From assembly GCA_000525675.1 (NCBI GenBank), contig CP002190.1:310001-374000 (forward strand): 64,000 nucleotides of DNA, in the 5' to 3' direction. Below, piece after piece: positions 1-64,000 of the stretch. The stretch is from Bdellovibrio bacteriovorus W. GTDB taxonomy: Bacteria > Bdellovibrionota > Bdellovibrionia > Bdellovibrionales > Bdellovibrionaceae. The number at the start of each line of letters is the position of its first letter. The stretch's first letter is position 1. The notes under the pieces were generated by a model. It did not search any database and was not told the DNA's origin. It worked only from the letters and a program-made list of their open reading frames with translations. The position numbers were made by a program, and so were the translations under genes.

Positions 1-902
1 TCAATTTTTCCTGGCAGTACGAATGTACAATCCGGAGATGTTAAATAGCGATTGAGCATCTCTTCATAGATGATGCTCTTGTGATGACAGTAGACCATTA
101 AGTGCATGTGATGGCGCGAGATCAAGAAATCATCGAAAGAATAAAGTGCGCGGCGGTTTAGCGCCAAGTACATTTTATTTTCACGTCTATGGAAGGTCAT
201 GTTTTGAATCAACCAAGCCGTGTCGATTTTTCCATAGTTTGTTCCACAGAAGTAACTATCTCTTTCAAGATAATCCATGCGATCCACATCGAGTTCACTG
301 CTGACTAGTTGGCTCAGGATGGGTCTGAAGTCGACACCGCCATCCACAAAGAAATCATCAGGGCAGTGCAGGGCCTTATCAATTAAACAAGCAACGTGAA
401 TCGGAAGAATGTCAGGAAATTGTTTTTCAATTGTTTCAGAGATTTGTGAATCAGTGACGTACTTAATCGTATAGTCTTCATGATTCGCACGACGATTGTG
501 ATTCATCACCGTGTGTGCTTCATCGCCGTACTGTTCTTGCTCTTTATAAAGCTTGATCTCTAGTTCAGAAAGGTGAGGCATGACTTGTTCAGTGGTGTGA
601 CTTAAAGGTCCATGGCCCACGTCATGAAGAAGAGCCCCTAATCGTAGGACTTGGCGAAAACGCGTTTTTACCGAGGGACGAGAAAATGGATAGACCTTGA
701 AAATGGCATCAAAAGTTTGTCCCGCTAGGTGACCTACGCCGACAGAGTGAATGTAACGATTGTGGGTAGCACCTGGGAAACTAAACTCAGCGTATCCTAA
801 TTGTTTGATAGCGCGCAGGCGTTGGTACTCAGCCGTATCTAAAACAGCAACTTCTTGCTCGGAATAAAATAATGATCCGTGGACAGGGTCTCTAATTTCC
901 AT
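1..902 (-). CDS. HD-domain phosphohydrolase (dGTPase-like), 3' end cut by window
   Basis: This gene reads from an ATG at 902 and runs off the left edge with 300 codons visible. The N-terminus begins MEIRDPVHGSL, typical of the YdhJ/dNTPase-like HD superfamily. A following YQRLRAIKQLG stretch and the HD metal site LLHDVGHGPLSH (around residues 110-121) support the call. Family members hydrolyse phosphate esters, often of (d)NTPs, in the cytoplasm; the substrate here is unknown. An upstream AAGGAGAG ribosome site about 4 bases from the ATG fixes the start. It stands alone on the minus strand, with the transpeptidase gene upstream of it separated by about 200 bases. Confidence 0.85.
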   Translation of the reverse strand, partial: MEIRDPVHGSLFYSEQEVAVLDTAEYQRLRAIKQLGYAEFSFPGATHNRYIHSVGVGHLAGQTFDAIFKVYPFSRPSVKTRFRQVLRLGALLHDVGHGPLSHTTEQVMPHLSELEIKLYKEQEQYGDEAHTVMNHNRRANHEDYTIKYVTDSQISETIEKQFPDILPIHVACLIDKALHCPDDFFVDGGVDFRPILSQLVSSELDVDRMDYLERDSYFCGTNYGKIDTAWLIQNMTFHRRENKMYLALNRRALYSFDDFLISRHHMHLMVYCHHKSIIYEEMLNRYLTSPDCTFVLPGKI

Positions 903-1106
903 AATCTCTCCTTAGGAGGTGCGCGCACTGTAAGAAGCCTCTGGTCTATAGAAACTTAAGGCCCCTTGGAGGTTAGATATTCATTCTAAAAGGAAAGATG
1001 TCAACGAATCCAATGAAACAATGAAGAAGCTTCTAAATGTCTCTAGGTCTAGTTGGAAGTGCTTCAAAAAGAACCTAGATCTGGGGTTTCATTGGACGCA
1101 TAAAAT

Positions 1107-1856
1107 CTAATTTCCGATAGCGTAGATCAGGCTTCCACCCTTAATACGATCAATGACGGAACGATGATTGGCCTGAGAAACGGCGGGGCATCCCCAGCTT
1201 CTTCCTTGGACGATATTTTGATCCTGTACGTAACTTGCTCCATGAACAACGATGGCTCTAGAGCGAGCTTGAGAGTTCGTGGAAGACAAACCGTCGAGGC
1301 GCAACGAGTACCCATTGCTGCCACTATAGGTCTCCGCAGTTTTATAGAAACCTAAAGAGGTTGCATTAGAACCAGAGACATTACTAAACTTTTCGGCGTA
1401 TCCATCATGATTGCTATCAGACCCTTTACCATGGGAGACGTGCAGAGAGTTCACCGCTCCTGTTTTTAAATCTATAAAGAACCAGCGTTTTTCAGAAGAG
1501 CGTTTGCGATAGTCGATGATAGACAGGACGTTCTGATTTTTAAAAGAGGCTTTGTTCTTATGAAAATAGATAACGGCGTCTTCTAGAGCAGCCGTGGGCA
1601 CTAATTGATTAGGATCAAGGTAATCATAAAGAGAAAGAATTTGTTCTCTCTCGCTAGCAGGTGGTGGCGGAGTTTCGACAATGTTTTCTTCACTGTCTGG
1701 CTCTTCGATAACTCCGGCAGACGTGTTGTCGTCGTTGGGAAGAGTTGATGCAGGTTCATTATTTGGATCATCCGGCAAACTGACAAGTCCCGGTCCGCAG
1801 GCAGAGAGAGTGAAGGCTACTAAGAGAGAAGTAAGTATTTTAATGGGTAGTTTCAT
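1107..1856 (-). CDS. L,D-transpeptidase catalytic-domain lipoprotein
   Basis: A 249-residue protein with a lipoprotein signal peptide whose lipobox LSAC puts the lipidated cysteine near residue 20. A low-complexity Asn/Asp/Glu/Pro linker follows to about residue 70. The C-terminal half matches the murein L,D-transpeptidase catalytic family (YkuD-like, PF13645 type), with VVHGASYV followed by GRSWGCPAVS, whose Cys (about residue 223) is the expected nucleophile. L,D-transpeptidases make 3-3 crosslinks or exchange D-amino acids in peptidoglycan. In Bdellovibrio such enzymes are known to modify prey wall; whether this one acts on self or prey wall cannot be seen. A good ribosome site (TGGAGGATCG) precedes the ATG. 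Confidence 0.85.
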   Translation of the reverse strand: MKLPIKILTSLLVAFTLSACGPGLVSLPDDPNNEPASTLPNDDNTSAGVIEEPDSEENIVETPPPPASEREQILSLYDYLDPNQLVPTAALEDAVIYFHKNKASFKNQNVLSIIDYRKRSSEKRWFFIDLKTGAVNSLHVSHGKGSDSNHDGYAEKFSNVSGSNATSLGFYKTAETYSGSNGYSLRLDGLSSTNSQARSRAIVVHGASYVQDQNIVQGRSWGCPAVSQANHRSVIDRIKGGSLIYAIGN

Positions 1857-2224
1857 GTCGATCCTCCATGGAAAGATAGAGGGCGCATCGACACATCACT
1901 GCGAAATCTTAAGAATAGGAATTTGTGTGAGAGTTTTATACAGGACTCTTGGACAGAGTGATTTTCTTTTAGCCGTTCTTCTATATATAGAGGTTTCTTT
2001 TTACGCTCTATTTTTCCTGTGTATGCCTTCAGCCACTCTTTATTGCTTTAAAAAACTTGAGACATGTTGAAACGCTCTATTGTGTATATATTCGAGAAGA
2101 GCACTTTAGGAGCGAGTCCTTAGCCTAGTTTTGTAAAAAAATGAGACGTATCACTTTAGGAATTTCTCACAGCTCCGATGAGTGAAATAAGAAATGAATC
2201 ACCCATTCGCACCAAGTAGGTGCA
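1857..2224. other. Intergenic region between transpeptidase and flagellin genes
   Basis: No credible gene is seen. The stretch separates divergent genes and should hold both promoters. A possible flagellar sigma-28-like promoter for the flagellin lies around 2154-2186 (TTTAGGAA, about 10 bases, then CTCCGATG), but the match to TAAAGTTT-N11-GCCGATAA is poor. Confidence 0.35.
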
Positions 2225-2268
2225 CTGAGTTTCAAGGATCGAAACTCAGCAAATCTTCAAGGAGGAGG
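2225..2268 (+). promoter_or_regulatory. Flagellin leader: GGA-loop hairpin plus GGA-rich ribosome site (CsrA-like)
   Basis: A perfect 9-bp stem (2225-2233 with 2241-2249) presents a seven-base loop AAGGATC. Twelve bases after the stem lies the ribosome-binding site GGAGGAGGA (2261-2269). CsrA/RsmA binds A(N)GGA in hairpin loops and often bridges to a second GGA at the Shine-Dalgarno site. The arrangement is visible in the sequence; regulation by CsrA is inferred. Confidence 0.5.
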
Positions 2269-2272
2269 AATT

Positions 2273-3118
2273 ATGGGTTTAAGAATTAATACGAACACGG
2301 CTTCGTTAAATGCCCAAAGGGTTCTATGGGGAACCAAAATCGGTCTTGATAAGAGCATGGAAAAGCTTGCATCAGGTTTCCGAATCAACAGAGCAGGGGA
2401 TGATGCTGCTGGCCTAGCGATCTCTGAGAACTTAAAAGCTCAGGTAAGAGGTCTTAAGCAAGCTTCTCGAAACGCTCAAGATGGTATTTCTCTAGTACAA
2501 GTTGCAGAGGGTGCCATGAATGAAATCTCTTCAATCTTAATTCGTCTGAGAGAGTTATCAGTGCAGGCGGCTTCTGACACGGTTGGGCCGACTGAGAGAC
2601 AATTCCTCAACGTCGAGTATGATCAGCTCGTATCTGAAATTGATCGTATCTCTGAAGGTACAGAGTTTAACGGAACTCAACTTTTAGCAGGTGTGGGTTC
2701 AATTCTAGATTTCCAAGTAGGAACTAGAAATAATCCAGAAATTGATAGAATTTCTTTTGATGCTTCTAAAGCAGACGCGAACTCTGCAGCACTGGGTGTA
2801 AATCTAACATCAGTTGCTGACAAAGCTTCGGCGCAAAATGCTCTAGCAGCTATTGATACAGCGATCGTGAGTGTTTCTGCAATGAGAGCAGACTTCGGTG
2901 CGATCCAGAATCGTTTGCAATCTACGATTTCAAACATTCAAGTTTCAGTAGAGAATATGTCAGCTGCCAACTCTCGTATCAGAGATGTGGATGTAGCTGA
3001 AGAGACATCTGAAATGACTAGAAATAATATCTTGTTGCAAGCAGGTACTAGCGTACTAGCACAAGCGAACCAACAAGCAAATACAGCACTAGGACTCTTG
3101 AACAAGTCATTCTCTTAA
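2273..3118 (+). CDS. fliC: Flagellin (first copy)
   Basis: A 281-residue flagellin, the filament subunit exported by the flagellar type III system. The N-terminal D0/D1 helix (MGLRINTNTASLNAQR, then LASGFRINRAGDDAAGLAIS) and the C-terminal D1/D0 helix (ending with coiled-coil residues and ALGLLNKSFS) are both intact. The variable middle is short, as in compact flagellins without D2/D3 domains. The start follows GGAGGAGGAATT. A second, clearly paralogous flagellin lies about 500 bases downstream with its own leader. Bdellovibrio carries several flagellin genes that build its sheathed polar filament; which of them this matches cannot be told from sequence alone. Confidence 0.95.
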   Translation: MGLRINTNTASLNAQRVLWGTKIGLDKSMEKLASGFRINRAGDDAAGLAISENLKAQVRGLKQASRNAQDGISLVQVAEGAMNEISSILIRLRELSVQAASDTVGPTERQFLNVEYDQLVSEIDRISEGTEFNGTQLLAGVGSILDFQVGTRNNPEIDRISFDASKADANSAALGVNLTSVADKASAQNALAAIDTAIVSVSAMRADFGAIQNRLQSTISNIQVSVENMSAANSRIRDVDVAEETSEMTRNNILLQAGTSVLAQANQQANTALGLLNKSFS

Positions 3119-3566
3119 TCGAGAGTGACCTAGGTTCCCGATCTTAATCTTCAAGATCAAGATCACCCTTCAGCCCGATGACACAATAGTGAAGTCGGGC
3201 CGAGTGTTACCCCGAAGCTCTGTTAAAAAGAGCTGACTATATTGATCTGTTTCCTGCGATCGAAGCCGCCATTGCGGCGGCTTCATTTTTCTACGAAGCA
3301 CAAAAGAGAGTGGCGCATCTATTGCCAAGAACTCGATGTGTGTGAAGAGGATTAAATCCTCGATTCTTTTTGATTGAATGCTTTGTCTAAGTGACAAGTG
3401 TAGCGTTCATCTCTTCAAACTTTTTCAGTTCACGTTTCAGCAAAAAAATAAAATAAAAAACAAAAACTAGACTCAAGCAAGTTTATATTTTTTCCGAAAA
3501 GTAAATAGGAACTTCATATCGCAAGTTCTGATTTTATTAATTAACAGGTGCACGGATCGCGCCTTA
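3119..3566 (+). other. Long flagellin 3' region and second flagellin promoter region
   Basis: No gene is supported. Before the terminator at 3262-3290 the transcript tail holds two further hairpins: CCCGA/TCGGG around 3174-3200 and AGCTCT/AGAGCT at about 3215-3233. After the terminator, 3291-3566 is AT-rich and should hold the second flagellin promoter; a weak sigma-28-like candidate is TCAAGCAA then TCCGAAAA near 3473-3500. Confidence 0.35.
3262..3290 (+). terminator. Intrinsic terminator after first flagellin
   Basis: A 9-bp GC-rich stem (GAAGCCGCC with GGCGGCTTC) with a five-base loop, followed by ATTTTT. It sits about 145 bases beyond the flagellin stop codon. Confidence 0.75.
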
Positions 3567-3615
3567 TGCCAATGGATGGCAATTATTCAGGGAGGAAGAG
3601 GAAGATGCACGGAGG
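3567..3615 (+). promoter_or_regulatory. Second flagellin leader with GGA-loop hairpin (CsrA-like)
   Basis: TGCC (3567-3570) pairs with GGCA (3578-3581) around a seven-base loop AATGGAT. GGAGGA recurs at 3591 and again as the ribosome site at 3611-3615. The short stem is weaker than in the first flagellin leader, but the loop length and the A(N)GGAT core are the same, which suggests conserved function. Confidence 0.45.
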
Positions 3616-3620
3616 ATAGA

Positions 3621-4454
3621 ATGGGATTAAGAATCGGTACAAACGTAGCAGCATTAAACGCGCAAAAAAATCTGTATATGACGCAGCTAAATTCAAATAG
3701 ATCCATGGCAAGACTTGCTTCTGGATTTAGAATTAACCAAGCTGCCGACGACGCTGCCGGACTTGCGATCAGTGAGAACTTAAAAGGTCAAATTAGAGGA
3801 CTTCGCCAAGCCAATCGAAATGCCAACGACGGTATTTCTTTAGTGCAGGTGGCTGAAGGAAGTTTGAACGAAGTTTCTAATATGTTAATTCGTCTTAGAG
3901 AATTAGGAGTTCAAGCATCTTCCGATACGATCGGAGACACTGAGAGAAAGTTTTTGGATGTTGAGTATCAACAACTAAAATCCGAGATTCAGCGTATTAC
4001 AGAAGCTACAGAGTTCAATGGTTACGAACTTCTGAATGGAACAGGTGGCATGATTGACATCCAAGTGGGTGTGAACAACGACGCTTTCCGTGACAGAATT
4101 AGTTTTAACTCTGGAGCAGCGAATGCTTCACTTGCAGCCCTAGGTTTAACAGCTGAAGGGGTGGGAACGAAAGACGGCGCTCAAAAAAGTTTGAGCACTA
4201 TCGATGGAGCCCTGACATCAGTGAATGCTATTCGTGCGAACTTTGGTGCTTTACAGAATAGACTTGTGTCGACATCGAATAACTTGTTGATTGCGGATGA
4301 AAACTTATCAGCAGCCAACTCGCGAATCAGAGACACAGACGTGGCCGCAGAGACTTCAGAGATGACAAGAAATAACATCTTGTTACAAGCTGGGGTGTCG
4401 GTTCTAGGCCAGGCAAATCAATCTCAACAGCTTGCGTTGAAGCTTTTGGGTTAA
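3621..4454 (+). CDS. fliC: Flagellin (second copy)
   Basis: A 277-residue flagellin. The start is set at the ATG at 3621 because it opens with the canonical MGLRIGTNVAALNAQ and follows the ribosome site GGAGGATAGA; an in-frame ATG 45 bases upstream would add residues unlike any flagellin N-terminus. Conserved D0/D1 helices are present at both ends (LASGFRINQAADDAAGLAIS; NNILLQAGVSVLGQANQ). It differs from the first copy mainly in the middle, so the pair is an older duplication. It is monocistronic, ended by a strong terminator. Confidence 0.95.
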   Translation: MGLRIGTNVAALNAQKNLYMTQLNSNRSMARLASGFRINQAADDAAGLAISENLKGQIRGLRQANRNANDGISLVQVAEGSLNEVSNMLIRLRELGVQASSDTIGDTERKFLDVEYQQLKSEIQRITEATEFNGYELLNGTGGMIDIQVGVNNDAFRDRISFNSGAANASLAALGLTAEGVGTKDGAQKSLSTIDGALTSVNAIRANFGALQNRLVSTSNNLLIADENLSAANSRIRDTDVAAETSEMTRNNILLQAGVSVLGQANQSQQLALKLLG

Positions 4455-4480
4455 TCAAATCTTAACAACTAGATTGGAAA

Positions 4481-4508
4481 AGGGCGGTTTAATAACCGCC
4501 CTTTTTTT
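4481..4508 (+). terminator. Intrinsic terminator after second flagellin
   Basis: AGGGCGGTT and AACCGCCCT form a 9-bp stem with a short loop, followed by a run of seven T. Confidence 0.9.
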
Positions 4509-4600
4509 GTTTATTTTCAATCCATTTTCAATTACCGACCTATCAGGTTCTTTAAGGAATTCTTGTTGAATCCCTTAAAAACCCAAGGCACGTAATAGAC

Positions 4601-5761
4601 ATGAAAAAATTGGTGAGTCTTGTTGTCGCTGCTTTGATTGTTTCATCTTTTTCCCAGGTTCATGCAAAGAATCTATGGGATCTCAATGATGTTTCTTATC
4701 TCTTGCCCCTTCCTCAGAAGGTGGCTGGCAATAAGCTTCTTTCTTTAGACACTCTGGGTTCAAAAGGACCTGTCATTGGGACGGAAATCCTTACAGAAAT
4801 TCCAAGACTTACTTTGGGGCTGACGCGAGAAGAAGGTCTATCAGCGTCTCGTGTAATTGGTGTGCGCATTGATCCATGCTTCTCAAAACTCACTCCTCAA
4901 AAATGCCAACCTCAAGTTCGGCTGGTATGGCAGCCTTTGGCCGAAGGACGGCGTGGCCAGTTACAAGCCGAAGACGCAACGATGCATAGTTTTCATGACC
5001 TTTCGGCTGAGGAGTTTAAGAATTTACTAAAAGATCTTAAGGCTTGGAGAGATAGGCACTCAGCAAACACAGGTTATACGCCTCTCTATATTCATCCGGC
5101 TTGGTATGGAAAAGACGACAAGGCAGAATCTGTTCAAGAGTTCCAGAATATTTTATTAAAATACGTTGGCCAAGAGAACTTAAGCCGAGTGACTGCGATG
5201 GTTTTGAGAGCCAATGGAATGATGTGGGTCTTTGCTGGCTTTGAAGTTGTTGATAAGAAATTAGAGATGTTTGAAATTCCTCGCCTAGGTGGGCGTTTAA
5301 ACCAGAGCTTCGTGAACATGGCTTTAGATACCGATGAATTTCAAGGTGGTGGAATTGCTCCAGTTCCGAAAGGCGAGGACACTCTCAATAATCTCGCTGC
5401 AAATTCCAATCGTCTTGATGAAAGTGCCAACGACATTGTTATTTCTGAAGCACGTGCTGCTTATCGTATTGAGAATCCAAAAAACTATACTTCTGAAAAT
5501 ATGGACTGTGTAAGCTGTCACGTCACTCAAGCAAGTTTGCAGTGGGTTGCTAAAAAACGTGGACATTTAGAAGTTGAAAAAATTTGGAACACAGAGATCT
5601 ATAAAAACAATAAATTTAATTTAGAAAATCTCTCTAAGAAAACTTGGCATTCGCAAAACGTGCGCATCTTTGGTTACTTCGGGACAACTCCCGCAGTTAG
5701 TCAGCGCGTGATCAATGAGTCGGCTGAAGTGGCTGAAAGCTTGAGTAGTCAGTACAAGTAA
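4601..5761 (+). CDS. Secreted protein with one CxxCH haem-binding motif
   Basis: A 386-residue protein with a clear signal peptide (MKKLVSLVVAALIVSSFS, cleavage after VHA). It carries a single CVSCH motif near residues 303-307, the attachment site of c-type haem. The rest does not resemble a small cytochrome c, so it is either a large mono-haem periplasmic protein or an unrecognised family with a cytochrome-like C-terminal part. Two other cysteine pairs lie near residues 93-102. It stands alone, and its 3' end converges on the HEPN gene with only nine bases between. Function unknown; electron transfer is suggested only by the motif. Confidence 0.7.
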   Translation: MKKLVSLVVAALIVSSFSQVHAKNLWDLNDVSYLLPLPQKVAGNKLLSLDTLGSKGPVIGTEILTEIPRLTLGLTREEGLSASRVIGVRIDPCFSKLTPQKCQPQVRLVWQPLAEGRRGQLQAEDATMHSFHDLSAEEFKNLLKDLKAWRDRHSANTGYTPLYIHPAWYGKDDKAESVQEFQNILLKYVGQENLSRVTAMVLRANGMMWVFAGFEVVDKKLEMFEIPRLGGRLNQSFVNMALDTDEFQGGGIAPVPKGEDTLNNLAANSNRLDESANDIVISEARAAYRIENPKNYTSENMDCVSCHVTQASLQWVAKKRGHLEVEKIWNTEIYKNNKFNLENLSKKTWHSQNVRIFGYFGTTPAVSQRVINESAEVAESLSSQYK

Positions 5762-5770
5762 TACAATGAC

Positions 5771-6193
5771 TTAAGTTTTAGGATCTAAGTCTTTACAGAA
5801 ATCTCGAAGACTTATTAAGACATCAATCAGTGCATTTACGAACGTCTCGCTTATATCTACTTTCCCCTCGTACGCTGCGAGGTTTCTCTTGTTGTGGGCA
5901 TCGCTGAGAATTCGAATCTTCGCATTCTCTAGATTAGAGGTATGAGCTAGGCACTGAAAAACTGTATAGCGATCTTCTGAACGATATCCATGCGAGCGAA
6001 GGGCTGCTAAAGCAAAAGAATGGGCTGCACTATAGACCAACTCAAAGCGGCTCTCGAGGCTAAGAGCGGTGTTTTGAGAGTCTGTACATTTTAAACGAGC
6101 GGTGCGCAGAAGCCCTGTTAATTCGTCGTTAGAAGGTGGCTCCTCTTTGAGTTGGCCGATCTTAACTAAATTATCAAGGGGCTGTGAAGGCAT
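5771..6193 (-). CDS. HEPN-like protein, partner of the nucleotidyltransferase
   Basis: A 140-residue, largely helical protein. Near residues 100-110 it reads HNKRNLAAYEG. This resembles the HEPN RNase signature (R-N-x-x-x-x-H) but has Tyr where the catalytic His is expected. The gene overlaps the end of the upstream nucleotidyltransferase gene by 20 bases and has its own ribosome site (GGGAG, six bases before the ATG). This order matches MntA-HepT toxin-antitoxin pairs, in which the nucleotidyltransferase AMP-modifies a Tyr of the HEPN toxin. Toxin activity is inferred from this pairing; loss of the His could mean an inactive or differently acting HEPN. Confidence 0.6.
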   Translation of the reverse strand: MPSQPLDNLVKIGQLKEEPPSNDELTGLLRTARLKCTDSQNTALSLESRFELVYSAAHSFALAALRSHGYRSEDRYTVFQCLAHTSNLENAKIRILSDAHNKRNLAAYEGKVDISETFVNALIDVLISLRDFCKDLDPKT

Positions 6194-6815
6194 TAATTTC
6201 TCCCAATAATATTATAATATTATCAGAAAGAACTTTTGAAACAAACGAATTTTTATTTTCAATGCGAGATCTAAACTCATCTCGAGTGTAAAGTGTTGGA
6301 TTGATTTTTCTACCCAAAGTTTCTTCAGCAAGAGTTAGGGTGTCGTACAGCTCTGCTAAGGAAACTTCTTGGGAAACGATAAGAAGGTCAATATCACTTG
6401 CAGCAGTGTCTGTGCCTTTTGCTATAGATCCATAAATCAAAGCAAGATCAATTCGTTGTCTTAGATTTTCTAAAGCCTCTTTAAGTGGCTCTGTTAAGCC
6501 AACTGTCTTAAGAATGATGCTATGAAGTTCTTCAAAAATTGGAGAGGCCTTGTTCGCTTGATAATATTTCTGTTTGCCTTTTGTATTTATACTAACGATG
6601 CCAGCTTCTGATAATGATTGAAGCTCTCTTTGAATGGCGCCACTACCGCCGCCAGTTAGCTGAATAACTTCCGTCGTAAAAAAACTTCGATCTGGGGAAG
6701 CAAATAAAAGGCCGAGAACCTTCTTCTGCGTTGAGGTGAATAAGCTGTCTATCAAGCTCTTGTGAGGCGGAGAGTTTCTGGAGTTATTAGTGTCACTAAC
6801 TTTTTCAATACCCAT
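6174..6815 (-). CDS. Winged-helix plus MNT-type nucleotidyltransferase
   Basis: A 213-residue protein. An N-terminal winged-helix domain (about residues 23-98) is followed by a minimal nucleotidyltransferase domain. Its signature is YGSIAKGTDTAASDIDLLIV (about residues 127-146), with the GS motif and both metal-binding Asp residues intact. The wHTH suggests DNA binding, so this protein may be both modifying enzyme and autorepressor. The ATG at 6815 is chosen; an in-frame TTG at 6851 would translate the operator itself. Neither has a ribosome site, so a leaderless message is possible. It overlaps the HEPN gene by 20 bases. Likely an antitoxin-type partner. Confidence 0.7.
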   Translation of the reverse strand: MGIEKVSDTNNSRNSPPHKSLIDSLFTSTQKKVLGLLFASPDRSFFTTEVIQLTGGGSGAIQRELQSLSEAGIVSINTKGKQKYYQANKASPIFEELHSIILKTVGLTEPLKEALENLRQRIDLALIYGSIAKGTDTAASDIDLLIVSQEVSLAELYDTLTLAEETLGRKINPTLYTRDEFRSRIENKNSFVSKVLSDNIIILLGEINAFTAP

Positions 6816-6906
6816 ATTGGGTATGATAATGCCCAATATGGGTATGATCAAGTCTAATTAGGAGTAAAATACCCATTTTAGGTATAATAATGCCCAATAT
6901 GGGTAT
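6808..6906 (-). promoter_or_regulatory. Operator array: four 17-bp palindromes before the MNT/HEPN operon
   Basis: Four near-identical palindromes built on ATACCCA-N3-TGGGTAT lie at 6808-6824, 6829-6845, 6869-6885 and 6890-6906. The first is perfect; the others carry one arm mismatch each. Copies within each pair are 21 bp apart, two helical turns, so all face the same side of the helix. The first copy covers the chosen start codon. A TATAAT sequence on the minus strand overlaps the outermost copy. Binding by the wHTH domain of the downstream protein is the likely explanation. Confidence 0.7.
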
Positions 6907-7005
6907 TATACCCCCTTTGAGGCTACGGCGATCTCTAGGGGTTTAGGCTTTATAAGCTACTGAAATTACAAGGCTTAAAGCAAATTGATCGAAAGACAGC
7001 TCCAG

Positions 7006-7767
7006 TTAGACCGTGATTTGCTCCCAAAGAATCGGACTTAGAAGTTCCGAGCCAATCATCACAACAGGTTCAGCCTCTTTATTAGCTCTGACCTTTTTGG
7101 CTTCAGTCGGTAAGTGACCTGTGCCTCCATGCATATCAAACCAAGATCTGCGAATGGATAGTGAATTAGAAACGAAGACATGGGGAAAAACTTCCAGTTC
7201 TTTTTTATTTGCTCTTCCATATTCAAAGGAACTCAAGACAGTAAAGTCTTTGGAGGTTTCAATTTTCTCAAGTCTTTGAAAGGCAATTTCTTTTAGATAT
7301 CTAAATTTCTGTCGCCCTGGGATTTTAGAAGTGAAAATAATATCTAAGTTTCCAGACAGAAAGTTCGCTTCCAGTTCGTTGAGGTCGTAGATATCTAACG
7401 TGATCTTTTTAACGCCAATCTGTTTAAAACAAATTTTAGAAACTTTAAGAGCAAAGTCCGATAATCCTTCAAGAGTGCCAATGTGAAGCTCTGCTACCAT
7501 TTCATTATTGCTCACTCCGCGCAGTTCGGATTCTAAACGGCGGATGGATTTTTCAAAGATAGCGGAAAGCTCGAAGGCCACCGGAGTCCATCCAGATTTT
7601 CTTTTCGCAGATCTATCTAATAGAACGATTTTTAACTCGTCTTCGATCTTAGCGATAATACGAGAGAGCTGAGGTTGACTAAGGCCCACATGCAAAGCTG
7701 CTGCCGAGAGATTTTTAAAATTGACGGCTTTTGTAAGTACACTGAGTTCATAATAGAGCTGTTGCAT
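7006..7767 (-). CDS. LysR-family transcriptional regulator
   Basis: A 253-residue protein with an N-terminal LysR winged-helix domain (residues 1-65, with AALHVGLSQPQLSRIIAKIE as the recognition region). A shortened effector-binding domain follows. LysR proteins are usually about 300 residues, so the C-terminal domain is reduced. It begins 21 bases after the ubiB stop codon on the same strand and is probably the last gene of an rnr-ubiB-lysR transcript. AAGGAG lies 12-13 bases before the ATG, rather far. Target genes are not evident. Confidence 0.8.
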   Translation of the reverse strand: MQQLYYELSVLTKAVNFKNLSAAALHVGLSQPQLSRIIAKIEDELKIVLLDRSAKRKSGWTPVAFELSAIFEKSIRRLESELRGVSNNEMVAELHIGTLEGLSDFALKVSKICFKQIGVKKITLDIYDLNELEANFLSGNLDIIFTSKIPGRQKFRYLKEIAFQRLEKIETSKDFTVLSSFEYGRANKKELEVFPHVFVSNSLSIRRSWFDMHGGTGHLPTEAKKVRANKEAEPVVMIGSELLSPILWEQITV

Positions 7768-7788
7768 CTTAGAGCTAAATCTCCTTCA

Positions 7789-9465
7789 TCATGGTTTACG
7801 GATATAATTTAAGAATGCGATCATTCCAAAAATAACTGACAGTATATATCCGATAAAGCTCATCGCAGGAATTCCCAGGATAAGACTTTGTGTGTGGTGT
7901 ACGAAAATATAGGACGAACTTAAGATCAGTGATCCAATGATCAGACCTAGAAATAGTAAATTCGAGGAGCTTTCAACAGAGCGCTTCAACTCTCGGATTT
8001 CTTTCACTTCCAATTTGAAGGCGTGCGAGGGGCTGTTGATCTTTCTCAAAAAGAAGTTCAACTGACGAGGAAGGGCGTTGATAAATGCCTTCGACTCGCG
8101 CGCCATCTGGCTCATCTCGTGGATAAAGCGTTGCGGTCCTAGTTGGGACTTTGCTAACTCTTCTGCAAACTGAAGGCTATACTGAAGAATATCAAAGTTC
8201 TCATTGATCTTTCTGCCCATTCCTTCAATCGAAATAATTGATTTAAAAAAGAGCATCAAATCCGTAGGAACTTGTAGGTGGTGGTCCGCCGCAATGCCTG
8301 CGGACTTCATAAGAATCTTTCCTAAATTTACATTTCTTAACGTCAACCCAAAGTAAGGGGCGATGAGTTCGCGTAAGTCTTTTGCAAAAAGATCAATGTG
8401 CACTTTATCCGTAAAAGGGGCTAAGTCGACAAACTCAAAAGCAAAACGCTCGTAGTCTTCTTTAGATAAAGCTAAAAGCATATTAGCAATAGCTGTCTGC
8501 GTGCGCGTATTTAAGCGACCGACAACTCCAAAATCGATCAAGCCGATTTGATTGTTTGGAAGGATAAAGAAGTTCCCCGCATGGAGATCGCCATGAAAGA
8601 GGCCATCGTTAAATACCATCTTCAGGTAAGCACCAAGCCCAATACGAATGATTTCATCAGGATTTACATTGGCCTGATGAAGGGCATTTTCCTGACTTAG
8701 AGGAATTCCAGCAAGGGCCTCCATTACGAGGACTCTTTCTGTGGATTCTTCAAGATAGACCTTGGGGATTTTAATATTTTCGTTGGACTTAAAGTTTTCG
8801 CGGAAGCGGCGGATGTTATTGGCCTCGACCACGAAGTTTGTTTCAAGTTCTAAGGTTCTAAAGTACTCATCCACGATTCCCATCGGATTGTAGGGACGAG
8901 CTTCAGGAATATAGGTCTCAATCAACTCTGCTAAAAGATACAAAACACTCAAGTCATCATTGATAGTTGCCACGATACCTGGTCGCTGAACCTTGATCAC
9001 CACGTCTTCGCCGCTCACAAGTTTTGCGCGATGAACTTGCGCAATGCTGGCAGAGCCCAGAGGGTTTTCATCAATGTAAGAGAATTTTTTTGTCAGTGAA
9101 TTGCCGAATTCTTCTTTGAGAACTTCTTCAATAACCGAAAAAGGTAGAGACTGGGCATTGTCGTGAAGTTTTTCAAACTCATGCACGTATTCTTCGGGAA
9201 CGAGATCGGGACGGGAGGCGAGCAGTTGGCCAAGCTTTACAAACGTTGGCCCCAGCTCTTCAAAGCTCATTCTCATCCGCTCTGGCATCGAAAGAGCTTC
9301 GATGTCAGTGGATGAGTTGAGTCGCTCGATAATGAACTTACCGAGCTTTACTTTTTCCGCGACCTGATGAAACCCGTGCTTTGCGAACACTCCCACGATT
9401 GTTCGAAGTCTTGCCGCGTTTTTTAGGGTCTTTCCGATCTGTCGCCCGGTCTTTAAGGGTGTCAC
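7789..9465 (-). CDS. ubiB: UbiB/AarF (ABC1) family atypical kinase
   Basis: A 558-residue ABC1-family kinase-like protein, acting in quinone biosynthesis or lipid homeostasis at the inner membrane. The KxGQ motif (FVKLGQLLASRPD), the ATP-lysine region (VVIKVQRPG), the catalytic HGDLHAGN and the metal-binding IDFG are all present. Two C-terminal membrane helices end the protein. The GTG at 9465 is chosen because GGAG stands seven bases upstream; ATG at 9489 or TTG at 9516 lack a clear site. From this start it overlaps the 3' end of rnr by 128 bp in another frame, and the conserved N-terminal region lies inside the overlap. Confidence 0.85.
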   Translation of the reverse strand: MTPLKTGRQIGKTLKNAARLRTIVGVFAKHGFHQVAEKVKLGKFIIERLNSSTDIEALSMPERMRMSFEELGPTFVKLGQLLASRPDLVPEEYVHEFEKLHDNAQSLPFSVIEEVLKEEFGNSLTKKFSYIDENPLGSASIAQVHRAKLVSGEDVVIKVQRPGIVATINDDLSVLYLLAELIETYIPEARPYNPMGIVDEYFRTLELETNFVVEANNIRRFRENFKSNENIKIPKVYLEESTERVLVMEALAGIPLSQENALHQANVNPDEIIRIGLGAYLKMVFNDGLFHGDLHAGNFFILPNNQIGLIDFGVVGRLNTRTQTAIANMLLALSKEDYERFAFEFVDLAPFTDKVHIDLFAKDLRELIAPYFGLTLRNVNLGKILMKSAGIAADHHLQVPTDLMLFFKSIISIEGMGRKINENFDILQYSLQFAEELAKSQLGPQRFIHEMSQMARESKAFINALPRQLNFFLRKINSPSHAFKLEVKEIRELKRSVESSSNLLFLGLIIGSLILSSSYIFVHHTQSLILGIPAMSFIGYILSVIFGMIAFLNYIRKP

Positions 9466-11929
9466 TGTTTTTCTCCGAATATTCGTCATTATCTCGGAGT
9501 TTAGAGTTTTCGGCAAACATCAATTTTTTACTGAGCTTAGGGCCGTTATCATTCGACTTTTCACCTAAAGCTTCAGTTCTGTATTTTGCTGGACCAAGGA
9601 TCATCTCCAAGAGTGATTTATTCGGAGAAGTGTCTCTTTGATCATCTATGATAGGACGGCGAGATTGTTTTTCAACTTTTTCCAGTTTTTCTCTCTGTCC
9701 ATCCGTATCCTGACGGCGATCATCGAAATACTTCGATTGACCTGAGCCTTTTTTACCAGGCTTTTTACCTTGAGGAGCGCGAGTATCTTCACTGCGATTC
9801 TCGTGGCGGTCTTTTCTAGAGTCTGATCGAGTCTCAGGTCTGTGCTTATCATTTTTATCTTTAAAAGATTTCTTTTGTGCACTTTTCTTATCTCGATAAT
9901 CGTCTTGATCGTTCTTGTTTCCTTTATCCTTCTTGCGAAGTTTTTTAAGGAAGCCGCTTGCAGATCTTTCTGCAGTAGTAGGCGCATCTTCGTCTTCATC
10001 TCTGGCTTCAGCGCCGGCAAGAACGAAATTGATTTGACCAAGATCTACATCTGCAGAGGCCACCTGAATACGGATCAAATCACCGATATTGTAGGTAAAA
10101 CCTGAGCGGCGACCCACTAAAGTCAAATTCTCTTCATCAAACTCAAAGCGATCGCCCGTAAGTTCTTCAAGTTTCACCAAGCCATCAACGTCGTACTCTC
10201 TTAAAAGTACAAAGACACCGAACTTCGCTACGGAGCTTATAATTCCATCGAACTCTTGGCCGATGAATTTTTCCATGAAGCGGGCTTTTTTAATCGACTG
10301 CAGTTGGCGTTCAGCTTTCGTTGAACGCTGTTCTGCTGCGGAAAGAACAGTTCCTGCCGAAGAGACTTCGTCTTCAGGCATCAGTCTATAGCCACCGCCA
10401 TTTGGAAGAACCAAGTTCTTTAAAAGACGATGCACAATCAAGTCTGGGTAGCGACGAATCGGAGACGTGAAGTGAGTGTAGAACTCAAAACCTAAACCAA
10501 AGTGGCCGAGGTTATTTAAACTATACTTCGCCTGATTCATTGAACGTAGAGTGAGGATATTTAAAACTTGGGCTTCCGGTTTACCCGTAAACTCTTGCAG
10601 GGCGCGAGTGAGTCTCTTTTGAAGTTTTCCTTGGCCAAGTTTTGTTTCGCTTCCAAAGTTTTGCAAGTAACGCTCAAGCATCATGATCGCTTGTTCATTA
10701 GGTGGTTCGTGGATGCGATAAAGGGCTGGGATTTCTTTTTCCGTAATAAACTTCGCAACGGCTACGTTTGCCGCTAGCATCATCTCTTCGATCAAACGGT
10801 GAGAAAAGAGGCGTTCTGATTTTTGAATATCAATGGGAACACCAGCTCCATCAATAACCAATTCTGTTTCAGGGATCTCTAAATCCAAAGATCCTTCTTT
10901 AAATCTCTTGGCCATTAAGAGCTTGGCAAGATCTGCGGCTCTAAGAATCACTCCAGCAACGTCTTTGAACTTTTCAATAGGATTGCCGTCGATGATTTCT
11001 TGCGCTTCTCCGTAAGTGACGCGCGCTTTGCTGCTCATGACGCCTTCAAAGAACTCTGATTTACGAAGGTCGCCCGTGAAATCGAAGAGCATTTCAGCCA
11101 CAAGGCAAAGTCTTGGACGGTGAGGATTTAAAGAACAAAGACCATTACTGAGGGCTTCCGGTAACATTGGCACTACATAGTTTGGAAAATACACTGAAGT
11201 TCCGCGCTCATAGGCATCGCGATCAATCGCTGAGTCGACTCTGACATAGTGGCTGACGTCAGCAATAGCCACCGTGAGTAAGAAACCTTCGTTTGTCATT
11301 TCCACACAGATCGCATCGTCAAAGTCTTTGGCTGTGGCGCCATCGATAGTGATTAAGTCTCTGTCGCGAAGATCACGGCGGTTTTTGAAGTCTTCTTCTG
11401 TAGGGTCTTCTGCAAACTTAGATGCTTGATCAAGAGTGGCTTTCGAAAACTCTAGTGGGATGCCATTAGAGCGAATCACGCGCAGGATATCTGTCATCGG
11501 ATCTAGAGCATCGCCGATGATCTCTTTAACGATTCCAATAAAAGGTACGCCTTTTTCTGGATACTGAATGATTTCAGCAGTAACGAGCTCTTTATCTTTG
11601 GCGTTTAAAGAGTCTTCAAGTTTGATTTTGAGATCTTGTCCCCAGCCTTTTCCTTCATCGCGAAGGATGCCGTATTTATCGTTGAGTTTAAAGAAGCGAC
11701 CAACGACGACTTTTGTTCCGCGTGAAAGAATGCGTACGATCTCACCGCGATAGCGATCAGCTTCTCTTTCTGGAAAGGCTTCAATGGCGACCTTATCATT
11801 GGTCATAACGCCTTCCATGGAGTGGCGAGGAATGTAAACATCAGGATGTTCAATGTCTTCAGGGATAAAAAAGCCGAAACCGTCAGGGTGACGTTTGATA
11901 GTGCCGTTCAGAATTTTACGTTTGTGCAT
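9338..11929 (-). CDS. rnr: Ribonuclease R with long basic C-terminal tail
   Basis: An 863-residue 3'-5' exoribonuclease that degrades structured RNA. In order: N-terminal cold-shock domains (GFGFFIPEDIEHPDVYIP), the RNB catalytic domain with its Asp cluster (TIDGATAKDFDDAI), the GLGFEFYTHFTSPIRRYPDL motif, and an S1 domain (about residues 565-650). The last roughly 200 residues are disordered and rich in Lys, Arg, Asp and Ser, longer than the E. coli tail. The final 43 codons overlap the start of ubiB in a different frame. It is the first gene of an rnr-ubiB-lysR unit. Confidence 0.93.
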   Translation of the reverse strand: MHKRKILNGTIKRHPDGFGFFIPEDIEHPDVYIPRHSMEGVMTNDKVAIEAFPEREADRYRGEIVRILSRGTKVVVGRFFKLNDKYGILRDEGKGWGQDLKIKLEDSLNAKDKELVTAEIIQYPEKGVPFIGIVKEIIGDALDPMTDILRVIRSNGIPLEFSKATLDQASKFAEDPTEEDFKNRRDLRDRDLITIDGATAKDFDDAICVEMTNEGFLLTVAIADVSHYVRVDSAIDRDAYERGTSVYFPNYVVPMLPEALSNGLCSLNPHRPRLCLVAEMLFDFTGDLRKSEFFEGVMSSKARVTYGEAQEIIDGNPIEKFKDVAGVILRAADLAKLLMAKRFKEGSLDLEIPETELVIDGAGVPIDIQKSERLFSHRLIEEMMLAANVAVAKFITEKEIPALYRIHEPPNEQAIMMLERYLQNFGSETKLGQGKLQKRLTRALQEFTGKPEAQVLNILTLRSMNQAKYSLNNLGHFGLGFEFYTHFTSPIRRYPDLIVHRLLKNLVLPNGGGYRLMPEDEVSSAGTVLSAAEQRSTKAERQLQSIKKARFMEKFIGQEFDGIISSVAKFGVFVLLREYDVDGLVKLEELTGDRFEFDEENLTLVGRRSGFTYNIGDLIRIQVASADVDLGQINFVLAGAEARDEDEDAPTTAERSASGFLKKLRKKDKGNKNDQDDYRDKKSAQKKSFKDKNDKHRPETRSDSRKDRHENRSEDTRAPQGKKPGKKGSGQSKYFDDRRQDTDGQREKLEKVEKQSRRPIIDDQRDTSPNKSLLEMILGPAKYRTEALGEKSNDNGPKLSKKLMFAENSKLRDNDEYSEKNSDTLKDRATDRKDPKKRGKTSNNRGSVRKARVSSGRGKSKAR

Positions 11930-12562
11930 TTTCAGGGTGTATTTCCTTTATTGAGATCAGATTAGCATAGATTTAAAAAGCTCAAAGCTCTAATTCAGAG
12001 GCTGCAAAGATCCTGTTGTTGCGGACAGAAGTGCATGTTGGAAAATCAATACATTATATAGATGTCCTAAATGAATGATCAGACTTTGATATTTTGGATT
12101 TAGAAATCAAAAGCTAGACCATTGTCGAGCATTTTATATGAAATTGTCCTCGCAACCTAGACTATTATCTAGTGCGTTGGCGAAACCGCGTCAAAGGTTT
12201 TAGTTCATCACAAAACTTGATCTTTCGCCTGTTGTAAATAGGCCTCTCTTTCTTCTACATTCAATTTATTTAAACGCAATTTGTTTACATAAAACTCAAT
12301 GCTGTTGCGGCTTTGCTGCGTTTACTAAAAATATTTTCTTCAATCATTGCCGGATCATTTTTATGCCCAGAGTCCTGTGATTAAAATACGACATTAGACT
12401 TTTTTCTGATCAAGGTGCGGGCAGTTTGGAAGGGGCCCAATCTTTTTTGTTGTTGATCTTGTCTCAACGGCTATTTAGCATTTTTGATGTAATAGAAATT
12501 AAAAGCTTACTTTTAAGATTTATAAGTAATCATATTTGCAACGAAATGAAAGGATGCATCTC
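11930..12562. other. 633-base region between rnr and outer-membrane protein gene
   Basis: No gene or known RNA is recognised on either strand. It lies between divergent genes and must hold the rnr promoter on the left and that of the highly expressed membrane protein on the right. A spaced inverted repeat TTACTT (12507-12512) / AAGTAA (12524-12529) is about 35 bases before the membrane protein start. The length leaves room for a small RNA or a long leader, but nothing specific supports one. Confidence 0.3.
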
Positions 12563-13627
12563 ATGAAAAAACTTTTAGCAGTAGCAACAGCTCTTACAGT
12601 AGCAGCTCCAGCAGCAATGGCTTCTAAAGCACGCGTTGAGGCTCTTGGAAACTCTCGTCAACTAGTTGACGTTCAATACGTTTTCGAAAGACCTTACCTA
12701 CTTCACACTGTTGGTGATCAAGTAACTCTTGAGTGGGGTGGAAAAGATGCAGCTAATCCACACGCTGAAGGTGGTTTCATTAAAACTCACAATGACATGG
12801 TTTTCGGTCTTTACCTTGGTAAGCAAGGTCTTCTAGCTGGTCGTGATAACGGTGTAGCAGCTCCAAACACTGTTAATTATCTTGGCGAACAGAACCCAAT
12901 CAACGTTCTTTTCGGTATGAAAACTGGTGAGATCGCTTGGGGTCTTAACCTTGGTTACTCTAACGGTAAAAAAGATGCAACTGCAGCAGTCCCACCAAAT
13001 CCTGCAACTCCAGAGTTGAAGTCTTCTTCAATGACTTTAGACCTTGGTGCTCGTATGGGTGACTGGTCAGTTAACGTAGGTTCAACTTTGACAGGTAAAA
13101 CTGAAGATGTAACTGGTAATTCACAAGTTGAGATCAAAAATGCAATGAACGTTGGCGTTGATTACCAAATCAACGACGCTTCTCAGGCGTATGTTACTTA
13201 CAACACTTATAAAGTGGACAACGGAACTACAGATCTTGAAACTAATGCAACGACTGTTGGTTACATCAACACTTTTGCTAAAACTGAAGACGTAAACTTC
13301 TTCTACGGTGCAGCTTACTCTATGGGTAAAACTGGCGGTAATGACTTCTCTATGCTTCCTGTGTGGATGGGTCTAGAAGCTAATGCAACTTCTTGGATGG
13401 TATTCCGTGCCTCTGTTTCTCAAAACATCATCATCAACGAAACTGAAGATGCTGCTGGAAATAAATCTGACCTTGACTCAATCGCGTTCAACGCAGGTCT
13501 TGGTTTGAAATTGGGCAAAGGTATGCTTGACGCGACTTTCGGTACTGCTAACCAAGGTCACTTAAGCTTCAACGATGGAACTGGCGGCAACTTCTTGTCT
13601 CAAGTTTCTTACACTTACATGTTCTAA
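12563..13627 (+). CDS. Outer-membrane beta-barrel protein, tandem paralogue 1
   Basis: A 354-residue protein with a Sec signal peptide (MKKLLAVATALTVAAPAAMA). Alternating polar/aromatic strands and a C-terminal Phe (SYTYMF) fit a BAM-assembled barrel. The start at 12563 is preferred over an ATG 27 bases upstream because AAAGGATG lies just before it and the signal peptide then begins at Met. The next gene encodes a paralogue that shares the mature N-terminus (SKARVxxLxNSRQ) and the C-terminal third (LPVWxGxEANAxSW). Codon choice is strongly skewed to GCT, GGT, AAC and TTC, as in abundant proteins. Pore function is inferred; no porin family is recognised with certainty. Confidence 0.75.
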   Translation: MKKLLAVATALTVAAPAAMASKARVEALGNSRQLVDVQYVFERPYLLHTVGDQVTLEWGGKDAANPHAEGGFIKTHNDMVFGLYLGKQGLLAGRDNGVAAPNTVNYLGEQNPINVLFGMKTGEIAWGLNLGYSNGKKDATAAVPPNPATPELKSSSMTLDLGARMGDWSVNVGSTLTGKTEDVTGNSQVEIKNAMNVGVDYQINDASQAYVTYNTYKVDNGTTDLETNATTVGYINTFAKTEDVNFFYGAAYSMGKTGGNDFSMLPVWMGLEANATSWMVFRASVSQNIIINETEDAAGNKSDLDSIAFNAGLGLKLGKGMLDATFGTANQGHLSFNDGTGGNFLSQVSYTYMF

Positions 13628-13677
13628 TTTTAGAATTATATAAGAGTTAAATAACTTAATTATTTGAGGAATATAAA

Positions 13678-14805
13678 ATGAAAAAATTAGTAATCTTAGC
13701 AGCTTTGACAATGGTGGCTCCAGCAGCGATGGCTTCAAAAGCGCGTGTTCAGTCTTTGGCTAACTCACGTCAAATCGTAGATATTCAAAATGCATTTGAT
13801 AGACCATACCAGTTCATGCAGTTGTCTTCTATGGCAACTTTTGAGTGGGGTACTAACAGCCAAACTGCAGTAATGGCGCCTCCGCAGACAATGAATTTTG
13901 GTGATCGCCATGCAGAAGGTGGTTTTTTAAATCGTGAAGAGGACCGCGCATATGGTCTTTACTTCGGTCGTCGTTCTGATGCTTTTTCTGGCGCGATCAC
14001 GGCGGGTTTCCTGAGTGGTGTATTTACTTCTCCTGTTCTACAAGAACAAAACCCAATCAACGTATTCTACGCTTCAAAAATGGGTGATTGGACTTGGGGT
14101 GTAACTGGTAAGTACAGCTCTGGTAAAAACGACACTAATGATACTAAATCTTCCTCTTCAGGTATTGCTTTAGGCGCAACTAATGGAGCTTTGGAAATCG
14201 AGCTTGTTCAAGGTTTTGGTGGCAAAACAGAAAATGCTACTGAATCAGTTGAATCAAAAGCGATGACTCAAGTAGGAGTTGGCTATAAGTTTGCTGAGAA
14301 TATGGAAGTTTACGGTCAGTACCAAATGGTTAAAGCTGACGGTACAGGTAATGGATTTGATAACACAGTTTTAGACCTTACTCGCTATGAAGTAGGTTTT
14401 GTAAACTCTGCAGTAAAGACTGATGATGTTAACTTCTTCTATGGAGTTGCTTACAGATCTGAAAACAGAGAAGTAAAAAATGGTGATATCAAATCTGAAT
14501 CTGCAACACTTCCGGTATGGTTGGGTGTAGAGGCGAACGCAGCTTCTTGGTTGGTGTTCCGTGGTTCAATTTCTCAAAGCATTCTGCTGAATGAAGTTAA
14601 AACTGAAGTTAGCCCAGCGGCAGAAACAAAAGCTGATCTAGACAGCATCGCGTTCAACGCAGGCGTGGGTATCAAACTTGGTAACGGTATGCTTGATGCA
14701 AACTTTGCAACAGCTGCTAACGGAAGCTTGAACTTCGGTAACGGTGACGTTGCTGGTGGTGGTCAAGAGTTCCTTTCTAACGTAGCTTACACTTACAACT
14801 TCTAA
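13678..14805 (+). CDS. Outer-membrane beta-barrel protein, tandem paralogue 2
   Basis: A 375-residue paralogue of the preceding protein, 50 bases downstream and ending with a shared terminator, so probably cotranscribed. Signal peptide MKKLVILAALTMVAPAAMA; C-terminal AYTYNF gives the terminal aromatic residue used for barrel insertion. GAGGAA lies before the ATG. It has insertions relative to copy 1 in regions likely to be external loops (around residues 60-75 and 95-115), the places where paralogous barrels usually diverge. Likely an abundant outer-membrane protein; transported substrate unknown. Confidence 0.75.
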   Translation: MKKLVILAALTMVAPAAMASKARVQSLANSRQIVDIQNAFDRPYQFMQLSSMATFEWGTNSQTAVMAPPQTMNFGDRHAEGGFLNREEDRAYGLYFGRRSDAFSGAITAGFLSGVFTSPVLQEQNPINVFYASKMGDWTWGVTGKYSSGKNDTNDTKSSSSGIALGATNGALEIELVQGFGGKTENATESVESKAMTQVGVGYKFAENMEVYGQYQMVKADGTGNGFDNTVLDLTRYEVGFVNSAVKTDDVNFFYGVAYRSENREVKNGDIKSESATLPVWLGVEANAASWLVFRGSISQSILLNEVKTEVSPAAETKADLDSIAFNAGVGIKLGNGMLDANFATAANGSLNFGNGDVAGGGQEFLSNVAYTYNF

Positions 14806-14830
14806 TTTTAGAGCTTGTATTTGAGCGAAC

Positions 14831-14863
14831 AAAAAAGCCTAGGTTTTACCTAGGCTTTTTTTA
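14831..14863. terminator. Bidirectional terminator between membrane protein and small secreted protein
   Basis: AAAAAAGCCTAGG and CCTAGGCTTTTTTT form a long stem with A- and T-tracts on both sides. It can end the forward membrane protein transcript and the reverse transcript of the gene at 14888-15292. Confidence 0.9.
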
Positions 14864-14887
14864 TTTCTGAAATCAGAAAATATAAAA

Positions 14888-15292
14888 CTACTGCTCGATC
14901 ACTTCACATTGAAACTTGCCAACAAGTGTTTGCTCGCCAAGTCCCCAGTAATAAAGTTCAGCTGTGTGGTCCACAACGCTGATATTCAGTTCATACTCTG
15001 TGGAACCTTCTACCCAAAAAATATAAGCCACGTGATTTTTTGCTCCCTCAGCGGCCATATGAAGAGCCGGGCCTGTTGGAATCAGCGTGCTGTAGTTGAT
15101 ATCGCCTACTGAAAGAATCCAGTTGTTATTGGTGCGGTATCTGAAAAGTACATTTGGATTTTCAGCCAAGTTTGCATCTTCAATCACAGCTGCATTTTTA
15201 GTGAGGTTAGTAGCAGAACAATCAAAGATTCTTTCGCCAGCAAAAGAAACACTTGAAAGCAAAAGAGAGAACACTAGAACGGCTTTTTTCAT
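14888..15292 (-). CDS. Small secreted protein of unknown function
   Basis: A 134-residue protein with a signal peptide (MKKAVLVFSLLLSSVSFA). The ATG at 15292 is preferred over a GTG at 15304 because GGAG lies six bases before it and the signal peptide then starts cleanly. The mature part has two cysteines, near the ends (FDCSA and KFQCEV), which could form a disulfide, and strand-like segments suggesting a small beta domain. No family is recognised. Its transcript ends at the bidirectional terminator. Confidence 0.65.
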   Translation of the reverse strand: MKKAVLVFSLLLSSVSFAGERIFDCSATNLTKNAAVIEDANLAENPNVLFRYRTNNNWILSVGDINYSTLIPTGPALHMAAEGAKNHVAYIFWVEGSTEYELNISVVDHTAELYYWGLGEQTLVGKFQCEVIEQ

Positions 15293-15465
15293 AAAGAACT
15301 CCACAGTTTAGGTTTTGATGATAGGGAGGTTCTAATGCCTAGTTTTAGAAATGTCTCTTTAAATTAATGACTTAAGTAAGATTTCCAATTTTTGAAAGTT
15401 CTCCGTCCATAACTTTCTAAGTAATTTTAAGTACTTAAGTTAAGTGTTTGATTTCAGTGAGTGCC

Positions 15466-15510
15466 TTTAAAAAAAGAAAAACCCCAGGCTGGGGGGGATT
15501 GCCTAGGGTT
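15466..15510 (-). terminator. Intrinsic terminator of the small Thr-rich protein gene
   Basis: On the minus strand AACCCTAGGC pairs with GCCTGGGGTT (one G-T wobble) around a C-rich loop, followed by TTTTCTTTTTTT. Confidence 0.75.
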
Positions 15511-15547
15511 TATTGGGGGGCTATTCAAATTTCGAACAGTGCTAGGA

Positions 15548-15757
15548 TTAGCGAGTTCCTGTTTTTGTCGTCGCATTTGTCGTTGTTGTCGAAGACGCCA
15601 CTTTAGCTGCTTTGATCGTGCTAACAGATGGATTTGTATTCGCAAAAAGACCCGCACTTCCGCGATGGTCACATTTTGTAGAGTTTGAAGAGTTCGCAAA
15701 TGAAGCAGAAGCTGTGATTGTTAAGATTGCTACTGTGATGATTTTTGCTGCTTTCAT
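15548..15757 (-). CDS. Very small secreted Ser/Thr-rich protein
   Basis: A 69-residue reading frame with a convincing signal peptide (MKAAKIITVAILTITASASFA). The mature part is about 48 residues, rich in Ser, Thr and Asn, with one Cys. AAGGGAC lies upstream of the ATG, and a strong terminator follows the stop codon, which together make it likely to be a real gene. An in-frame ATG ten codons upstream would spoil the signal peptide. Function unknown. Confidence 0.55.
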   Translation of the reverse strand: MKAAKIITVAILTITASASFANSSNSTKCDHRGSAGLFANTNPSVSTIKAAKVASSTTTTNATTKTGTR

Positions 15758-16034
15758 TTCTTGTCCCTTTCGTTGTGACCTATGCAAACCTATAATGCGA
15801 GCCTTGTGCCAAGTAAGATGTTTCAGATTAATATTTACCGCACCTAAATTCAGGTACTTACGCGGATCATGTCGTCTAAAAAGGGGACGGTGCCACTCAG
15901 GTGCCCCAGCGCGCGGTGACCTGTCAGGATTTTTGACAGATCAAGAGGCTCACAGGCGATCGGTGATATGAATTGTCAGGTCTCTTAAACTCAGATAGAT
16001 CTGCATTCAAAGTTCGTTAAGGAGAAAAAAACGA
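15758..16034. other. Intergenic region with a REP-like GC-rich patch
   Basis: The stretch holds AAAAAGGGGACGGTGCC (about 15879-15895), a repeat of GGTGCC about ten bases later, and a small hairpin CTGTCA/TGACAG near 15920-15938. The GGGGACGGTGCC word resembles ends of REP-type repeats associated with Y1 transposases. No transposase is nearby. The exporter gene's ribosome site AAGGAG is at its right end. Confidence 0.3.
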
Positions 16035-16895
16035 ATGAGAAAAAATGCTGTTTGGTTCTCTATCGCTTTACTTGCGGGTTCGATGCTATCGATTCAATTT
16101 GGTGCATCCGTCGCAAAACAACTCTTCCCCTTAGCGGGAGCAGCCGGCACTACAGCGCTTCGAGTTTCTTTTTCGGCGGTCATTCTTTTTCTTGTCAGTC
16201 GTGCTTGGCAGGCGCGGTTCACTTTTAGAAATCTTTTGCCGATTGCAGCTTACGGAATGTCTTTAGGATTGATGAACTTATTGTTCTATTTTTCACTAGA
16301 AAGAATTCCCTTAGGCATTGCGGTTGCCTTAGAGTTCACGGGGCCTCTTGCAGTGGCAGTTCTTTCTTCGCGAAGAGCGGTTGATTATATCTGGGTCTTG
16401 CTGGCGGCGTTGGGAATCTACTTGATACTTCCGCATGCAGATCTTGATAGCGCTCTTGATCCTTTAGGGATTTTCTATGCCTTGGCTGCTGGTTTTTTCT
16501 GGGCTCTTTATATTGTATTTGGAAAGTCGGCAGGAAAGTTGGGTGGAAGCTTACATATCACTTCTTGGGGGATGGCGTTTGCAGCACTTGTGTGCTTGCC
16601 AGCGGGATTGCTTGTGGATGGCCCAGCAAAGGTTTTAGATCCTCAGTGGATTCCTATGGGGATTTTAGTCGCTATTTTATCGAGCGCTCTGCCGTATTCA
16701 CTCGAAATGCGTGCACTTAAAAATCTTCCGACAAAAACATTTGGTATCTTAATGAGTTTAGAGCCCGCAGTAGCAACCCTCATGGGATTTCTATTTTTAA
16801 AAGAGTATCTGACTCTTCAGCAAGGTCTTGCCATTGTCTGCGTAATCTTAGCAAGTCTTGGCAGTGCGGTGACGGCAAGGGTTTCACAGAAATAA
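16035..16895 (+). CDS. rhtA: DMT-family exporter, RhtA-like (threonine/homoserine)
   Basis: A 286-residue inner-membrane protein with ten predicted helices and two EamA repeats. It matches E. coli RhtA closely through the whole length: SIQFGASVAKQLFPLAGA, ALEFTGPLAVAVLSSRR, ALPYSLEMRAL and GILMSLEPAVATLMG have direct counterparts. RhtA exports threonine, homoserine and related amino acids by proton exchange. AAGGAG precedes the ATG by about ten bases. It is a single-gene unit ended by a bidirectional terminator. Substrate range in this organism is inferred. Confidence 0.85.
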   Translation: MRKNAVWFSIALLAGSMLSIQFGASVAKQLFPLAGAAGTTALRVSFSAVILFLVSRAWQARFTFRNLLPIAAYGMSLGLMNLLFYFSLERIPLGIAVALEFTGPLAVAVLSSRRAVDYIWVLLAALGIYLILPHADLDSALDPLGIFYALAAGFFWALYIVFGKSAGKLGGSLHITSWGMAFAALVCLPAGLLVDGPAKVLDPQWIPMGILVAILSSALPYSLEMRALKNLPTKTFGILMSLEPAVATLMGFLFLKEYLTLQQGLAIVCVILASLGSAVTARVSQK

Positions 16896-16923
16896 AAAAG
16901 GCTTCTTGTGAAGGAAGCCTTTT
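16896..16923. terminator. Bidirectional terminator between exporter and nuclease genes
   Basis: AAAAGGCTTC and GAAGCCTTTT form a ten-base stem with an eight-base loop. It can end the exporter transcript and the nuclease/ABC operon from the opposite side. Confidence 0.85.
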
Positions 16924-16951
16924 CTTGAGCTTTTTAAATTTTAGATTCGAT

Positions 16952-18025
16952 TTACTTTTTCTCTTTTACTTCTTTAGACGTATCAAAGTAATCAGGCGCT
17001 ACGAATTCCACTGTGAATGGATACTTGTACGACTTATAGGCGCCTAGCTTGGGCTTTCCTGCGCTTATGTAGGCTTCATCCCAAAGGTTTGCTAAAAGAA
17101 GCGCGCCTCTTGCCATTTGCTCGACAATCATTGGTTTCATTTTTGGAAATGCAACACTTGCAGGTTCTCTTTCAGCAGCAGTTTTTAGCTGCATACCTCT
17201 TTCTTTTTTCAAGACGGAAGGTTTTTTAATAGGATCTACTTCATAGATCGCTTTAATTTCATTATTAGAAATCACCGAAAGAGCTTTCATCTTATCGATC
17301 GTTGTTTTTGGTTTTAAAAAACTTGGATCTTTAAGTGCGCGTGCTTTTTCTAAAACTAAATACTCAAGATCACCATCGAATTGTCCAACGACGGCATCTT
17401 CATAAAAAGCATGAATACCGCCGTGACCTTTTGCGTAGCCATCATAATCTGCGGTTGTATGAAATGGCTGTGCATTGTCGCCCACAAAGTGGCCCATCAA
17501 ACCCATAGAGATCACAAAGTCATAAGCAAGCTTGTTGTAGGCCAACTCATTATCTTGTTCTTCTTTGAAGTTCGAAGGGACTTTTGCTTTTTTGAAGTCC
17601 TTTTTTAGAGCAGCCATCTTCTTCATAAACTGATCGGCTCTCCACCAAGAAGATCCAAACTCTTGTGGGATCGACTTGATCGTCGTTCCATCGTTTTTAA
17701 ATTTATCTTCTGTGCCCGTGTATTTCTTAATCAGCTTGTTGTAGTCCGTTGGAATATCTTTCACATCAAGGCCGACGACTTCGATGTCGATGAAGTGAGT
17801 CGGGTTCCCAAGTTGATTGGCTTCTCCGCCTAAGCTCTTCCAATAGAAGTCAGGCATATTGCATAGATGCCCCATCATTTGCGGCTTGTGCTGAAGGTAA
17901 TCTTTAAGACCTTGCTCCTTTACTAAGAAGCTAGCAACGCTACAGACGGTATGATGACCACGGCCACCCCAAGCAAAAGCAAAAGAGCTTGTTACGGTGA
18001 TAAGAGTAATTAGTAATGCTTTCAT
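16952..18025 (-). CDS. Secreted S1/P1-type zinc nuclease
   Basis: A 357-residue protein with a signal peptide ending at AFA, so that the mature protein starts with Trp (WGGRGHH). That N-terminal Trp is a zinc ligand in the S1/P1 nuclease family. HFIDIEV, MGHFVGDNAQPFHTTADY and HGGIHAFYED supply the other His/Asp ligands. These enzymes cut single-stranded DNA and RNA to 5'-nucleotides and have 3'-nucleotidase activity. The gene begins 18 bases after the last permease gene of the BMP/ABC operon and ends at a terminator, so it is most likely its last gene. Acting outside the cytoplasm, it would feed nucleosides to the transporter once phosphate is removed. Confidence 0.88.
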   Translation of the reverse strand: MKALLITLITVTSSFAFAWGGRGHHTVCSVASFLVKEQGLKDYLQHKPQMMGHLCNMPDFYWKSLGGEANQLGNPTHFIDIEVVGLDVKDIPTDYNKLIKKYTGTEDKFKNDGTTIKSIPQEFGSSWWRADQFMKKMAALKKDFKKAKVPSNFKEEQDNELAYNKLAYDFVISMGLMGHFVGDNAQPFHTTADYDGYAKGHGGIHAFYEDAVVGQFDGDLEYLVLEKARALKDPSFLKPKTTIDKMKALSVISNNEIKAIYEVDPIKKPSVLKKERGMQLKTAAEREPASVAFPKMKPMIVEQMARGALLLANLWDEAYISAGKPKLGAYKSYKYPFTVEFVAPDYFDTSKEVKEKK

Positions 18026-18043
18026 ATAGGACCTCAGTTCTAT

Positions 18044-18919
18044 CTATGTTTTTTGTCCCAGAGCTTTTGGCGCTGAGCTTTTTCCCATAAACCCTGCCAG
18101 AGCAATGATGGTTACAAGGTATGGCAGGACCTGTATAAATTGGACCGGAATTTCGAATGTGCCAAGTCTTATTCCCTGCAAACGTATTTGGATTGCGTCA
18201 GCAAACGCAAACAGAAAACAAGCAAACAGAGTTGGTAGTGGTTTCCACTTTCCAAATATCATTGCTGCAAGGGCCATAAAGCCACGCCCTCCGCTCATAA
18301 GCGGAGAGTAGGAGCTTGCCAAGAACAATGATAATGAAGCTCCACCGAGGGCTGCTAGAGCGCCACTCGTGGCAACAGCGAAGAGTCTAACTTTTATGAG
18401 GCTCACTCCACTTGCTGTCAGAGCCTCTGGTTTTTCTCCAGCAAACAGGACCCAAAGTCCAGCCTTGGTGAATCGCAAGAAGGTATAGACGAGCGCGACT
18501 CCCAAAAGACTCATAATCATCGGTTCAAAAGAAAATCTATTTTCTAAACTTAATGAAGGCGTTGATCCCGTTGAGTTGAAAATAATTTTTGAACAGAAAG
18601 GAATAATTCCCATGGCAAAAAGATTAAAGGCCATACCCGCAATAATTTGATCGGCTTTTAGGAATAAAACAATCGTGGCAAAAAGAAGACCGCTCAGCGC
18701 CCCAATCGCTCCCGCAAAGAGGAAGCCCCACCATTCATTACTAGTGTAAAAAGCGAAACTTGCCCCGCTGAATGCGCCTAAGAGAATAAAGCCTTCAAGA
18801 GCAATATTAATGACTCCAGATCTTTCAGAGAGAAGTCCCCCCATAGAGGCAAATAAAAGCGGAGTGCTCAGTCTTAAGGTCGCAAGAAGAAGAGCGGTGA
18901 TTAAAGCCAAATCAATCAT
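18044..18919 (-). CDS. Nucleoside ABC transporter permease (second)
   Basis: A 291-residue membrane protein of the BPD_transp_2 (YufQ/NupQ-like) permease family with about eight or nine helices. The motif GVINIALEGFILLGAFSG near the N-terminus is typical of this family. The ATG at 18919 overlaps the stop of the preceding permease gene as ATGA; a TTG at 18943 is possible but less likely. It pairs with the other permease to form the inner-membrane channel for the BMP binding protein. Confidence 0.88.
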   Translation of the reverse strand: MIDLALITALLLATLRLSTPLLFASMGGLLSERSGVINIALEGFILLGAFSGASFAFYTSNEWWGFLFAGAIGALSGLLFATIVLFLKADQIIAGMAFNLFAMGIIPFCSKIIFNSTGSTPSLSLENRFSFEPMIMSLLGVALVYTFLRFTKAGLWVLFAGEKPEALTASGVSLIKVRLFAVATSGALAALGGASLSLFLASSYSPLMSGGRGFMALAAMIFGKWKPLPTLFACFLFAFADAIQIRLQGIRLGTFEIPVQFIQVLPYLVTIIALAGFMGKSSAPKALGQKT

Positions 18920-19941
18920 GGGCGTTTCTTCCTTTTTATCCAAAGCCAGTAGCCTTGTGCAGTCACACCAATAATGACGAGGGCTTGAATGATTCTAGAA
19001 AAATCTTTAGTGATGCTTGCAGTTTCTAAATCGAGATCTGAGGCCCCTTTATGAAGAGCGCCCATCAGAAATGCCGAGACTATAATTCCTAAAGGATTGT
19101 TGTTCGCAAGAAGTGCGACCGCAATGCCGATAAATCCATAGTCTGGAGAAAAGCCCACGCGATACTGTCCAGCACTTCCCATAACTTCGGAGAGGGCCAC
19201 ACAGGCCGCGATGCCACCAGCTACGGTCAGTGCTAAAAATTGAAATTTCTTTTCTGAAATTCCTGCACGTTGAGCAGCTTCTGGGTTGTCACCCACAGCC
19301 CTGAGTTGATAACCCCAAGAGGTTTTCCAGAGAATAATCCACAGGGTGATGGCTAATAGAATAGCAAAAATAATAGAAATATTTGCCGGAGTGTCGGGGA
19401 AGAAATTTGCAATGGGATCATTCTCAGTCAGCATGTATTGAGAAGCTACCTTCGCAGTTTCTGGATTCTGAGATTCTGGATTTGGAATTAAGCTGAGTGT
19501 GATCCAGCTCGCAATGGCAGCCGCGATGAAGTTCAGCATGATAGTGACAATAACTTCATGGCTTTTGCGATAGGCTCTCAACCAACCAGCAAGGCCGCCC
19601 CAGAGCGCGCCGACGAAGACCGCCGCAAAGAATGCTAAAAGAGGAGCTACCAGAGAGGGAACTCCAGGTAAGAGCACACCCACGGCGGCCGCAGCAAGAA
19701 CTCCTAGAGTAAGTTGCCCCTCAGCGCCGATATTAAATAGGCCCGCATGAAAACCAATGGCTACGGCGAGACCGCAAAAAATCAAAGGTGCGGTATAAGA
19801 AAGTGTCATCCCGAAGTCATAGTTAGACCCAAAAGCACTGCGCATAAGAATTAAAAAGATGTCCCACGGATTTTCACCCGCAAATAGAGTCAGCAGTAGC
19901 GCAAAGAAAAGACCGATCACAAAACCAAGGATGCGCTTCAT
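18916..19941 (-). CDS. Nucleoside ABC transporter permease (first)
   Basis: A 341-residue inner-membrane permease of the YufP/NupP type. The family motif HAGLFNIGAEGQLTLG is clear near residues 64-79, and the protein has an N-terminal helix plus about nine more. The start overlaps the ATPase stop codon by four bases (ATGA), so translation is coupled. BMP-family ABC systems import purine nucleosides, and sometimes other ribosides, in bacteria. Confidence 0.9.
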   Translation of the reverse strand: MKRILGFVIGLFFALLLTLFAGENPWDIFLILMRSAFGSNYDFGMTLSYTAPLIFCGLAVAIGFHAGLFNIGAEGQLTLGVLAAAAVGVLLPGVPSLVAPLLAFFAAVFVGALWGGLAGWLRAYRKSHEVIVTIMLNFIAAAIASWITLSLIPNPESQNPETAKVASQYMLTENDPIANFFPDTPANISIIFAILLAITLWIILWKTSWGYQLRAVGDNPEAAQRAGISEKKFQFLALTVAGGIAACVALSEVMGSAGQYRVGFSPDYGFIGIAVALLANNNPLGIIVSAFLMGALHKGASDLDLETASITKDFSRIIQALVIIGVTAQGYWLWIKRKKRP

Positions 19942-21407
19942 AGAAGGCCTCCCATCGCTTTTCCGATACTGAGCTCGTTAAAGTTCTTTCGCTCGAAGTC
20001 GGCAACGATCTGCCCTTTGTATATAACCAGAATGCGATCGCTGAGGTTCATGAGTTCATCCAACTCAGAAGATATTAAAAGGACGCCCGCTCTTTTTTCA
20101 CAAGCTTTGAGAATCTGGGAATGAATAAAGCTGATAGCGCCAATATCCACACCCCGTGTTGGGTGCGCGGCAAGAACGATATCGGGATTTTGTTCAAGGG
20201 CTTTGGCGACGACGAGCTTTTGTTGATTTCCACCCGAAAAGTTTTTAATCGCAATTTGCGGATCAAGAGGGCGAACATCATACTTTCTCATGGCTTCATG
20301 AGTGGCGGCACGCAGTGAGGACTTTTTGATAAAGCCCTTTTTGATATACTCAAGTCTTTCATGCTGACCTAGAAGAAAGTTTTCCTCAGCGGACTGCTCT
20401 GGCAAAATGCCGTAGCGCAGGCGATCTTCCGGAAAAGCTTGAAGACTTCCGTGAAAATGAATCTGAGGATTCTCTTTCCAGAGGTAAGCGTGCATAAGTT
20501 CTTCGATCAATTGATTTTGTCCATTGCCTTCAACACCAGCAATGCCAAGAATCTCCCCCGCGCGCAGAGTTAGATTCTGAATTGCGAGGCTAAGTCCTGC
20601 CGCTGAAGATCTAAAATCACGGATTTCAAGTAAGGTTTTAGCACCTTCATCAACAGGAGTTTTGCTATAAGAAGTGAGAATTTTCTTTCCGATCATCGCT
20701 TCAGCAATTTCCGCTTCGGTGGTCTGAGATGTTTTAAAGTGTTGTACAACTTTGCCAGAGCGAAAGACCGTCACTTCATCCGTCAGATTTAAAACTTCTT
20801 TTAACTTATGAGAAATAATTAGAATGGTCTTACCTTGATCTCTTAATTGGCGAAGACTGTTAAAAAGACTTTCGGTTTCAGAAGGTGTCAAAACAGCAGT
20901 GGGTTCGTCGAAAATTAAAAGATTTGAGTCTTGCAGCAGAACTTTAAGGATTTCAATTCGCTGTTGCTCGCCGACAGAGAGTTCGTGAACGGGTTTTGAT
21001 AAATCCAAAGAGAAATTATTTTTTTGCGCAAGAGCTTCGACTTTTTTTAGAAAGTTCTTCCGACGTAAAAAACTCCAAGGCTTGGAGTTTTCTTGCAAGA
21101 GTAAGTTATCAAGAGCTGTTAAGTTTTCTGCGAGCATGAAGTGCTGGTGGACCATTCCGACCTTGGCCTTCATAGCATCAAGGGGGCTTTTGAATGAGAT
21201 GTCTTCATTAAAGACTTTTATAGATCCAGCATCGGGGCGATGAATTCCAAAGAGAATATTCATTGCCGTTGATTTGCCAGCGCCATTTTCTCCGACAATG
21301 CCATGAATAGTGCCATTGCGAACTTGAAAGGACACATCATCATTAGCAAGGACGTGCCCAAAGGATTTCCGAACATTTTGAAATTCAACGGCAAATGTTT
21401 CTGACAT
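19938..21407 (-). CDS. Nucleoside ABC transporter ATPase (two domains)
   Basis: A 489-residue double ATPase of the YufO/NupO (carbohydrate-uptake-2-like) type. The first domain has Walker A GENGAGKST, signature LSVGEQQRIEI and Walker B LLIFDEPT. The second domain has a degenerate Walker A (GVEGNGQNQ, no Lys) with signature FSGGNQQKLVVAKAL, the normal state for this family. It starts one base before the end of the binding-protein gene (TAATG) and ends overlapping the first permease. Confidence 0.92.
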   Translation of the reverse strand: MSETFAVEFQNVRKSFGHVLANDDVSFQVRNGTIHGIVGENGAGKSTAMNILFGIHRPDAGSIKVFNEDISFKSPLDAMKAKVGMVHQHFMLAENLTALDNLLLQENSKPWSFLRRKNFLKKVEALAQKNNFSLDLSKPVHELSVGEQQRIEILKVLLQDSNLLIFDEPTAVLTPSETESLFNSLRQLRDQGKTILIISHKLKEVLNLTDEVTVFRSGKVVQHFKTSQTTEAEIAEAMIGKKILTSYSKTPVDEGAKTLLEIRDFRSSAAGLSLAIQNLTLRAGEILGIAGVEGNGQNQLIEELMHAYLWKENPQIHFHGSLQAFPEDRLRYGILPEQSAEENFLLGQHERLEYIKKGFIKKSSLRAATHEAMRKYDVRPLDPQIAIKNFSGGNQQKLVVAKALEQNPDIVLAAHPTRGVDIGAISFIHSQILKACEKRAGVLLISSELDELMNLSDRILVIYKGQIVADFERKNFNELSIGKAMGGLL

Positions 21408-22387
21408 TATTTTTTCTTATAATAGTCTGGCACTTTTATTTTGCCAGAGATGATGTCTTTACGAATACTTTCGAGTTTCGCTTTATCTGCATCACTCACT
21501 AAGGATTTATTATTTTCATCCATAGCGTAATCAACGCCTTTATTTGCAAGACCGAAACGCTGAACTCCGCCTGTAAACTTTCCGTCTTTAAGATCTTTGA
21601 TGGTGTCATAGACCGCAACATTCACAGACTTCATCATACTGGTTAAAATAAAGCCGGGCTTAATCCAGTTCTGATTGGAGTCGCAACCAATAGCAAGTTT
21701 CTTCTTTTCTTCAGCGGCATCAAAAACCCCTGTGTTAGAGGCTCCGGCTGCGGCATAGATGATATCTGCACTTTTTGCGAACTGGGCAATAGCAAGTTCT
21801 TTGGCCTTTGCTGGATTACTCCAAGCTTCGCCAGTAATGCCTACATAGTTTTCAAGCACTTTAATTTTTGGTTGGATATGTTGAGCCCCAGCAGAATAAC
21901 CCATTGCAAATCGACGAATCAGTGGAATATCCATCCCGCCGACAAAACCGATTGTTTGAGTTTTTGATTTCATAGCAGCGAGTGCACCGACTAGGAAAGA
22001 AGCTTCGTGTTCTTCAAAAAGGAGAGAGCGCACATTGGCAGCATTTACTTCGCCATCAACGAGAGCGAAATTTACCTGTGGAAATTGAGCTGCCACTTTG
22101 CGAACGGCTTCTTGTTGTGCAAAGCCAACGCCAATGATGAGGTCGAATTTTTTGCGCGCAAAAGCTCTATGTAAGTTTTCAATCGCATTCGTATCTGTGG
22201 CTTCAACGAATTTTAAATCGATTTGAAAATCTTTTTGTGCCTTTATTGCGCCTTCGTAAGCGGAAGCATTGAATGATTTATCATCCTTACCACCTTTATC
22301 GAGGACTAAGCCGACCTTCAGAGGGCTTGCTTGGATGAAATTGAACGGAAGCATCATTAACAAAACTGTAAGAAAGACTCTCAACAT
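21407..22387 (-). CDS. BMP-family nucleoside-binding protein
   Basis: A 326-residue periplasmic solute-binding protein of the BMP/PnrA family, with KVGLVLDKGGKDDKSFNASA at the mature N-terminus. The ATG at 22387 is chosen since AGGAG lies eight bases upstream and the signal peptide (MLRVFLTVLLMMLPF) begins there; an ATG at 22411 is possible. Unlike many relatives it has no lipobox: cleavage appears to follow IQA, giving a soluble periplasmic protein. It is the first gene of the transporter/nuclease operon. PnrA relatives bind purine nucleosides. Confidence 0.9.
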   Translation of the reverse strand: MLRVFLTVLLMMLPFNFIQASPLKVGLVLDKGGKDDKSFNASAYEGAIKAQKDFQIDLKFVEATDTNAIENLHRAFARKKFDLIIGVGFAQQEAVRKVAAQFPQVNFALVDGEVNAANVRSLLFEEHEASFLVGALAAMKSKTQTIGFVGGMDIPLIRRFAMGYSAGAQHIQPKIKVLENYVGITGEAWSNPAKAKELAIAQFAKSADIIYAAAGASNTGVFDAAEEKKKLAIGCDSNQNWIKPGFILTSMMKSVNVAVYDTIKDLKDGKFTGGVQRFGLANKGVDYAMDENNKSLVSDADKAKLESIRKDIISGKIKVPDYYKKK

Positions 22388-22657
22388 TTTTTTTCTCCTA
22401 AGGAGTTTCATGTTTCCAATGGCAGACTTCGCTTGATGTTAAGCATTTAAAATCACAAAACAAACGAAGTTTGATGAAGTTGAAACTAGGTGTTGGTCTG
22501 AGATCAGTCAAGAAAAAGCATTTCAAGTTTCTAATCTAGCACTTGTTACAAGACTGTTAATGACGAAATTTCAATTAGGCTCTTGTGAATTACCAGACTA
22601 GGATTTGCGGTAAGTTAATTTCAACCAAAAGACTACTACTGATAGCTCGGAGGAAAT

Positions 22658-23389
22658 ATGGAACCACAAACAATACTCAACGGCGGAGTCAACTCTCTAG
22701 GTTTTATGGGATCGCAAAATATCAACATTCCCACAACTCCAACGACGACTTCAAATGTTCCCTATGAAGTTGTGCATCTGAAAGAAGACGAGTTGATTTT
22801 TAAAGAAGGCGAACCTGTTAAGGGTCTTTATTATGTCCAATCAGGTTGCGTAAAAGTTGTTGTCAACCGCAAGCATGCGCGCGGACGTACAACGACGAAT
22901 GAATATGTAAACCGTTTGATTTCCCCAGGGGAATACTTTGGATATAAAGATCTTGTTAAAGGCACGCCGATGTCTTGCCTTGCAAAAGCGGTGAAGTCCA
23001 CAGTGATCTGGATTTACCCTAAAGAATTGGTACAGGTGGCAATTGCTCAATCAAGTCCATTGGTTAAGCTTCTTGTGAGCCAAGCTGTGAATGATCTAGA
23101 TTCTTTCGAGTCTATGAATCAATTGCATTACTTAGCTTCTGTTCAAGAAAGAATTGCTTATCAGTTGGTTCTTTTGGCAGATCGTTTCGGAGTGCAAACT
23201 CCAAACGGAACTTCCCTCAACTTGAAACTGACTCGTAATGAGCTTGCACAATTGGCAAGTACAATTAACGAATCTCTTTCACGTCACCTTACAGAGTTCA
23301 AAAACGAGGGGCTTTTGGACTTGAACGGTAAAGAGATCATCATCAAAAACAAAGATGGTCTGATGAAAAGATCTGGTAACTTTTACTAA
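22658..23389 (+). CDS. Crp/Fnr-family transcriptional regulator
   Basis: A 243-residue regulator. An unusual Thr/Asn/Pro-rich N-terminal extension of about 35 residues precedes a cyclic-nucleotide-binding fold (about residues 40-150). The Crp helix-turn-helix is at about residues 190-225 (LTRNELAQLASTINESLSRHL). GGAGG lies seven bases before the ATG. It has no Cys cluster for an iron-sulfur centre, so it is not a classical Fnr. Transcribed away from the nucleoside operon, from which it is separated by about 270 bases; whether it controls it is unknown. Confidence 0.88.
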   Translation: MEPQTILNGGVNSLGFMGSQNINIPTTPTTTSNVPYEVVHLKEDELIFKEGEPVKGLYYVQSGCVKVVVNRKHARGRTTTNEYVNRLISPGEYFGYKDLVKGTPMSCLAKAVKSTVIWIYPKELVQVAIAQSSPLVKLLVSQAVNDLDSFESMNQLHYLASVQERIAYQLVLLADRFGVQTPNGTSLNLKLTRNELAQLASTINESLSRHLTEFKNEGLLDLNGKEIIIKNKDGLMKRSGNFY

Positions 23390-23476
23390 TTTTTCGCGGG
23401 GCCTGTGGAAGTGCTCTCATGGGCCCTGTCGAATCTGCTTGACGCTTCATAAGCCAAAAAGGTACGGCCTTTCTCT

Positions 23477-24184
23477 ATGGAGCCGATTGGTCACTTAGAA
23501 TCCTGCTTTAAAGATAAATTTGGAACACCGCGACAGCCTGGGTTGGTGAAGAACGCGTGGGCGCGCTTAAAGATCCGCGCTGATCTTCAACCTGAAGAGT
23601 CCCTTCAAGGCCTGGAGGGTTTTAGTCATGTCTGGCTTGTGTGGGTGTTTCATCAGAACAAAACCGCGCGCTTCCATGCAAAGGTAAAACCTCCGCGTTT
23701 GGGAGGAGACTCTATGGGAGTCTTTGCCACGAGAAGTCCTCACCGACCAAATCCTATCGGGCTCTCACTTGTGGAGCTTATCAGTGTTGATAAAGATGGA
23801 ATCACTGTCGCAGGAGCTGATCTTGTCGACGGCACTCCTATTTTAGATATTAAGCCTTACCTTCCGCATATCGAGTCTATTCCAGAGGCAAAAATGGGTT
23901 GGCCTGCAGAGGTTCCTGCAGAGGACATTGAAGTGCGCTTTTCAGAGGAAGCTCAGAAAATTTTACAGGAATGGCAGGGGAGAACTCCCTCCCATGACTT
24001 GAAGAATGTGATTGAGGAGACTTTGAAGCTCGATCCGCGCCCAATCGTTTATAGAGGCTATGAGAACGCAGATTCGCCTTATCGTAATCAGCATGCGGTT
24101 CGCCTTTTTGATGGGGATATCCATTTTAAGTTCGAAAACGCCAATTCCATCGTCGTTTTAAATATTCTTTTTTCACATAATTAG
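23477..24184 (+). CDS. trmO: tRNA (t6A37) methyltransferase TrmO
   Basis: A 235-residue member of the TrmO/TsaA (YaeB) family, which methylates N6-threonylcarbamoyladenosine at position 37 of tRNA-Thr using S-adenosylmethionine. The N-terminal beta-barrel domain has FSHVWLVWVFHQN and the strongly conserved FATRSPHRPNPIGLS, which form the active site. The length matches the E. coli enzyme (about 235). It is followed by a separate promoter for the oxygenase gene. Confidence 0.92.
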   Translation: MEPIGHLESCFKDKFGTPRQPGLVKNAWARLKIRADLQPEESLQGLEGFSHVWLVWVFHQNKTARFHAKVKPPRLGGDSMGVFATRSPHRPNPIGLSLVELISVDKDGITVAGADLVDGTPILDIKPYLPHIESIPEAKMGWPAEVPAEDIEVRFSEEAQKILQEWQGRTPSHDLKNVIEETLKLDPRPIVYRGYENADSPYRNQHAVRLFDGDIHFKFENANSIVVLNILFSHN

Positions 24185-24190
24185 TTGCAG

Positions 24191-24220
24191 TTGCCATTCA
24201 AAAGAGCAGTTTGCTAGAGT
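24191..24220 (+). promoter_or_regulatory. Possible sigma-70 promoter of the oxygenase gene
   Basis: TTGCCA (24191-24196), an 18-base spacer and TAGAGT (24215-24220) lie 34 bases before the start codon. Reasonable but unproven match. Confidence 0.35.
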
Positions 24221-24253
24221 CCCCCCTGTACTTAAACAAAGGTAGGGGGATTT

Positions 24254-25243
24254 ATGGATACTACGATCGCTTCAGCCGATGTGGCATCAGCTCAAAACAC
24301 GCTTCGCAAGGTTCCGACTTTAAGCTTAGCAAGTTACACGAAGGGTTCCACACAAGAGCGCACTGAATTTGTTGATAAGCTTTTCTCGGGTTTGAAAGAG
24401 TACGGATTCATCATCCTGAAAGATCACAACGTAAAGGCAGAATCTCTTCACAGAGCCTATGACATTCTTAAAAAATTCTACTCTTTACCTGAAGACGTAA
24501 AAAAATCTTTTATTTCTCCAAATGCTGGTTTCCAAAGAGGTTACACTCCATTTGGTCAAGAGCACGCCAAAGACTCTCCAGTGATGGACTTAAAAGAGTT
24601 CTGGCACGTGGGTCGTATTCTTTCTGCGGAAAATCCTTTAGCAAAAGTTTATCCAGCCAATGTATGGCCTGAAGAAATGCCAGAGTTTAAAGAGACCATG
24701 GTTGAGCTTTACACAGCTCTTGAAGAAGCTGGCGATATCATGCTTGAGGCTTTAACGGGTCCTCTTGAAGTTGAGAAAGATTTCTTCGCGAAAATGACGA
24801 AAGATGGGAACTCTATCCTTCGCCTTCTTCATTATCCCCCGATCCCAGAAGGCGTAGACACTCGCTGTGTTCGCGCGGCGGCCCATGAAGATATCAACTT
24901 CATCACGATCCTTCCGGCGGCGACAACTTCGGGTTTGCAACTTAAAGACAGAGATGGTCAGTGGTTAGATATTGATTCTGAGCCAGATACTTTGATTGTA
25001 GACGTTGGTGATATGTTGGCGCGTTTAACAAACGACGTACTTCCTTCAACAACTCACAGAGTTATCAACCCACAAGATGGTAAAAACGAGAGCCGTTATT
25101 CAATGCCATTCTTTATGCATCCACATCCGGACGCACTTTTAAGCTGCCTTCCTTCTTGCAAAGGAGCAGGGGCGAAGTATCCAGATATCACAGGACATGA
25201 TTTCTTGATGCAAAGACTTCGTGAAATCGGTTTGATCAAATAA
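24254..25243 (+). CDS. 2-oxoglutarate/Fe(II) oxygenase, isopenicillin-N-synthase family
   Basis: A 329-residue enzyme with an N-terminal DIOX_N domain (to about residue 130) and the 2OG-Fe(II) oxygenase domain. Iron ligands are the HED motif (His211, Asp213) and a distal His268 in TTHRVINP; the RYS motif of the oxoglutarate site follows. Family members oxidise diverse small molecules, from amino-acid derivatives to hormones; the substrate here is unknown. It is a single-gene unit, with its own candidate promoter and a strong terminator. Confidence 0.85.
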   Translation: MDTTIASADVASAQNTLRKVPTLSLASYTKGSTQERTEFVDKLFSGLKEYGFIILKDHNVKAESLHRAYDILKKFYSLPEDVKKSFISPNAGFQRGYTPFGQEHAKDSPVMDLKEFWHVGRILSAENPLAKVYPANVWPEEMPEFKETMVELYTALEEAGDIMLEALTGPLEVEKDFFAKMTKDGNSILRLLHYPPIPEGVDTRCVRAAAHEDINFITILPAATTSGLQLKDRDGQWLDIDSEPDTLIVDVGDMLARLTNDVLPSTTHRVINPQDGKNESRYSMPFFMHPHPDALLSCLPSCKGAGAKYPDITGHDFLMQRLREIGLIK

Positions 25244-25264
25244 AAATATTTAAAGTTTTATACG

Positions 25265-25292
25265 AAAGGCCCTCTAATCAGAGGGCCTTTTT
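25265..25292 (+). terminator. Intrinsic terminator after the oxygenase gene
   Basis: AAAGGCCCTCT and AGAGGGCCTTT form an 11-base stem with loop AATC, followed by T residues. Confidence 0.9.
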
Positions 25293-25397
25293 CGTTTTAG
25301 CAAGCACAGCCTTACCTTTTTTAGTAGTGAGTCTATTTTTTCTTAGAATGACCGTGATGAGTTTGACGATGCTTAGAAGATTCGTTGAAATAGACTT

Positions 25398-26186
25398 ATG
25401 AAGAAAAATATTTTTACGATCGTTTCTATAGTTTTCGTAGGTCTAGTTGCGGTTCTTTATTTTAAAAATAAGTCATCCACGGATGCGTCCCCGAACGGAA
25501 CCCGTGTGGCGATTGAAGAGATGGGTGATCCCGCTCAAGGATCTCAAGCGGACGCGGCTGGCAATAAACCAGAATCTGCCAACCAGACAGAAGTTTTTCC
25601 TGGAGAGCCTTCCCACGAGGCTTCTGGCTTCTTACCTACTGCAACTGAAAACCCAGATGCTTTTAGAAAGTACCAAGCTACTTTCAAAGAGATGGCAACT
25701 TGTCTAAACATGGAGATGGAACAGTTTTCTTCAAGCCAACAAATGAACTATGAAACGTTTCATAAAGTGATTAGTCCTGATCTGGGGGACGTAGTAACAA
25801 CGAGCACTGAGTGGACGTCGACAGATATTCAAATGGCAAATGGTGAAGTGCGCAGAATTCACGTTGAGTATGGCCCAGATATCGATGGTCCACCAAAGCG
25901 CACTTTGAAATACTACAGTATTTCAAAAAATGGGGCACAAAAAGAAATGCCACTTTCGAATGATCAAACTTACAACCCAACCGACACATTCATCGCAGGT
26001 TTAGAAGCAGATGGAAAAACAGTAGGGATGTCTTTAGCGAGAAAGATTTTCTATCAAAACGGAGACGATCTTTTGCTAGTCGAAAGAAACGGCAAGATCC
26101 TATCTTTCGAGTTGCCACACGATGGGGCAACGTTCACCTGCAATAATTTTGATGATGCAACAAAAATGACCTGCCGCTGCCAGTAA
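25398..26186 (+). CDS. Membrane-anchored or secreted protein of unknown function
   Basis: A 262-residue protein with a single N-terminal membrane segment (FTIVSIVFVGLVAVLYF, about residues 5-21). An Asp/Gly/Asn-rich linker follows, then a globular extracytoplasmic domain from about residue 85. The domain contains three or four Cys (ATCLNM, then TCNNF and TCRCQ at the C-terminus), probably disulfide-linked. No family recognised. It ends just before two structured repeats, one of which could end its transcript. Confidence 0.65.
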   Translation: MKKNIFTIVSIVFVGLVAVLYFKNKSSTDASPNGTRVAIEEMGDPAQGSQADAAGNKPESANQTEVFPGEPSHEASGFLPTATENPDAFRKYQATFKEMATCLNMEMEQFSSSQQMNYETFHKVISPDLGDVVTTSTEWTSTDIQMANGEVRRIHVEYGPDIDGPPKRTLKYYSISKNGAQKEMPLSNDQTYNPTDTFIAGLEADGKTVGMSLARKIFYQNGDDLLLVERNGKILSFELPHDGATFTCNNFDDATKMTCRCQ

Positions 26187-26188
26187 GC

Positions 26189-26305
26189 TTCGTGAAAAAG
26201 GCCTGCCTGCTTCGTTGTCGGCAGGCTTTCTCACTTCGGCGTACATTGAGTACGCCTGCGCTGCGAGAGCCCACCTCCGCCTCGCATTCAGACCTTTTTG
26301 ACGAA
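26189..26305. repeat. 117-bp cloverleaf-like structured repeat
   Basis: Imperfect terminal inverted repeats of 17 bases (26189-26205 with 26289-26305, 15 matches) enclose three hairpins. These are GCCTGCC/GGCAGGC at 26201-26226, GGCGTAC/GTACGCC at 26238-26256 and TGCGAG/CTCGCA at 26262-26286. The first hairpin followed by CTTTTT on the minus strand could end transcripts from valS. The overall shape recalls REP-type or tRNA-like palindromic elements. No protein is supported in it. Confidence 0.6.
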
Positions 26306-26378
26306 CCTTCAAGTAGTTTGGGTTGTCGTCTCTAAAAGATAAATCACAGAGTAGTAATTAAAGAAGATGAGTTGTGGA

Positions 26379-26525
26379 ATTTGCAGAATATAGAATGCAG
26401 ATTTCCGGTGCGGAAGTGGCCTTTGCGGGGGCCTGGACGGCCCGAACCGCTGGTACAGCGGCCGCAATGAGCCCGGATGGCGTGCCACTGGAGCGCTGGG
26501 GATCTGCATTCTATATTCTGCAAAT
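26379..26525. mobile_element. 147-bp element: two inverted hairpin units around a GC-rich core
   Basis: A perfect 24-bp inverted repeat (26379-26402 and 26502-26525) bounds a 99-bp core, of which I count 71 G or C, far above its surroundings. Each arm, extended by flanking bases, is itself a hairpin with loop GAATATAGAA: a ten-pair stem at 26376-26405 and an eleven-pair stem at 26498-26529. The core holds GGGCC/GGCCC (26429-26443), CCGCTG/CAGCGG (26447-26461) and AGTGGC/GCCACT (26415-26420, 26484-26489). It resembles a MITE or a two-unit REP mosaic. No target duplication is visible. Confidence 0.6.
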
Positions 26526-26539
26526 CCCCGAGAGCTCTC

Positions 26540-29221
26540 TTATTTGAAACGAGTAAGAGCGTCTTTAGCTGCTTCCAGTTGAATTTGTGACTGGTGCAAA
26601 AGAACTCTGTCGGCTGCGATAACGTCTTCGTCAGCATTGGCGATAAACTTTTCGTTAGAAAGTTTACCGTTTAACATACCGATATCTTTCGTTAACTTTT
26701 CAACAAGCTTGTTGATGCGTTTTACTTCTTCGTCAAAGTCCACCAAGCCCTCAAGAGGGATGATTACTTTCACTGTATTTTCGCCAACAACAACTGGAGC
26801 CACGGCACATTTCATCATGTCGCCTTCAGCGCCAATTGAAAGATTCTCGATACGTCCCAAAGTTTCAATCGCTGTTTTATTAGACTCAAGAATTTTCTGA
26901 GTCGTGCCATTGCCAGAAGCAAGGCGAACATTGATTTTTACAGCAGGGCTGATGCGATTTTCACCGCGGATGTTACGAATCGCTGTAACAACTTCTTTTA
27001 CGATATCAATTTCTAGAGCTGCTTGCTCTGAAGCTAAATCCAAGAAGGCCTTGTCGTTACGGATGTTTGGATACTCTGCAATGATACAAGCCTCAGTGCG
27101 AATCGGTAGCTTCTGGTAAATCTCTTCAGAGATAAACGGAGCAAACGGGTGCAGAAGGCGCATCATGCGATTTAAAACTTGAGCCATTACTAGTTGAGTA
27201 GCAGATCGCTCTTCAGAAGGACTTCCTGATAAAATCGGTTTTGTGAATTCGATGTACCAATCACAGAACTGATTCCAGATGAAGTGATATAAAGCTGTAG
27301 CAGCGTCAGAGAATCTTTCTGCTTCCATGGCTTCATCAACTGTTTTTTCAACTTCAGCAAGTTTTGCAATGATCCACTTATCAAAAACACTGATCTTTGC
27401 GCTATCCGGAATAGCTTCCATTCCTTTGCTCGGAACTTGGAAGTCATTTAGGTGCGATAATGCGAAACGAGCCGCGTTCCAAATCTTGTTCATGAAGTTT
27501 CTATAGCCTTCAAGACGTTGTTCGCTGAACTTCAGATCTTTTCCAGAGAACAAGTGTGCGGTGAAAGTAAAGCGCAGAGCATCGGCTCCGTACTTTTCAA
27601 TCATCTCAACAGGATCAATGGAGTTTCCTAAAGACTTCGACATTTTGCGACCTTGAGAGTCTCTGACCAAGCCGTGGATATAAACAGTTCTGAAAGGAAC
27701 ATCACGTTTAAATTCAAGACCCATCATGATCATTCTAGCAACCCAGAAGAAAATGATATCGTGACCCGTAACAAGATAGCTTGTCGGGTAGAAAGTTTTA
27801 AGAGTCTCTGTTTCTTCAGGCCAGCCCATAGTTGAAAACGGCCAAAGAGCGGAACTGAACCAAGTATCTAAAACGTCTTCGTCTTGACGAACATGAGTGT
27901 CACCGCACTTCGCGCAAGCTTTTACATCAGACTCACTGACTGTGTGGTGATTGCATTTTTCACAATACCAAACTGGGATACGGTGGCCCCACCAAAGCTG
28001 ACGAGAAATACACCAGTCTTCAATGTTATTCAGCCAATGAAGGTAAACCTTTGTCCAAGACTCTGGTTCAAAGCGGATCGTACCGTTTTCAACAACGCGT
28101 TTAGCAGGAGTTGCAAGGTCTTCCATTTTTAAGAACCACTGTTCAGAAAGGAATGGTTCAACCACAGCTCCAGAACGAGAGCAGTGACCTACTGAATGAA
28201 CGTGTGGCTCTTCTTTTTCTAAAAGTTCTTGAGCTTTTAAATCTTCAAGAACGCGTTTGCGAGCCTCTTGAACTTTAAGACCTGCATAAGGGCCTGCGTT
28301 CTCATTCATCTCAGCGCGTTTTGTAAGAATGTTGATGAACTCTAAATTATGAGTCACACCGATTTTGTAATCGTTGAAGTCATGGGCAGGTGTGATCTTA
28401 ACAACTCCTGATCCAAAATCTTTATCAACATAAGTGTCAGCGATGATTGGAATCTTGCGATTGATCAAAGGAATGACAACATTTTTGCCAATCAGATGTT
28501 TGTATCTTTCATCTTCTGGATGAACACACACTGCAGAGTCACCAAGCATTGTCTCTGGACGAGTTGTCGCAACAACGAGGAAGCCAGAACCATCTTCAAG
28601 TGGGTACTTGATATGATAAAGGGCACCTTTGATTTGTTTGTGCTCAACTTCAAGATCAGAGATAGCGGTCTCAAGGGGGCCTGACCAGTTTACAAGTCGC
28701 TTGCCACGATAGATAAGACCTTTTTCATAGAGGCTTACGAAAACTTTACGAACAGCTTTTGAAACGCCTTCGTCCAAAGTAAAGACAGCGCGATCCCAAT
28801 CACAAGAGTCCCCGAGGCGACGCATTTGTGAATAAATTCTGTTTCCGTATTGGTGTTTCCATTCCCAGATTTTTTCGACAAACTTTTCACGGCCTAAATC
28901 TTGGCGCGAAAGACTTTCTTCTTTTTTTAGTTCACGCTCAACGACAGATTGCGTGGCAATCCCAGCGTGATCCGTTCCTGGTAACCACATTGTATTAAAA
29001 CCACTCATGCGCTTCCAGCGAATCAGAGTGTCTTGGATCGTATGATCCAAGGCATGACCCATGTGCAAGAAGCCCGTGACGTTTGGAGGAGGAAGGATGA
29101 TTGAAAATGGAGGTTTGGTAGATTGGTCTTCAGATTTGAAGTAACCAGCCTCTTCCCACCATTGATAAGTTTTGTTTTCGACCTCTGCAGGGTTGTAGCG
29201 ATCAGAGAGTTGTTGTGACAT
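26540..29221 (-). CDS. valS: Valyl-tRNA synthetase
   Basis: An 893-residue class I aminoacyl-tRNA synthetase charging tRNA-Val. The HIGH motif appears as HMGH (PPPNVTGFLHMGHAL) near residue 50, and KMSKS is present in GRKMSKSLGNS. The editing (CP1) domain lies between them (around residues 190-350). A zinc-like Cys cluster (CEKCNHH ... CAKCG) precedes DTWFSSALWPF. The C-terminal coiled-coil arm that contacts tRNA is complete to the end. Size fits the family. No T-box or other leader is seen upstream. The 3' end lies 14 bases from the 147-bp element. Confidence 0.97.
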   Translation of the reverse strand: MSQQLSDRYNPAEVENKTYQWWEEAGYFKSEDQSTKPPFSIILPPPNVTGFLHMGHALDHTIQDTLIRWKRMSGFNTMWLPGTDHAGIATQSVVERELKKEESLSRQDLGREKFVEKIWEWKHQYGNRIYSQMRRLGDSCDWDRAVFTLDEGVSKAVRKVFVSLYEKGLIYRGKRLVNWSGPLETAISDLEVEHKQIKGALYHIKYPLEDGSGFLVVATTRPETMLGDSAVCVHPEDERYKHLIGKNVVIPLINRKIPIIADTYVDKDFGSGVVKITPAHDFNDYKIGVTHNLEFINILTKRAEMNENAGPYAGLKVQEARKRVLEDLKAQELLEKEEPHVHSVGHCSRSGAVVEPFLSEQWFLKMEDLATPAKRVVENGTIRFEPESWTKVYLHWLNNIEDWCISRQLWWGHRIPVWYCEKCNHHTVSESDVKACAKCGDTHVRQDEDVLDTWFSSALWPFSTMGWPEETETLKTFYPTSYLVTGHDIIFFWVARMIMMGLEFKRDVPFRTVYIHGLVRDSQGRKMSKSLGNSIDPVEMIEKYGADALRFTFTAHLFSGKDLKFSEQRLEGYRNFMNKIWNAARFALSHLNDFQVPSKGMEAIPDSAKISVFDKWIIAKLAEVEKTVDEAMEAERFSDAATALYHFIWNQFCDWYIEFTKPILSGSPSEERSATQLVMAQVLNRMMRLLHPFAPFISEEIYQKLPIRTEACIIAEYPNIRNDKAFLDLASEQAALEIDIVKEVVTAIRNIRGENRISPAVKINVRLASGNGTTQKILESNKTAIETLGRIENLSIGAEGDMMKCAVAPVVVGENTVKVIIPLEGLVDFDEEVKRINKLVEKLTKDIGMLNGKLSNEKFIANADEDVIAADRVLLHQSQIQLEAAKDALTRFK

Positions 29222-29360
29222 TCGGGTGCCCCCACTAAAAGTTAGTATCTATATTAAATCACAAGATTTTTAACTTTTAGAGAGTACCAAAGACAGCCCC
29301 AATGCGCTAGGTTTTCTCGGCATTACGAGGGGCAAAAAAGTAAAACGCGAAGTGTTGCAA

Positions 29361-29382
29361 AGCCCTCTTAGAAAAGAGGGCT
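29361..29382 (-). terminator. Terminator-like hairpin after the porin gene
   Basis: AGCCCTCTT pairs with AAGAGGGCT around a short loop. The following T-tract on the minus strand is poor, so efficiency is uncertain. Confidence 0.5.
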
Positions 29383-29397
29383 AGCTAAAGGTAGGGC

Positions 29398-30444
29398 CTA
29401 TTTTAAGAAATCATGAAATAAGCGCATGCCGACGATGATTTCATCACGGTGAGCGTCAGGCAGGCCACTTTCGGACTCTGTTACTCGATTGATGGCAAAG
29501 TGATAACGGTAGTTGATTTTATCCTGCAAAGGTTTGTATTCAGCAACTAAACCCATGCCTCGGAAGTTTCTCTCCTCGCGCGCATTGGTCTTACCCTCTT
29601 GGGATGCTGTGAATTCAAGGCGACCATTCCAGCGTTCGTCAAATTCATAGAACCACTTGGCTACAACTGAAGTCAGTCTTTGATTTTCATTAATGTCTGA
29701 AGTGAGTTCGGTCCCGAGAAGATCCAAAGAAATACTTGATCTGCCAAACTTTAGGAAAGTTCCAAGAGTCATAAAGTGATGAATGTCATCTGAAGCAGTT
29801 CCCTGCATGCGATGATAGCTGACATTGGTTTGCAGAGATTTATCTGCATTGCGTGCTCTCCAAATCAGTCCCATGAGATTCGAGTTTTGATCGGCAACAG
29901 GGCCATTGACCTTCGAATCATTCGATTCATTCGTCACTAAAAGATGAACCGTATTGGAGCTTGTTTCATACGTAAGTTTGGCGCCAGTCACATATAAAAG
30001 CTTTGAAGTGTTCGCCATTTTATCGCTTAAATTATCTCTAACACCTCGACGAGTATAGTACTCTGAAGTGAGATAGAGGTCGGCCCCACTGGTGCCACCT
30101 TCAAAACCGCCAAAATCAGAATTCATTTTACCGAGAGATAAAGAAACTGTGTCGCTAAATTTCTGTGTTAGGAATGCATACTCTAGAGCTGTTTGAGCGC
30201 TGTCTGGGTTATTAGTCGCATCCCCATTTTTATTGAAAGTCCAGCGCACGCGATATTTGAGTTCAGGAGAGATTTCTCCTAAGGCATCAAGACGACCTGT
30301 TTTGAAAACAAACTTCGCAGAGTCGTCGAGAGTGGAGTCTTGATAGGAAGTGGAGTTATAATCAAGCCGCGTGTCTAAAAATAAAGAATGGGCAAAACTA
30401 AATTGAGGAATAAAAAGGGCTAAAAAAATAACTTTGAAACGCAC
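29398..30444 (-). CDS. Outer-membrane porin-like protein (OprO/OprP type)
   Basis: A 348-residue protein with a signal peptide ending at FAHS. It has repeated amphipathic strands and ends in a basic FHDFLK rather than a terminal Phe. The pattern SLGKMNSDFGGFEGG followed by SEYYTRRGVR resembles phosphate-selective porin-type barrels, where SLGKxxxxFG is common. It is the last gene of a three-gene unit with an MFS exporter and a rhodanese-like protein, sharing one base with the latter. Substrate unknown. Confidence 0.65.
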   Translation of the reverse strand: MRFKVIFLALFIPQFSFAHSLFLDTRLDYNSTSYQDSTLDDSAKFVFKTGRLDALGEISPELKYRVRWTFNKNGDATNNPDSAQTALEYAFLTQKFSDTVSLSLGKMNSDFGGFEGGTSGADLYLTSEYYTRRGVRDNLSDKMANTSKLLYVTGAKLTYETSSNTVHLLVTNESNDSKVNGPVADQNSNLMGLIWRARNADKSLQTNVSYHRMQGTASDDIHHFMTLGTFLKFGRSSISLDLLGTELTSDINENQRLTSVVAKWFYEFDERWNGRLEFTASQEGKTNAREERNFRGMGLVAEYKPLQDKINYRYHFAINRVTESESGLPDAHRDEIIVGMRLFHDFLK

Positions 30445-30785
30445 TATAAATCTCCTGAACGTTCTTCATTAATTTTGTCGAAGCCTCCCTCTACAAAAAA
30501 TGCATTCGTGAAGCCTGACTTTTCTAAATCTAAGACTAAAGATTCAGCTCTTGCTCCGTTTTTATCAATGACAATGATGGAATGGTCTGGTGTTAAGTTT
30601 TTAGACTGAATAACTTCTAGACCTTGATGCGATTCAAGATTCAAGGAAATAGCCTCGAGATGGTATTTGATCATGATGTTATACCAAGGAGTAAGGTCCA
30701 CATTGTCGTAAATAACAAGTAGGCAAGGAACACGGGACTGCAGAAGATTGTCTAATTGAAAATAGCCGATTTTATTGAAGTTCAT
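30444..30785 (-). CDS. Rhodanese-like protein lacking the catalytic cysteine
   Basis: A 113-residue cytoplasmic protein. The segment IIVIDKNGARAESLVLDLE, followed by GFTNAFFVEGGFDK, fits the last half of a rhodanese domain, including the characteristic GG. The active-site loop, normally C-R-x-G-x-R, reads DKNGARA, so sulfur transfer is not expected. It starts six bases after the MFS stop and overlaps the porin start by one base, so it is translated within that operon. A binding or regulatory role is possible. Confidence 0.6.
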   Translation of the reverse strand: MNFNKIGYFQLDNLLQSRVPCLLVIYDNVDLTPWYNIMIKYHLEAISLNLESHQGLEVIQSKNLTPDHSIIVIDKNGARAESLVLDLEKSGFTNAFFVEGGFDKINEERSGDL

Positions 30786-30791
30786 AATGAC

Positions 30792-32009
30792 CTACGCTTT
30801 TTTGCCATGCTCAGGAATAAGTTTATAAATTGAAATAGTGATAAGCAGAGCTAAGCCCGCCAAGATTCCAGAAAACCAAAATGGTGCAGAGATCGCAATA
30901 GAACCATAGACAGCGCCGCCTACTGCGGGGCCAATAATACGTCCTAAGGACGCCATGCTCTGAGTAACTCCTAAAGATTCGCCTTGTTCTTTTTCGCTGC
31001 TTAGAAGACTTACGCTCCCCAGAATGGAAGGGTTGCACAGGCCATTTCCGACAGAGAGGAAAGTGAGTGCTATAGCTACGGAAGTAACTGTGTCAGAAAT
31101 TGCGATTCCTAGTAAGCCGATGGTGAAGAGGGCTAAGCCGAGGCGGAGAACTTTTCTTTCTCCCCATTTCGGAATGAGGCGACGAACCAGAAATCCTTGT
31201 GTGAAAATAATAATAATTCCGATATAGGCGAATCCGAAACTGACTTTTTTAATATCCCAGGAAAACTTATCACCCATAAACAGAATCAGCGTGGCTTCCA
31301 TAGCAGACATTGCTAAAGAGCACAGCATAAAGACCGCCATTAAAGCGCCCACTGTTTTGAGATTCAAGTAGTGCCACAAAACAGAAATTCTCTTTTTCTT
31401 TTCCGCTTTATCGCTCTTTTCGTTAAGAGATTCTTTGAGGTATTTGACGCCAAATAGAAAGTTGGCAAAACAAAGGCCGGCAACCCAGTAAGCAGCAAAT
31501 GATGTGTCGAAGTGAGGAGCAGGGTTGATTGAATGTCCCCAAACAGCCAGTCCACCACCTAAAGCGGGACCAACGACAAAACCCAAACCAAAGGCGGCGC
31601 CAATAAGAGCCATTCCTTTGGAGCGTTCGCTTTTGGGAGTGATGTCAGAGATATAAGCCGAGGCTGTTGAGATGCTGGCTCCAAAAAAGCCAGCAAGTAG
31701 GCGCGCAAAGAACAGCCACTCTAAAGAGCGCGACAGGGCAAAGATGATATAGGAAAGAGTCTCGCCAAGGAGGCAAAACAAAAGAATTGGGCGGCGTCCA
31801 TAGCGATCACTCAGGCGGCCCCAGAAAGGTGAAAAGAGAAACTGCATGAGGGAGTAAACAGAGAGTAGAAGTCCCGTTTGTAAAGCTGTTGCCCCAAAGT
31901 CACGACTTAACATCGGAACGATTGGGATCACTACACCAAAGCCTACTAAATAGAGGAAAACGGTGAAAAAGATAACGGCTAATTGTGATTTGTTTGATGT
32001 CGCTGTCAT
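30792..32009 (-). CDS. MFS drug/metabolite exporter
   Basis: A 405-residue major facilitator with 12 helices. Motif A (GRLSDRYGRRPILL) in the loop after helix 2 is exact, and the helix-5 motif C-like region (GAAFGLGFVVGPALGG) marks it as a proton antiporter of the TetA-like 12-TM class. It is the first gene of a unit with the rhodanese-like protein and porin. The start is only 23 bases from the divergent gene at 32033. No ribosome site is obvious before the ATG, so a leaderless or short-leader message is possible. Confidence 0.88.
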   Translation of the reverse strand: MTATSNKSQLAVIFFTVFLYLVGFGVVIPIVPMLSRDFGATALQTGLLLSVYSLMQFLFSPFWGRLSDRYGRRPILLFCLLGETLSYIIFALSRSLEWLFFARLLAGFFGASISTASAYISDITPKSERSKGMALIGAAFGLGFVVGPALGGGLAVWGHSINPAPHFDTSFAAYWVAGLCFANFLFGVKYLKESLNEKSDKAEKKKRISVLWHYLNLKTVGALMAVFMLCSLAMSAMEATLILFMGDKFSWDIKKVSFGFAYIGIIIIFTQGFLVRRLIPKWGERKVLRLGLALFTIGLLGIAISDTVTSVAIALTFLSVGNGLCNPSILGSVSLLSSEKEQGESLGVTQSMASLGRIIGPAVGGAVYGSIAISAPFWFSGILAGLALLITISIYKLIPEHGKKA

Positions 32010-32032
32010 AGAGTTGTTAATATTAGGAAGTT

Positions 32033-33181
32033 ATGAAAATGGCAATGAATCTTAAGTATTTGACGGTTGTAGTCCTTGGCTCGTTATTGATGTCGCCATC
32101 AAGCTTTGCTTTGGAGAATTTTAAAGATTTTAAACGCGATACGTGGGATTTCGACATTGCGACCGAATACTTTCATTCAGAAGCCAATTATACCTCTTAT
32201 GGTGGGGGGAGTCAGAATCTCTTCAATGGGAATAGCTATCAACTGATTGATACTCAGTTTCGAACGCGCTATGTCCCGCGCCCATCCCATTCTTTTTTTG
32301 GCTGGGTGACACTGAGTAATGCCGAAAGTGTCGATTCCGTGGCGACACGAAAAAACAGTGCGATCAGCTCTGGGGCTTTAGGGATGGATTTCATGCTATA
32401 TGCAGATCTCTTCGAGGCCATCGGTGAAGTCATTGCAGTAATGCCATTTGAAAATATTGAAGAAGGTTCGGATCGAGTTTTTACGAACGAAGGTGTTTTT
32501 GAATTGCGCTCTCGTCTTGTTCTGCAAAAGAAATTCGGAGCAGCCCGTGGTTACGGTTGGTTGGGTTTCAACTATCGCGCTGGTGGGCGTTCTTTCTTAA
32601 TGCCTTGGGGGGCCGGAGCGCAAACTCGTTTAGGGACTGTGCTTCTCGGGGCTGAGATTTTTGGTTATCAAAGTGTCAGTGATGACACAGATAAAAATAA
32701 CTTCCTGAGAACTTCTTACGTGAATGCTGTCAACGCAGGGTCTATGAAGTTTTATTCTATCAATCCCTCTCTGATTGATTCTCAAGCTTATGTTCAATTT
32801 GCTTTAGGAACACATTGGACAGTTCAGGGACAAGGTGGGATGACTCTTGCGGGTGAAAACTCCGCAGCAGGTTTTCATGTGGGGGCTTTCATCCGTTATA
32901 GCTTTGACATGACATCAGGCTATCGCATTGAAGAGAGTCCACGTAACACGACCTCACCTGTGCCGAAGCAGCGTTCGAATATGTACGATCAACGAGACAC
33001 TACTTTGAGTTCTGAGAAAAAGGTTCGGGGCTTCCGAGAAGATACTTCAGACGGAGTTGATCAGGGTGCATTCAAACCACGCCCTACGCCAAAAAAGAAA
33101 AAGAAGTCTGAAGAAGACTATCTTCAGCAACAGTTGGATGCCACTGAGTTTGAAGTGGAACTAAAGCAAAAAGGTAGATAG
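32033..33181 (+). CDS. Outer-membrane barrel-like protein with charged C-terminal tail
   Basis: A 382-residue protein with a signal peptide (LTVVVLGSLLMSPSSFA). Residues about 30-300 have many alternating aromatic strands typical of a beta barrel. The last 80 residues are charged and probably disordered (PKKKKKSEEDY), an unusual ending because the barrel signature is not at the C-terminus. Start choice among ATGs at 32033, 32039 and 32045 is uncertain; AGGAAG lies before the first. No family recognised. Confidence 0.6.
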   Translation: MKMAMNLKYLTVVVLGSLLMSPSSFALENFKDFKRDTWDFDIATEYFHSEANYTSYGGGSQNLFNGNSYQLIDTQFRTRYVPRPSHSFFGWVTLSNAESVDSVATRKNSAISSGALGMDFMLYADLFEAIGEVIAVMPFENIEEGSDRVFTNEGVFELRSRLVLQKKFGAARGYGWLGFNYRAGGRSFLMPWGAGAQTRLGTVLLGAEIFGYQSVSDDTDKNNFLRTSYVNAVNAGSMKFYSINPSLIDSQAYVQFALGTHWTVQGQGGMTLAGENSAAGFHVGAFIRYSFDMTSGYRIEESPRNTTSPVPKQRSNMYDQRDTTLSSEKKVRGFREDTSDGVDQGAFKPRPTPKKKKKSEEDYLQQQLDATEFEVELKQKGR

Positions 33182-33185
33182 AAAA

Positions 33186-33467
33186 TTAAAGAGAAAGCTT
33201 CTCTTTAACGAAGCTTTCTGTAACGCCTAAGACCTCGACGACTTTTTGTCGCCCTGTCTCGCCACGTACCAGTAGCACGTCTCTTTTTGGAACTTTCAAA
33301 ATTTCTGAGATAAATGCGATGACATTTTCATTGGCTTTTCCATCAACAGGAGGTGCCATGATCTTGATTTTAAGTCGTCCATCATGAGGGCCAACGACTT
33401 CGTTTTTAGAGGATTTAGGTTGAATTAAAAGGTGGAGACGAACTCCACCTTTAGTGATCTCTAACAT
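33186..33467 (-). CDS. DUF167/YggU-family protein
   Basis: A 93-residue protein of the DUF167 family, with the conserved LLIQPKSSKNEVVG, APPVDGKANE and VPKRDVLLVRGETGRQKVV. Function of the family is not settled. It begins one base before the divIVA stop codon (TAATG) and ends with a terminator-like perfect inverted repeat (TTAAAGAGAA/TTCTCTTTAA at 33186-33208) that covers its own last codons. The proC-divIVA-DUF167 order resembles the yggS-proC-yggT-yggU group of other bacteria. Confidence 0.88.
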   Translation of the reverse strand: MLEITKGGVRLHLLIQPKSSKNEVVGPHDGRLKIKIMAPPVDGKANENVIAFISEILKVPKRDVLLVRGETGRQKVVEVLGVTESFVKEKLSL

Positions 33468-33997
33468 TATTCCGCTGAAAGTGGAGACACATCAGAAGAG
33501 CGAACTTGGTTACCAACCATTGAGTGGTTAGGTAAGTGCATTTGTGGCATATACTTCTCTCCTTGTTCAAGCAAAGAAAGGTGAGCTTGAGCCAGAGCTT
33601 TCAAGTTTGCTTCAAATTGCATACGCACTTTCTTAAGGTCTGTGACTTCTTGATACATTTTCTTTAAAGAATCACGAGAGTCGCGCGTGATGATCTCAGC
33701 TTTCTGTTGAGCATCAGCAATAATCAATTTTGCTTCTCTCTCAGCATCTTGACGGAGACGATCTGCCATTTGTGTTGCAGTTGTGATTGTTTCTTTTAGA
33801 ACTTGATCGCGCTCTTTGTATTCAAGTAAAGAAAGTTCCTTCTCGCGAATGTTTTCTTTAAGAGTGTTTCGTTCTTGAATCAGAGCTTCCATCTGAGAAG
33901 CGATCTGTTGTAGAAACTCAGCGACTTCCTCAGCATCAAGACCAAGCATCTTTTTGCTGAACGACTTATGGGCGATGTCGATAGGAGTTATTCTCAT
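33467..33997 (-). CDS. divIVA: DivIVA-domain cell-pole/division protein
   Basis: A 176-residue protein. The N-terminal DivIVA lipid-binding motif (MRITPIDIAHKSFSKKMLGL, then DAEEVAEFLQQI) is followed by a long coiled coil to about residue 140 and a short flexible tail. DivIVA proteins mark curved membrane at poles and septa. DivIVA is best known from Gram-positives, but in Bdellovibrio it affects progeny morphology. AAGGAGG lies eight bases before the ATG. It is cotranscribed with proC upstream and a DUF167 gene downstream. Confidence 0.9.
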   Translation of the reverse strand: MRITPIDIAHKSFSKKMLGLDAEEVAEFLQQIASQMEALIQERNTLKENIREKELSLLEYKERDQVLKETITTATQMADRLRQDAEREAKLIIADAQQKAEIITRDSRDSLKKMYQEVTDLKKVRMQFEANLKALAQAHLSLLEQGEKYMPQMHLPNHSMVGNQVRSSDVSPLSAE

Positions 33998-34057
33998 GTA
34001 TGTTCCTCCTTGAACAATATATACGAGGATAATTGCCGACTTAAGGTAAGGGCAAGG

Positions 34058-34885
34058 TTATTTAATTTCTCTAGCCATTTCTTTATTTCGCATAGCTGCT
34101 TTTTCGAAACTAATGCGCAGGGCGCGTTCGATTTCGAGTTCTCGCATAGACTGAAGTCCAGCTGCGGTGACACCTTTTTTAGAGGTCACCTTGGCTTGAA
34201 GATCTTCAACGCCTTCGCGCGCTTGTTGTGCCAGCAAAGAGGCTCCGACAAAAGTTTCCACTGTCATCTTGCGAGCATCTTCGGGGCTAAAGCCATGTTC
34301 TTCAATCCAGTCCTGCCAGTACATCATCATTTCAAAAACAAATCCGGTACCGCTAGAGCAAGAAACCATCAGAGCTTCAAATTGATCTTCATCATGAACT
34401 TTAAAGACTTCACCAAGTGGCATGAAGAGATCTTCCACTGTGGCATCAAGAGCTGTGTCGCTCTCGTCATCGATGAGATATCCGATCACACCTTTGCCGA
34501 TCATCGCCGGAGTGTTGGGCATGACACGCGCAAGTCTTGCGCCATGGATATACTTTTGTAACTTCTCCATGCGAATTCCCGCAGCGACACTGATAACGAT
34601 CTTTGTGCTATCGAAGGATCGAGTGACGGGTTCAAGAGCTTCTAATAAGTCTTGTGGCTTAATTGCAAGAACAACGATTTGACAAGTGTCGACGAGATCA
34701 TCGTTGCTGACAGCTTCGTTAATACCGTAGGTTTCAACGAGTTTATGCAGTTTTCCAGGGGATCTATTAGAGGCGTAAATATTTTTTGCTGGAATTCCGG
34801 CTTCAATCAAGCCGCGAATGATGGTTTGGGCCATGTTGCCAGCACCTAAAAATCCGATTTTTTGCGTTTTCAACAGCGGGTTCAT
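34058..34885 (-). CDS. proC: Pyrroline-5-carboxylate reductase
   Basis: A 275-residue enzyme making proline from pyrroline-5-carboxylate with NAD(P)H. The Rossmann motif GFLGAGNMAQTIIRG is at the N-terminus, and the C-terminal domain has the family pattern (SCSSGTGFVFEMM, then VTSKKGVTAAGL). ATG at 34885 is chosen since GGAG stands four bases upstream and the Rossmann strand follows directly; an ATG at 34915 would add a tail not seen in the family. First gene of the proC-divIVA-DUF167 unit. Confidence 0.93.
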   Translation of the reverse strand: MNPLLKTQKIGFLGAGNMAQTIIRGLIEAGIPAKNIYASNRSPGKLHKLVETYGINEAVSNDDLVDTCQIVVLAIKPQDLLEALEPVTRSFDSTKIVISVAAGIRMEKLQKYIHGARLARVMPNTPAMIGKGVIGYLIDDESDTALDATVEDLFMPLGEVFKVHDEDQFEALMVSCSSGTGFVFEMMMYWQDWIEEHGFSPEDARKMTVETFVGASLLAQQAREGVEDLQAKVTSKKGVTAAGLQSMRELEIERALRISFEKAAMRNKEMAREIK

Positions 34886-35098
34886 ACTACTCCGAACGCA
34901 TAGGGAGCGCATCATGCGCCTATGACAAAATTGTACTTATTGACAGAGTCGCGCGGCAAACAAAAATGATCAAGACGCGGAAGGTTGCTTAGGTTTATTT
35001 GACATAAATTGAAGTTTTAGAAACGCAAGCATAGGAACCTCCTTAGAGGAGACTTTCGAGAGAGCCTAGGTTCTAGACACGACAAGCAAGCCTGTCGG
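34886..35098. other. Intergenic region with small hairpins
   Basis: No gene seen. CTCCT/AGGAG at about 35039-35051 nests within GAACC/GGTTC, and CGACA/TGTCG is at 35078-35095. These may be transcript-end structures for maf or leader elements of proC; no T-tract supports a clear terminator. Confidence 0.3.
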
Positions 35099-35674
35099 TT
35101 AAAATGATTTTAGCATTTCTTGCAAGAGGCGAATAGGTAATCCTACAACATTGTCAAAATCTCCTTCATAGCGCTCGACCAACTTTCCACCTAGACCTTG
35201 AATGCCATAGGCTCCGGCTTTATCCATAGGTTCGCCTGTGTGGATGTATTCCCAGATCTCCTGATCGCTGAGGTTGCGAAAATGAATGTCTGTTGTCTCG
35301 TATTGAGACAATTCTTTTTGTGTGCTGCCATCGACGATGCAAATCGCTGTGATGACCTGATGGGTAGTCCCGGAAAGCAGCTTTAAAATACGAAAGGCAT
35401 CTTGTTCGTCTTGGGGCTTACCTAAAGGCTGGCCTTTGAAAATAACTTCCGTGTCTGCAGTGATCAATATGAAGTTTTGTTTGTTCTGAGAGTGCAGTTC
35501 TTGAAGGGCCACTCTCGATTTACGTCTAGCAATGTCTAGAATTTGCTCGTCAGCATTCAGGTTTTTGTTGGGACATTCCGATACTTTAACTGAGAAGACG
35601 TCAAAGTTATAGCCAGCTTTTGTAAGCAGCTCACGGCGACGTGGAGATTCGGACGCTAAGATGAGTGGTTTCAT
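35099..35674 (-). CDS. maf: Maf-family nucleotide pyrophosphatase
   Basis: A 191-residue Maf protein, which hydrolyses non-canonical or dTTP/UTP nucleotides to monophosphates. Conserved motifs: LILASESPRRRELLTKAG at the N-terminus, TADTEVIFKGQPLGKP, and DKAGAYGIQGLGGKLV near the C-terminus. Subfamily choice (dTTP/UTP YhdE type versus m7GTP YceF type) is suggested as YhdE by KAGAYGIQG. Divergent from the TadC-like gene at 35705. Confidence 0.92.
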   Translation of the reverse strand: MKPLILASESPRRRELLTKAGYNFDVFSVKVSECPNKNLNADEQILDIARRKSRVALQELHSQNKQNFILITADTEVIFKGQPLGKPQDEQDAFRILKLLSGTTHQVITAICIVDGSTQKELSQYETTDIHFRNLSDQEIWEYIHTGEPMDKAGAYGIQGLGGKLVERYEGDFDNVVGLPIRLLQEMLKSF

Positions 35675-35704
35675 AGACCACTATTGAACAACAAAGAGGC
35701 GAAG

Positions 35705-36613
35705 ATGGGAAGCGCAGAATTAATGCTGATTCTAGGTTTGCTACTCTCAGGAGTGGCGGTCTTCTTATTTGTAAGCGCCATCTTTGCAAGCAACACCGAT
35801 AAGCAACAACTCTCTTGGGCTAACAATGACGAGCCAGTTACTTCGAAGAATGCGATCATTAACTTTTCTCGCCCGCTAGTACATCAATTCACTCTGCAAC
35901 ATGCCTTAAGAATTCGCAGCGAGTCTTACCGTAAGCGCGTGCGCAAATATATTATGACTTCGGGGCTGTCCCAAGAGTTGAACGAAGATGAGTTCATTGG
36001 CTTACAGATTCTTTGGGGCCTGATGTTCCCTGTGTTTTTGTTTATTATGAACTTCTCTTTGCAGTTAAACCTCAATCCAATGATGCTTGTTGGTTTAGGG
36101 TTGGGAGGATTCTATCTTCCTCAGATTCACGCTAAGGGAGAAAAGAAACGCAGATCTCTTTCTGTGCAGGCAGATCTACCATTTTTTATTGATCTCTTGG
36201 CACTCTCAGTAGAAGCCGGTTTGGACTTCTTTTCTGCGATTCAAAAACTTGTAGATAAGGCGAGTAGTGCTGACAGCGTCTTGGCTGAAGAGTTTGGAAT
36301 CGTTTTAAAAGATATTAAAATCGGTGCTTCAAAAACGCAGGCTTTGAAAGACATGGCTGAACGTTTAGATATGAATGAGGTCACGAGTTTTGTGGCAGTT
36401 CTAGTCGATGCGGAAGCAACAGGAGCCAGTATTTCTCAAGTTCTTAAAGACCAGTCTGAGCAAATGCGACTTGAGAGATTCGTACGGGCAGAGAAAGCAG
36501 GGGCTCGTGCTTCTCAGTTAATTTTAATTCCTTTGATGTTATTTATTTTACCGGCAGTTTTCATTATGGTTTTCGGGCCTGTGGCACTGTCGTTTATATA
36601 CGGTGGAAAATAA
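35705..36613 (+). CDS. tadC: TadC-like type II secretion F-domain protein
   Basis: A 302-residue membrane protein. An N-terminal helix is followed by the T2SSF domain (PF00482), with DLPFFIDLLALSVEAGLDFF and VLVDAEATGASISQVLKDQS as the characteristic TadB/TadC helices, and a C-terminal membrane helix pair. TadB/TadC form the inner-membrane platform of Tad pili. ATG at 35705, after AGAGG, is preferred to a TTG at 35684. It leads an operon of FHA proteins. No tadA, tadB or cpa genes lie next to it: the gene upstream is maf on the other strand. Confidence 0.85.
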   Translation: MGSAELMLILGLLLSGVAVFLFVSAIFASNTDKQQLSWANNDEPVTSKNAIINFSRPLVHQFTLQHALRIRSESYRKRVRKYIMTSGLSQELNEDEFIGLQILWGLMFPVFLFIMNFSLQLNLNPMMLVGLGLGGFYLPQIHAKGEKKRRSLSVQADLPFFIDLLALSVEAGLDFFSAIQKLVDKASSADSVLAEEFGIVLKDIKIGASKTQALKDMAERLDMNEVTSFVAVLVDAEATGASISQVLKDQSEQMRLERFVRAEKAGARASQLILIPLMLFILPAVFIMVFGPVALSFIYGGK

Positions 36614-36619
36614 AGAGCA

Positions 36620-36967
36620 ATGGCAGCTTTGATGTGCAAGACAAAAAATCAGATATTAGTTCCTCAGCTCGAGGTTGCGAAGAGTTTTGCAGCTCGAAGT
36701 AAAGGGCTACTGGGAAGATCGTCTTTAGCTCAAAGCAGTGGTCTATGGATTCATCAATGCAATAGCATTCACACTTTCTTTATGCAGTTTCCTATTGATT
36801 GTATTTTTGTGGATAAGACCTTGAAAGTGAAAGCACTTCGTAAGGATGTGGCGCCTTGGAGACTGGTGCTTCCGATTTGGGGAGCAAGTTCTGTTATTGA
36901 AATGGCCGCCGGAGAAATCTCTCGTTTGAATATTTCTGTAGGAGATCAATTGCATGTGGGCACTTAG
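36620..36967 (+). CDS. DUF192-family protein
   Basis: A 115-residue protein with the DUF192 pattern: FAARSKGLLGR, GLWIHQCNSIHTFFMQFPID, IFVDKTLKV and a final IxxGDQL. DUF192 proteins are small, often found near secretion or cytoskeletal genes, and their function is not known. Here the usual signal peptide is absent, so it is probably cytoplasmic. It starts six bases after tadC and overlaps the next gene by 14 bases. Confidence 0.85.
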   Translation: MAALMCKTKNQILVPQLEVAKSFAARSKGLLGRSSLAQSSGLWIHQCNSIHTFFMQFPIDCIFVDKTLKVKALRKDVAPWRLVLPIWGASSVIEMAAGEISRLNISVGDQLHVGT

Positions 36968-38645
36968 AATTCTTACAGGACCTCAAGCGGGACAAATGCT
37001 TGAGCTAAAAACTGGGAGAAACGTTGTGGGAAGATCCCCACAGTGTGCGATCAAGTTGATCTCTCCCGGAGTTTCAAAGGAACACACCGACATCGCTGTG
37101 TATCCTGATAAAATTGTTATTACGGATTTAAAATCAAGTAACGGAACTTATCTGAATGGGATCAGAATTCAAAATGGAATTCTAAGACTCGGAGATAAGC
37201 TAGGAATTCATGATATTCTCGTGGATATCATTCCTGCACCTGAAGTGCAGGCTCACCGACCACAGGCGCAAGCTCAACATAGCATGACGCCTGCGATGGC
37301 GGGAATGGGGGGCGGTATGCCGCCAGGAATGTCTGTACCGATGCCGCATCAACCTCCGATGGGAATGGGACATCATCCACCGATGGGCCATGCTCCTCAT
37401 CCAGGTATGATGGCCCCTCCGGGGATGGTTCCTGGAGGAGAAGGAGCTGTCGCAGCTCCCCCTTATCAAGAGGGTGGTTTAAAAGGTTTGCTTCAAAAGG
37501 CCAATGACTACTTGGAGAAAGTTGCTCTCCCAGGTGTATATAAAATTCCGCAATTTGCAGAGTTTAAATTTGTGCTATTAGGTTTTGTGGTCTTGTTTAT
37601 TTTCTCAACGACCTTGCTGTCGATGATTCCAATGGTGCAAATCACTCGAGCCAGCATCATTAACGAGAGTAAACGCCGAGCAGCTTCTATTGCTAGAACG
37701 GTAGCAACAATGAATCAAACAGCATTGATTCAAAATAGCTATAGCTCCTTAACTACCAACGCCGCTGAAGCTGAAGAGGGTGTCAAGCAAGTTCTGATTA
37801 TTCAACAATCTGATGGTATGATCTTGGCTCCAGCATCCAGAGCAGGAACGACACCAGATTTACCATTTGTACATACAGCACGACGCGAGATGCGCCCTCA
37901 ATCTGTGACAGTGGACTCATCTACTATCGGAGCTAGTTTTCCAATTGGTTTGTTTGATCCTAACACGGGTGAACAATCTATTCGAGCGCATGCCATTGTG
38001 CTTTATGATATTGGAAGCTTGGCATTTGATGATGGTCGTGCCGTTAGTTTGTTTATGCAAACGCTGGTCATTGCCTGTTTGCTGGGGCTGATTGTATTTT
38101 ACTTCATGTATAAGCTGATTGAGTTTCCGATCACGGCCATCAATCGCCAATTAGATGCGGCGATGCGAGAAAAGACGGACAATATGTCCTTAGATTTTAT
38201 TTTTCCAGCGATGCAAGCCTTGATTGGAAATATTAATAGCTTGCTGACTCGCTATGTAAATGGAGATTCGGACTCAGGATCTGGAGTGGGTGGCTTTGTG
38301 AATCGCGATGGAGAAGCTGAGAATCTCACTCAGATGATTGGCTTTCCTTGTGTCGCTATTTCAAAAGAAGGTCGCATTATTTCTAGTAACCATGCCTTTC
38401 TTCAAGTGGCGCGGTTTGATGGGGATTTGCAAGGGCAGCCATTCACGGCAATTCCAGATGTGGCGCTTCAGCAAAACATCGACAGTCTTTTATCTCGCGC
38501 CAAAGAGAATATGCGTGTGATCCACACCGATCAGTTAGAGTTCAGTGGACACCTGTGTATTTTAAGCTGTCAGGCGATTGCGTCTGCAGGCAACGAAGCG
38601 GATTACTATCTAATCACGGTTTCACCAGCGGAAGGAGGTAACTAG
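36954..38645 (+). CDS. FHA-domain transmembrane sensor with PAS-like end
   Basis: A 563-residue protein. FHA phosphothreonine-binding domain at residues 1-95 with all key motifs (VGRSPQC, SKEH, SSNGTYLNG). A Met/Pro/Gly/His-rich linker runs to about 165. Helix one lies near 203-225, an extracytoplasmic domain at about 226-362, and helix two at 365-386. After a HAMP-like stretch a PAS-like domain occupies about 460-563 (IGFPCVAISKEGRIIS). This is the layout of a sensor, but with no kinase. ATG overlaps the DUF192 gene; GGAG stands nine bases upstream. Confidence 0.75.
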   Translation: MWALRILTGPQAGQMLELKTGRNVVGRSPQCAIKLISPGVSKEHTDIAVYPDKIVITDLKSSNGTYLNGIRIQNGILRLGDKLGIHDILVDIIPAPEVQAHRPQAQAQHSMTPAMAGMGGGMPPGMSVPMPHQPPMGMGHHPPMGHAPHPGMMAPPGMVPGGEGAVAAPPYQEGGLKGLLQKANDYLEKVALPGVYKIPQFAEFKFVLLGFVVLFIFSTTLLSMIPMVQITRASIINESKRRAASIARTVATMNQTALIQNSYSSLTTNAAEAEEGVKQVLIIQQSDGMILAPASRAGTTPDLPFVHTARREMRPQSVTVDSSTIGASFPIGLFDPNTGEQSIRAHAIVLYDIGSLAFDDGRAVSLFMQTLVIACLLGLIVFYFMYKLIEFPITAINRQLDAAMREKTDNMSLDFIFPAMQALIGNINSLLTRYVNGDSDSGSGVGGFVNRDGEAENLTQMIGFPCVAISKEGRIISSNHAFLQVARFDGDLQGQPFTAIPDVALQQNIDSLLSRAKENMRVIHTDQLEFSGHLCILSCQAIASAGNEADYYLITVSPAEGGN

Positions 38646-39856
38646 TGGGAGCAGCTCCTAAGGAAAATCTTAGTTTTGAAGTTGAAATCACAGCGGGACC
38701 TCACGCGGGAACTAAATTAAGTTTTTCAAAAGCATCTGTATCTATTGGTCGCGGGCCTGAGAACGACATCGTTCTTGCTAATGATCCAAGGGCCAGCCGT
38801 CAGCACGCCGAAATCAAGGTGCGTGGACAATCTGAAATTGTGGTCATCAATCTGAGTGCAAAGAACTTTGTCTTAGTAAACGGTCAAAGTGTTCAGTCCG
38901 AAATTTTATTAAAAGATTCGGTCATTCAGATTGGTGAGTCAGAGCTTCGCGTTCTTTATGATGCACCTTCTTTAACTCCCGCAGTCAACTCTGCAGGTTC
39001 TGAACCATTCACTCCAGCGAATGTCGCACATGAACCTGCCAAATCATTTTTGACACCTCTAGGATCTCAGCCTTTCGGTCAAGGCGGGCAAAGTCCAGTG
39101 CCGACTTCACAGCCGGGCGCTATGAAACCTTCTGGCGGAGGGTTTGCGCCACCACCAGTGACGACTGGATTTGGCAATATGCCTCCAGTGCAACAGCCTT
39201 TGGGATACGGAGTTCCTGCGCCAATGGGCCAGCCGCAGTATGGTGGACCGATGGGCGGAGCAACGCCTCCACCAATGGGAGCGGGGCCTAGTGGCCCTCG
39301 TTCTTCGGGTCTTTTGTCGAATCCTCGTGCGCGCTTCTATGGGATTATCGGAATCCTTGGTATAGTTGTCTGGTTCTTTATGTCAGGAACTAAGAGCGAG
39401 AAGAAAGATGAAAATGCTATCCGCAATAGCATGATCTCTTTGCAAGACGTGGCTGATGCAGAAAAACGTAACCAAGAGCTTTTGACGATTAAAAAAGAGA
39501 AATACGATTCTGTTCAATATCGTCGTGCTCAGGAAAACTTTGTAAAAGGTTTTAGAGATTTTCAACAAGGACAGTACGCACGAGCCAGAGAAGCTTTTCA
39601 AGTCGTCTTGAATCTAGATCCTGATAATGAATTGGCGAAAAGGTATTTCCATCTTTCGAAGATTAAGTTTGATGAGTTGGTGAAGTTTAATATGATCCAG
39701 GGTAATCGTTATAGGGAAAAACGTAATTGGAGGATGTGTCAGTCCAATTATTCAAACGTATTAACAATGCTTCACAACCGAAAAGATGACCCTACCTTCA
39801 AAGAAGCAAAGCAGTACTATGATGAGTGCACGTTGAATCTCGAGGGGCGGTTCTAG
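38645..39856 (+). CDS. FHA-domain membrane protein with TPR-like C-terminus
   Basis: A 403-residue protein. FHA domain at about 10-105 (SIGRGPENDIVL, SRQHAEI) with a degenerate final motif (NFVLVNGQS). A Pro/Gly/Gln-rich linker runs to about 220, followed by one membrane helix (about 228-247). A TPR-like, probably extracytoplasmic, domain closes the protein (FVKGFRDFQQGQYARAREAF). It starts at GTG 38645, which shares one base with the preceding stop codon and follows GGAGG. The FHA side is cytoplasmic if the inside-positive rule holds. Confidence 0.75.
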   Translation: MGAAPKENLSFEVEITAGPHAGTKLSFSKASVSIGRGPENDIVLANDPRASRQHAEIKVRGQSEIVVINLSAKNFVLVNGQSVQSEILLKDSVIQIGESELRVLYDAPSLTPAVNSAGSEPFTPANVAHEPAKSFLTPLGSQPFGQGGQSPVPTSQPGAMKPSGGGFAPPPVTTGFGNMPPVQQPLGYGVPAPMGQPQYGGPMGGATPPPMGAGPSGPRSSGLLSNPRARFYGIIGILGIVVWFFMSGTKSEKKDENAIRNSMISLQDVADAEKRNQELLTIKKEKYDSVQYRRAQENFVKGFRDFQQGQYARAREAFQVVLNLDPDNELAKRYFHLSKIKFDELVKFNMIQGNRYREKRNWRMCQSNYSNVLTMLHNRKDDPTFKEAKQYYDECTLNLEGRF

Positions 39857-41967
39857 TGGCTCAGTTGCGAGTAAAGCTGCGTGGCCAGCCGGTTTTTGAA
39901 TTAAATCTTTCTCCAGAAAAAGAGTACGTCGCAGGACGAAAAGAAGATTGCGACATCGTACTTCAGCCTGAAAAAGGTATTTCACGAGAGCACTTCAAGA
40001 TCTCTTTCATCGATGGCTCATGGCAAGTCGATGTGATCTCTCGATATGGTGAAGTTTTTTACAACGGCGAAGCCAATTCGCAGTTTACCCTCCAGCATGG
40101 GCAGCACTTTTCAGTGCCACCTTATGAATTTGATTTTCTTTTAACTACGGATGATATGGCGCCTTCGGTTCCTGATGATAATTATTCAGGTGGTGAAGCC
40201 TACACTCCGAATGAATCCCATATTCCGATGGCCCTTACGCCCGAGATTTCAGACGGCCACTTCGATGCCGGCAGTGATGAGAAAACCGTTGTCGGTGTTG
40301 CGCCCACGACGGCATTTATTAAAATTGTTGATGCACAAAATGAGCCTCAAGAGATGATTCGCTTGGATGATGGTGAATCATGGGTAGCGGGAAGAGATAC
40401 TTCTTGTCACATTCTTATTAGAGACCAACGAGTCAGTCGTCGTCAGTTTGAAATCCGCAGAATGGGTTCGCAGTTTTACATCGTCGATCTTGGCAGCGTG
40501 AATGGCACTTTGGTGAATGGTAATCCAATATCATCCACAGATGTCAGTCAGCTTCGCAGCGGAGACGCAATCAGCGTTTTGACGAACTACTTGTATTTTG
40601 AATTGCATGATTCTTCTTTCCAAAGTCGTTTGGAAGGTGTGAATGTTCCGGCGCCAAATCATCTAGTGCCATTATCAAATGCATCTAGTTCAGAGGAGTA
40701 CCCTCAGTCACCCGTTCCTTATCAAGATCCTCAGTATCAAGCTCATGGGATGGTGCCTTATCAGTACGATCAATCGGGAATGCCTGTGCCTTACCAGCCG
40801 CAGATGCAGTATCCGGCTCATACGCAACAGCAACCCATGTATCCTACAGGTGCTGCCGGTGCGGGACCTGGTGGTAAGTTTGATTTTCAAAAGCATCGAC
40901 CGAAGCTGATCATCGGGGCTGTTGTACTTTTGGCTGTCGCCTTCCTTTTTAGTGGTAACGAAAGTGACAAGGGGCCTGTTCCTCAGCAGGGTGGTATGAT
41001 CACGCCGGGATCGCCATTAGATATCTTTAACAAGCTTGCTCCAGAGCAGCAGGCACTTGTTCGTCAGCGCTACAAAGACGCTAAGAACATGTATATGCAA
41101 GGTAAGTATCAGCTTGCTCAAGAAGAGATTATCAAAATTCAAGAGCTAGTTCCTGACTACGAAGATATTAAAGAGATCGAAAGGCTTTCGAAAGAAGCTA
41201 TTTTTATTCAAGAACAACAAAGACGCCAAGAACAGATCGAAAAAGACCGGCTTGAGACTGAGCAAAAAATTGCTAAGCAAATTGTCGAATGTCAGAAGAT
41301 CATTAATCCGAATGTTACTGGCAATGAGTTAGAAAACTGTCTAGCTCCAGTGCTGCAATTCAATCCTGATCATCCAAAGATGAATGAGTTACGAAGTCAG
41401 GTTGAAGTGATCACGATGCAAAGAGAAGCTCAGGCCGCCGAAAGAGCCGCTTATCAATCTCAAGTTGGTCAGCTACGTGCTATGTATGATCGCGCGCAGA
41501 ATGTTCATAAAAAAGGAAAACCTTTAGAGGCTATTGCTGCTTACGAAAAAGTTGTCGGCTCTGGTTTGCCGGATCCGAATGGCTATAAGGGTCAGTCTAA
41601 GCGTAACATTGCTTCAATTCGTCAAATGATGAACTCAAAGACTGCGAGTCTGCAAGCTGAGGCCGAAAAGCACTATAATAATCAGAATTTAAAAAATGCG
41701 ATCTTAGCTTTGCGACAGGCAAGAATAGTGGATCCAACAAATCCAGAAATTCCTGAAAAGATCGAACTCTACGTTGTGGAGTTGCGAAAGCAAATGATGG
41801 CTATCTATCAAGAAGGAATTCTTGAAGAGTCCTTTGGAAATGTCGATGGCGGAGAGTCTAAGGCCGGAGCTAAGCAGAAATGGAAAAAGATTCTCGAGCT
41901 CGATGTTCCAGATGGCGAATATTATAAGAAGGCTTTCATTAAGCTAAAGAAGTACGGAGCTTTGTAG
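39856..41967 (+). CDS. Double-FHA membrane protein with long helical domain
   Basis: A 703-residue protein. Two FHA domains: residues about 3-90 (VAGRKEDCDIVL, SREHF) and about 155-255 (VAGRDTSCHILI, SRRQF, DLGSVNGTLVNG); the second has Gln in place of His. A Tyr/Pro/Gln-rich linker, one membrane helix (about 349-367) and a long helical TPR/coiled-coil region follow. The GTG at 39856 overlaps the previous stop by one base, after GAGGGGCGG. Same plan as the previous protein, so the two are likely paralogues that work in one complex. Confidence 0.75.
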   Translation: MAQLRVKLRGQPVFELNLSPEKEYVAGRKEDCDIVLQPEKGISREHFKISFIDGSWQVDVISRYGEVFYNGEANSQFTLQHGQHFSVPPYEFDFLLTTDDMAPSVPDDNYSGGEAYTPNESHIPMALTPEISDGHFDAGSDEKTVVGVAPTTAFIKIVDAQNEPQEMIRLDDGESWVAGRDTSCHILIRDQRVSRRQFEIRRMGSQFYIVDLGSVNGTLVNGNPISSTDVSQLRSGDAISVLTNYLYFELHDSSFQSRLEGVNVPAPNHLVPLSNASSSEEYPQSPVPYQDPQYQAHGMVPYQYDQSGMPVPYQPQMQYPAHTQQQPMYPTGAAGAGPGGKFDFQKHRPKLIIGAVVLLAVAFLFSGNESDKGPVPQQGGMITPGSPLDIFNKLAPEQQALVRQRYKDAKNMYMQGKYQLAQEEIIKIQELVPDYEDIKEIERLSKEAIFIQEQQRRQEQIEKDRLETEQKIAKQIVECQKIINPNVTGNELENCLAPVLQFNPDHPKMNELRSQVEVITMQREAQAAERAAYQSQVGQLRAMYDRAQNVHKKGKPLEAIAAYEKVVGSGLPDPNGYKGQSKRNIASIRQMMNSKTASLQAEAEKHYNNQNLKNAILALRQARIVDPTNPEIPEKIELYVVELRKQMMAIYQEGILEESFGNVDGGESKAGAKQKWKKILELDVPDGEYYKKAFIKLKKYGAL

Positions 41968-42653
41968 TGAAGTTAGAAGAAAGATCTTACAGTACAAAGT
42001 CATTGCGCCCTCGCCCTTTTGTGCATAGCGAAGAAGATGGTTCTTTATTAGTCATTGCCACTTCTTGGGGGCAGCCGGAGCATGCTCAGCTTGTTACCGA
42101 GGAAGTCGTGAAATACGTCAATGCCGCGAAGTCAGACGTGGAAGTAACTTCTCCCTTCGAGTTTATGACTTGCTTAACCGATGAAGTGAACTATCTAAGA
42201 ATCGGCCTTTTGATCGCAAACGATATCCTTTACCGTGGAGAAAATCGCTCCGAATATTTTTCTGGTGTGGAGGTCTTGGCGTTTTTCAAAAGGGGTCAGC
42301 AGTTATCCTGGGCCCAAGTAGGTAGCCCTAATGTTTTCTTAAAGAGATCAGAGCGTTCGCTGCAGCCACTTTCTGTGGTGCGAGAAATGTCGGAAGAGCT
42401 TTTTTCCTCAGGGGCATTAATGCCACCGATGCCCGCAAATCTTTTAGGTCTTGATCCTACTTGTTATATTCAATGCGGACACACATCCATAGCTCCCAGC
42501 GATCAAGTCGTTCTGTTAGCAGGGCCTACTGTTCCTAAAACTTTATGGAACATGGATGCGGGTTCAAAGAATTTGCAAAAGCTATCAGATAAAATCATTC
42601 AAGAAGAACCAGAGTCACCTTTTTGGTTGGGTCTTTTGAACTTTAACAGCTAA
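41967..42653 (+). CDS. PP2C-fold protein lacking metal-binding aspartates
   Basis: A 228-residue cytoplasmic protein that aligns by eye to PPM/PP2C phosphatases: VIATSWGQPEHAQLVTEEV at the usual DGMGG position, LLIANDILY, SGVEVLAFFKRGQQLSWAQV, VGSPNVFLKR, LLGLDPT, and SDQVVLLAGPTV at the usual SDGL site. The Asp residues that bind metal in these motifs are replaced (by Ser, Ser/Pro and Gly/Pro). It would therefore be a pseudophosphatase that binds phosphorylated partners without removing phosphate. It overlaps the third FHA gene by one base. The fold assignment is inferred. Confidence 0.6.
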   Translation: MKLEERSYSTKSLRPRPFVHSEEDGSLLVIATSWGQPEHAQLVTEEVVKYVNAAKSDVEVTSPFEFMTCLTDEVNYLRIGLLIANDILYRGENRSEYFSGVEVLAFFKRGQQLSWAQVGSPNVFLKRSERSLQPLSVVREMSEELFSSGALMPPMPANLLGLDPTCYIQCGHTSIAPSDQVVLLAGPTVPKTLWNMDAGSKNLQKLSDKIIQEEPESPFWLGLLNFNS

Positions 42654-42655
42654 GG

Positions 42656-44476
42656 CTAATCATTCTTTAAAACAGATTTATAGACTTGCGCTCTAAGGCG
42701 CGAGTTTTCAGGTAAGCTAAGAGCTAGCTCAGTTCTTGAGGGGGCGAAAATATTTTCTCTTGAGGTATCCCAGATCAAGCCAGCTGCAATATTGTTACGC
42801 TGAATAAACTGATCTAGTAAATAGTTTTTAAACGACCTTTCGAAGCGCTTTCTTTGAGTTTCTTTAGCAAGGCCTCGCAAGTCTGCGCGGGCCCAGTCGA
42901 TGAACTCTAGGAATAAAGCATCGCTGCAATTTTTTAATTGTTCTGTCTCTAAGCTCGGCATCCCTAATAGAGCAAAGCATGGGTCTTGATTTTTTTGTGG
43001 ACGAGAGTTGAGATTCTTCTCTGCGACGTATTGCCAGATAGAAACTTTATTTTTATCAGCAAGGCTTTTAAGCGTTTCCCAATCCTTTTGATTTAAAGCG
43101 ATCTGAGCTGTCCAGTTAGCTAAGTCTAAGCTATTTGGATGCAACTGAGTTAAGCGTTTGAGATCTTTTAGAAGCAAAGCTTCTTGGTCGGGACGAATCC
43201 AACGAGCATAAGGTATGCTGAGTTTTGCATTCCACTCTTTTTCCAAAGGCGGGAACTTCACAAATCTGTTCTTCTGAATTACTTGCTCAAGGTTGCGAGT
43301 GATAGGAAGAATGCTTTCCTGTAAAAGTGGCAGGGGATTGAACTCATACCGATCTACAAGCGTATTAAAGAGCTTTGGATTTTCGTTATTGATATAGAGA
43401 ACGTGCCCCCCGACAAAGGCAGACTTCACAGGACCGGCCTTGCGCCAAAAGGCCCAGCCAGATTCAAGCATGATCGCTCTATTTTCTGGCCACTGGGGAG
43501 TGGGGTTTTTCAGAACATTTAAAAGTGAGTAGCTCGTGAGGCCATCATCTTGAGTATCGGCAACACTTTGTCCCAGAAGTTCAAAAAGAGTTTTACCAAC
43601 ATCCACCAAAGACACGTTCTGATCAATTTTCCAGTGAATGGCTTCGTCGCGTTTTTTTGATTGTGCGGGTTTAACCAAAAGCGCAACTTGGGTGTTCTCG
43701 CTATGCAGGTTTAAAGGAGGAAGCTCTTTACGATCACTTTCATAGTGGCCGTTAAGGCCTACTAAGATGACCGTTGTACGGTCCCACTGATTTTCAGCCC
43801 TCATGTTTAGAATCAACTCATAAAGGCTTTCGTCAAATTCATCGAGTTGAGATTCAAAACTCAGATTGCGCGTCTCCCCGAGGTCTGTGGTTGTCTCAGT
43901 GGACGTGTAAAGTAAATCTGGCACATAGATCATTGTAAAGAAAGGCTCGGTACCAACATCTTCGCTGAGCCAGTTCAGAAAGGCTGTGGAATTGTTTTTG
44001 AACGGAGAAAAGAGTTGTGTAAAGGATGGCACAATATTGTCTTCGAAGACTTCAAAACCTTGATTTAAACCACTGCGCCTAAATACAGGGGCCCCTCCCG
44101 AAAAGAAACTGGTGCGGTAGTTCTTTTTATAAGCCACCTCGGCCACAGTTTCGAACTCGGGTGCTAACTCTGGGGCAGAATTGTGTCGAACTTTATGTTC
44201 GTATGGATAAAGTCCCGTTGCTAAGGAGGTAATGGCAGGAGTCGAAAGAACCGATGGGGTGAACGCATGAGTGAAGCGAATGGACTCATTGCAAAGCAAT
44301 TGAAAACCAGATCGTTCATTAAAGTCCGACGAGCAAGAAACGCTTGACGTTGATAGCTGATCCACTGCAATAACCAAGATTGAGGGCTTGGCTTCTGTCG
44401 TGCAAGAAATCTGGACCAGACTCAAGGCTGACAATAGCAGAGTGAAAATGATTTTTTGCATACCTTGACCCGACAT
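42656..44476 (-). CDS. Sulfatase/alkaline-phosphatase-like lipoprotein
   Basis: A 606-residue protein with a lipoprotein signal (LVQISC lipobox). The N-terminal half follows the sulfatase fold: ILVIAVDQLS, then FTPSVLSTPAITSLATGLYP and HKVRHN. The catalytic Cys/Ser-x-Pro-x-Arg is not conserved (STPAIT), so it is closer to the arylsulfatase-like transferase branch, in which a Thr or Ser is used, or is inactive. The C-terminal third is helical. Start among 44461, 44476 and 44536 is uncertain. It ends two bases from the PP2C-like gene. Confidence 0.65.
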   Translation of the reverse strand: MSGQGMQKIIFTLLLSALSLVQISCTTEAKPSILVIAVDQLSTSSVSCSSDFNERSGFQLLCNESIRFTHAFTPSVLSTPAITSLATGLYPYEHKVRHNSAPELAPEFETVAEVAYKKNYRTSFFSGGAPVFRRSGLNQGFEVFEDNIVPSFTQLFSPFKNNSTAFLNWLSEDVGTEPFFTMIYVPDLLYTSTETTTDLGETRNLSFESQLDEFDESLYELILNMRAENQWDRTTVILVGLNGHYESDRKELPPLNLHSENTQVALLVKPAQSKKRDEAIHWKIDQNVSLVDVGKTLFELLGQSVADTQDDGLTSYSLLNVLKNPTPQWPENRAIMLESGWAFWRKAGPVKSAFVGGHVLYINNENPKLFNTLVDRYEFNPLPLLQESILPITRNLEQVIQKNRFVKFPPLEKEWNAKLSIPYARWIRPDQEALLLKDLKRLTQLHPNSLDLANWTAQIALNQKDWETLKSLADKNKVSIWQYVAEKNLNSRPQKNQDPCFALLGMPSLETEQLKNCSDALFLEFIDWARADLRGLAKETQRKRFERSFKNYLLDQFIQRNNIAAGLIWDTSRENIFAPSRTELALSLPENSRLRAQVYKSVLKND

Positions 44477-44538
44477 AATGATTCTATAGATAATGGAGCA
44501 ATTAGTTTGCTCAGTCAAAGATTTGGAGGAAATCACCC

Positions 44539-45168
44539 ATGCTCACAGAGAAAATTTTTACAGTGGCTCATCTTGCCGATCAAGTCGTCCTTTGGATTCT
44601 ACTTGTATTGAGCGTTCTGAGCATTGGGATGATTCTCGAAAGATTTTTTGCGCTTCGCAAAGTGGCAGCTGAATCTGCAAAAGTTCGCAGCCGCATTAAG
44701 AATGCTCTACAAAGCAATTCTTTAGAAGAAGTTGAAGAACTTGCAAAAAATCACGAATCTATCGAAGGTCGCGCAGCTAGTTATGCTTTGAAGCATATGC
44801 GTGAGTCAGGAACGCGCGGACTTGAAGAAATCTTTAATACCTTTGCTCTTACAGAAAGACCTGAGCTTGAGAGATTTTTAGGTTTCTTAGCAACGGTCGG
44901 ATCCAATGCTCCTTATATTGGATTGTTCGGAACGGTTTTAGGTATTATGAAGGCTTTCAACGACTTGGCGACAGCTCCAGAAGCTGGTCAACAAACGGTG
45001 ATGGCTGGTATCTCGATGGCTCTAGTAGCTACAGCAGCAGGTCTTTTCGTGGCGATTCCTGCGGTTGCTTTCTATAACTACTATAGCAAGCAAGTAAAAA
45101 GCATTTATCAGAACCTTGAGAGCGTGAAAGAGCTTTCCTTAGCTTACGCGAAGAAAAAAGGTGTTTAG
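44539..45168 (+). CDS. exbB: ExbB/TolQ-type proton-channel subunit
   Basis: A 209-residue MotA/TolQ/ExbB-family membrane protein with three helices. The conserved block (FLATVGSNAPYIGLFGTVLGIMKAFND then IAVPAVAFYNY-like) is intact. It pairs with the next protein to use the proton gradient. GGAGG lies nine bases upstream of the ATG. Divergent from the sulfatase-like gene by about 60 bases. No TonB or TolA gene is adjacent, so the driven partner is elsewhere. Confidence 0.9.
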   Translation: MLTEKIFTVAHLADQVVLWILLVLSVLSIGMILERFFALRKVAAESAKVRSRIKNALQSNSLEEVEELAKNHESIEGRAASYALKHMRESGTRGLEEIFNTFALTERPELERFLGFLATVGSNAPYIGLFGTVLGIMKAFNDLATAPEAGQQTVMAGISMALVATAAGLFVAIPAVAFYNYYSKQVKSIYQNLESVKELSLAYAKKKGV

Positions 45169-45171
45169 TCT

Positions 45172-45579
45172 ATGTCAGCATTTGATAACGGATCGGATAA
45201 TGAAGCGATAGCAGATATTAACGTTGTTCCGTTGGTTGATATTATTCTGGTTGTTCTTATCATTTTCATGGTGACAGCACCGATGTTCATGAAGCCAACA
45301 ATCAACGTGAATTTGCCAAAGGCGGCAAGCGGAGAGCAAACAGCTCCAAGTAAGTTGAATATTGCTTTGACTGCAGATGGGCGAATTAATTTAAACGGCA
45401 GTTTTGTCAGTGAAGAGGAAATCAAAACTAAGGCTCTAGAAGAAGTTGCTAAGAACGCTGATGTTCAAGCGATTATCTCAGCCGATAAAGATGTTCCGCA
45501 CGGCAAGGTTGTTTCGGTTCTGGATGTTGTAAAAGGATCCGGAGTGAAGAAGTTTGCAATCAGTATTGATAAAAAGTAG
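45172..45579 (+). CDS. exbD: ExbD/TolR-type subunit
   Basis: A 135-residue ExbD/TolR protein: one N-terminal helix carrying the essential Asp (NVVPLVDIILVVLIIFMV) and a periplasmic domain ending in FAISIDKK. The helix Asp is the proton carrier in this family. It starts three bases after exbB and ends at a strong bidirectional terminator, so the pair forms a two-gene operon. Confidence 0.92.
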   Translation: MSAFDNGSDNEAIADINVVPLVDIILVVLIIFMVTAPMFMKPTINVNLPKAASGEQTAPSKLNIALTADGRINLNGSFVSEEEIKTKALEEVAKNADVQAIISADKDVPHGKVVSVLDVVKGSGVKKFAISIDKK

Positions 45580-45583
45580 AAAC

Positions 45584-45613
45584 AAAAAAGGGACCGGTAA
45601 GGTCCCTTTTTTT
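45584..45613. terminator. Bidirectional terminator after exbD
   Basis: AAAAAAGGGACC and GGTCCCTTTTTTT form a strong hairpin with tracts on both sides; it serves exbBD and the lipoprotein gene on the other strand. Confidence 0.92.
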
Positions 45614-45615
45614 AT

Positions 45616-46719
45616 TTAGCCACCACCGCCATCATAGTAGTTTGGATTATCCACAAGAGCGCAGGTAGAACCCACAAAAAGAAGTTTCTTGTTTCTGCAT
45701 TCAAACTGTAATTGGCCTGTATATACTTTACTTCCATAGCTGTAATTAATGGCTGGCGTATGAATTCTTGGAACTGTTGTATAGCAGCTAATGTAGGTTT
45801 TTCCTTTATAAGCAATGTGCGCCCCCGTTGTGAATGTCGATGTGCCAGGGGCACTGAGGTTCACATTATAGCGATCATAGGATGAGTGCAGAAGATACTT
45901 CCCTTTTGGGGAAGCAAAGAACTCAGGGATATATTTGAAGAAGTCATAGTTAGCATTTGTGACGGTGTAATACACACCTTGATCACAGCCAATTGCTGGT
46001 TCTACTACAGAAACACGGGCTCGCTCACTTGTGACAGTGGCGCCTTTAGCATCTCGAATAACGACATGGTAAAAGCCCTCTTTATTCCAAGAAGTCGCTG
46101 TGTCCATATACATGGCGTAGCTATAGATAGATTCAAGCTTTGCGCCGTCTTTATACCACTCGTAAGTATATGGGTAGGAACCGCCTGCAACAAAAACTTC
46201 GAGTTTAAAGCTTTCGCCCTCAAAGGGAGCTGCTGCTTGAGGGTGTTGAGTGATTCTAAAAGTTCCATCCACTTGTCCGCCAGAGCCTGGGATAGAGATA
46301 CCGCCTCCACCTCCGCCGCCGCCGTTTCCACCACTACCGCCACCGCCGATATTGATGCCACCGCCTCCAGAAGACCCATTGCCTCCGCTAGAGCTGGAGC
46401 CGCCTCCGCCGCCACCACCTCCAATATTAATGCCGCCTCCGTTGCTCGATCCGCTTCCGCCAGTGGAGCCAGAGCCGCCACCAAGGCGATTGCCATCGAA
46501 ACTAATTCCACCACCCAGGCTCGAGTCTGAAGTGCGGCCACTGGAGCCGTCAGAGCCAGAGCTCAAGCTTGAGCAAGAGGCTGTGTTGAGCGAGTCACAT
46601 GTTTCTAAGTTGGGAGCGCAGTTTTGAAAAAACAAAAGAAGAACAGAGGAGATCAGCGCAATCACTAAAGATTGCGGTCGACGTCGTATAGATAGAATGA
46701 ATCTTTTGATAGATTTCAT
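45616..46719 (-). CDS. Gly/Ser-rich lipoprotein with Ig-like domain
   Basis: A 367-residue lipoprotein: N-terminal hydrophobic segment ending at FFQNC, a lipobox form often seen in Bdellovibrio-type proteins. Residues about 55-150 are almost entirely Gly, Ser and Asn, with repeated GGGGINIGGGG units. An Ig-like domain (about 155-240, FRITQHPQAAAPFEGESFKLEVF) and a Cys-containing C-terminal domain follow. The low-complexity linker probably extends the Ig-like domain from the membrane. No family recognised. Confidence 0.7.
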   Translation of the reverse strand: MKSIKRFILSIRRRPQSLVIALISSVLLLFFQNCAPNLETCDSLNTASCSSLSSGSDGSSGRTSDSSLGGGISFDGNRLGGGSGSTGGSGSSNGGGINIGGGGGGGGSSSSGGNGSSGGGGINIGGGGSGGNGGGGGGGGISIPGSGGQVDGTFRITQHPQAAAPFEGESFKLEVFVAGGSYPYTYEWYKDGAKLESIYSYAMYMDTATSWNKEGFYHVVIRDAKGATVTSERARVSVVEPAIGCDQGVYYTVTNANYDFFKYIPEFFASPKGKYLLHSSYDRYNVNLSAPGTSTFTTGAHIAYKGKTYISCYTTVPRIHTPAINYSYGSKVYTGQLQFECRNKKLLFVGSTCALVDNPNYYDGGGG

Positions 46720-46866
46720 CGTAATTGATTCCTCCAGTACCAGACTTTAGATCGGATTCAGCGGTGAAAAGCTTAAACAAAATCATGAAAATTGAAGGTT
46801 TTTACTTGGAATGTGTCTCAATATGTAACGGCTAAAGTCTTGAAACATAACTCCGAAGAGTGCTGC

Positions 46867-47361
46867 ATGTTAAAACGTCACTTTTCTGAAAATTCATTAA
46901 TCGGTGTTACCTTCTTATTGGTGGTGGGGTTGGCTTATCCTGCTTTTCACTCGTTGATGGATGACAGTGAAAGGGACCATGTTGTGAAGGCTCCTCAAGC
47001 ATTTACACAAGAGCGAACTCCCGCAAGTATTGCAGACACAACTGCTCAGCCAGCTATTTTATCGACGGCAGATTTTGATTTTAGCTGCGTTGTTAAAGAA
47101 TCCAAAGCTTGGGAAATTGCTGAGTCCTTTATTCAGTTCCAGGGCAAAAGCTGCCTTGGGAAATCTGCCGAGGGGGCAGAAGTTGAGATCGTTAATCGTC
47201 GCAACGGATACACAGCTTCGGTGTTTTTCTTGGGCATTGAAAACTATAAGACGGATTTGATTCAGCTTGAACACGGTGAAAATGAGATCGCTTTTCGATA
47301 TAAAGAGCGAAATGGGAAGTCTATCGAGCGTGTTTTGAAGGTCCGTACTTCCAAAATATAG
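46867..47361 (+). CDS. Membrane-anchored protein of unknown function
   Basis: A 164-residue protein with one N-terminal membrane segment (IGVTFLLVVGLAYPAF) and an extracytoplasmic domain with two cysteines (DFSCVV and GKSCLG). ATG at 46867 is preferred over 46792 because GAAGAG lies upstream and the membrane segment is then near the terminus. The C-terminal part has alternating strands ending in EIAFRYKERNG. Unrecognised. Confidence 0.55.
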   Translation: MLKRHFSENSLIGVTFLLVVGLAYPAFHSLMDDSERDHVVKAPQAFTQERTPASIADTTAQPAILSTADFDFSCVVKESKAWEIAESFIQFQGKSCLGKSAEGAEVEIVNRRNGYTASVFFLGIENYKTDLIQLEHGENEIAFRYKERNGKSIERVLKVRTSKI

Positions 47362-47487
47362 TCTAAATTCAAAGCCTTAATGCGTCTTGCCACTTGATAA
47401 TCAATTAAATTGATCTTCCCATCATGAGCCTTTAACTTAGGCGGCGTTGCGCCACAATGCGTACACCGCAAAGTTAAGTGTTGGATT

Positions 47488-48153
47488 ATGATTGTTGAAG
47501 GATTGCTACAAGCAGTGGATTTAAAAAAGCGTTCAGATATACACTATGCTCGAAAAATTTGGCATATGTCAGGGGTCTTCTCGATGTTCTTGGCGTATGT
47601 ATATCTTCCGCCAGTAGTGTCGATGACTGCTCTTATCATTGCCTGGTGCATGTTCGTACCGTTGGATCTAGCTCGTCAAAAAAATGAAGCTTTGAATGAT
47701 TGGGTTGTAACTGCCTTTAAGCCCATCATGCGCCAAAGTGAAGTTCGCAAGCTTGCGGGAACTACCTTTTTAATTTCTGGCGTTCTTATCGTCGATGTTC
47801 TTTTTCCTCGTCCTATCGTTGCTCTGACTCTTTTGTTCTTGGCTTTCGCAGATCCTATCGCAAGTTATTTTGGAATTCTCTATGGTAAAGATAAAATTTT
47901 TGGCCACAAATCGATTCAAGGTTTCATGGCGGCCTTCTTTGTCTGCGCAGGGCTGACATTCTTATTTCTGCATTATCATAACTATTTATCAGATCGTATT
48001 ATCGTTGTGAGTTTATTTGCTGGGCTTGTTGGAGCTTTTGCAGAGTTAATTCCAATCGGAAAGCTTGATGATAACCTGACTCTTCCAGTGATCAGTGCAT
48101 TGGGACTTACTGTCTTGTTTTATTTCTTTGGATTTTTTGCCAATGTCGGATAG
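47488..48153 (+). CDS. Dolichol/phytol/diacylglycerol kinase-like membrane protein
   Basis: A 221-residue inner-membrane protein with about six helices. It has the CTP-dependent lipid kinase pattern: FADPIASYFGILYGKDKIFGHKS, then AFAELI and GKLDDNLTLPV. Relatives phosphorylate dolichol, phytol or diacylglycerol using CTP. It is encoded just before pssA in the same direction (gap of 38 bases), which suggests a role in phospholipid or prenol metabolism. Substrate unknown. No clear ribosome site. Confidence 0.75.
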   Translation: MIVEGLLQAVDLKKRSDIHYARKIWHMSGVFSMFLAYVYLPPVVSMTALIIAWCMFVPLDLARQKNEALNDWVVTAFKPIMRQSEVRKLAGTTFLISGVLIVDVLFPRPIVALTLLFLAFADPIASYFGILYGKDKIFGHKSIQGFMAAFFVCAGLTFLFLHYHNYLSDRIIVVSLFAGLVGAFAELIPIGKLDDNLTLPVISALGLTVLFYFFGFFANVG

Positions 48154-48191
48154 TCTTGCGAAGCTACCGCAGGGGTGGCTTTGGAGACAGA

Positions 48192-49058
48192 ATGACAAAT
48201 ATCAATAATCATCACGTAGAAAAAGTCGAATCAGAAGAAGTAAAGGCTCAGCGCCTTGCTATGTATATTTATATTCTTCCAAACCTAATGACCACTGGAA
48301 ATCTTTTCTGTGGATTCTTTGCGGTGATTCAATCTATTCAAGGTAATTTCTTATACGCAGCTTACGCGATCGTTGTTGCAGCGGTGTTCGATCAGTTAGA
48401 TGGCCGTTTAGCTCGTTTGACTCGCTCAACAAGTAAGTTTGGTGCCGAGTACGACTCTCTCTGTGATCTCGTGAGCTTCGGTATGGCGCCAGCGGTGATC
48501 ATGTTCCTCTGGGCTCTGCAGCCATTTGGTCGCCTTGGCTGGGTCGCGTGTTTCCTTTTTGTAGCTTGTGGAGCTTTGCGTTTGGCGCGTTTCAACGTTC
48601 AAGCCAACGTGGTTGAGAAAAACTACTTCCAAGGTTTACCAATTCCGATGGCTGCGGGTATCGTAGCTTCTTCTGTTTTGGCATTTCAAGATTTGGAGTT
48701 TGAACCATCAGGTAACTACGGTTTGTTGCTGATGACGATTCTTTTGGCTCTTGTAATGGTGAGCAACTTCCGTTTCAGAAGCTTTAAAGATTTAGATCTT
48801 AAAGAAAGATTACCGTTCAGATATTTAATTTTAGGTGTGGGTATCTTGGTTGTCGTAGCTCTAAGACCTGAAGTTATGCTTTTTGTCTTATTCATGGCAT
48901 ATGCTGGACTTGGCGCAGTTTTCGGTATCTTTAGATTAGGTAAGAACATTCGTAAAATTAAACCGAGTGTCTACGCCCCGGCGCAGGTAAATGAAAGTGA
49001 CCTCGTTCTCGAAGGCGAAGACGGTGAGATTGAGGAACACGATGGAAAGAAATCTTAA
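48192..49058 (+). CDS. pssA: CDP-diacylglycerol-serine O-phosphatidyltransferase
   Basis: A 288-residue membrane enzyme that makes phosphatidylserine from CDP-diacylglycerol and serine. The CDP-alcohol phosphotransferase signature is complete (DQLDGRLARL, then GAEYDSLCD), and the LPNLMTTGNLFCGF start is typical of PssA. ATG at 48192 is preferred over 48156, with GGAG six bases upstream. The last residues are acidic. It overlaps asd by 17 bases. Confidence 0.92.
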   Translation: MTNINNHHVEKVESEEVKAQRLAMYIYILPNLMTTGNLFCGFFAVIQSIQGNFLYAAYAIVVAAVFDQLDGRLARLTRSTSKFGAEYDSLCDLVSFGMAPAVIMFLWALQPFGRLGWVACFLFVACGALRLARFNVQANVVEKNYFQGLPIPMAAGIVASSVLAFQDLEFEPSGNYGLLLMTILLALVMVSNFRFRSFKDLDLKERLPFRYLILGVGILVVVALRPEVMLFVLFMAYAGLGAVFGIFRLGKNIRKIKPSVYAPAQVNESDLVLEGEDGEIEEHDGKKS

Positions 49059-50091
49059 GATTGGTGTTGTTGGCGCGACCGGAATGGTCGGCCAAGCTTT
49101 CATGGAAATCCTTGCGCAACGAAAATTTCCTGTCTCTGAGTTGCGCCCCTTTGCTTCCGAATCGTCCCTAGGAAAATCTATTTCTTTGAATGGCCAGCAG
49201 TGGCCAGTTCAAACTCTGCAAGACGGGTGTTTTGCAGGTTTGGATTTGGTATTCTTCTCTTCAGGTGACGAGATCTCTGCGGAGTGGGCTCCAAAAGCTG
49301 TCGCCGCGGGTGCATATGCTATTGATAACTCCGCTGCTTTTCGCATGAACCCAGAGATTGCTTTGGTAGTACCAGAGGTGAATGGTCATCTCCTCAAAGG
49401 AAATAGCCAGCCGTGTATTATCGCGAATCCTAATTGCTCGACAATTCAACTGGTGGTGGCTTTAAAACCTCTTGTAGACAAGTTCAGTTTAAAGTCTGTG
49501 AAGGTTAGCACTTATCAGGCGGTCAGCGGTGCGGGACAAGCGGGTCAAGAAGAGCTAATTGCTCAGACCCAAAAGTATTCTGAACCGACTCTAGATCATT
49601 CAACGTTTCCTCATCAGATTCTTTTTAACTGCATTCCTCAGATTGGATCATTTAATGATCAAGGGTTTTGCAGTGAAGAGATGAAGATCATGCTAGAGAC
49701 GCGTAAAATTTTAGGCCTGCCGGAGTTGCCAGTTTCTGCATTCACAGTGCGTGTTCCAGTTTTGCATTCCCATAGCGAATCCGTTTGGGTCACTCTTGGG
49801 GAAGAGCTTGAGAAGGCTCAGTTCACAGAAGCCTTGTCTTCAGGACAAGGCCTGCAGGTAGTGAATGAGGAATCTCAGTATCCCACACCGTTAAAGGTGT
49901 CTGGGGAAGACCCTGTTTATGTGGGGCGCATCCATCGTGATATGTTTGATTCAAAAACATGGCTGATGTGGGTTGTGTCTGACAATATTCGTAAAGGCGC
50001 AGCTCTGAACGGCATACACATTGCGGAAAAGCTGTTTGGAATGAACGCAAAAAACGCTGAGACAAAGGTCGGGGAAACGGTCACTTTTTGA
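49042..50091 (+). CDS. asd: Aspartate-semialdehyde dehydrogenase
   Basis: A 349-residue enzyme at the branch to lysine/diaminopimelate, threonine and methionine. NADP-binding GATGMVGQAF begins the protein, and the active-site Cys is in ANPNCSTIQL (about residue 132). HSHSESVWV contains the substrate-site His. ATG at 49042 is chosen with GAGG upstream; a start 51 bases earlier adds residues unlike the family. It overlaps pssA and may be cotranscribed with it. Confidence 0.95.
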   Translation: MERNLKIGVVGATGMVGQAFMEILAQRKFPVSELRPFASESSLGKSISLNGQQWPVQTLQDGCFAGLDLVFFSSGDEISAEWAPKAVAAGAYAIDNSAAFRMNPEIALVVPEVNGHLLKGNSQPCIIANPNCSTIQLVVALKPLVDKFSLKSVKVSTYQAVSGAGQAGQEELIAQTQKYSEPTLDHSTFPHQILFNCIPQIGSFNDQGFCSEEMKIMLETRKILGLPELPVSAFTVRVPVLHSHSESVWVTLGEELEKAQFTEALSSGQGLQVVNEESQYPTPLKVSGEDPVYVGRIHRDMFDSKTWLMWVVSDNIRKGAALNGIHIAEKLFGMNAKNAETKVGETVTF

Positions 50092-50123
50092 CAGGACCGA
50101 CCTTAGCATGGTTCGATTGAATC

Positions 50124-51500
50124 ATGGTCTTTAAAATCCGAAACAACATTTCAAAAATTGCGATTTCAGCCATGATGGCCTTCTTCTTAGGAGGCCCGAA
50201 TGCAAACGCAGCCACCACGTTAGTTTCCATTGAAGGCTATTCGAACGCTGACTTTTCAAATGAACAAAAGCCTTTGATCTTTGCTGGATTTACTAAAGGT
50301 TGCACAGGCGATGGCACGGCGACGTGTGACAGTTGTTCAGGGCAAGCTCCAAGTTCTCCTGCTTCCAAACTTTTTTCATGTAATAAGAAAAATGCTTATT
50401 CGAATTTGCGGATAACAGTTGTCACGCGAACCACGGGTACGGAACTCAATATTAGCAATGCTTATGTCAGAATTGGTGATAACTCTTTCACTCCTTCGAC
50501 GGCTCCGGTTCTTTCAAATGATGGCACTCTAACGACGATTATAACTTGGGGTGAACTGTGCACAGCACTTTCCCTGGGAAGCGATTGCTCTGGCGGGAAT
50601 TTCTCCACGACAGTGTCGGTTGGATTTCAAACAGGCAGTGGTGACTCGGGCTCTCGTGATGGAATCACGTTCCAAGCTTTGGGGCGAGTGGCACCGAATG
50701 ATGGTAGCGATTGGTTTTATGAAGACTGTAACACGGCGGGTGCCTCAGGGAACGTTGGCTTTTGTCACTTTGAAGCCTATCCAGGCGATGAAAAGATTTA
50801 TGCCGACAACCTAGTCGTAGCCCCTGGTTATCCTGCAGGACCAGCAGCGGGAATTGAGTACACAAATGTTGTATTCTTTTATGAGCAGCAATTAGCTGGT
50901 GAAAGTAATGCGCAAACAGTTGCAAGAATTAGCAACGCTTCAGGATCTTTTGTTGTCGGGGTTAATCGCGCGGCTTCTCCACCAGTAGCAGATAATCGCA
51001 TTGAGGGTCTTATTAATAATGAGACCTATTGTCTGGTGATGGCGAATCAAGATGCCTCTGGAATTATTTCCTATTTCACGCCGGTTCCGGGAACTCCAGG
51101 TACTCCAGTAACTGATGCTGAACTTTGCGCAACACCAAGTGAAGTCATTGGTTTATTAGATGATAAGCATTGTTTCATTGCGACGGCAGCTTTTGGCAGT
51201 CAGATGGCTTCGGAGGTAGATACATTCCGTGCCTTTAGAAATGAATATCTTCTCAGTCATGACCTAGGGACTCGCTTCGTAAAGGCCTACTATCAGTTTG
51301 GTCCTCCAGTGGCAGAGTTTATCTCTCAAAGCGAAGGCTTAAGAGCGATGGCAAGAGGGGTTTTATGGCCTTTGTTGATCCTTGTACAACTTATTCTGCG
51401 CTTTGGTTTTGCATCTGTGTTCTTAGGTCTTGTCGGATGTTTTGGAGCATTTGTAGTGGGGCGCAGGCAAGTCAAGAAGAAGGGATCTCGTCGTGAATAA
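50124..51500 (+). CDS. Secreted protein with CFI-box C-terminal domain
   Basis: A 458-residue protein with a signal peptide (ending NANA). The body has many Gly, Ser and Thr residues and paired cysteines (CTGDGTATCDSC). Near residue 350 it reads CFIATAAFGS, followed by FRAFRNEYLLSHDLGTRFVKAYY, a pattern called the CFI-box C-terminal domain. A hydrophobic helix and a basic tail (RRQVKKKG) end the protein, as in sorting signals. It overlaps the next gene by eight bases. Likely surface-anchored; function unknown. Confidence 0.75.
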   Translation: MVFKIRNNISKIAISAMMAFFLGGPNANAATTLVSIEGYSNADFSNEQKPLIFAGFTKGCTGDGTATCDSCSGQAPSSPASKLFSCNKKNAYSNLRITVVTRTTGTELNISNAYVRIGDNSFTPSTAPVLSNDGTLTTIITWGELCTALSLGSDCSGGNFSTTVSVGFQTGSGDSGSRDGITFQALGRVAPNDGSDWFYEDCNTAGASGNVGFCHFEAYPGDEKIYADNLVVAPGYPAGPAAGIEYTNVVFFYEQQLAGESNAQTVARISNASGSFVVGVNRAASPPVADNRIEGLINNETYCLVMANQDASGIISYFTPVPGTPGTPVTDAELCATPSEVIGLLDDKHCFIATAAFGSQMASEVDTFRAFRNEYLLSHDLGTRFVKAYYQFGPPVAEFISQSEGLRAMARGVLWPLLILVQLILRFGFASVFLGLVGCFGAFVVGRRQVKKKGSRRE

Positions 51501-52572
51501 GCTATCCTTAGTATTATCCCTTCTCATTGTAACTTCATATGTCTTACCTATACGTGCACAAGTTGATGAAGCTCCTCAAGAGCCTCCTTATGTGCAAGAA
51601 GATATCGATGGTGGTTTTGCTATTGATTCTGAAGGTGAAGGGACAGCCGGAAACTCTTCTGCGGCAGACGATGATGAGGTTCTTTCTTTTGAACAAGCAC
51701 TTCAGGATGAAAATAGTTTCAATGAGCCTTCAGTGGCAAAGCCCCAAGAAGAAGATTTAAAGTTCGACGATGAAGACGTGGAAGCAGTTCCTCAGTATGC
51801 TTCTCCGGAGCCTGATGTTGTGCCAGCGCCAGATCAGTATCAAGAAGAACCAGCAAAGGTTTATAAAAACTCCCGTGGACGTGTGGAGTATATTGAACAT
51901 CCTCTGGCTGCGAAGGGTTTAATGGCGATTACCAAAGATGGCTCTTACATCTATCGCACTCAAGACAACTCAGCCCATAAGCACACGGGCGCTGTACGCT
52001 TAGGAATGATGGACCCGCCGAAGATCACAGCAGCTGACGGGACGACATACGAGATGATGTACTCCGAAGGGCAGCAACCTGTTTTCTTTTTTGATTATGA
52101 ATGGAAGCCATTTCAGAAGTGGGGAATGTTGGGAGTTCAGGCAAGCATTGGGGCTCTCTATGCTACAGGCCACGGTAGATTTGCAGATCCAAACATGGGA
52201 CATTTAACTCCGAAAGAGCAGTATACCTTTTTGGCGATGCCTTTGAGTCTTGGGATTATCTACAGACTTGAGTGGATGAAGAGGCAGTGGATTGCGCCTT
52301 ATGTTTCAGGTGGCGGTACCTATGTGGGTGTTGTCGAGTTTCGCGATGATGGAAAAACGCCGTCTTTGGTGGGAACACCGGGAGCTTACGGTGGTGCGGG
52401 GATGATGTTTAATATCTCTGCGATAAACAGGGAAACAGCCTTCACTTTAAGATCTGAGTATGGGATTTCAAATTTATGGGTGTCGGTGGATTATCGGTAT
52501 TTGAATACTTTTAGTGAGGATGTGGATTTCACTTCCAATATTATTGGCGCTGGAATCATTGTTGATTACTAA
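51493..52572 (+). CDS. Outer-membrane barrel-like protein with acidic N-terminal region
   Basis: A 359-residue protein with a signal peptide (LSLVLSLLIVTSYVLPIRA). An acidic, Pro-rich disordered region occupies about residues 25-120 and a strand-rich domain follows from about 150, ending in NIIGAGIIVDY with a terminal Tyr, as expected for an outer-membrane barrel. It starts at a GTG (GAAGGGA upstream) inside the end of the CFI-box gene, so the two are translationally coupled and may act together at the surface. No family recognised. Confidence 0.65.
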   Translation: MNKLSLVLSLLIVTSYVLPIRAQVDEAPQEPPYVQEDIDGGFAIDSEGEGTAGNSSAADDDEVLSFEQALQDENSFNEPSVAKPQEEDLKFDDEDVEAVPQYASPEPDVVPAPDQYQEEPAKVYKNSRGRVEYIEHPLAAKGLMAITKDGSYIYRTQDNSAHKHTGAVRLGMMDPPKITAADGTTYEMMYSEGQQPVFFFDYEWKPFQKWGMLGVQASIGALYATGHGRFADPNMGHLTPKEQYTFLAMPLSLGIIYRLEWMKRQWIAPYVSGGGTYVGVVEFRDDGKTPSLVGTPGAYGGAGMMFNISAINRETAFTLRSEYGISNLWVSVDYRYLNTFSEDVDFTSNIIGAGIIVDY

Positions 52573-52603
52573 AGATTTTAGCTTTTAAAGAAGTACTGAG
52601 TGC

Positions 52604-52634
52604 AAAAAAAAGAGGCCGATGAGCCTCTTTTTTT
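52604..52634. terminator. Terminator after the barrel-like protein gene
   Basis: AAAGAGGC pairs with GCCTCTTT around a six-base loop, followed by a T-tract; A-tract on the other side makes it usable in both directions. Confidence 0.85.
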
Positions 52635-52660
52635 ATTTTAAAATCAAAGCAGCGTATGAA

Positions 52661-52921
52661 TTACTTCTGTGCGCAAGCTGCAGTGAAAAGTGTGCGGTTA
52701 AATTTATGAATTTGGTAAGTGCGGCAAACAAGCTCTTGTTGGCTGCAATCAGCGATAACATAAAGAGCACCGCGAGAGTCTTGAGCCATAACTTTGTTAG
52801 AGTCACACCAGTTGATAACTTCAGTGTAGAAGTCGTCCGGGCGAGAGCTCACGTCTTCAGAGTAAGCTTGAGAAACCATTGGTAAAGTCATAAGAGCAGC
52901 GATAAGAATATTTTTGATCAT
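52661..52921 (-). CDS. Small secreted protein with cysteines
   Basis: An 86-residue protein with a signal peptide (MIKNILIAALMTLPMVSQA). ATG at 52921 follows GGAG at seven bases; a start 57 bases earlier would hide the signal peptide. The mature part of about 65 residues has four Cys (INWCDS, IADCS, LVCRTY, TAACAQ), an even number that fits two disulfide bonds. Unrecognised family. Confidence 0.65.
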   Translation of the reverse strand: MIKNILIAALMTLPMVSQAYSEDVSSRPDDFYTEVINWCDSNKVMAQDSRGALYVIADCSQQELVCRTYQIHKFNRTLFTAACAQK

Positions 52922-53049
52922 AGTGATCTCCTTTAAATTTCCAGAAGAGAGATACGATATTTTTTGGAATCGCGTCAATACACCCTGAAAAGAGTAAAGG
53001 CCCTGTCAGCTTTCTTGCCGCTTTTTAACGGACCTGTTAGGTTTTGCCC

Positions 53050-53838
53050 ATGTCGACGAAAGTGCGTTTTAATGTAGCTTATGATGGAACTGGCTTCTGC
53101 GGATGGCAGAAGCAAAAGCAAGAGAACCAAATCTCCGTGGCTCAGGTCATTGAGGCGGCTCTGGAGCGAGTTTTTGATGAAAAAATAGTTTTGTTCGCAT
53201 CTGGCAGAACAGACGCCGGAGTTCATGCCCTCAATCAGGTTTGCCACTTTACGACCTCGAGAAAATTAGACCCTGCTAAGAAATGGGATTTGTGTTGGGC
53301 TTTGAATTCCTATTTGCCCCCGTCCATCGTCGTGAAAAAAGCTTGGATTGCACCTGAAGAATTCCACGCAACCCTTTCGGCAACCCATAAAACGTATCGT
53401 TACCTAATTCTGAACCAACCTCGCCCGAGTGCTCATTTAAGCCGTTATATGGATTGGGCTCGACGCCCGATCGACATTGAGCACTTACAAGAAAGTTCTA
53501 AAATTATCTTGGGAAAACAAGACTTTAAGAGCTTTCAGTCAGTGGGAACGCCAATTACTGATACGGTTCGTGAGGTCTATAGAGCTGATTGGAAGTGGAG
53601 AAATCCACGAGTTCTTCAGTTTGATATTACGGGCAGTGGCTTCCTCAAGCAGATGGTTCGGAACATCGTTGGGACTTCACTTTTTATCGAAAGAAAAGGC
53701 GAAAAACCCAATAAAATGAAGGAGATAATAGAGGCGCAGGACCGTAAAATTGCAGGTCCTCCGGCTCCGGCTCAGGGTCTGTATTTAATGCGCGTTTATT
53801 ATCCTCAAGAACTTGACAATAGGTGTAGAGAACTTTAA
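53050..53838 (+). CDS. truA: tRNA pseudouridine(38-40) synthase
   Basis: A 262-residue pseudouridine synthase acting on positions 38-40 of the tRNA anticodon arm. The catalytic Asp is in ASGRTDAGVHALNQ, and VAYDGTGFCGWQ opens the fold. GSGFLKQMVRNIVGT is the conserved C-terminal motif. The rplM promoter candidate lies in its last codons. Start ATG at 53050 is preferred to a TTG six bases earlier. Confidence 0.95.
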   Translation: MSTKVRFNVAYDGTGFCGWQKQKQENQISVAQVIEAALERVFDEKIVLFASGRTDAGVHALNQVCHFTTSRKLDPAKKWDLCWALNSYLPPSIVVKKAWIAPEEFHATLSATHKTYRYLILNQPRPSAHLSRYMDWARRPIDIEHLQESSKIILGKQDFKSFQSVGTPITDTVREVYRADWKWRNPRVLQFDITGSGFLKQMVRNIVGTSLFIERKGEKPNKMKEIIEAQDRKIAGPPAPAQGLYLMRVYYPQELDNRCREL

Positions 53839-53841
53839 AAC
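53813..53841 (+). promoter_or_regulatory. Sigma-70-like promoter of rplM-rpsI
   Basis: TTGACA (53813-53818), a 17-base spacer and TAAAAC (53836-53841), overlapping the end of truA. The -35 element is perfect and spacing is ideal. It fits an abundant ribosomal-protein transcript. Confidence 0.55.
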
Positions 53842-53897
53842 ATTCGTTCCCGCAAAATAGTGTAAGAGCCCGTTGTAAACTCAAACCAAATTTTGCC

Positions 53898-53932
53898 GAA
53901 TATGGGGACGGTAAAACCACATATTCAATATG
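53898..53932 (+). promoter_or_regulatory. rplM leader with alternative hairpins
   Basis: GAATATG (53898-53904) pairs with CATATTC (53920-53926), extended by two inner G-C pairs across a mismatch. The same 3' segment can instead pair with the following ATATG (to 53932), so the two hairpins exclude each other. The ribosome site GGAG lies right after. A role in L13/S9 autoregulation is inferred. Confidence 0.4.
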
Positions 53933-53947
53933 TATGGAGATACAAAC

Positions 53948-54388
53948 ATGAAAACTTTCAATGCAAAAGCATCTGAAGTTGAAAGAAAATGGTTGATTAT
54001 CGATGCCGCTGATCAAAAAGTGGGTCGTGTAGCAACTGTAGTAGCGAATATTCTTCGCGGTAAAAACAAGCCAATTTTCACTCCGAACGTTGATACTGGT
54101 GACTTCGTTGTTATCATCAACACGGATAAAATGGAGCTTTCTGGATCTAAATGGGATGACAAAAAATACTACCGTCACTCTCGTTACTTTGGATCTATGA
54201 AAGAAATGACTGCGGCGCAAGCTAGAGAAAAAGACTCTACTTTCATCATTCATGAAGCGGTACGTGGAATGCTTCCAACTAACAAGCTTTCTCGTCAAAT
54301 CATCATGAAAATGAAGGCGTACACTGGTGCTGAGCATCCTCATGCTGCTCAAAAACCTGAACTTTACACTCTACCTTCTAAGAAGTAA
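53948..54388 (+). CDS. rplM: Ribosomal protein L13
   Basis: A 146-residue large-subunit protein (uL13). MKTFNAKASEVERKWLIIDA opens the protein, and the conserved region DTGDFVVIINTDKMELSG and LPTNKLSRQIIMKMK are intact. ATG at 53948 follows GGAG; an in-frame TTG or similar start 18 bases upstream is less likely. It forms the standard rplM-rpsI operon, with a 13-base gap. Confidence 0.97.
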   Translation: MKTFNAKASEVERKWLIIDAADQKVGRVATVVANILRGKNKPIFTPNVDTGDFVVIINTDKMELSGSKWDDKKYYRHSRYFGSMKEMTAAQAREKDSTFIIHEAVRGMLPTNKLSRQIIMKMKAYTGAEHPHAAQKPELYTLPSKK

Positions 54389-54401
54389 TCGGAGATAGAA
54401 A

Positions 54402-54800
54402 ATGGCAGCAGCAGATAAATTTTATTATGCAACTGGAAGAAGAAAAACAAGCTCAGCGCGTGTTTTCTTAAAGCCTGGAAAAGGCGAAATTACTATCAAC
54501 GGAAAGAAGGCAGGAGATTATTTAACTCGTCTTCAATCTCAAATGGTTATCGTTCAGCCTCTTGATCTTTTGAATCAACTTGGCAAGTTCGACGCTAAAA
54601 TCACTGTTACAGGTGGTGGTGAGTCTGGACAAGCTGGGGCAATTCGTTTGGGTATCACTCGTGCATTGATCGCTTTCAATGCTGAGTTCAAAACTGAGCT
54701 TAAAAAAGCTGGTTTCGTTACTCGTGACCCACGTATGGTTGAGCGTAAAAAATATGGTCGTGCAGGTGCACGTCGCAGATACCAATACTCAAAACGTTAA
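54402..54800 (+). CDS. rpsI: Ribosomal protein S9
   Basis: A 132-residue small-subunit protein (uS9). The signature [15 protein letters not shown] lies near the N-terminus, [19 protein letters not shown] in the middle, and the basic C-terminus ([17 protein letters not shown]) reaches the tRNA sites of the ribosome. GGAG is upstream. Ended by a strong terminator. Confidence 0.97.
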
Positions 54801-54833
54801 TATTTATTATCGTTTCGAATTATTCGGAATCAG

Positions 54834-54863
54834 AAAAGGGAGCTTTTGGGCTCCCTTTTTTTT
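54834..54863 (+). terminator. Terminator of rplM-rpsI
   Basis: GGGAGC pairs with GCTCCC, followed by eight T. Confidence 0.92.
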
Positions 54864-54874
54864 GGTCTAAAAAT

Positions 54875-54911
54875 AAAAAAAGCGAGAGGTTTTATGGCCT
54901 CTCGCTTTTTT
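54875..54911. terminator. Terminator of alaS (usable from both sides)
   Basis: GCGAGAGG pairs with CCTCTCGC with A- and T-tracts on both sides; it sits 12 bases after the rpsI terminator and faces the end of alaS. Confidence 0.88.
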
Positions 54912-54934
54912 CGTTTTTAAGGACTCTTATTTTA

Positions 54935-57649
54935 TTAGAACAGGCCTTTTACAGAGTTAAAGGCTTCGCCAAGTTTTGTACGATCAGGCGCAGCACCTTG
55001 AGCAAAGTCAGGTCGGCCGCCACCTTTTCCACCCATCACTGAAGCAATCTGTTTCAAAAGTTCTCCGGCCTTGTAATCAGCTGAAATATCTTTAGAAACA
55101 CTCACGATGATCGGATGACTTCCATCGCCTTCTCCGACGACTGCGACGATTCCATCTTGGATTTTGTTTTTCAGCTGATCGGCGATATTAGCTAATACGT
55201 CTCTATCATCTAAACCGACATCCGCTAAAACAAGCTTTCCTGCTTTTCCAGATTTTGAAGTGAAGCTAATGGCTGCGTTAGCCAAAGCATCTACATCCAC
55301 CTGAGAGCCACGAAGTTTTTTGATTTCACGCTCTTTTGTTTTAATGGTCTCTTTAAGTTCTTCGATCTTGCTCGATAAAGATGAAACTTCCTTCTCCGCT
55401 AAGGCTTTAAGATAGCTTGGAGATTTGTTAAAGCCAGCAGAACTCAAGGCTTCATCTAATTGAGAGATACTATTCATTGCAAATTTCACAGCGTCGTCAC
55501 CAGTGATGGCTTCAATGCGGCGAACCCCTGCGCTCACGCCAGACTCAGACATGATTTTGAAGAGGCGAATCTGTGAAGTGTTATGAACGTGAGTTCCTCC
55601 ACAAAGTTCACATGAAAAATCACCCATCGTTAATACGCGCACTTGGTCGCCGTACTTCTCACCAAAAAGAGCCATCGCCCCTTTTGCAGTCGCTTCTTTC
55701 GGAGACATGATCTCAACTTTAACTGGCAGAGCACGTGCGATTTGCTCGTTCACAAGGTCTTCAATTTGTTTAATCTCTTCAGAAGTCACAGGCTTATTGT
55801 AAGTAAAGTCAAAGCGAGTTCTGTGGGAATCAACCAATGAACCTGCTTGAGTTACCTGAGGTCCTAGAACCTTATGAAGAGCTGCATGCAGGAGGTGAGT
55901 CGCAGAGTGGTTACTCATAGTATTGCGACGTTCGAATGGATGAACGATCGTTTCTACTTTATTTCCTAAAGCAAAACTTCCGTGCTCGATCTCGACGTGA
56001 TGAAGATAGATATCATCAATTTTGGTTGTATTTGTTACGTTCGCGCGAGCAGTGCCAATCATTAGATAGCCTACGTCGCCAACTTGTCCGCCACCTTCAG
56101 CATAGAAAGAAGTTTGATCAAGAACGACAACACCAGTCTCACCAGTTTTTAATTCTTTAACTTCTTCTTGGCCGTTTGAAAGAGCGATGATGCTTCCATC
56201 GGTGATAAGGTCTGTGTAGCCCTTGAAGTTCACTTTCTTGCCAGCACTCATTAAGTCTTTTGAGAATTTGATGAGATGCTGTTCATCAGCTCCCATGGAT
56301 TTTCCTTTCCATGAAGCTTTTGATTTAAGGCGATTGGATTCCATTTCTTTTTCAAACGCGGCTTCATCAACTTCGATGCCGTGTTCGTTTGCGATCACGC
56401 GAGTAAGATCCGCGGGGAATCCGTAAGTGTCGTACATTCTGAATACAACTTCACCGCTCAGCTCTTTAACACCAGATTTTTTTGCGTTCTCAAGTTCGGT
56501 CATAAGAATCGTAGTTCCATGATCCAGCGTTGTGATAAAGCGATTTTCTTCGTCACGAATTGTATTCACGATGTGATCACGGCGCTCGATAAGTTCTGGG
56601 TATACGGCACCCATATTATCAATCAACGATTCAGCCATACCAGCTAGGAAAGATTGATCCGGAGAAAGCTTTCTTCCGTAGCGAATTGCACGTCTCATGA
56701 TTCGACGGAGAACGTAGCCGCGACCTTCATTTGAAGGCAAAGCTCCATCAGCGATAAGGAATGCGCTAGAACGGCAGTGATCGGCAAGAACTCGAAGAGC
56801 CGAAGTGATCTCTAATGCTCGCGCATCTTTTTCTAGAATGTCTTTATCAGTTTCGTACTTTACGTTTCCAATTTTACAAGCACGTTCAATCATCGGTGCA
56901 AAAAGATCGGTATCGTAGTTGTTAAGTTTTCCCTGCATCGCTGCAACCACGCGCTCGAGTCCCGAGCCTGTATCGACTGATGGTTTTGGTAGGGGAGTTA
57001 AAGTCCCTGGAGGGTTTTCAAAATACTGCATGAAAACCAGATTCCAGATTTCAACGTAGCGATCTTCTCCGGCTTTGATGCCTTCATAGGGGTCTGCGAT
57101 TTTTCCAGCTTTAGGGCCGTGATCGTAGAAGATTTCAGAGCAAGGGCCGCAAGGACCGGTATCGCCCATTTTCCAGAAGTTATCCGCATCAAAGCGGAAG
57201 ATGCGATCAAGAGGTATGCCTTCTTGTTTGTGCCAAATTTCTGCAGCCTCATCGTCGGAGATATGAACTGTTACATAAAGCTTTTCTTTTGGAATTTTTA
57301 AGTCTTCCGTTAAGAAAGCCCATGCCATACGAATCGCTTCTTTTTTGAAGTAGTCACCGAAAGAGAAGTTTCCAAGCATTTCAAAGAACGTATGATGGCG
57401 AGCTGTGAAGCCGACGTTTTCTAGATCGTTATGTTTTCCACCAGCGCGTACGCATTTTTGTGCTGTTACCGCTCTTGTGTAGTCGCGTTTTTCAAGGCCA
57501 AGAAAGGTATTCTTAAATTGATTCATGCCTGCGTTTGCAAAAAGCAAAGTCGGATCATTTTCTGGAATCAAAGAAGAAGAAGGAACATGAGTGTGTCCGT
57601 TCTTTTTGAAGAATTCAATAAAGGCTGAACGAATCTCAGAGCTTTTCAT
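54935..57649 (-). CDS. alaS: Alanyl-tRNA synthetase
   Basis: A 904-residue class II synthetase charging tRNA-Ala. Aminoacylation domain at the N-terminus (MKSSEIRSAFIEFFKKNGHT, PENDPTLLFANAGMNQFK), an editing domain with HSATHLLHAAL and CELCGGTHV zinc motifs (around 570-680), and a C-terminal Gly-rich C-Ala domain (MGGKGGGRPDFAQG). Full length. It overlaps the end of recX by 14 bases and follows the phosphoesterase and recX genes in the same unit. Confidence 0.97.
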   Translation of the reverse strand: MKSSEIRSAFIEFFKKNGHTHVPSSSLIPENDPTLLFANAGMNQFKNTFLGLEKRDYTRAVTAQKCVRAGGKHNDLENVGFTARHHTFFEMLGNFSFGDYFKKEAIRMAWAFLTEDLKIPKEKLYVTVHISDDEAAEIWHKQEGIPLDRIFRFDADNFWKMGDTGPCGPCSEIFYDHGPKAGKIADPYEGIKAGEDRYVEIWNLVFMQYFENPPGTLTPLPKPSVDTGSGLERVVAAMQGKLNNYDTDLFAPMIERACKIGNVKYETDKDILEKDARALEITSALRVLADHCRSSAFLIADGALPSNEGRGYVLRRIMRRAIRYGRKLSPDQSFLAGMAESLIDNMGAVYPELIERRDHIVNTIRDEENRFITTLDHGTTILMTELENAKKSGVKELSGEVVFRMYDTYGFPADLTRVIANEHGIEVDEAAFEKEMESNRLKSKASWKGKSMGADEQHLIKFSKDLMSAGKKVNFKGYTDLITDGSIIALSNGQEEVKELKTGETGVVVLDQTSFYAEGGGQVGDVGYLMIGTARANVTNTTKIDDIYLHHVEIEHGSFALGNKVETIVHPFERRNTMSNHSATHLLHAALHKVLGPQVTQAGSLVDSHRTRFDFTYNKPVTSEEIKQIEDLVNEQIARALPVKVEIMSPKEATAKGAMALFGEKYGDQVRVLTMGDFSCELCGGTHVHNTSQIRLFKIMSESGVSAGVRRIEAITGDDAVKFAMNSISQLDEALSSAGFNKSPSYLKALAEKEVSSLSSKIEELKETIKTKEREIKKLRGSQVDVDALANAAISFTSKSGKAGKLVLADVGLDDRDVLANIADQLKNKIQDGIVAVVGEGDGSHPIIVSVSKDISADYKAGELLKQIASVMGGKGGGRPDFAQGAAPDRTKLGEAFNSVKGLF

Positions 57650-58106
57650 AGATAACCTTTCTTACAGTTCCAGAGTCAAATCCACGGGCTACTAAAAAAC
57701 GTCCCACTTTGGCTTTTTCTTCTCTGGAAAGCTTTCGATCAGAGTCAATTCGGTATTTATTTTTTACGAGCTCCAAAGCTTTTTCAAGCTCGAAGTCGTT
57801 ATCTGAACCTACGCTCGGGAGACCTTTCTCGCGAAGGTAGTTATTGATGAAGTTGATGCCTTTGTTTCTCCGGTGGAGCATATCCGCAAAGCGCTCAGCG
57901 AGGCGTTGGGGGTCTCCGAGCCAGTTATTGTCCTTGGCAAACTCTATAGCTTCATCGATTAAAGATGAAAGGTTTTCTGCTTCCGCAAATTTCTCTTTCA
58001 ACTTTGAGCGCAATTCCTTTTCTGAATGATCGCGGCGAGCAATCATATCCATGACTTTCTTTTTCATGGCTAGTAGGGTTTTTGAGGGAATTGGCTTCTC
58101 AGACAT
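57636..58106 (-). CDS. recX: RecX-family regulator of RecA
   Basis: A 156-residue protein of the RecX family, a modulator of RecA filaments. Helical repeats are present: MIARRDHSEKELRSKLKEK near the N-terminus, and ERFADMLHRRNKGINFINNYL in the centre. In E. coli the order is recA-recX-alaS; here recX-alaS are kept together, but recA is 4 kb away on the opposite strand. It overlaps alaS by 14 bases. Confidence 0.85.
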   Translation of the reverse strand: MSEKPIPSKTLLAMKKKVMDMIARRDHSEKELRSKLKEKFAEAENLSSLIDEAIEFAKDNNWLGDPQRLAERFADMLHRRNKGINFINNYLREKGLPSVGSDNDFELEKALELVKNKYRIDSDRKLSREEKAKVGRFLVARGFDSGTVRKVIYEKL

Positions 58107-58117
58107 GCCCGTGATTA

Positions 58118-59266
58118 TTACTCGGTTTTACCTTGCTTGCGAAGGACAATTTCTGCCAGTTCGCAATATGTTCCAAGGCGGAGTTGGGGGCCCCAATATC
58201 CTGTGCCTTGATTTACATAAAGCTTCAAATTGCCAATATTGTAGAGCCCTTTTGAATATCTCTCAAAAAAGACGATCAAGAGGTTCCATGGGAAAAACTG
58301 GCCGCCATGTGTGTGTCCAGAAAGCTGGAGGTCAAAACCGGCCTTTTCAGCCTCATGACATAGGCGTGGTTGGTGGGAAAGCAGCACTTTAAAGCTCTCC
58401 GTTTGTAGGCGGTTTTTCAGAGTCTCAAAGTTCGGTCCCTCTTGGGCAAATTGTCGAGCTGCGGGGTCGTTGACGCCAGCGATTTGTAGAACTGAGTTTT
58501 CAATGTAGAGATTCTCTACTTGGTTCTGGAGGGGTTCAAAGCCGGCGGTTTCAAAGTATTCAATGGCAGATTTCGCATTCCAATAATACTCGTGATTGCC
58601 TGTGACGTAAAAGATCCCATGGCGAGCTTTAAGTTTTGAAATCAAGCGGTGTTCTTGTGTATGGCGTTCTGCAAAGCTGTCTAAAATGTCTCCCGTAAAG
58701 ACCATCATATCTGGCGAAAGGGCATTGGCTTTTTCTACCACCTTATGAACGAAGTGCGGAGAAACGCTGGGGCCAATGTGTAGGTCGGTAATGTGTAAAA
58801 TGCGAAAACCATCCAGTGCCTTAGGAAGGTTGGGAAAAGAGATTTCTATCTTTTTAACTTTAGCCCCTAAGCGAACCACTAAGTTGCCCAAAAGAAGAAA
58901 AGGGAGAGGAGAAAGTAAGATTCCAAAACTTGCTTGTCGATTGTAAATTTCTTCGGTCTCCATATTGAGAAGACTTTGCACAAGCGCAACAGCATCGCGA
59001 AGGATGAGGAAGCATAGAAGAAAATTGACGTAAGCCATGAGTATGAGCGCGACATTCATTAAACGATCTGTTGTCTGATGAGGGCGATCGCGAAACTTCC
59101 AAGAGTAAGCAAACGTGCCAAGAATAAACAGAAAGACGAAGAGGAGAAAGAGGATGATAGCGAGGGATTCCAAAGGACTAAAATCTGCAAACCTTGTCAA
59201 TTGATGAGCTGAGTAGGTGAACATGATCAGGACAAATGAAGTCATAAGGATGCGCATAATATTCAT
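58118..59266 (-). CDS. Membrane metallophosphoesterase (YkuE/YaeI-like)
   Basis: A 382-residue protein. Four predicted N-terminal helices (to about residue 150) are followed by a calcineurin-type phosphoesterase domain with all metal motifs: ITDLHIG, FTGDILDS, GNHEYYW, LSHQP and SGHTHGGQF. The relatives YkuE and YaeI act on membrane or lipid substrates, with the active domain outside in some cases. AGGAAC precedes the ATG. It begins the unit with recX and alaS, 11 bases upstream of recX. Substrate unknown. Confidence 0.85.
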   Translation of the reverse strand: MNIMRILMTSFVLIMFTYSAHQLTRFADFSPLESLAIILFLLFVFLFILGTFAYSWKFRDRPHQTTDRLMNVALILMAYVNFLLCFLILRDAVALVQSLLNMETEEIYNRQASFGILLSPLPFLLLGNLVVRLGAKVKKIEISFPNLPKALDGFRILHITDLHIGPSVSPHFVHKVVEKANALSPDMMVFTGDILDSFAERHTQEHRLISKLKARHGIFYVTGNHEYYWNAKSAIEYFETAGFEPLQNQVENLYIENSVLQIAGVNDPAARQFAQEGPNFETLKNRLQTESFKVLLSHQPRLCHEAEKAGFDLQLSGHTHGGQFFPWNLLIVFFERYSKGLYNIGNLKLYVNQGTGYWGPQLRLGTYCELAEIVLRKQGKTE

Positions 59267-59384
59267 AACAAGTTCCTAGCATAAATCCCTTGTGCTTGCA
59301 CAGATTTTGTCGAAACACAGGGTGAACAAGGGGGAGTCTTTCTTCGTCCTACGGTATTCTTAAGAAGTTATAAATGGAGGCTCT

Positions 59385-61070
59385 ATGACCAATCGTGAAA
59401 TGTTCGAAAGGGCACGTGATTTTCTAATATTGCATAGCTCTGATTACAACTATAGTTACCAAAATTTTAAGTGGCCGCAATTTGAAGAATTCAATTGGGC
59501 CCTTGATTACTTTGATGAGATGGCTAGGGGAAATCAAAATACGGCGCTCTGGCTTTTAAGTGAAATGGGTCATGAGGAAAAGCATAGTTTCGAAACTTTG
59601 CGAGTTCGTTCGAATCAGGTGGCTAATTACCTGACCAAGCTGGGAGTTAAAAAAGGTGAGAGTCTATTTCTGTTGATCGAGGATCATGCTTCGCTGTGGG
59701 AATTACAATTGGCAGCGATGAAAATAGGCGCCACGATCATTCCTAATAACCCCTTGCTATCGCGCGAAGAATTTAAAGATCGCTTGAGTCGTGAAAAAAT
59801 CGCGGTGGTAGCTACGACGGCCCGTCATGCTGAGAGGTTTTCTGCACCTTCAGCAGGGGTAACAGCCTTATTAGTAGATGGACACTTAGAAGGATGGACT
59901 TCGTACTCTGAGAGTTTTAATGAGTCCTTTGACTTTGCTCCGCAAGAAAAAACAAAAATCACAGATCCATTATTCAAATACTTTGTCTCGGGAAAGTCTG
60001 TAAAACCTAAAATGATTGAACACAATCACGGTTATCCCATTGGGCATTTAGCGACGATGTTTTGGATGGGAGTGCGCCCGGGAGATATTCATCTAGGAAT
60101 CAATTCTCCAGGGTGGTCCATGGATGATTGGAATAATTTTATAGTGCCTTGGAATGCTCAGGCGACAGTCTGTGTTCTAAAGCAAGAACGCTTCAGTGCT
60201 AAAATTGTTTTGGATGTTTTAGATGAATATAAAATTACAACTTTTTGTGCAACTCCTACGGTGTGGAAACTTTTAGCGCAAGAAGATTTGAGTTCATTCA
60301 AACCTCACCTGAGAGAAGCCTTAAGCACGGGGGGCTCTTTGAGTGCCGAGACGATATCAATTATTCATAGGCACTGGGGAATCTTTGTCAGAGATGGATA
60401 CTGTCAGACAGAGACTTCTCTCTTGATCGGAGTTCCGCCTGCAGAGAAAGAAAGTTTTGGCACCATGGGGAAGGTTATGCCTGGCTTCAAAGTCAGCTTA
60501 TTGAATTCCGATGGGCAGGAGGCGACAGAGGGGGAGATTGCTTTAAGACTGAGTGAAAATCCCTATGGCTTGATGATGGGAGCAGATTCAGGCAATGGCT
60601 TTTATCGCACGGGGGATTCTGCCTTTATTGACTCTGCGGGGAACTTAACTTTTACCGAAAGAACGGATGGGTTGTTCAAGAGTTCTGATTATCGAATCAG
60701 TCCGTTTGAAATTGAATTTGTTCTAAGGCAGTTTCCAGCAATTCGCGATGTGGTTGTGATACCAAGTCCTGATCCCATTCGCGAGGCGGTGCCGAAGGCT
60801 TTGATTGATTTAAATAAAGATGCACAAGCCTCTAAGCAATTGGCCTTAGACATTATGCACTTTGCTCGCTTGAGACTTTCACCATTCAAGAGGGTTCGCA
60901 GAATTGAGTTTCGAGAAATTCCAAAAAATACGGAAGGCGAGATTCTGCGCTCTGAGTTGGTTCACTTAGAGAAAACCAAGGTGACCACCGGTGATAAGGC
61001 GGTTTATGAGTTCTGGGAAGAAGATGCGAAAATTCCTCTTCCAGAATCTTGGGCTCAGGATCTTCCCTAG
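59385..61070 (+). CDS. AMP-dependent acyl-CoA synthetase-like protein
   Basis: A 561-residue member of the adenylate-forming family, closest in pattern to medium-chain acyl-CoA (ACSM-type) synthetases. DGYCQTETSL, TGDSAFIDSAGN and the late FKSSDYRISPFEIE motif are present. The phosphate-binding loop, usually TSGTTGxPK, reads VSGKSVKPK here, with Lys and Val in place of Thr and Gly. The C-terminal region retains the Lys near GEILRSEL less clearly. Probably active on an acid substrate but with changed ATP binding, or inactive. GGAGG upstream. Confidence 0.8.
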   Translation: MTNREMFERARDFLILHSSDYNYSYQNFKWPQFEEFNWALDYFDEMARGNQNTALWLLSEMGHEEKHSFETLRVRSNQVANYLTKLGVKKGESLFLLIEDHASLWELQLAAMKIGATIIPNNPLLSREEFKDRLSREKIAVVATTARHAERFSAPSAGVTALLVDGHLEGWTSYSESFNESFDFAPQEKTKITDPLFKYFVSGKSVKPKMIEHNHGYPIGHLATMFWMGVRPGDIHLGINSPGWSMDDWNNFIVPWNAQATVCVLKQERFSAKIVLDVLDEYKITTFCATPTVWKLLAQEDLSSFKPHLREALSTGGSLSAETISIIHRHWGIFVRDGYCQTETSLLIGVPPAEKESFGTMGKVMPGFKVSLLNSDGQEATEGEIALRLSENPYGLMMGADSGNGFYRTGDSAFIDSAGNLTFTERTDGLFKSSDYRISPFEIEFVLRQFPAIRDVVVIPSPDPIREAVPKALIDLNKDAQASKQLALDIMHFARLRLSPFKRVRRIEFREIPKNTEGEILRSELVHLEKTKVTTGDKAVYEFWEEDAKIPLPESWAQDLP

Positions 61071-61163
61071 TTTTTTTACAGGCTCAGAAGAGTTTGTGAA
61101 TGACTTGATGGCCTGCATCCTAAAAAGGGGGCGACGCTGATCGTTTTGCTTTGCATTGCAGAA

Positions 61164-61178
61164 AGGTACGGCGTACCT
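61164..61178 (+). promoter_or_regulatory. Small hairpin directly before the pgpA ribosome site
   Basis: AGGTAC, loop GGC and GTACCT form a six-base stem that ends three bases before the AAGGA site and start codon. It may modulate translation of pgpA. Confidence 0.3.
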
Positions 61179-61186
61179 CCTAAGGA

Positions 61187-61666
61187 ATGAGACGATTTCT
61201 TATATTATTAGCAACTTTCTTCGGTGTGGGGCACTCGCCCAAAGCTCCCGGAACTGTGGCAACTATAGCAACAATTCCCTTGGCAATCGCTTTAGGGCTA
61301 CTTGGCCCTCTTCCTTACATGGTTTTGACAGTTTTATTGTTCCCCATAGGGATCGTTGCCTGCCAGTTTTATCAGCAAGAATACGGTGACAAAGATCACC
61401 CTCAAATCGTTATTGATGAGGTCGTTGGCTATTTAATTGCCATGGTTTGGCTGCCTTTGACATGGCAGGTCATTTTATTGAGCTTTCTGATCTTTAGATT
61501 GCTGGACATTACAAAGCCTTTATTTATAGGATACCTAGATAAGAAGATCCACGGAGGTCTTGGGGTCATGGCGGATGACGTGGCGGCTGGCATAATCACT
61601 AGCATCGTTATGCAAATCCTCTATACCCAAACCAATTGGTTAGGTTCTCAAGTGTTGGTGCCTTAG
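61187..61666 (+). CDS. pgpA: Phosphatidylglycerophosphatase A
   Basis: A 159-residue inner-membrane enzyme that dephosphorylates phosphatidylglycerophosphate. GVGHSPKAPGTVATI is the conserved N-terminal motif. DEVVGYLIAMVWLP and GLGVMADDVAAG carry the acidic residues of the active site. The AAGGA ribosome site is very close to the ATG. It is directly followed, with no gap, by cinA and then recA, a common cluster. Confidence 0.93.
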   Translation: MRRFLILLATFFGVGHSPKAPGTVATIATIPLAIALGLLGPLPYMVLTVLLFPIGIVACQFYQQEYGDKDHPQIVIDEVVGYLIAMVWLPLTWQVILLSFLIFRLLDITKPLFIGYLDKKIHGGLGVMADDVAAGIITSIVMQILYTQTNWLGSQVLVP

Positions 61667-62152
61667 ATGTCACTAAACAATGAGAAGCTTCAAGAGCTCA
61701 TAAAACTTCTTCGCGACCGGAAACTCACAGTGGGTTTTGCGGAAAGTTGTACTGGAGGTGCACTTTCTGCGTTTTTAACAGAGCAAGCAGGTATATCCGA
61801 CATCTTTTTAGGCTCTGTGGTCTCTTACTCAAACGAGGCGAAGATAGATCTTCTAGGGGTCCGTCGAGACACTCTCATGCAAGAGGGTGCGGTGAGCGAA
61901 AGCGTCGCTCGTCAAATGGCGCACGGAGTGCGTCGACAGCTTAAAACTGAATGGTCTGTAGCAGTCACAGGGATTGCTGGTCCGAGTGGGGGAACACCTA
62001 CGAAGCCAGTGGGAACTGTGTGCTTTGCTGTAACAGGACCGAGCTTTGAAGACTCTTTGAGAAAGCAATTCTCGGGAGATCGCAAAGCGATTCAGGATGC
62101 TGCCGTTAATTTTTCGGTAGCGTGGCTGTGTGAAGTTCTCGGCAAAAGATAA
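61667..62152 (+). CDS. pncC: Nicotinamide-nucleotide amidase (CinA C-terminal type)
   Basis: A 161-residue PncC protein, equal to the C-terminal domain of CinA. It deamidates nicotinamide mononucleotide to nicotinic acid mononucleotide. GFAESCTGGALSAFL with the catalytic Ser, GSVVSYSNEAK and VTGIAGPSGGTPTKPVGTV are all conserved. The N-terminal MoaB-like domain of full CinA is absent, as in E. coli PncC. It begins immediately after the pgpA stop and precedes recA by 43 bases. Confidence 0.93.
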   Translation: MSLNNEKLQELIKLLRDRKLTVGFAESCTGGALSAFLTEQAGISDIFLGSVVSYSNEAKIDLLGVRRDTLMQEGAVSESVARQMAHGVRRQLKTEWSVAVTGIAGPSGGTPTKPVGTVCFAVTGPSFEDSLRKQFSGDRKAIQDAAVNFSVAWLCEVLGKR

Positions 62153-62195
62153 TTGGCCCCAGGCCTGCAAATAAAAAATAAATAAGGAGTTAGAG

Positions 62196-63323
62196 ATGGC
62201 AAATCCTACTGCAGATAACAAAGCAAACAGTGAAAAGTTAAAAGCTCTTGAGCTTGCGGTTTCTTCTATTGAAAAACAATTCGGTAAAGGTTCAATCATG
62301 CGCCTTGGTGCCAATGATACATTGGTAAAAGACGTTGAGGCGGTAAGCACAGGTTCATTGAGCCTTGATATCGCTCTAGGAATTGGCGGTCTTCCAAAAG
62401 GTCGTATCGTAGAAATCTATGGCCCAGAGTCTTCTGGTAAAACAACTCTTTGCTTGTCTGTAATTGCTCAAGCTCAGAAAAAAGGCGGCGTTGTTGCTTT
62501 CGTCGATGCGGAACACGCATTAGATGTTAACTACGCTCGTAAATTAGGTGTTAACACTGAAGATCTTTTGATCTCTCAGCCAGACACAGGTGAACAAGCT
62601 CTTGAGATCACAGAGACTCTAGTTCGCTCTGGCGCTATCGACGTATTAGTTGTGGACTCTGTTGCCGCTCTAGTTCCTCGCGCAGAGATCGAAGGTGACA
62701 TGGGTGACTCTCACATGGGTCTTCAAGCACGTTTGATGTCTCAAGCACTTAGAAAGCTAACAGCAGCGATCAACCGTTCAAATACCCTTGTTATCTTCAT
62801 CAACCAAATCCGTATGAAGATCGGTGTTATGTTCGGTAACCCAGAGACAACAACGGGTGGTAACGCATTGAAGTTCTACTCTTCAGTTCGTTTGGATGTT
62901 CGCCGTGTAGGTGCCATTAAATCTGGTGAAGACATCACTGGAAACCGCACTGCTGTTAAAGTTGTAAAAAACAAAATGGCTCCTCCATTCACAAAAGTTG
63001 AATTCGACTTGATGTATGGTGAAGGTATTTCTCAAGAAGGCGATATTCTTGATCTAGCAGTTGCTGCAAACATGGTAGATAAGTCAGGTGCTTGGTTCTC
63101 TATCAATGGCGAGCGCATGGGACAAGGTCGTGATGCTGCTAAGACTTTCTTAAAAGAGCATCCAGAAGTGATGGCTGATCTTCGTACGAAGTTGTTAGCT
63201 GCAAACGGTATCGGTAAACTTTTGATCGATGCAACAGAGAACAACACTGAAGATGAAGGCACTGAGCCTGCTTTTGAAGAAGAGGCTTCTCCAAAGAAGT
63301 CTAAAAAGGCTTCTAAGCACTAA
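62196..63323 (+). CDS. recA: Recombinase RecA
   Basis: A 375-residue RecA, the ATP-dependent strand-exchange recombinase and SOS co-protease. The Walker A motif [10 protein letters not shown] (about residues 75-84), the Walker B region [10 protein letters not shown] and the L2 loop region [17 protein letters not shown] are intact. The C-terminal tail is acidic and Lys-rich ([13 protein letters not shown]). AAGGAG lies seven bases before the ATG. Last gene of pgpA-pncC-recA. No TTACN3GTAA-type LexA box was noticed upstream. Confidence 0.98.
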
Positions 63324-63343
63324 GCTTATTTGAATCCAAAAAG

Positions 63344-63379
63344 AAAAAGCCCTGTTAGATATCTAACAGGGCTTTTTTT
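63344..63379. terminator. Terminator of recA
   Basis: A perfect palindromic stem of AAAGCCCTGTTAGAT and its complement, followed by T-tract; it also faces the end of the peroxidase gene on the other strand. Confidence 0.92.
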
Positions 63380-63383
63380 ATTT

Positions 63384-63869
63384 TTATTGTAAGGCTTTTT
63401 TGATATCGCCTTCGATATCTTCGGGCTTGTCCTGCGGGGCATAGCGATTTAGGACTTCACCATTTTTTCCAATAAGGAATTTTGTAAAGTTCCACTTGAT
63501 AGCTTCAGTTCCAAAAATTCCAGGAGCTGTCGACTTCAGCCATTGATAAAGTGGATCTGCGCTATCACCATTGACGTCAATTTTATTCATTATCGGAAAT
63601 GTGACTCCATAGTTCATCTCGCAGAACGATTGAATCTCTTCATTGCTTCCTGGTTCTTGGGCACCAAATTGATTGCAAGGAAAGCCAATAATAGTGAAAC
63701 CTTGATCTTTATATTTCTTATAAAGTTCCTCTAACCCTTTGTACTGCGGAGTAAAACCACATTTGCTGGCGACGTTGACGATGAGTAAAGCTTGTCCTTG
63801 GTATTTCTCCAAAGATACAGGGTTGTTGTGGGCATCCTTAACTGTAAAGCTAAATATGTTTTGGCTCAT
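63384..63869 (-). CDS. Glutathione peroxidase-family thiol peroxidase
   Basis: A 161-residue peroxidase of the GPx family (BtuE-like). The peroxidatic Cys is in VASKCGFTPQYKGL, the resolving-Cys motif GFPCNQFG follows, and WNFTKFLIG supplies the Trp and Asn of the active site. It uses Cys instead of selenocysteine, so thioredoxin is the likely reductant. No signal peptide: cytoplasmic. AAGGA lies eight bases upstream of the ATG. Confidence 0.93.
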   Translation of the reverse strand: MSQNIFSFTVKDAHNNPVSLEKYQGQALLIVNVASKCGFTPQYKGLEELYKKYKDQGFTIIGFPCNQFGAQEPGSNEEIQSFCEMNYGVTFPIMNKIDVNGDSADPLYQWLKSTAPGIFGTEAIKWNFTKFLIGKNGEVLNRYAPQDKPEDIEGDIKKALQ

Positions 63870-64000
63870 TCTGAGATCCTTCTTTAGTTGTTCAATAATT
63901 TTTTTAATAGTCTCAACGTGGGACGAATCTATTACATCATTTTTAGAAATCCCAAAACAAGTTGAGAAAAAATTGTATTTCTCCGAGAATTTATATTATG

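What the first reader, a model, noticed from the sequence alone, without database searches (positions are those of the whole stretch)
26379..26525. 147-bp element with perfect 24-bp inverted ends and a 72% GC core
Each end is itself a hairpin with the same ten-base loop, one on each strand. Outside the identical 24 bases the flanks differ (GGA..TTC on one side, GGGG..CCCC on the other) yet both still pair, which suggests selection on both hairpins. The core has at least two more hairpins and a base composition unlike its surroundings, so it was probably acquired. It could be a non-autonomous mobile element, a recombination site or a structured RNA gene.
Basis: partly seen in the sequence, partly recalled or inferred. 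Interest (0 to 1): 0.7.

Follow-up and report, generated by a model that had tools for sequence, protein, structure and literature searches.

The report
Bdellovibrio transposon-linked hairpin repeat family
The 147-bp element is one of about 18 copies in this genome of an undescribed hairpin repeat found across the predatory bacterium genus Bdellovibrio; the same hairpin forms the tail of a jumping gene there, and its two arms change in step so that they keep pairing.

Summary
The 24-bp inverted ends are part of a 45-nt pair of arms, and the RNA fold has z = -9.4. It is not a lone element. The genome holds 18 copies, 23 of 24 genomes of the genus (Bdellovibrio) hold 1-31, and no Rfam family matches.
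Across 107 copies, 99.1% of the core's pairs form and 17 of 22 show two-sided changes. The outer arms (about 31 bp) differ from copy to copy yet stay complementary. Mismatches are of the stable kind on one strand only, so that strand is the one that folds.
In four copies here the hairpin is the 3' end of an insertion sequence: terminal inverted repeats, a 290-aa distantly IS1-like transposase (two of the four broken), then the hairpin. Three other genomes have the same layout.
Solo copies lie at transcript 3' ends, mostly with the right end against a converging gene. After valS the element is absent in all 22 relatives examined.
Most likely it is an IS-derived non-autonomous palindromic repeat. 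Arm pairing is kept by concerted, template-switch-like change plus selection on a folded strand. Transposition in trans and function are inferred. The 'each end is a hairpin' detail is not a family trait.

The parts
26376..26420 (+). left arm of the long outer stem, running into helix P2
   Evidence: inverted repeat I1, 45 nt, 82% complementary; MFE structure
26418..26486 (+). conserved branched core, matched by covariance model R1
   Evidence: G000:C1:336404-336499, E 7e-20 with flanks; alignment A1
26418..26421 (+). helix P2, 5' side (pairs with 26482-26486)
26423..26428 (+). helix P3, 5' side (pairs with 26462-26467)
26429..26443 (+). helix P4 hairpin; loop type NGGAN (ACGAU in many relatives)
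26447..26461 (+). helix P5 hairpin, most variable pairs of the core, covarying
26471..26481 (+). helix P6 hairpin GCC-CGGAU-GGC, conserved loop
26484..26528 (+). right arm of the outer stem; its outer end lies about 12 nt from the valS stop codon
   Evidence: valS stop at 26540
26540..29221 (-). valS, the converging gene whose 3' end abuts the element
   Evidence: ORF; conserved in 22 relatives

Best explanation
The element is a solo copy of a Bdellovibrio family of dispersed hairpins that is also the 3'-terminal structure of an insertion sequence (TIR AAACTGATCC, 290-aa distant IS1-like transposase, 3' UTR hairpin, TIR). Shown: multicopy family, core fold with strong covariation, arms unique per copy yet complementary, linkage to the transposase, preference for transcript 3' ends, absence after valS in relatives. 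Inferred: solo copies are IS-derived, non-autonomous (MITE- or REP-like) units mobilised or left behind by such elements; they fold as the + strand of RNA (sense to the transposase) or as single-stranded DNA; arm pairing is kept by concerted, template-switch-type changes together with selection on the core; once placed they act as a stable 3'-end structure for neighbouring transcripts. Which step of transposition or expression the fold serves is not known.
For: Copies: own genome 18 at E <= 0.001, 23 of 24 genus genomes. Structure: 17 of 22 pairs change on both sides, 363 two-sided cells against 86 in shuffles, 99.1% paired. Strand: in strict stems of about 150 copies, G.U on + 88 against 34 on -, A.G or G.A 123 against 7 pyrimidine-pyrimidine. 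IS linkage: L047, L048, L049 and L054 share over 1.2 kb left of the hairpin, encoding the transposase, intact in two and broken in the other two; the hairpin lies about 50-70 nt after the transposase stop in G000, G010, G011 and G013, and these transposases fall in one clade, support 0.987, which also holds G019, G049 and G054. TSD-like 9-mers GAAGTGATC (L068) and GAGTGCTTT (L069), read. Context: right neighbour converges in 111 of 150, hit end usually 32-65 nt from its stop; A6 tracts, the T-tract of the converging terminator, cluster 40-79 nt right of the hit. Occupied/empty pair: L104 (G001) against G018. Concerted arm change: L122/L151 9 two-sided, 0 one-sided; L127/L123 5 and 0.
Against: Most genomes with many solo hairpins (G005 26, G012 30, G017 21, G021 18) lack this transposase. 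Solo copies lack the AAACTGATCC ends and I found no clean TSD for the window copy. Many solos are old: orthologous loci align at about 70% identity between species. G049 and G054 carry clade transposases without an R1 hit, and G019's IS keeps a stem but lacks the core.
Confidence: 0.6

Rival explanations
1. A host structured-RNA or 3'-UTR element family of Bdellovibrio, spread by duplication and recombination, was captured once by an insertion sequence; the IS is a passenger and the hairpin's real job is in host transcripts.
For: Genus-wide and mostly vertical; most genomes lack the transposase; one copy in HD100 lies in the attack-phase RNA APsRNA6.
Against: Position in APsRNA6 is antisense to the strand that the mismatch test favours; no promoter or terminator match by consensus around the window copy; strong dispersal and lineage-specific sites.
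Confidence: 0.22
2. Decayed IS ends without function; pairing is kept only by replication template switching between the arms.
For: Two-sided arm changes without intermediates, almost no G-U in core helices; template switching is described as able to create and maintain hairpins (PMC8794818).
Against: Unpaired core positions (GAA linker, P6 loop and flanks) are conserved over the aligned copies and mismatches are strand-asymmetric; neutral palindromes should not keep these.
Confidence: 0.15
3. An intrinsic terminator or bidirectional terminator after valS.
For: It occupies the place where relatives have the valS terminator.
Against: No T-tract after the stem, no terminator-like match; in HD100 the mapped RNA runs through a copy to about 130 nt beyond it.
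Confidence: 0.03

Closest known systems
MITEs, including ERIC/RU-type intergenic palindromes
   Same: short, dispersed, intergenic, palindromic, relation to a larger IS with transposase
   Different: solo copies lack the IS terminal repeats; conserved branched core inside the palindrome; arms unique per copy; no TSD shown for the window copy
REP elements and RAYT (GTAG and CGTC families, PMC3733652)
   Same: dispersed palindromes at gene 3' ends
   Different: far larger (about 150 nt), no Y1 transposase in this genome, associated with a DDE-type IS1-like transposase
IS1 family
   Same: weak profile matches to IS1 transposase, zinc ribbon plus HTH plus conserved acidic residues, 9-bp duplications
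   Different: below the curated cut-offs; carries a roughly 200-nt structured 3' UTR
Transposon-encoded RNAs (omegaRNA of IscB/TnpB, bridge RNA of IS110)
   Same: structured RNA-like segment next to a transposase gene at an IS end (from own knowledge)
   Different: other transposase type, no guide-like pairing with target or donor found

Membership tests
MITE of the linked IS | dispersed multicopy short element without ORF | tested here: met
MITE of the linked IS | shares the terminal inverted repeats of the autonomous element | tested here: not met
   window copy and most solos lack AAACTGATCC; they share the hairpin only
MITE of the linked IS | target-site duplication and clean empty site | tested here: inconclusive
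   site empty in 22 relatives but flanks diverged; L104 against G018 a 252-bp indel with an imperfect short repeat
REP/RAYT | Y1 (HUH) transposase in the genome | tested here: not met
   PF01797 absent in G000
IS1 family (the linked IS) | transposase above curated profile cut-off | tested here: not met
   NF033558 44.1 bits of 100; PF03400 16.7 of 24.1
IS1 family (the linked IS) | 8-9 bp target duplication, DDE residues | tested here: inconclusive
   9-mers in L068 and L069; conserved D118, D196 and D240, E not settled
Known Rfam family | covariance model match above gathering score | tested here: not met
   none in the window or 11 copies; best E 0.058, chance miRNA
Structured RNA | compensatory change beyond controls | tested here: met
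   but template switching could mimic part of it (PMC8794818)
Structured RNA | a transcript of the + strand | not testable with these tools
   no RNA data for this genome; in HD100 only the opposite strand of one copy is reported
IS-encoded guide or bridge RNA | RNA segment complementary to donor or target DNA | not tested
   arms had only chance-level matches elsewhere in the genome; no systematic test

The most novel reading that the evidence does not exclude
An IS1-like DDE insertion sequence encodes a structured RNA in its 3' UTR that works with its transposase (targeting to transcript 3' ends, or cis-restriction), and Bdellovibrio has kept tens of stand-alone copies: a new kind of transposon-encoded RNA.
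Probability: 0.12. Interest if true: 0.9.

Novelty: new variant of a known kind. Interest (0 to 1): 0.6.

Why it matters
It defines an undescribed, genus-wide repeat family in a model predatory bacterium, linked to an identifiable transposase, with a conserved branched fold that no RNA library holds. It gives a natural series of more than 150 hairpins whose arms are replaced as a unit while pairing is kept, useful for testing whether template switching or selection maintains long stems. It also suggests how some insertion sequences settle harmlessly at transcript 3' ends, and re-reads one published attack-phase 'small RNA' as a small ORF plus this element.

Tried and rejected
Rfam at gathering and at relaxed E: nothing but chance miRNA hits. 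RAYT/IS200 mobilisation: no Y1 transposase in the genome. Terminator or promoter consensus at the window copy: none. CsrA-type binding from the GGA loops: the motif lacks the required A (own knowledge) and many P4 loops are ACGAU, dropped. Composite element read from the close pairs: the pairs are all divergent, but the 15 spacers examined (two of them orthologous to others) are unrelated low-GC DNA without shared genes, so pairs reflect two hairpins at two converging genes. Phage origin: no exact core in viral contigs. Spread outside the genus: exact-pattern scan of GTDB contigs gave only Bdellovibrio records (near relatives may be left out); the model finds four copies in one genome of a sister genus and one or two weak ones in two others.

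Full report
What was checked. Its 24-bp ends are exact reverse complements and its core is 72% GC against 44% for the window. The ends belong to 45-nt arms, and the RNA folds with z = -9.4. The predicted structure is a long stem that closes a branched core of helices P2 to P6. The hairpin inside each arm is present but is not a family trait: over 152 copies arms fold locally like shuffles.

It is a repeat. A nucleotide search of the own genome (3,006,992 bp, one contig) found about a dozen copies. A covariance model from 40 copies finds 18 copies at E <= 0.001 here and copies in 23 of 24 genomes of the genus, 1 to 31 each. In the order, three genomes of sister genera hold one to four weaker copies. 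Records with the exact core pattern are titled Bdellovibrio sp.. One genome, G006, has the length I recall for B. bacteriovorus HD100, and its c-di-GMP-I riboswitch lies at the published merRNA coordinates, so I treat it as HD100. No Rfam family matches.

Structure. On 107 copies 99.1% of the core's pair cells are standard, 17 of 22 pairs show two-sided changes, and 363 cells changed on both sides against 86 in shuffles; slid controls collapse. Conserved unpaired positions include a GAA linker and the P6 loop. G-U pairs are almost absent (about 9 of 2296 cells, my count). The outer stems have a strict length of about 31 bp, and their sequences differ widely between copies. Mismatches within them are stable types on the + strand: G.U 88 against 34, purine-purine A.G 123 against 7. 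This marks the + strand, sense to the transposase, as the folded one. It does not tell RNA from single-stranded DNA.

Link to an insertion sequence. Four own copies share more than 1.2 kb left of the hairpin. The two intact ones encode a 290-aa protein with zinc ribbon, helix-turn-helix and weak IS1 profile matches below cut-off; the other two are broken by a stop or deletion. The unit begins AAACTGATCC and ends GGATCAGTTT, with the hairpin model match about 70 nt after the stop. Relatives with 58-63% identity in G010, G011 and G013 have the hairpin in the same place; G019 has the stem without the core. Their transposases form one clade with two sister-genus proteins that lack the hairpin. Related elements across the order have short tails or ordinary terminators. 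TSD-like 9-mers are seen in L068 and L069.

Where copies sit. With ORFs called mechanically, the right-hand gene converges on the element in 111 of 150 cases, typically with the stop codon 32-65 nt from the model match, that is next to the stem end, or about 100-130 nt away with a terminator between. A-tracts, the T-tract of the converging terminator, cluster there. Close pairs are always divergent with unrelated spacers, as expected if each hairpin faces its own gene.

History. After valS, no hairpin is found in the 22 other genomes, so the window copy is lineage-specific; an ordinary terminator is visible in most of them. Elsewhere many solos are orthologous between species at about 70% flank identity. 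Between two species about 92% identical at these loci (G001, G018), three of the orthologous hairpins compared have both arms replaced (57-69% identity) while flanks are 88-93% identical. In others two-sided changes occur without one-sided ones: 9 and 0, 5 and 0. Template switching is reported to create and maintain hairpins in this way (PMC8794818); ectopic conversion is an alternative. One occupied/empty pair was found (L104 in G001 against G018), a 252-bp difference with a breakpoint in an A-tract; insertion and deletion cannot be told apart.

Expression. In HD100 one copy lies inside APsRNA6, a 655-nt attack-phase RNA (PMC3627812), on the opposite strand. That RNA appears to be a 92-aa ORF followed by the hairpin and runs on past it. 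So a copy is transcribed as a 3' UTR, in the orientation opposite to the one the mismatches favour. One overlap among 14 copies could be chance.

Verdict. A new, IS-linked palindromic repeat family with a structured core. It works like a MITE or REP, but membership in either is not established: the solos lack the IS ends, and the genome lacks a RAYT. Direction of descent (IS to solo, or solo captured by IS), mobility and function are open. No description of the family was found in the held papers or Rfam, which does not exclude one elsewhere.

Noticed in passing
window 26186-26330: A second dispersed repeat of about 120 bp, 39 matches in the genome, many as head-to-tail pairs 10-40 bp apart. 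It also lies left of four other hairpin copies.
   Followed up: partly
L059, L060, L063, L064, L065 (own genome): A second hairpin subfamily with a different core (GGGATCTCCGGCAGGCATGGATGCCTGCGACCGCC...), found by the same model at weaker E.
   Followed up: no
L056 and L058 (own genome): Two hairpins carry a similar insertion of about 60 nt inside the P4 loop, itself with hairpins.
   Followed up: no
L234, G006:C1:1338787-1339441: The published attack-phase sRNA APsRNA6 contains a 92-aa ORF that looks like a small membrane protein, so it may be an mRNA.
   Followed up: partly
L071, L081, L082, L083: The wider IS1-like family of the order shows 9-bp duplications starting with TAA or TAG (TAAAGATTC, TAGAACATT, TAAAGATCA, TAGAATTCC), a hint of insertion at stop codons.
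   Followed up: no
L105, L145 and relatives: Orthologous hairpin loci recur in several species next to the same genes; not annotated further.
   Followed up: no
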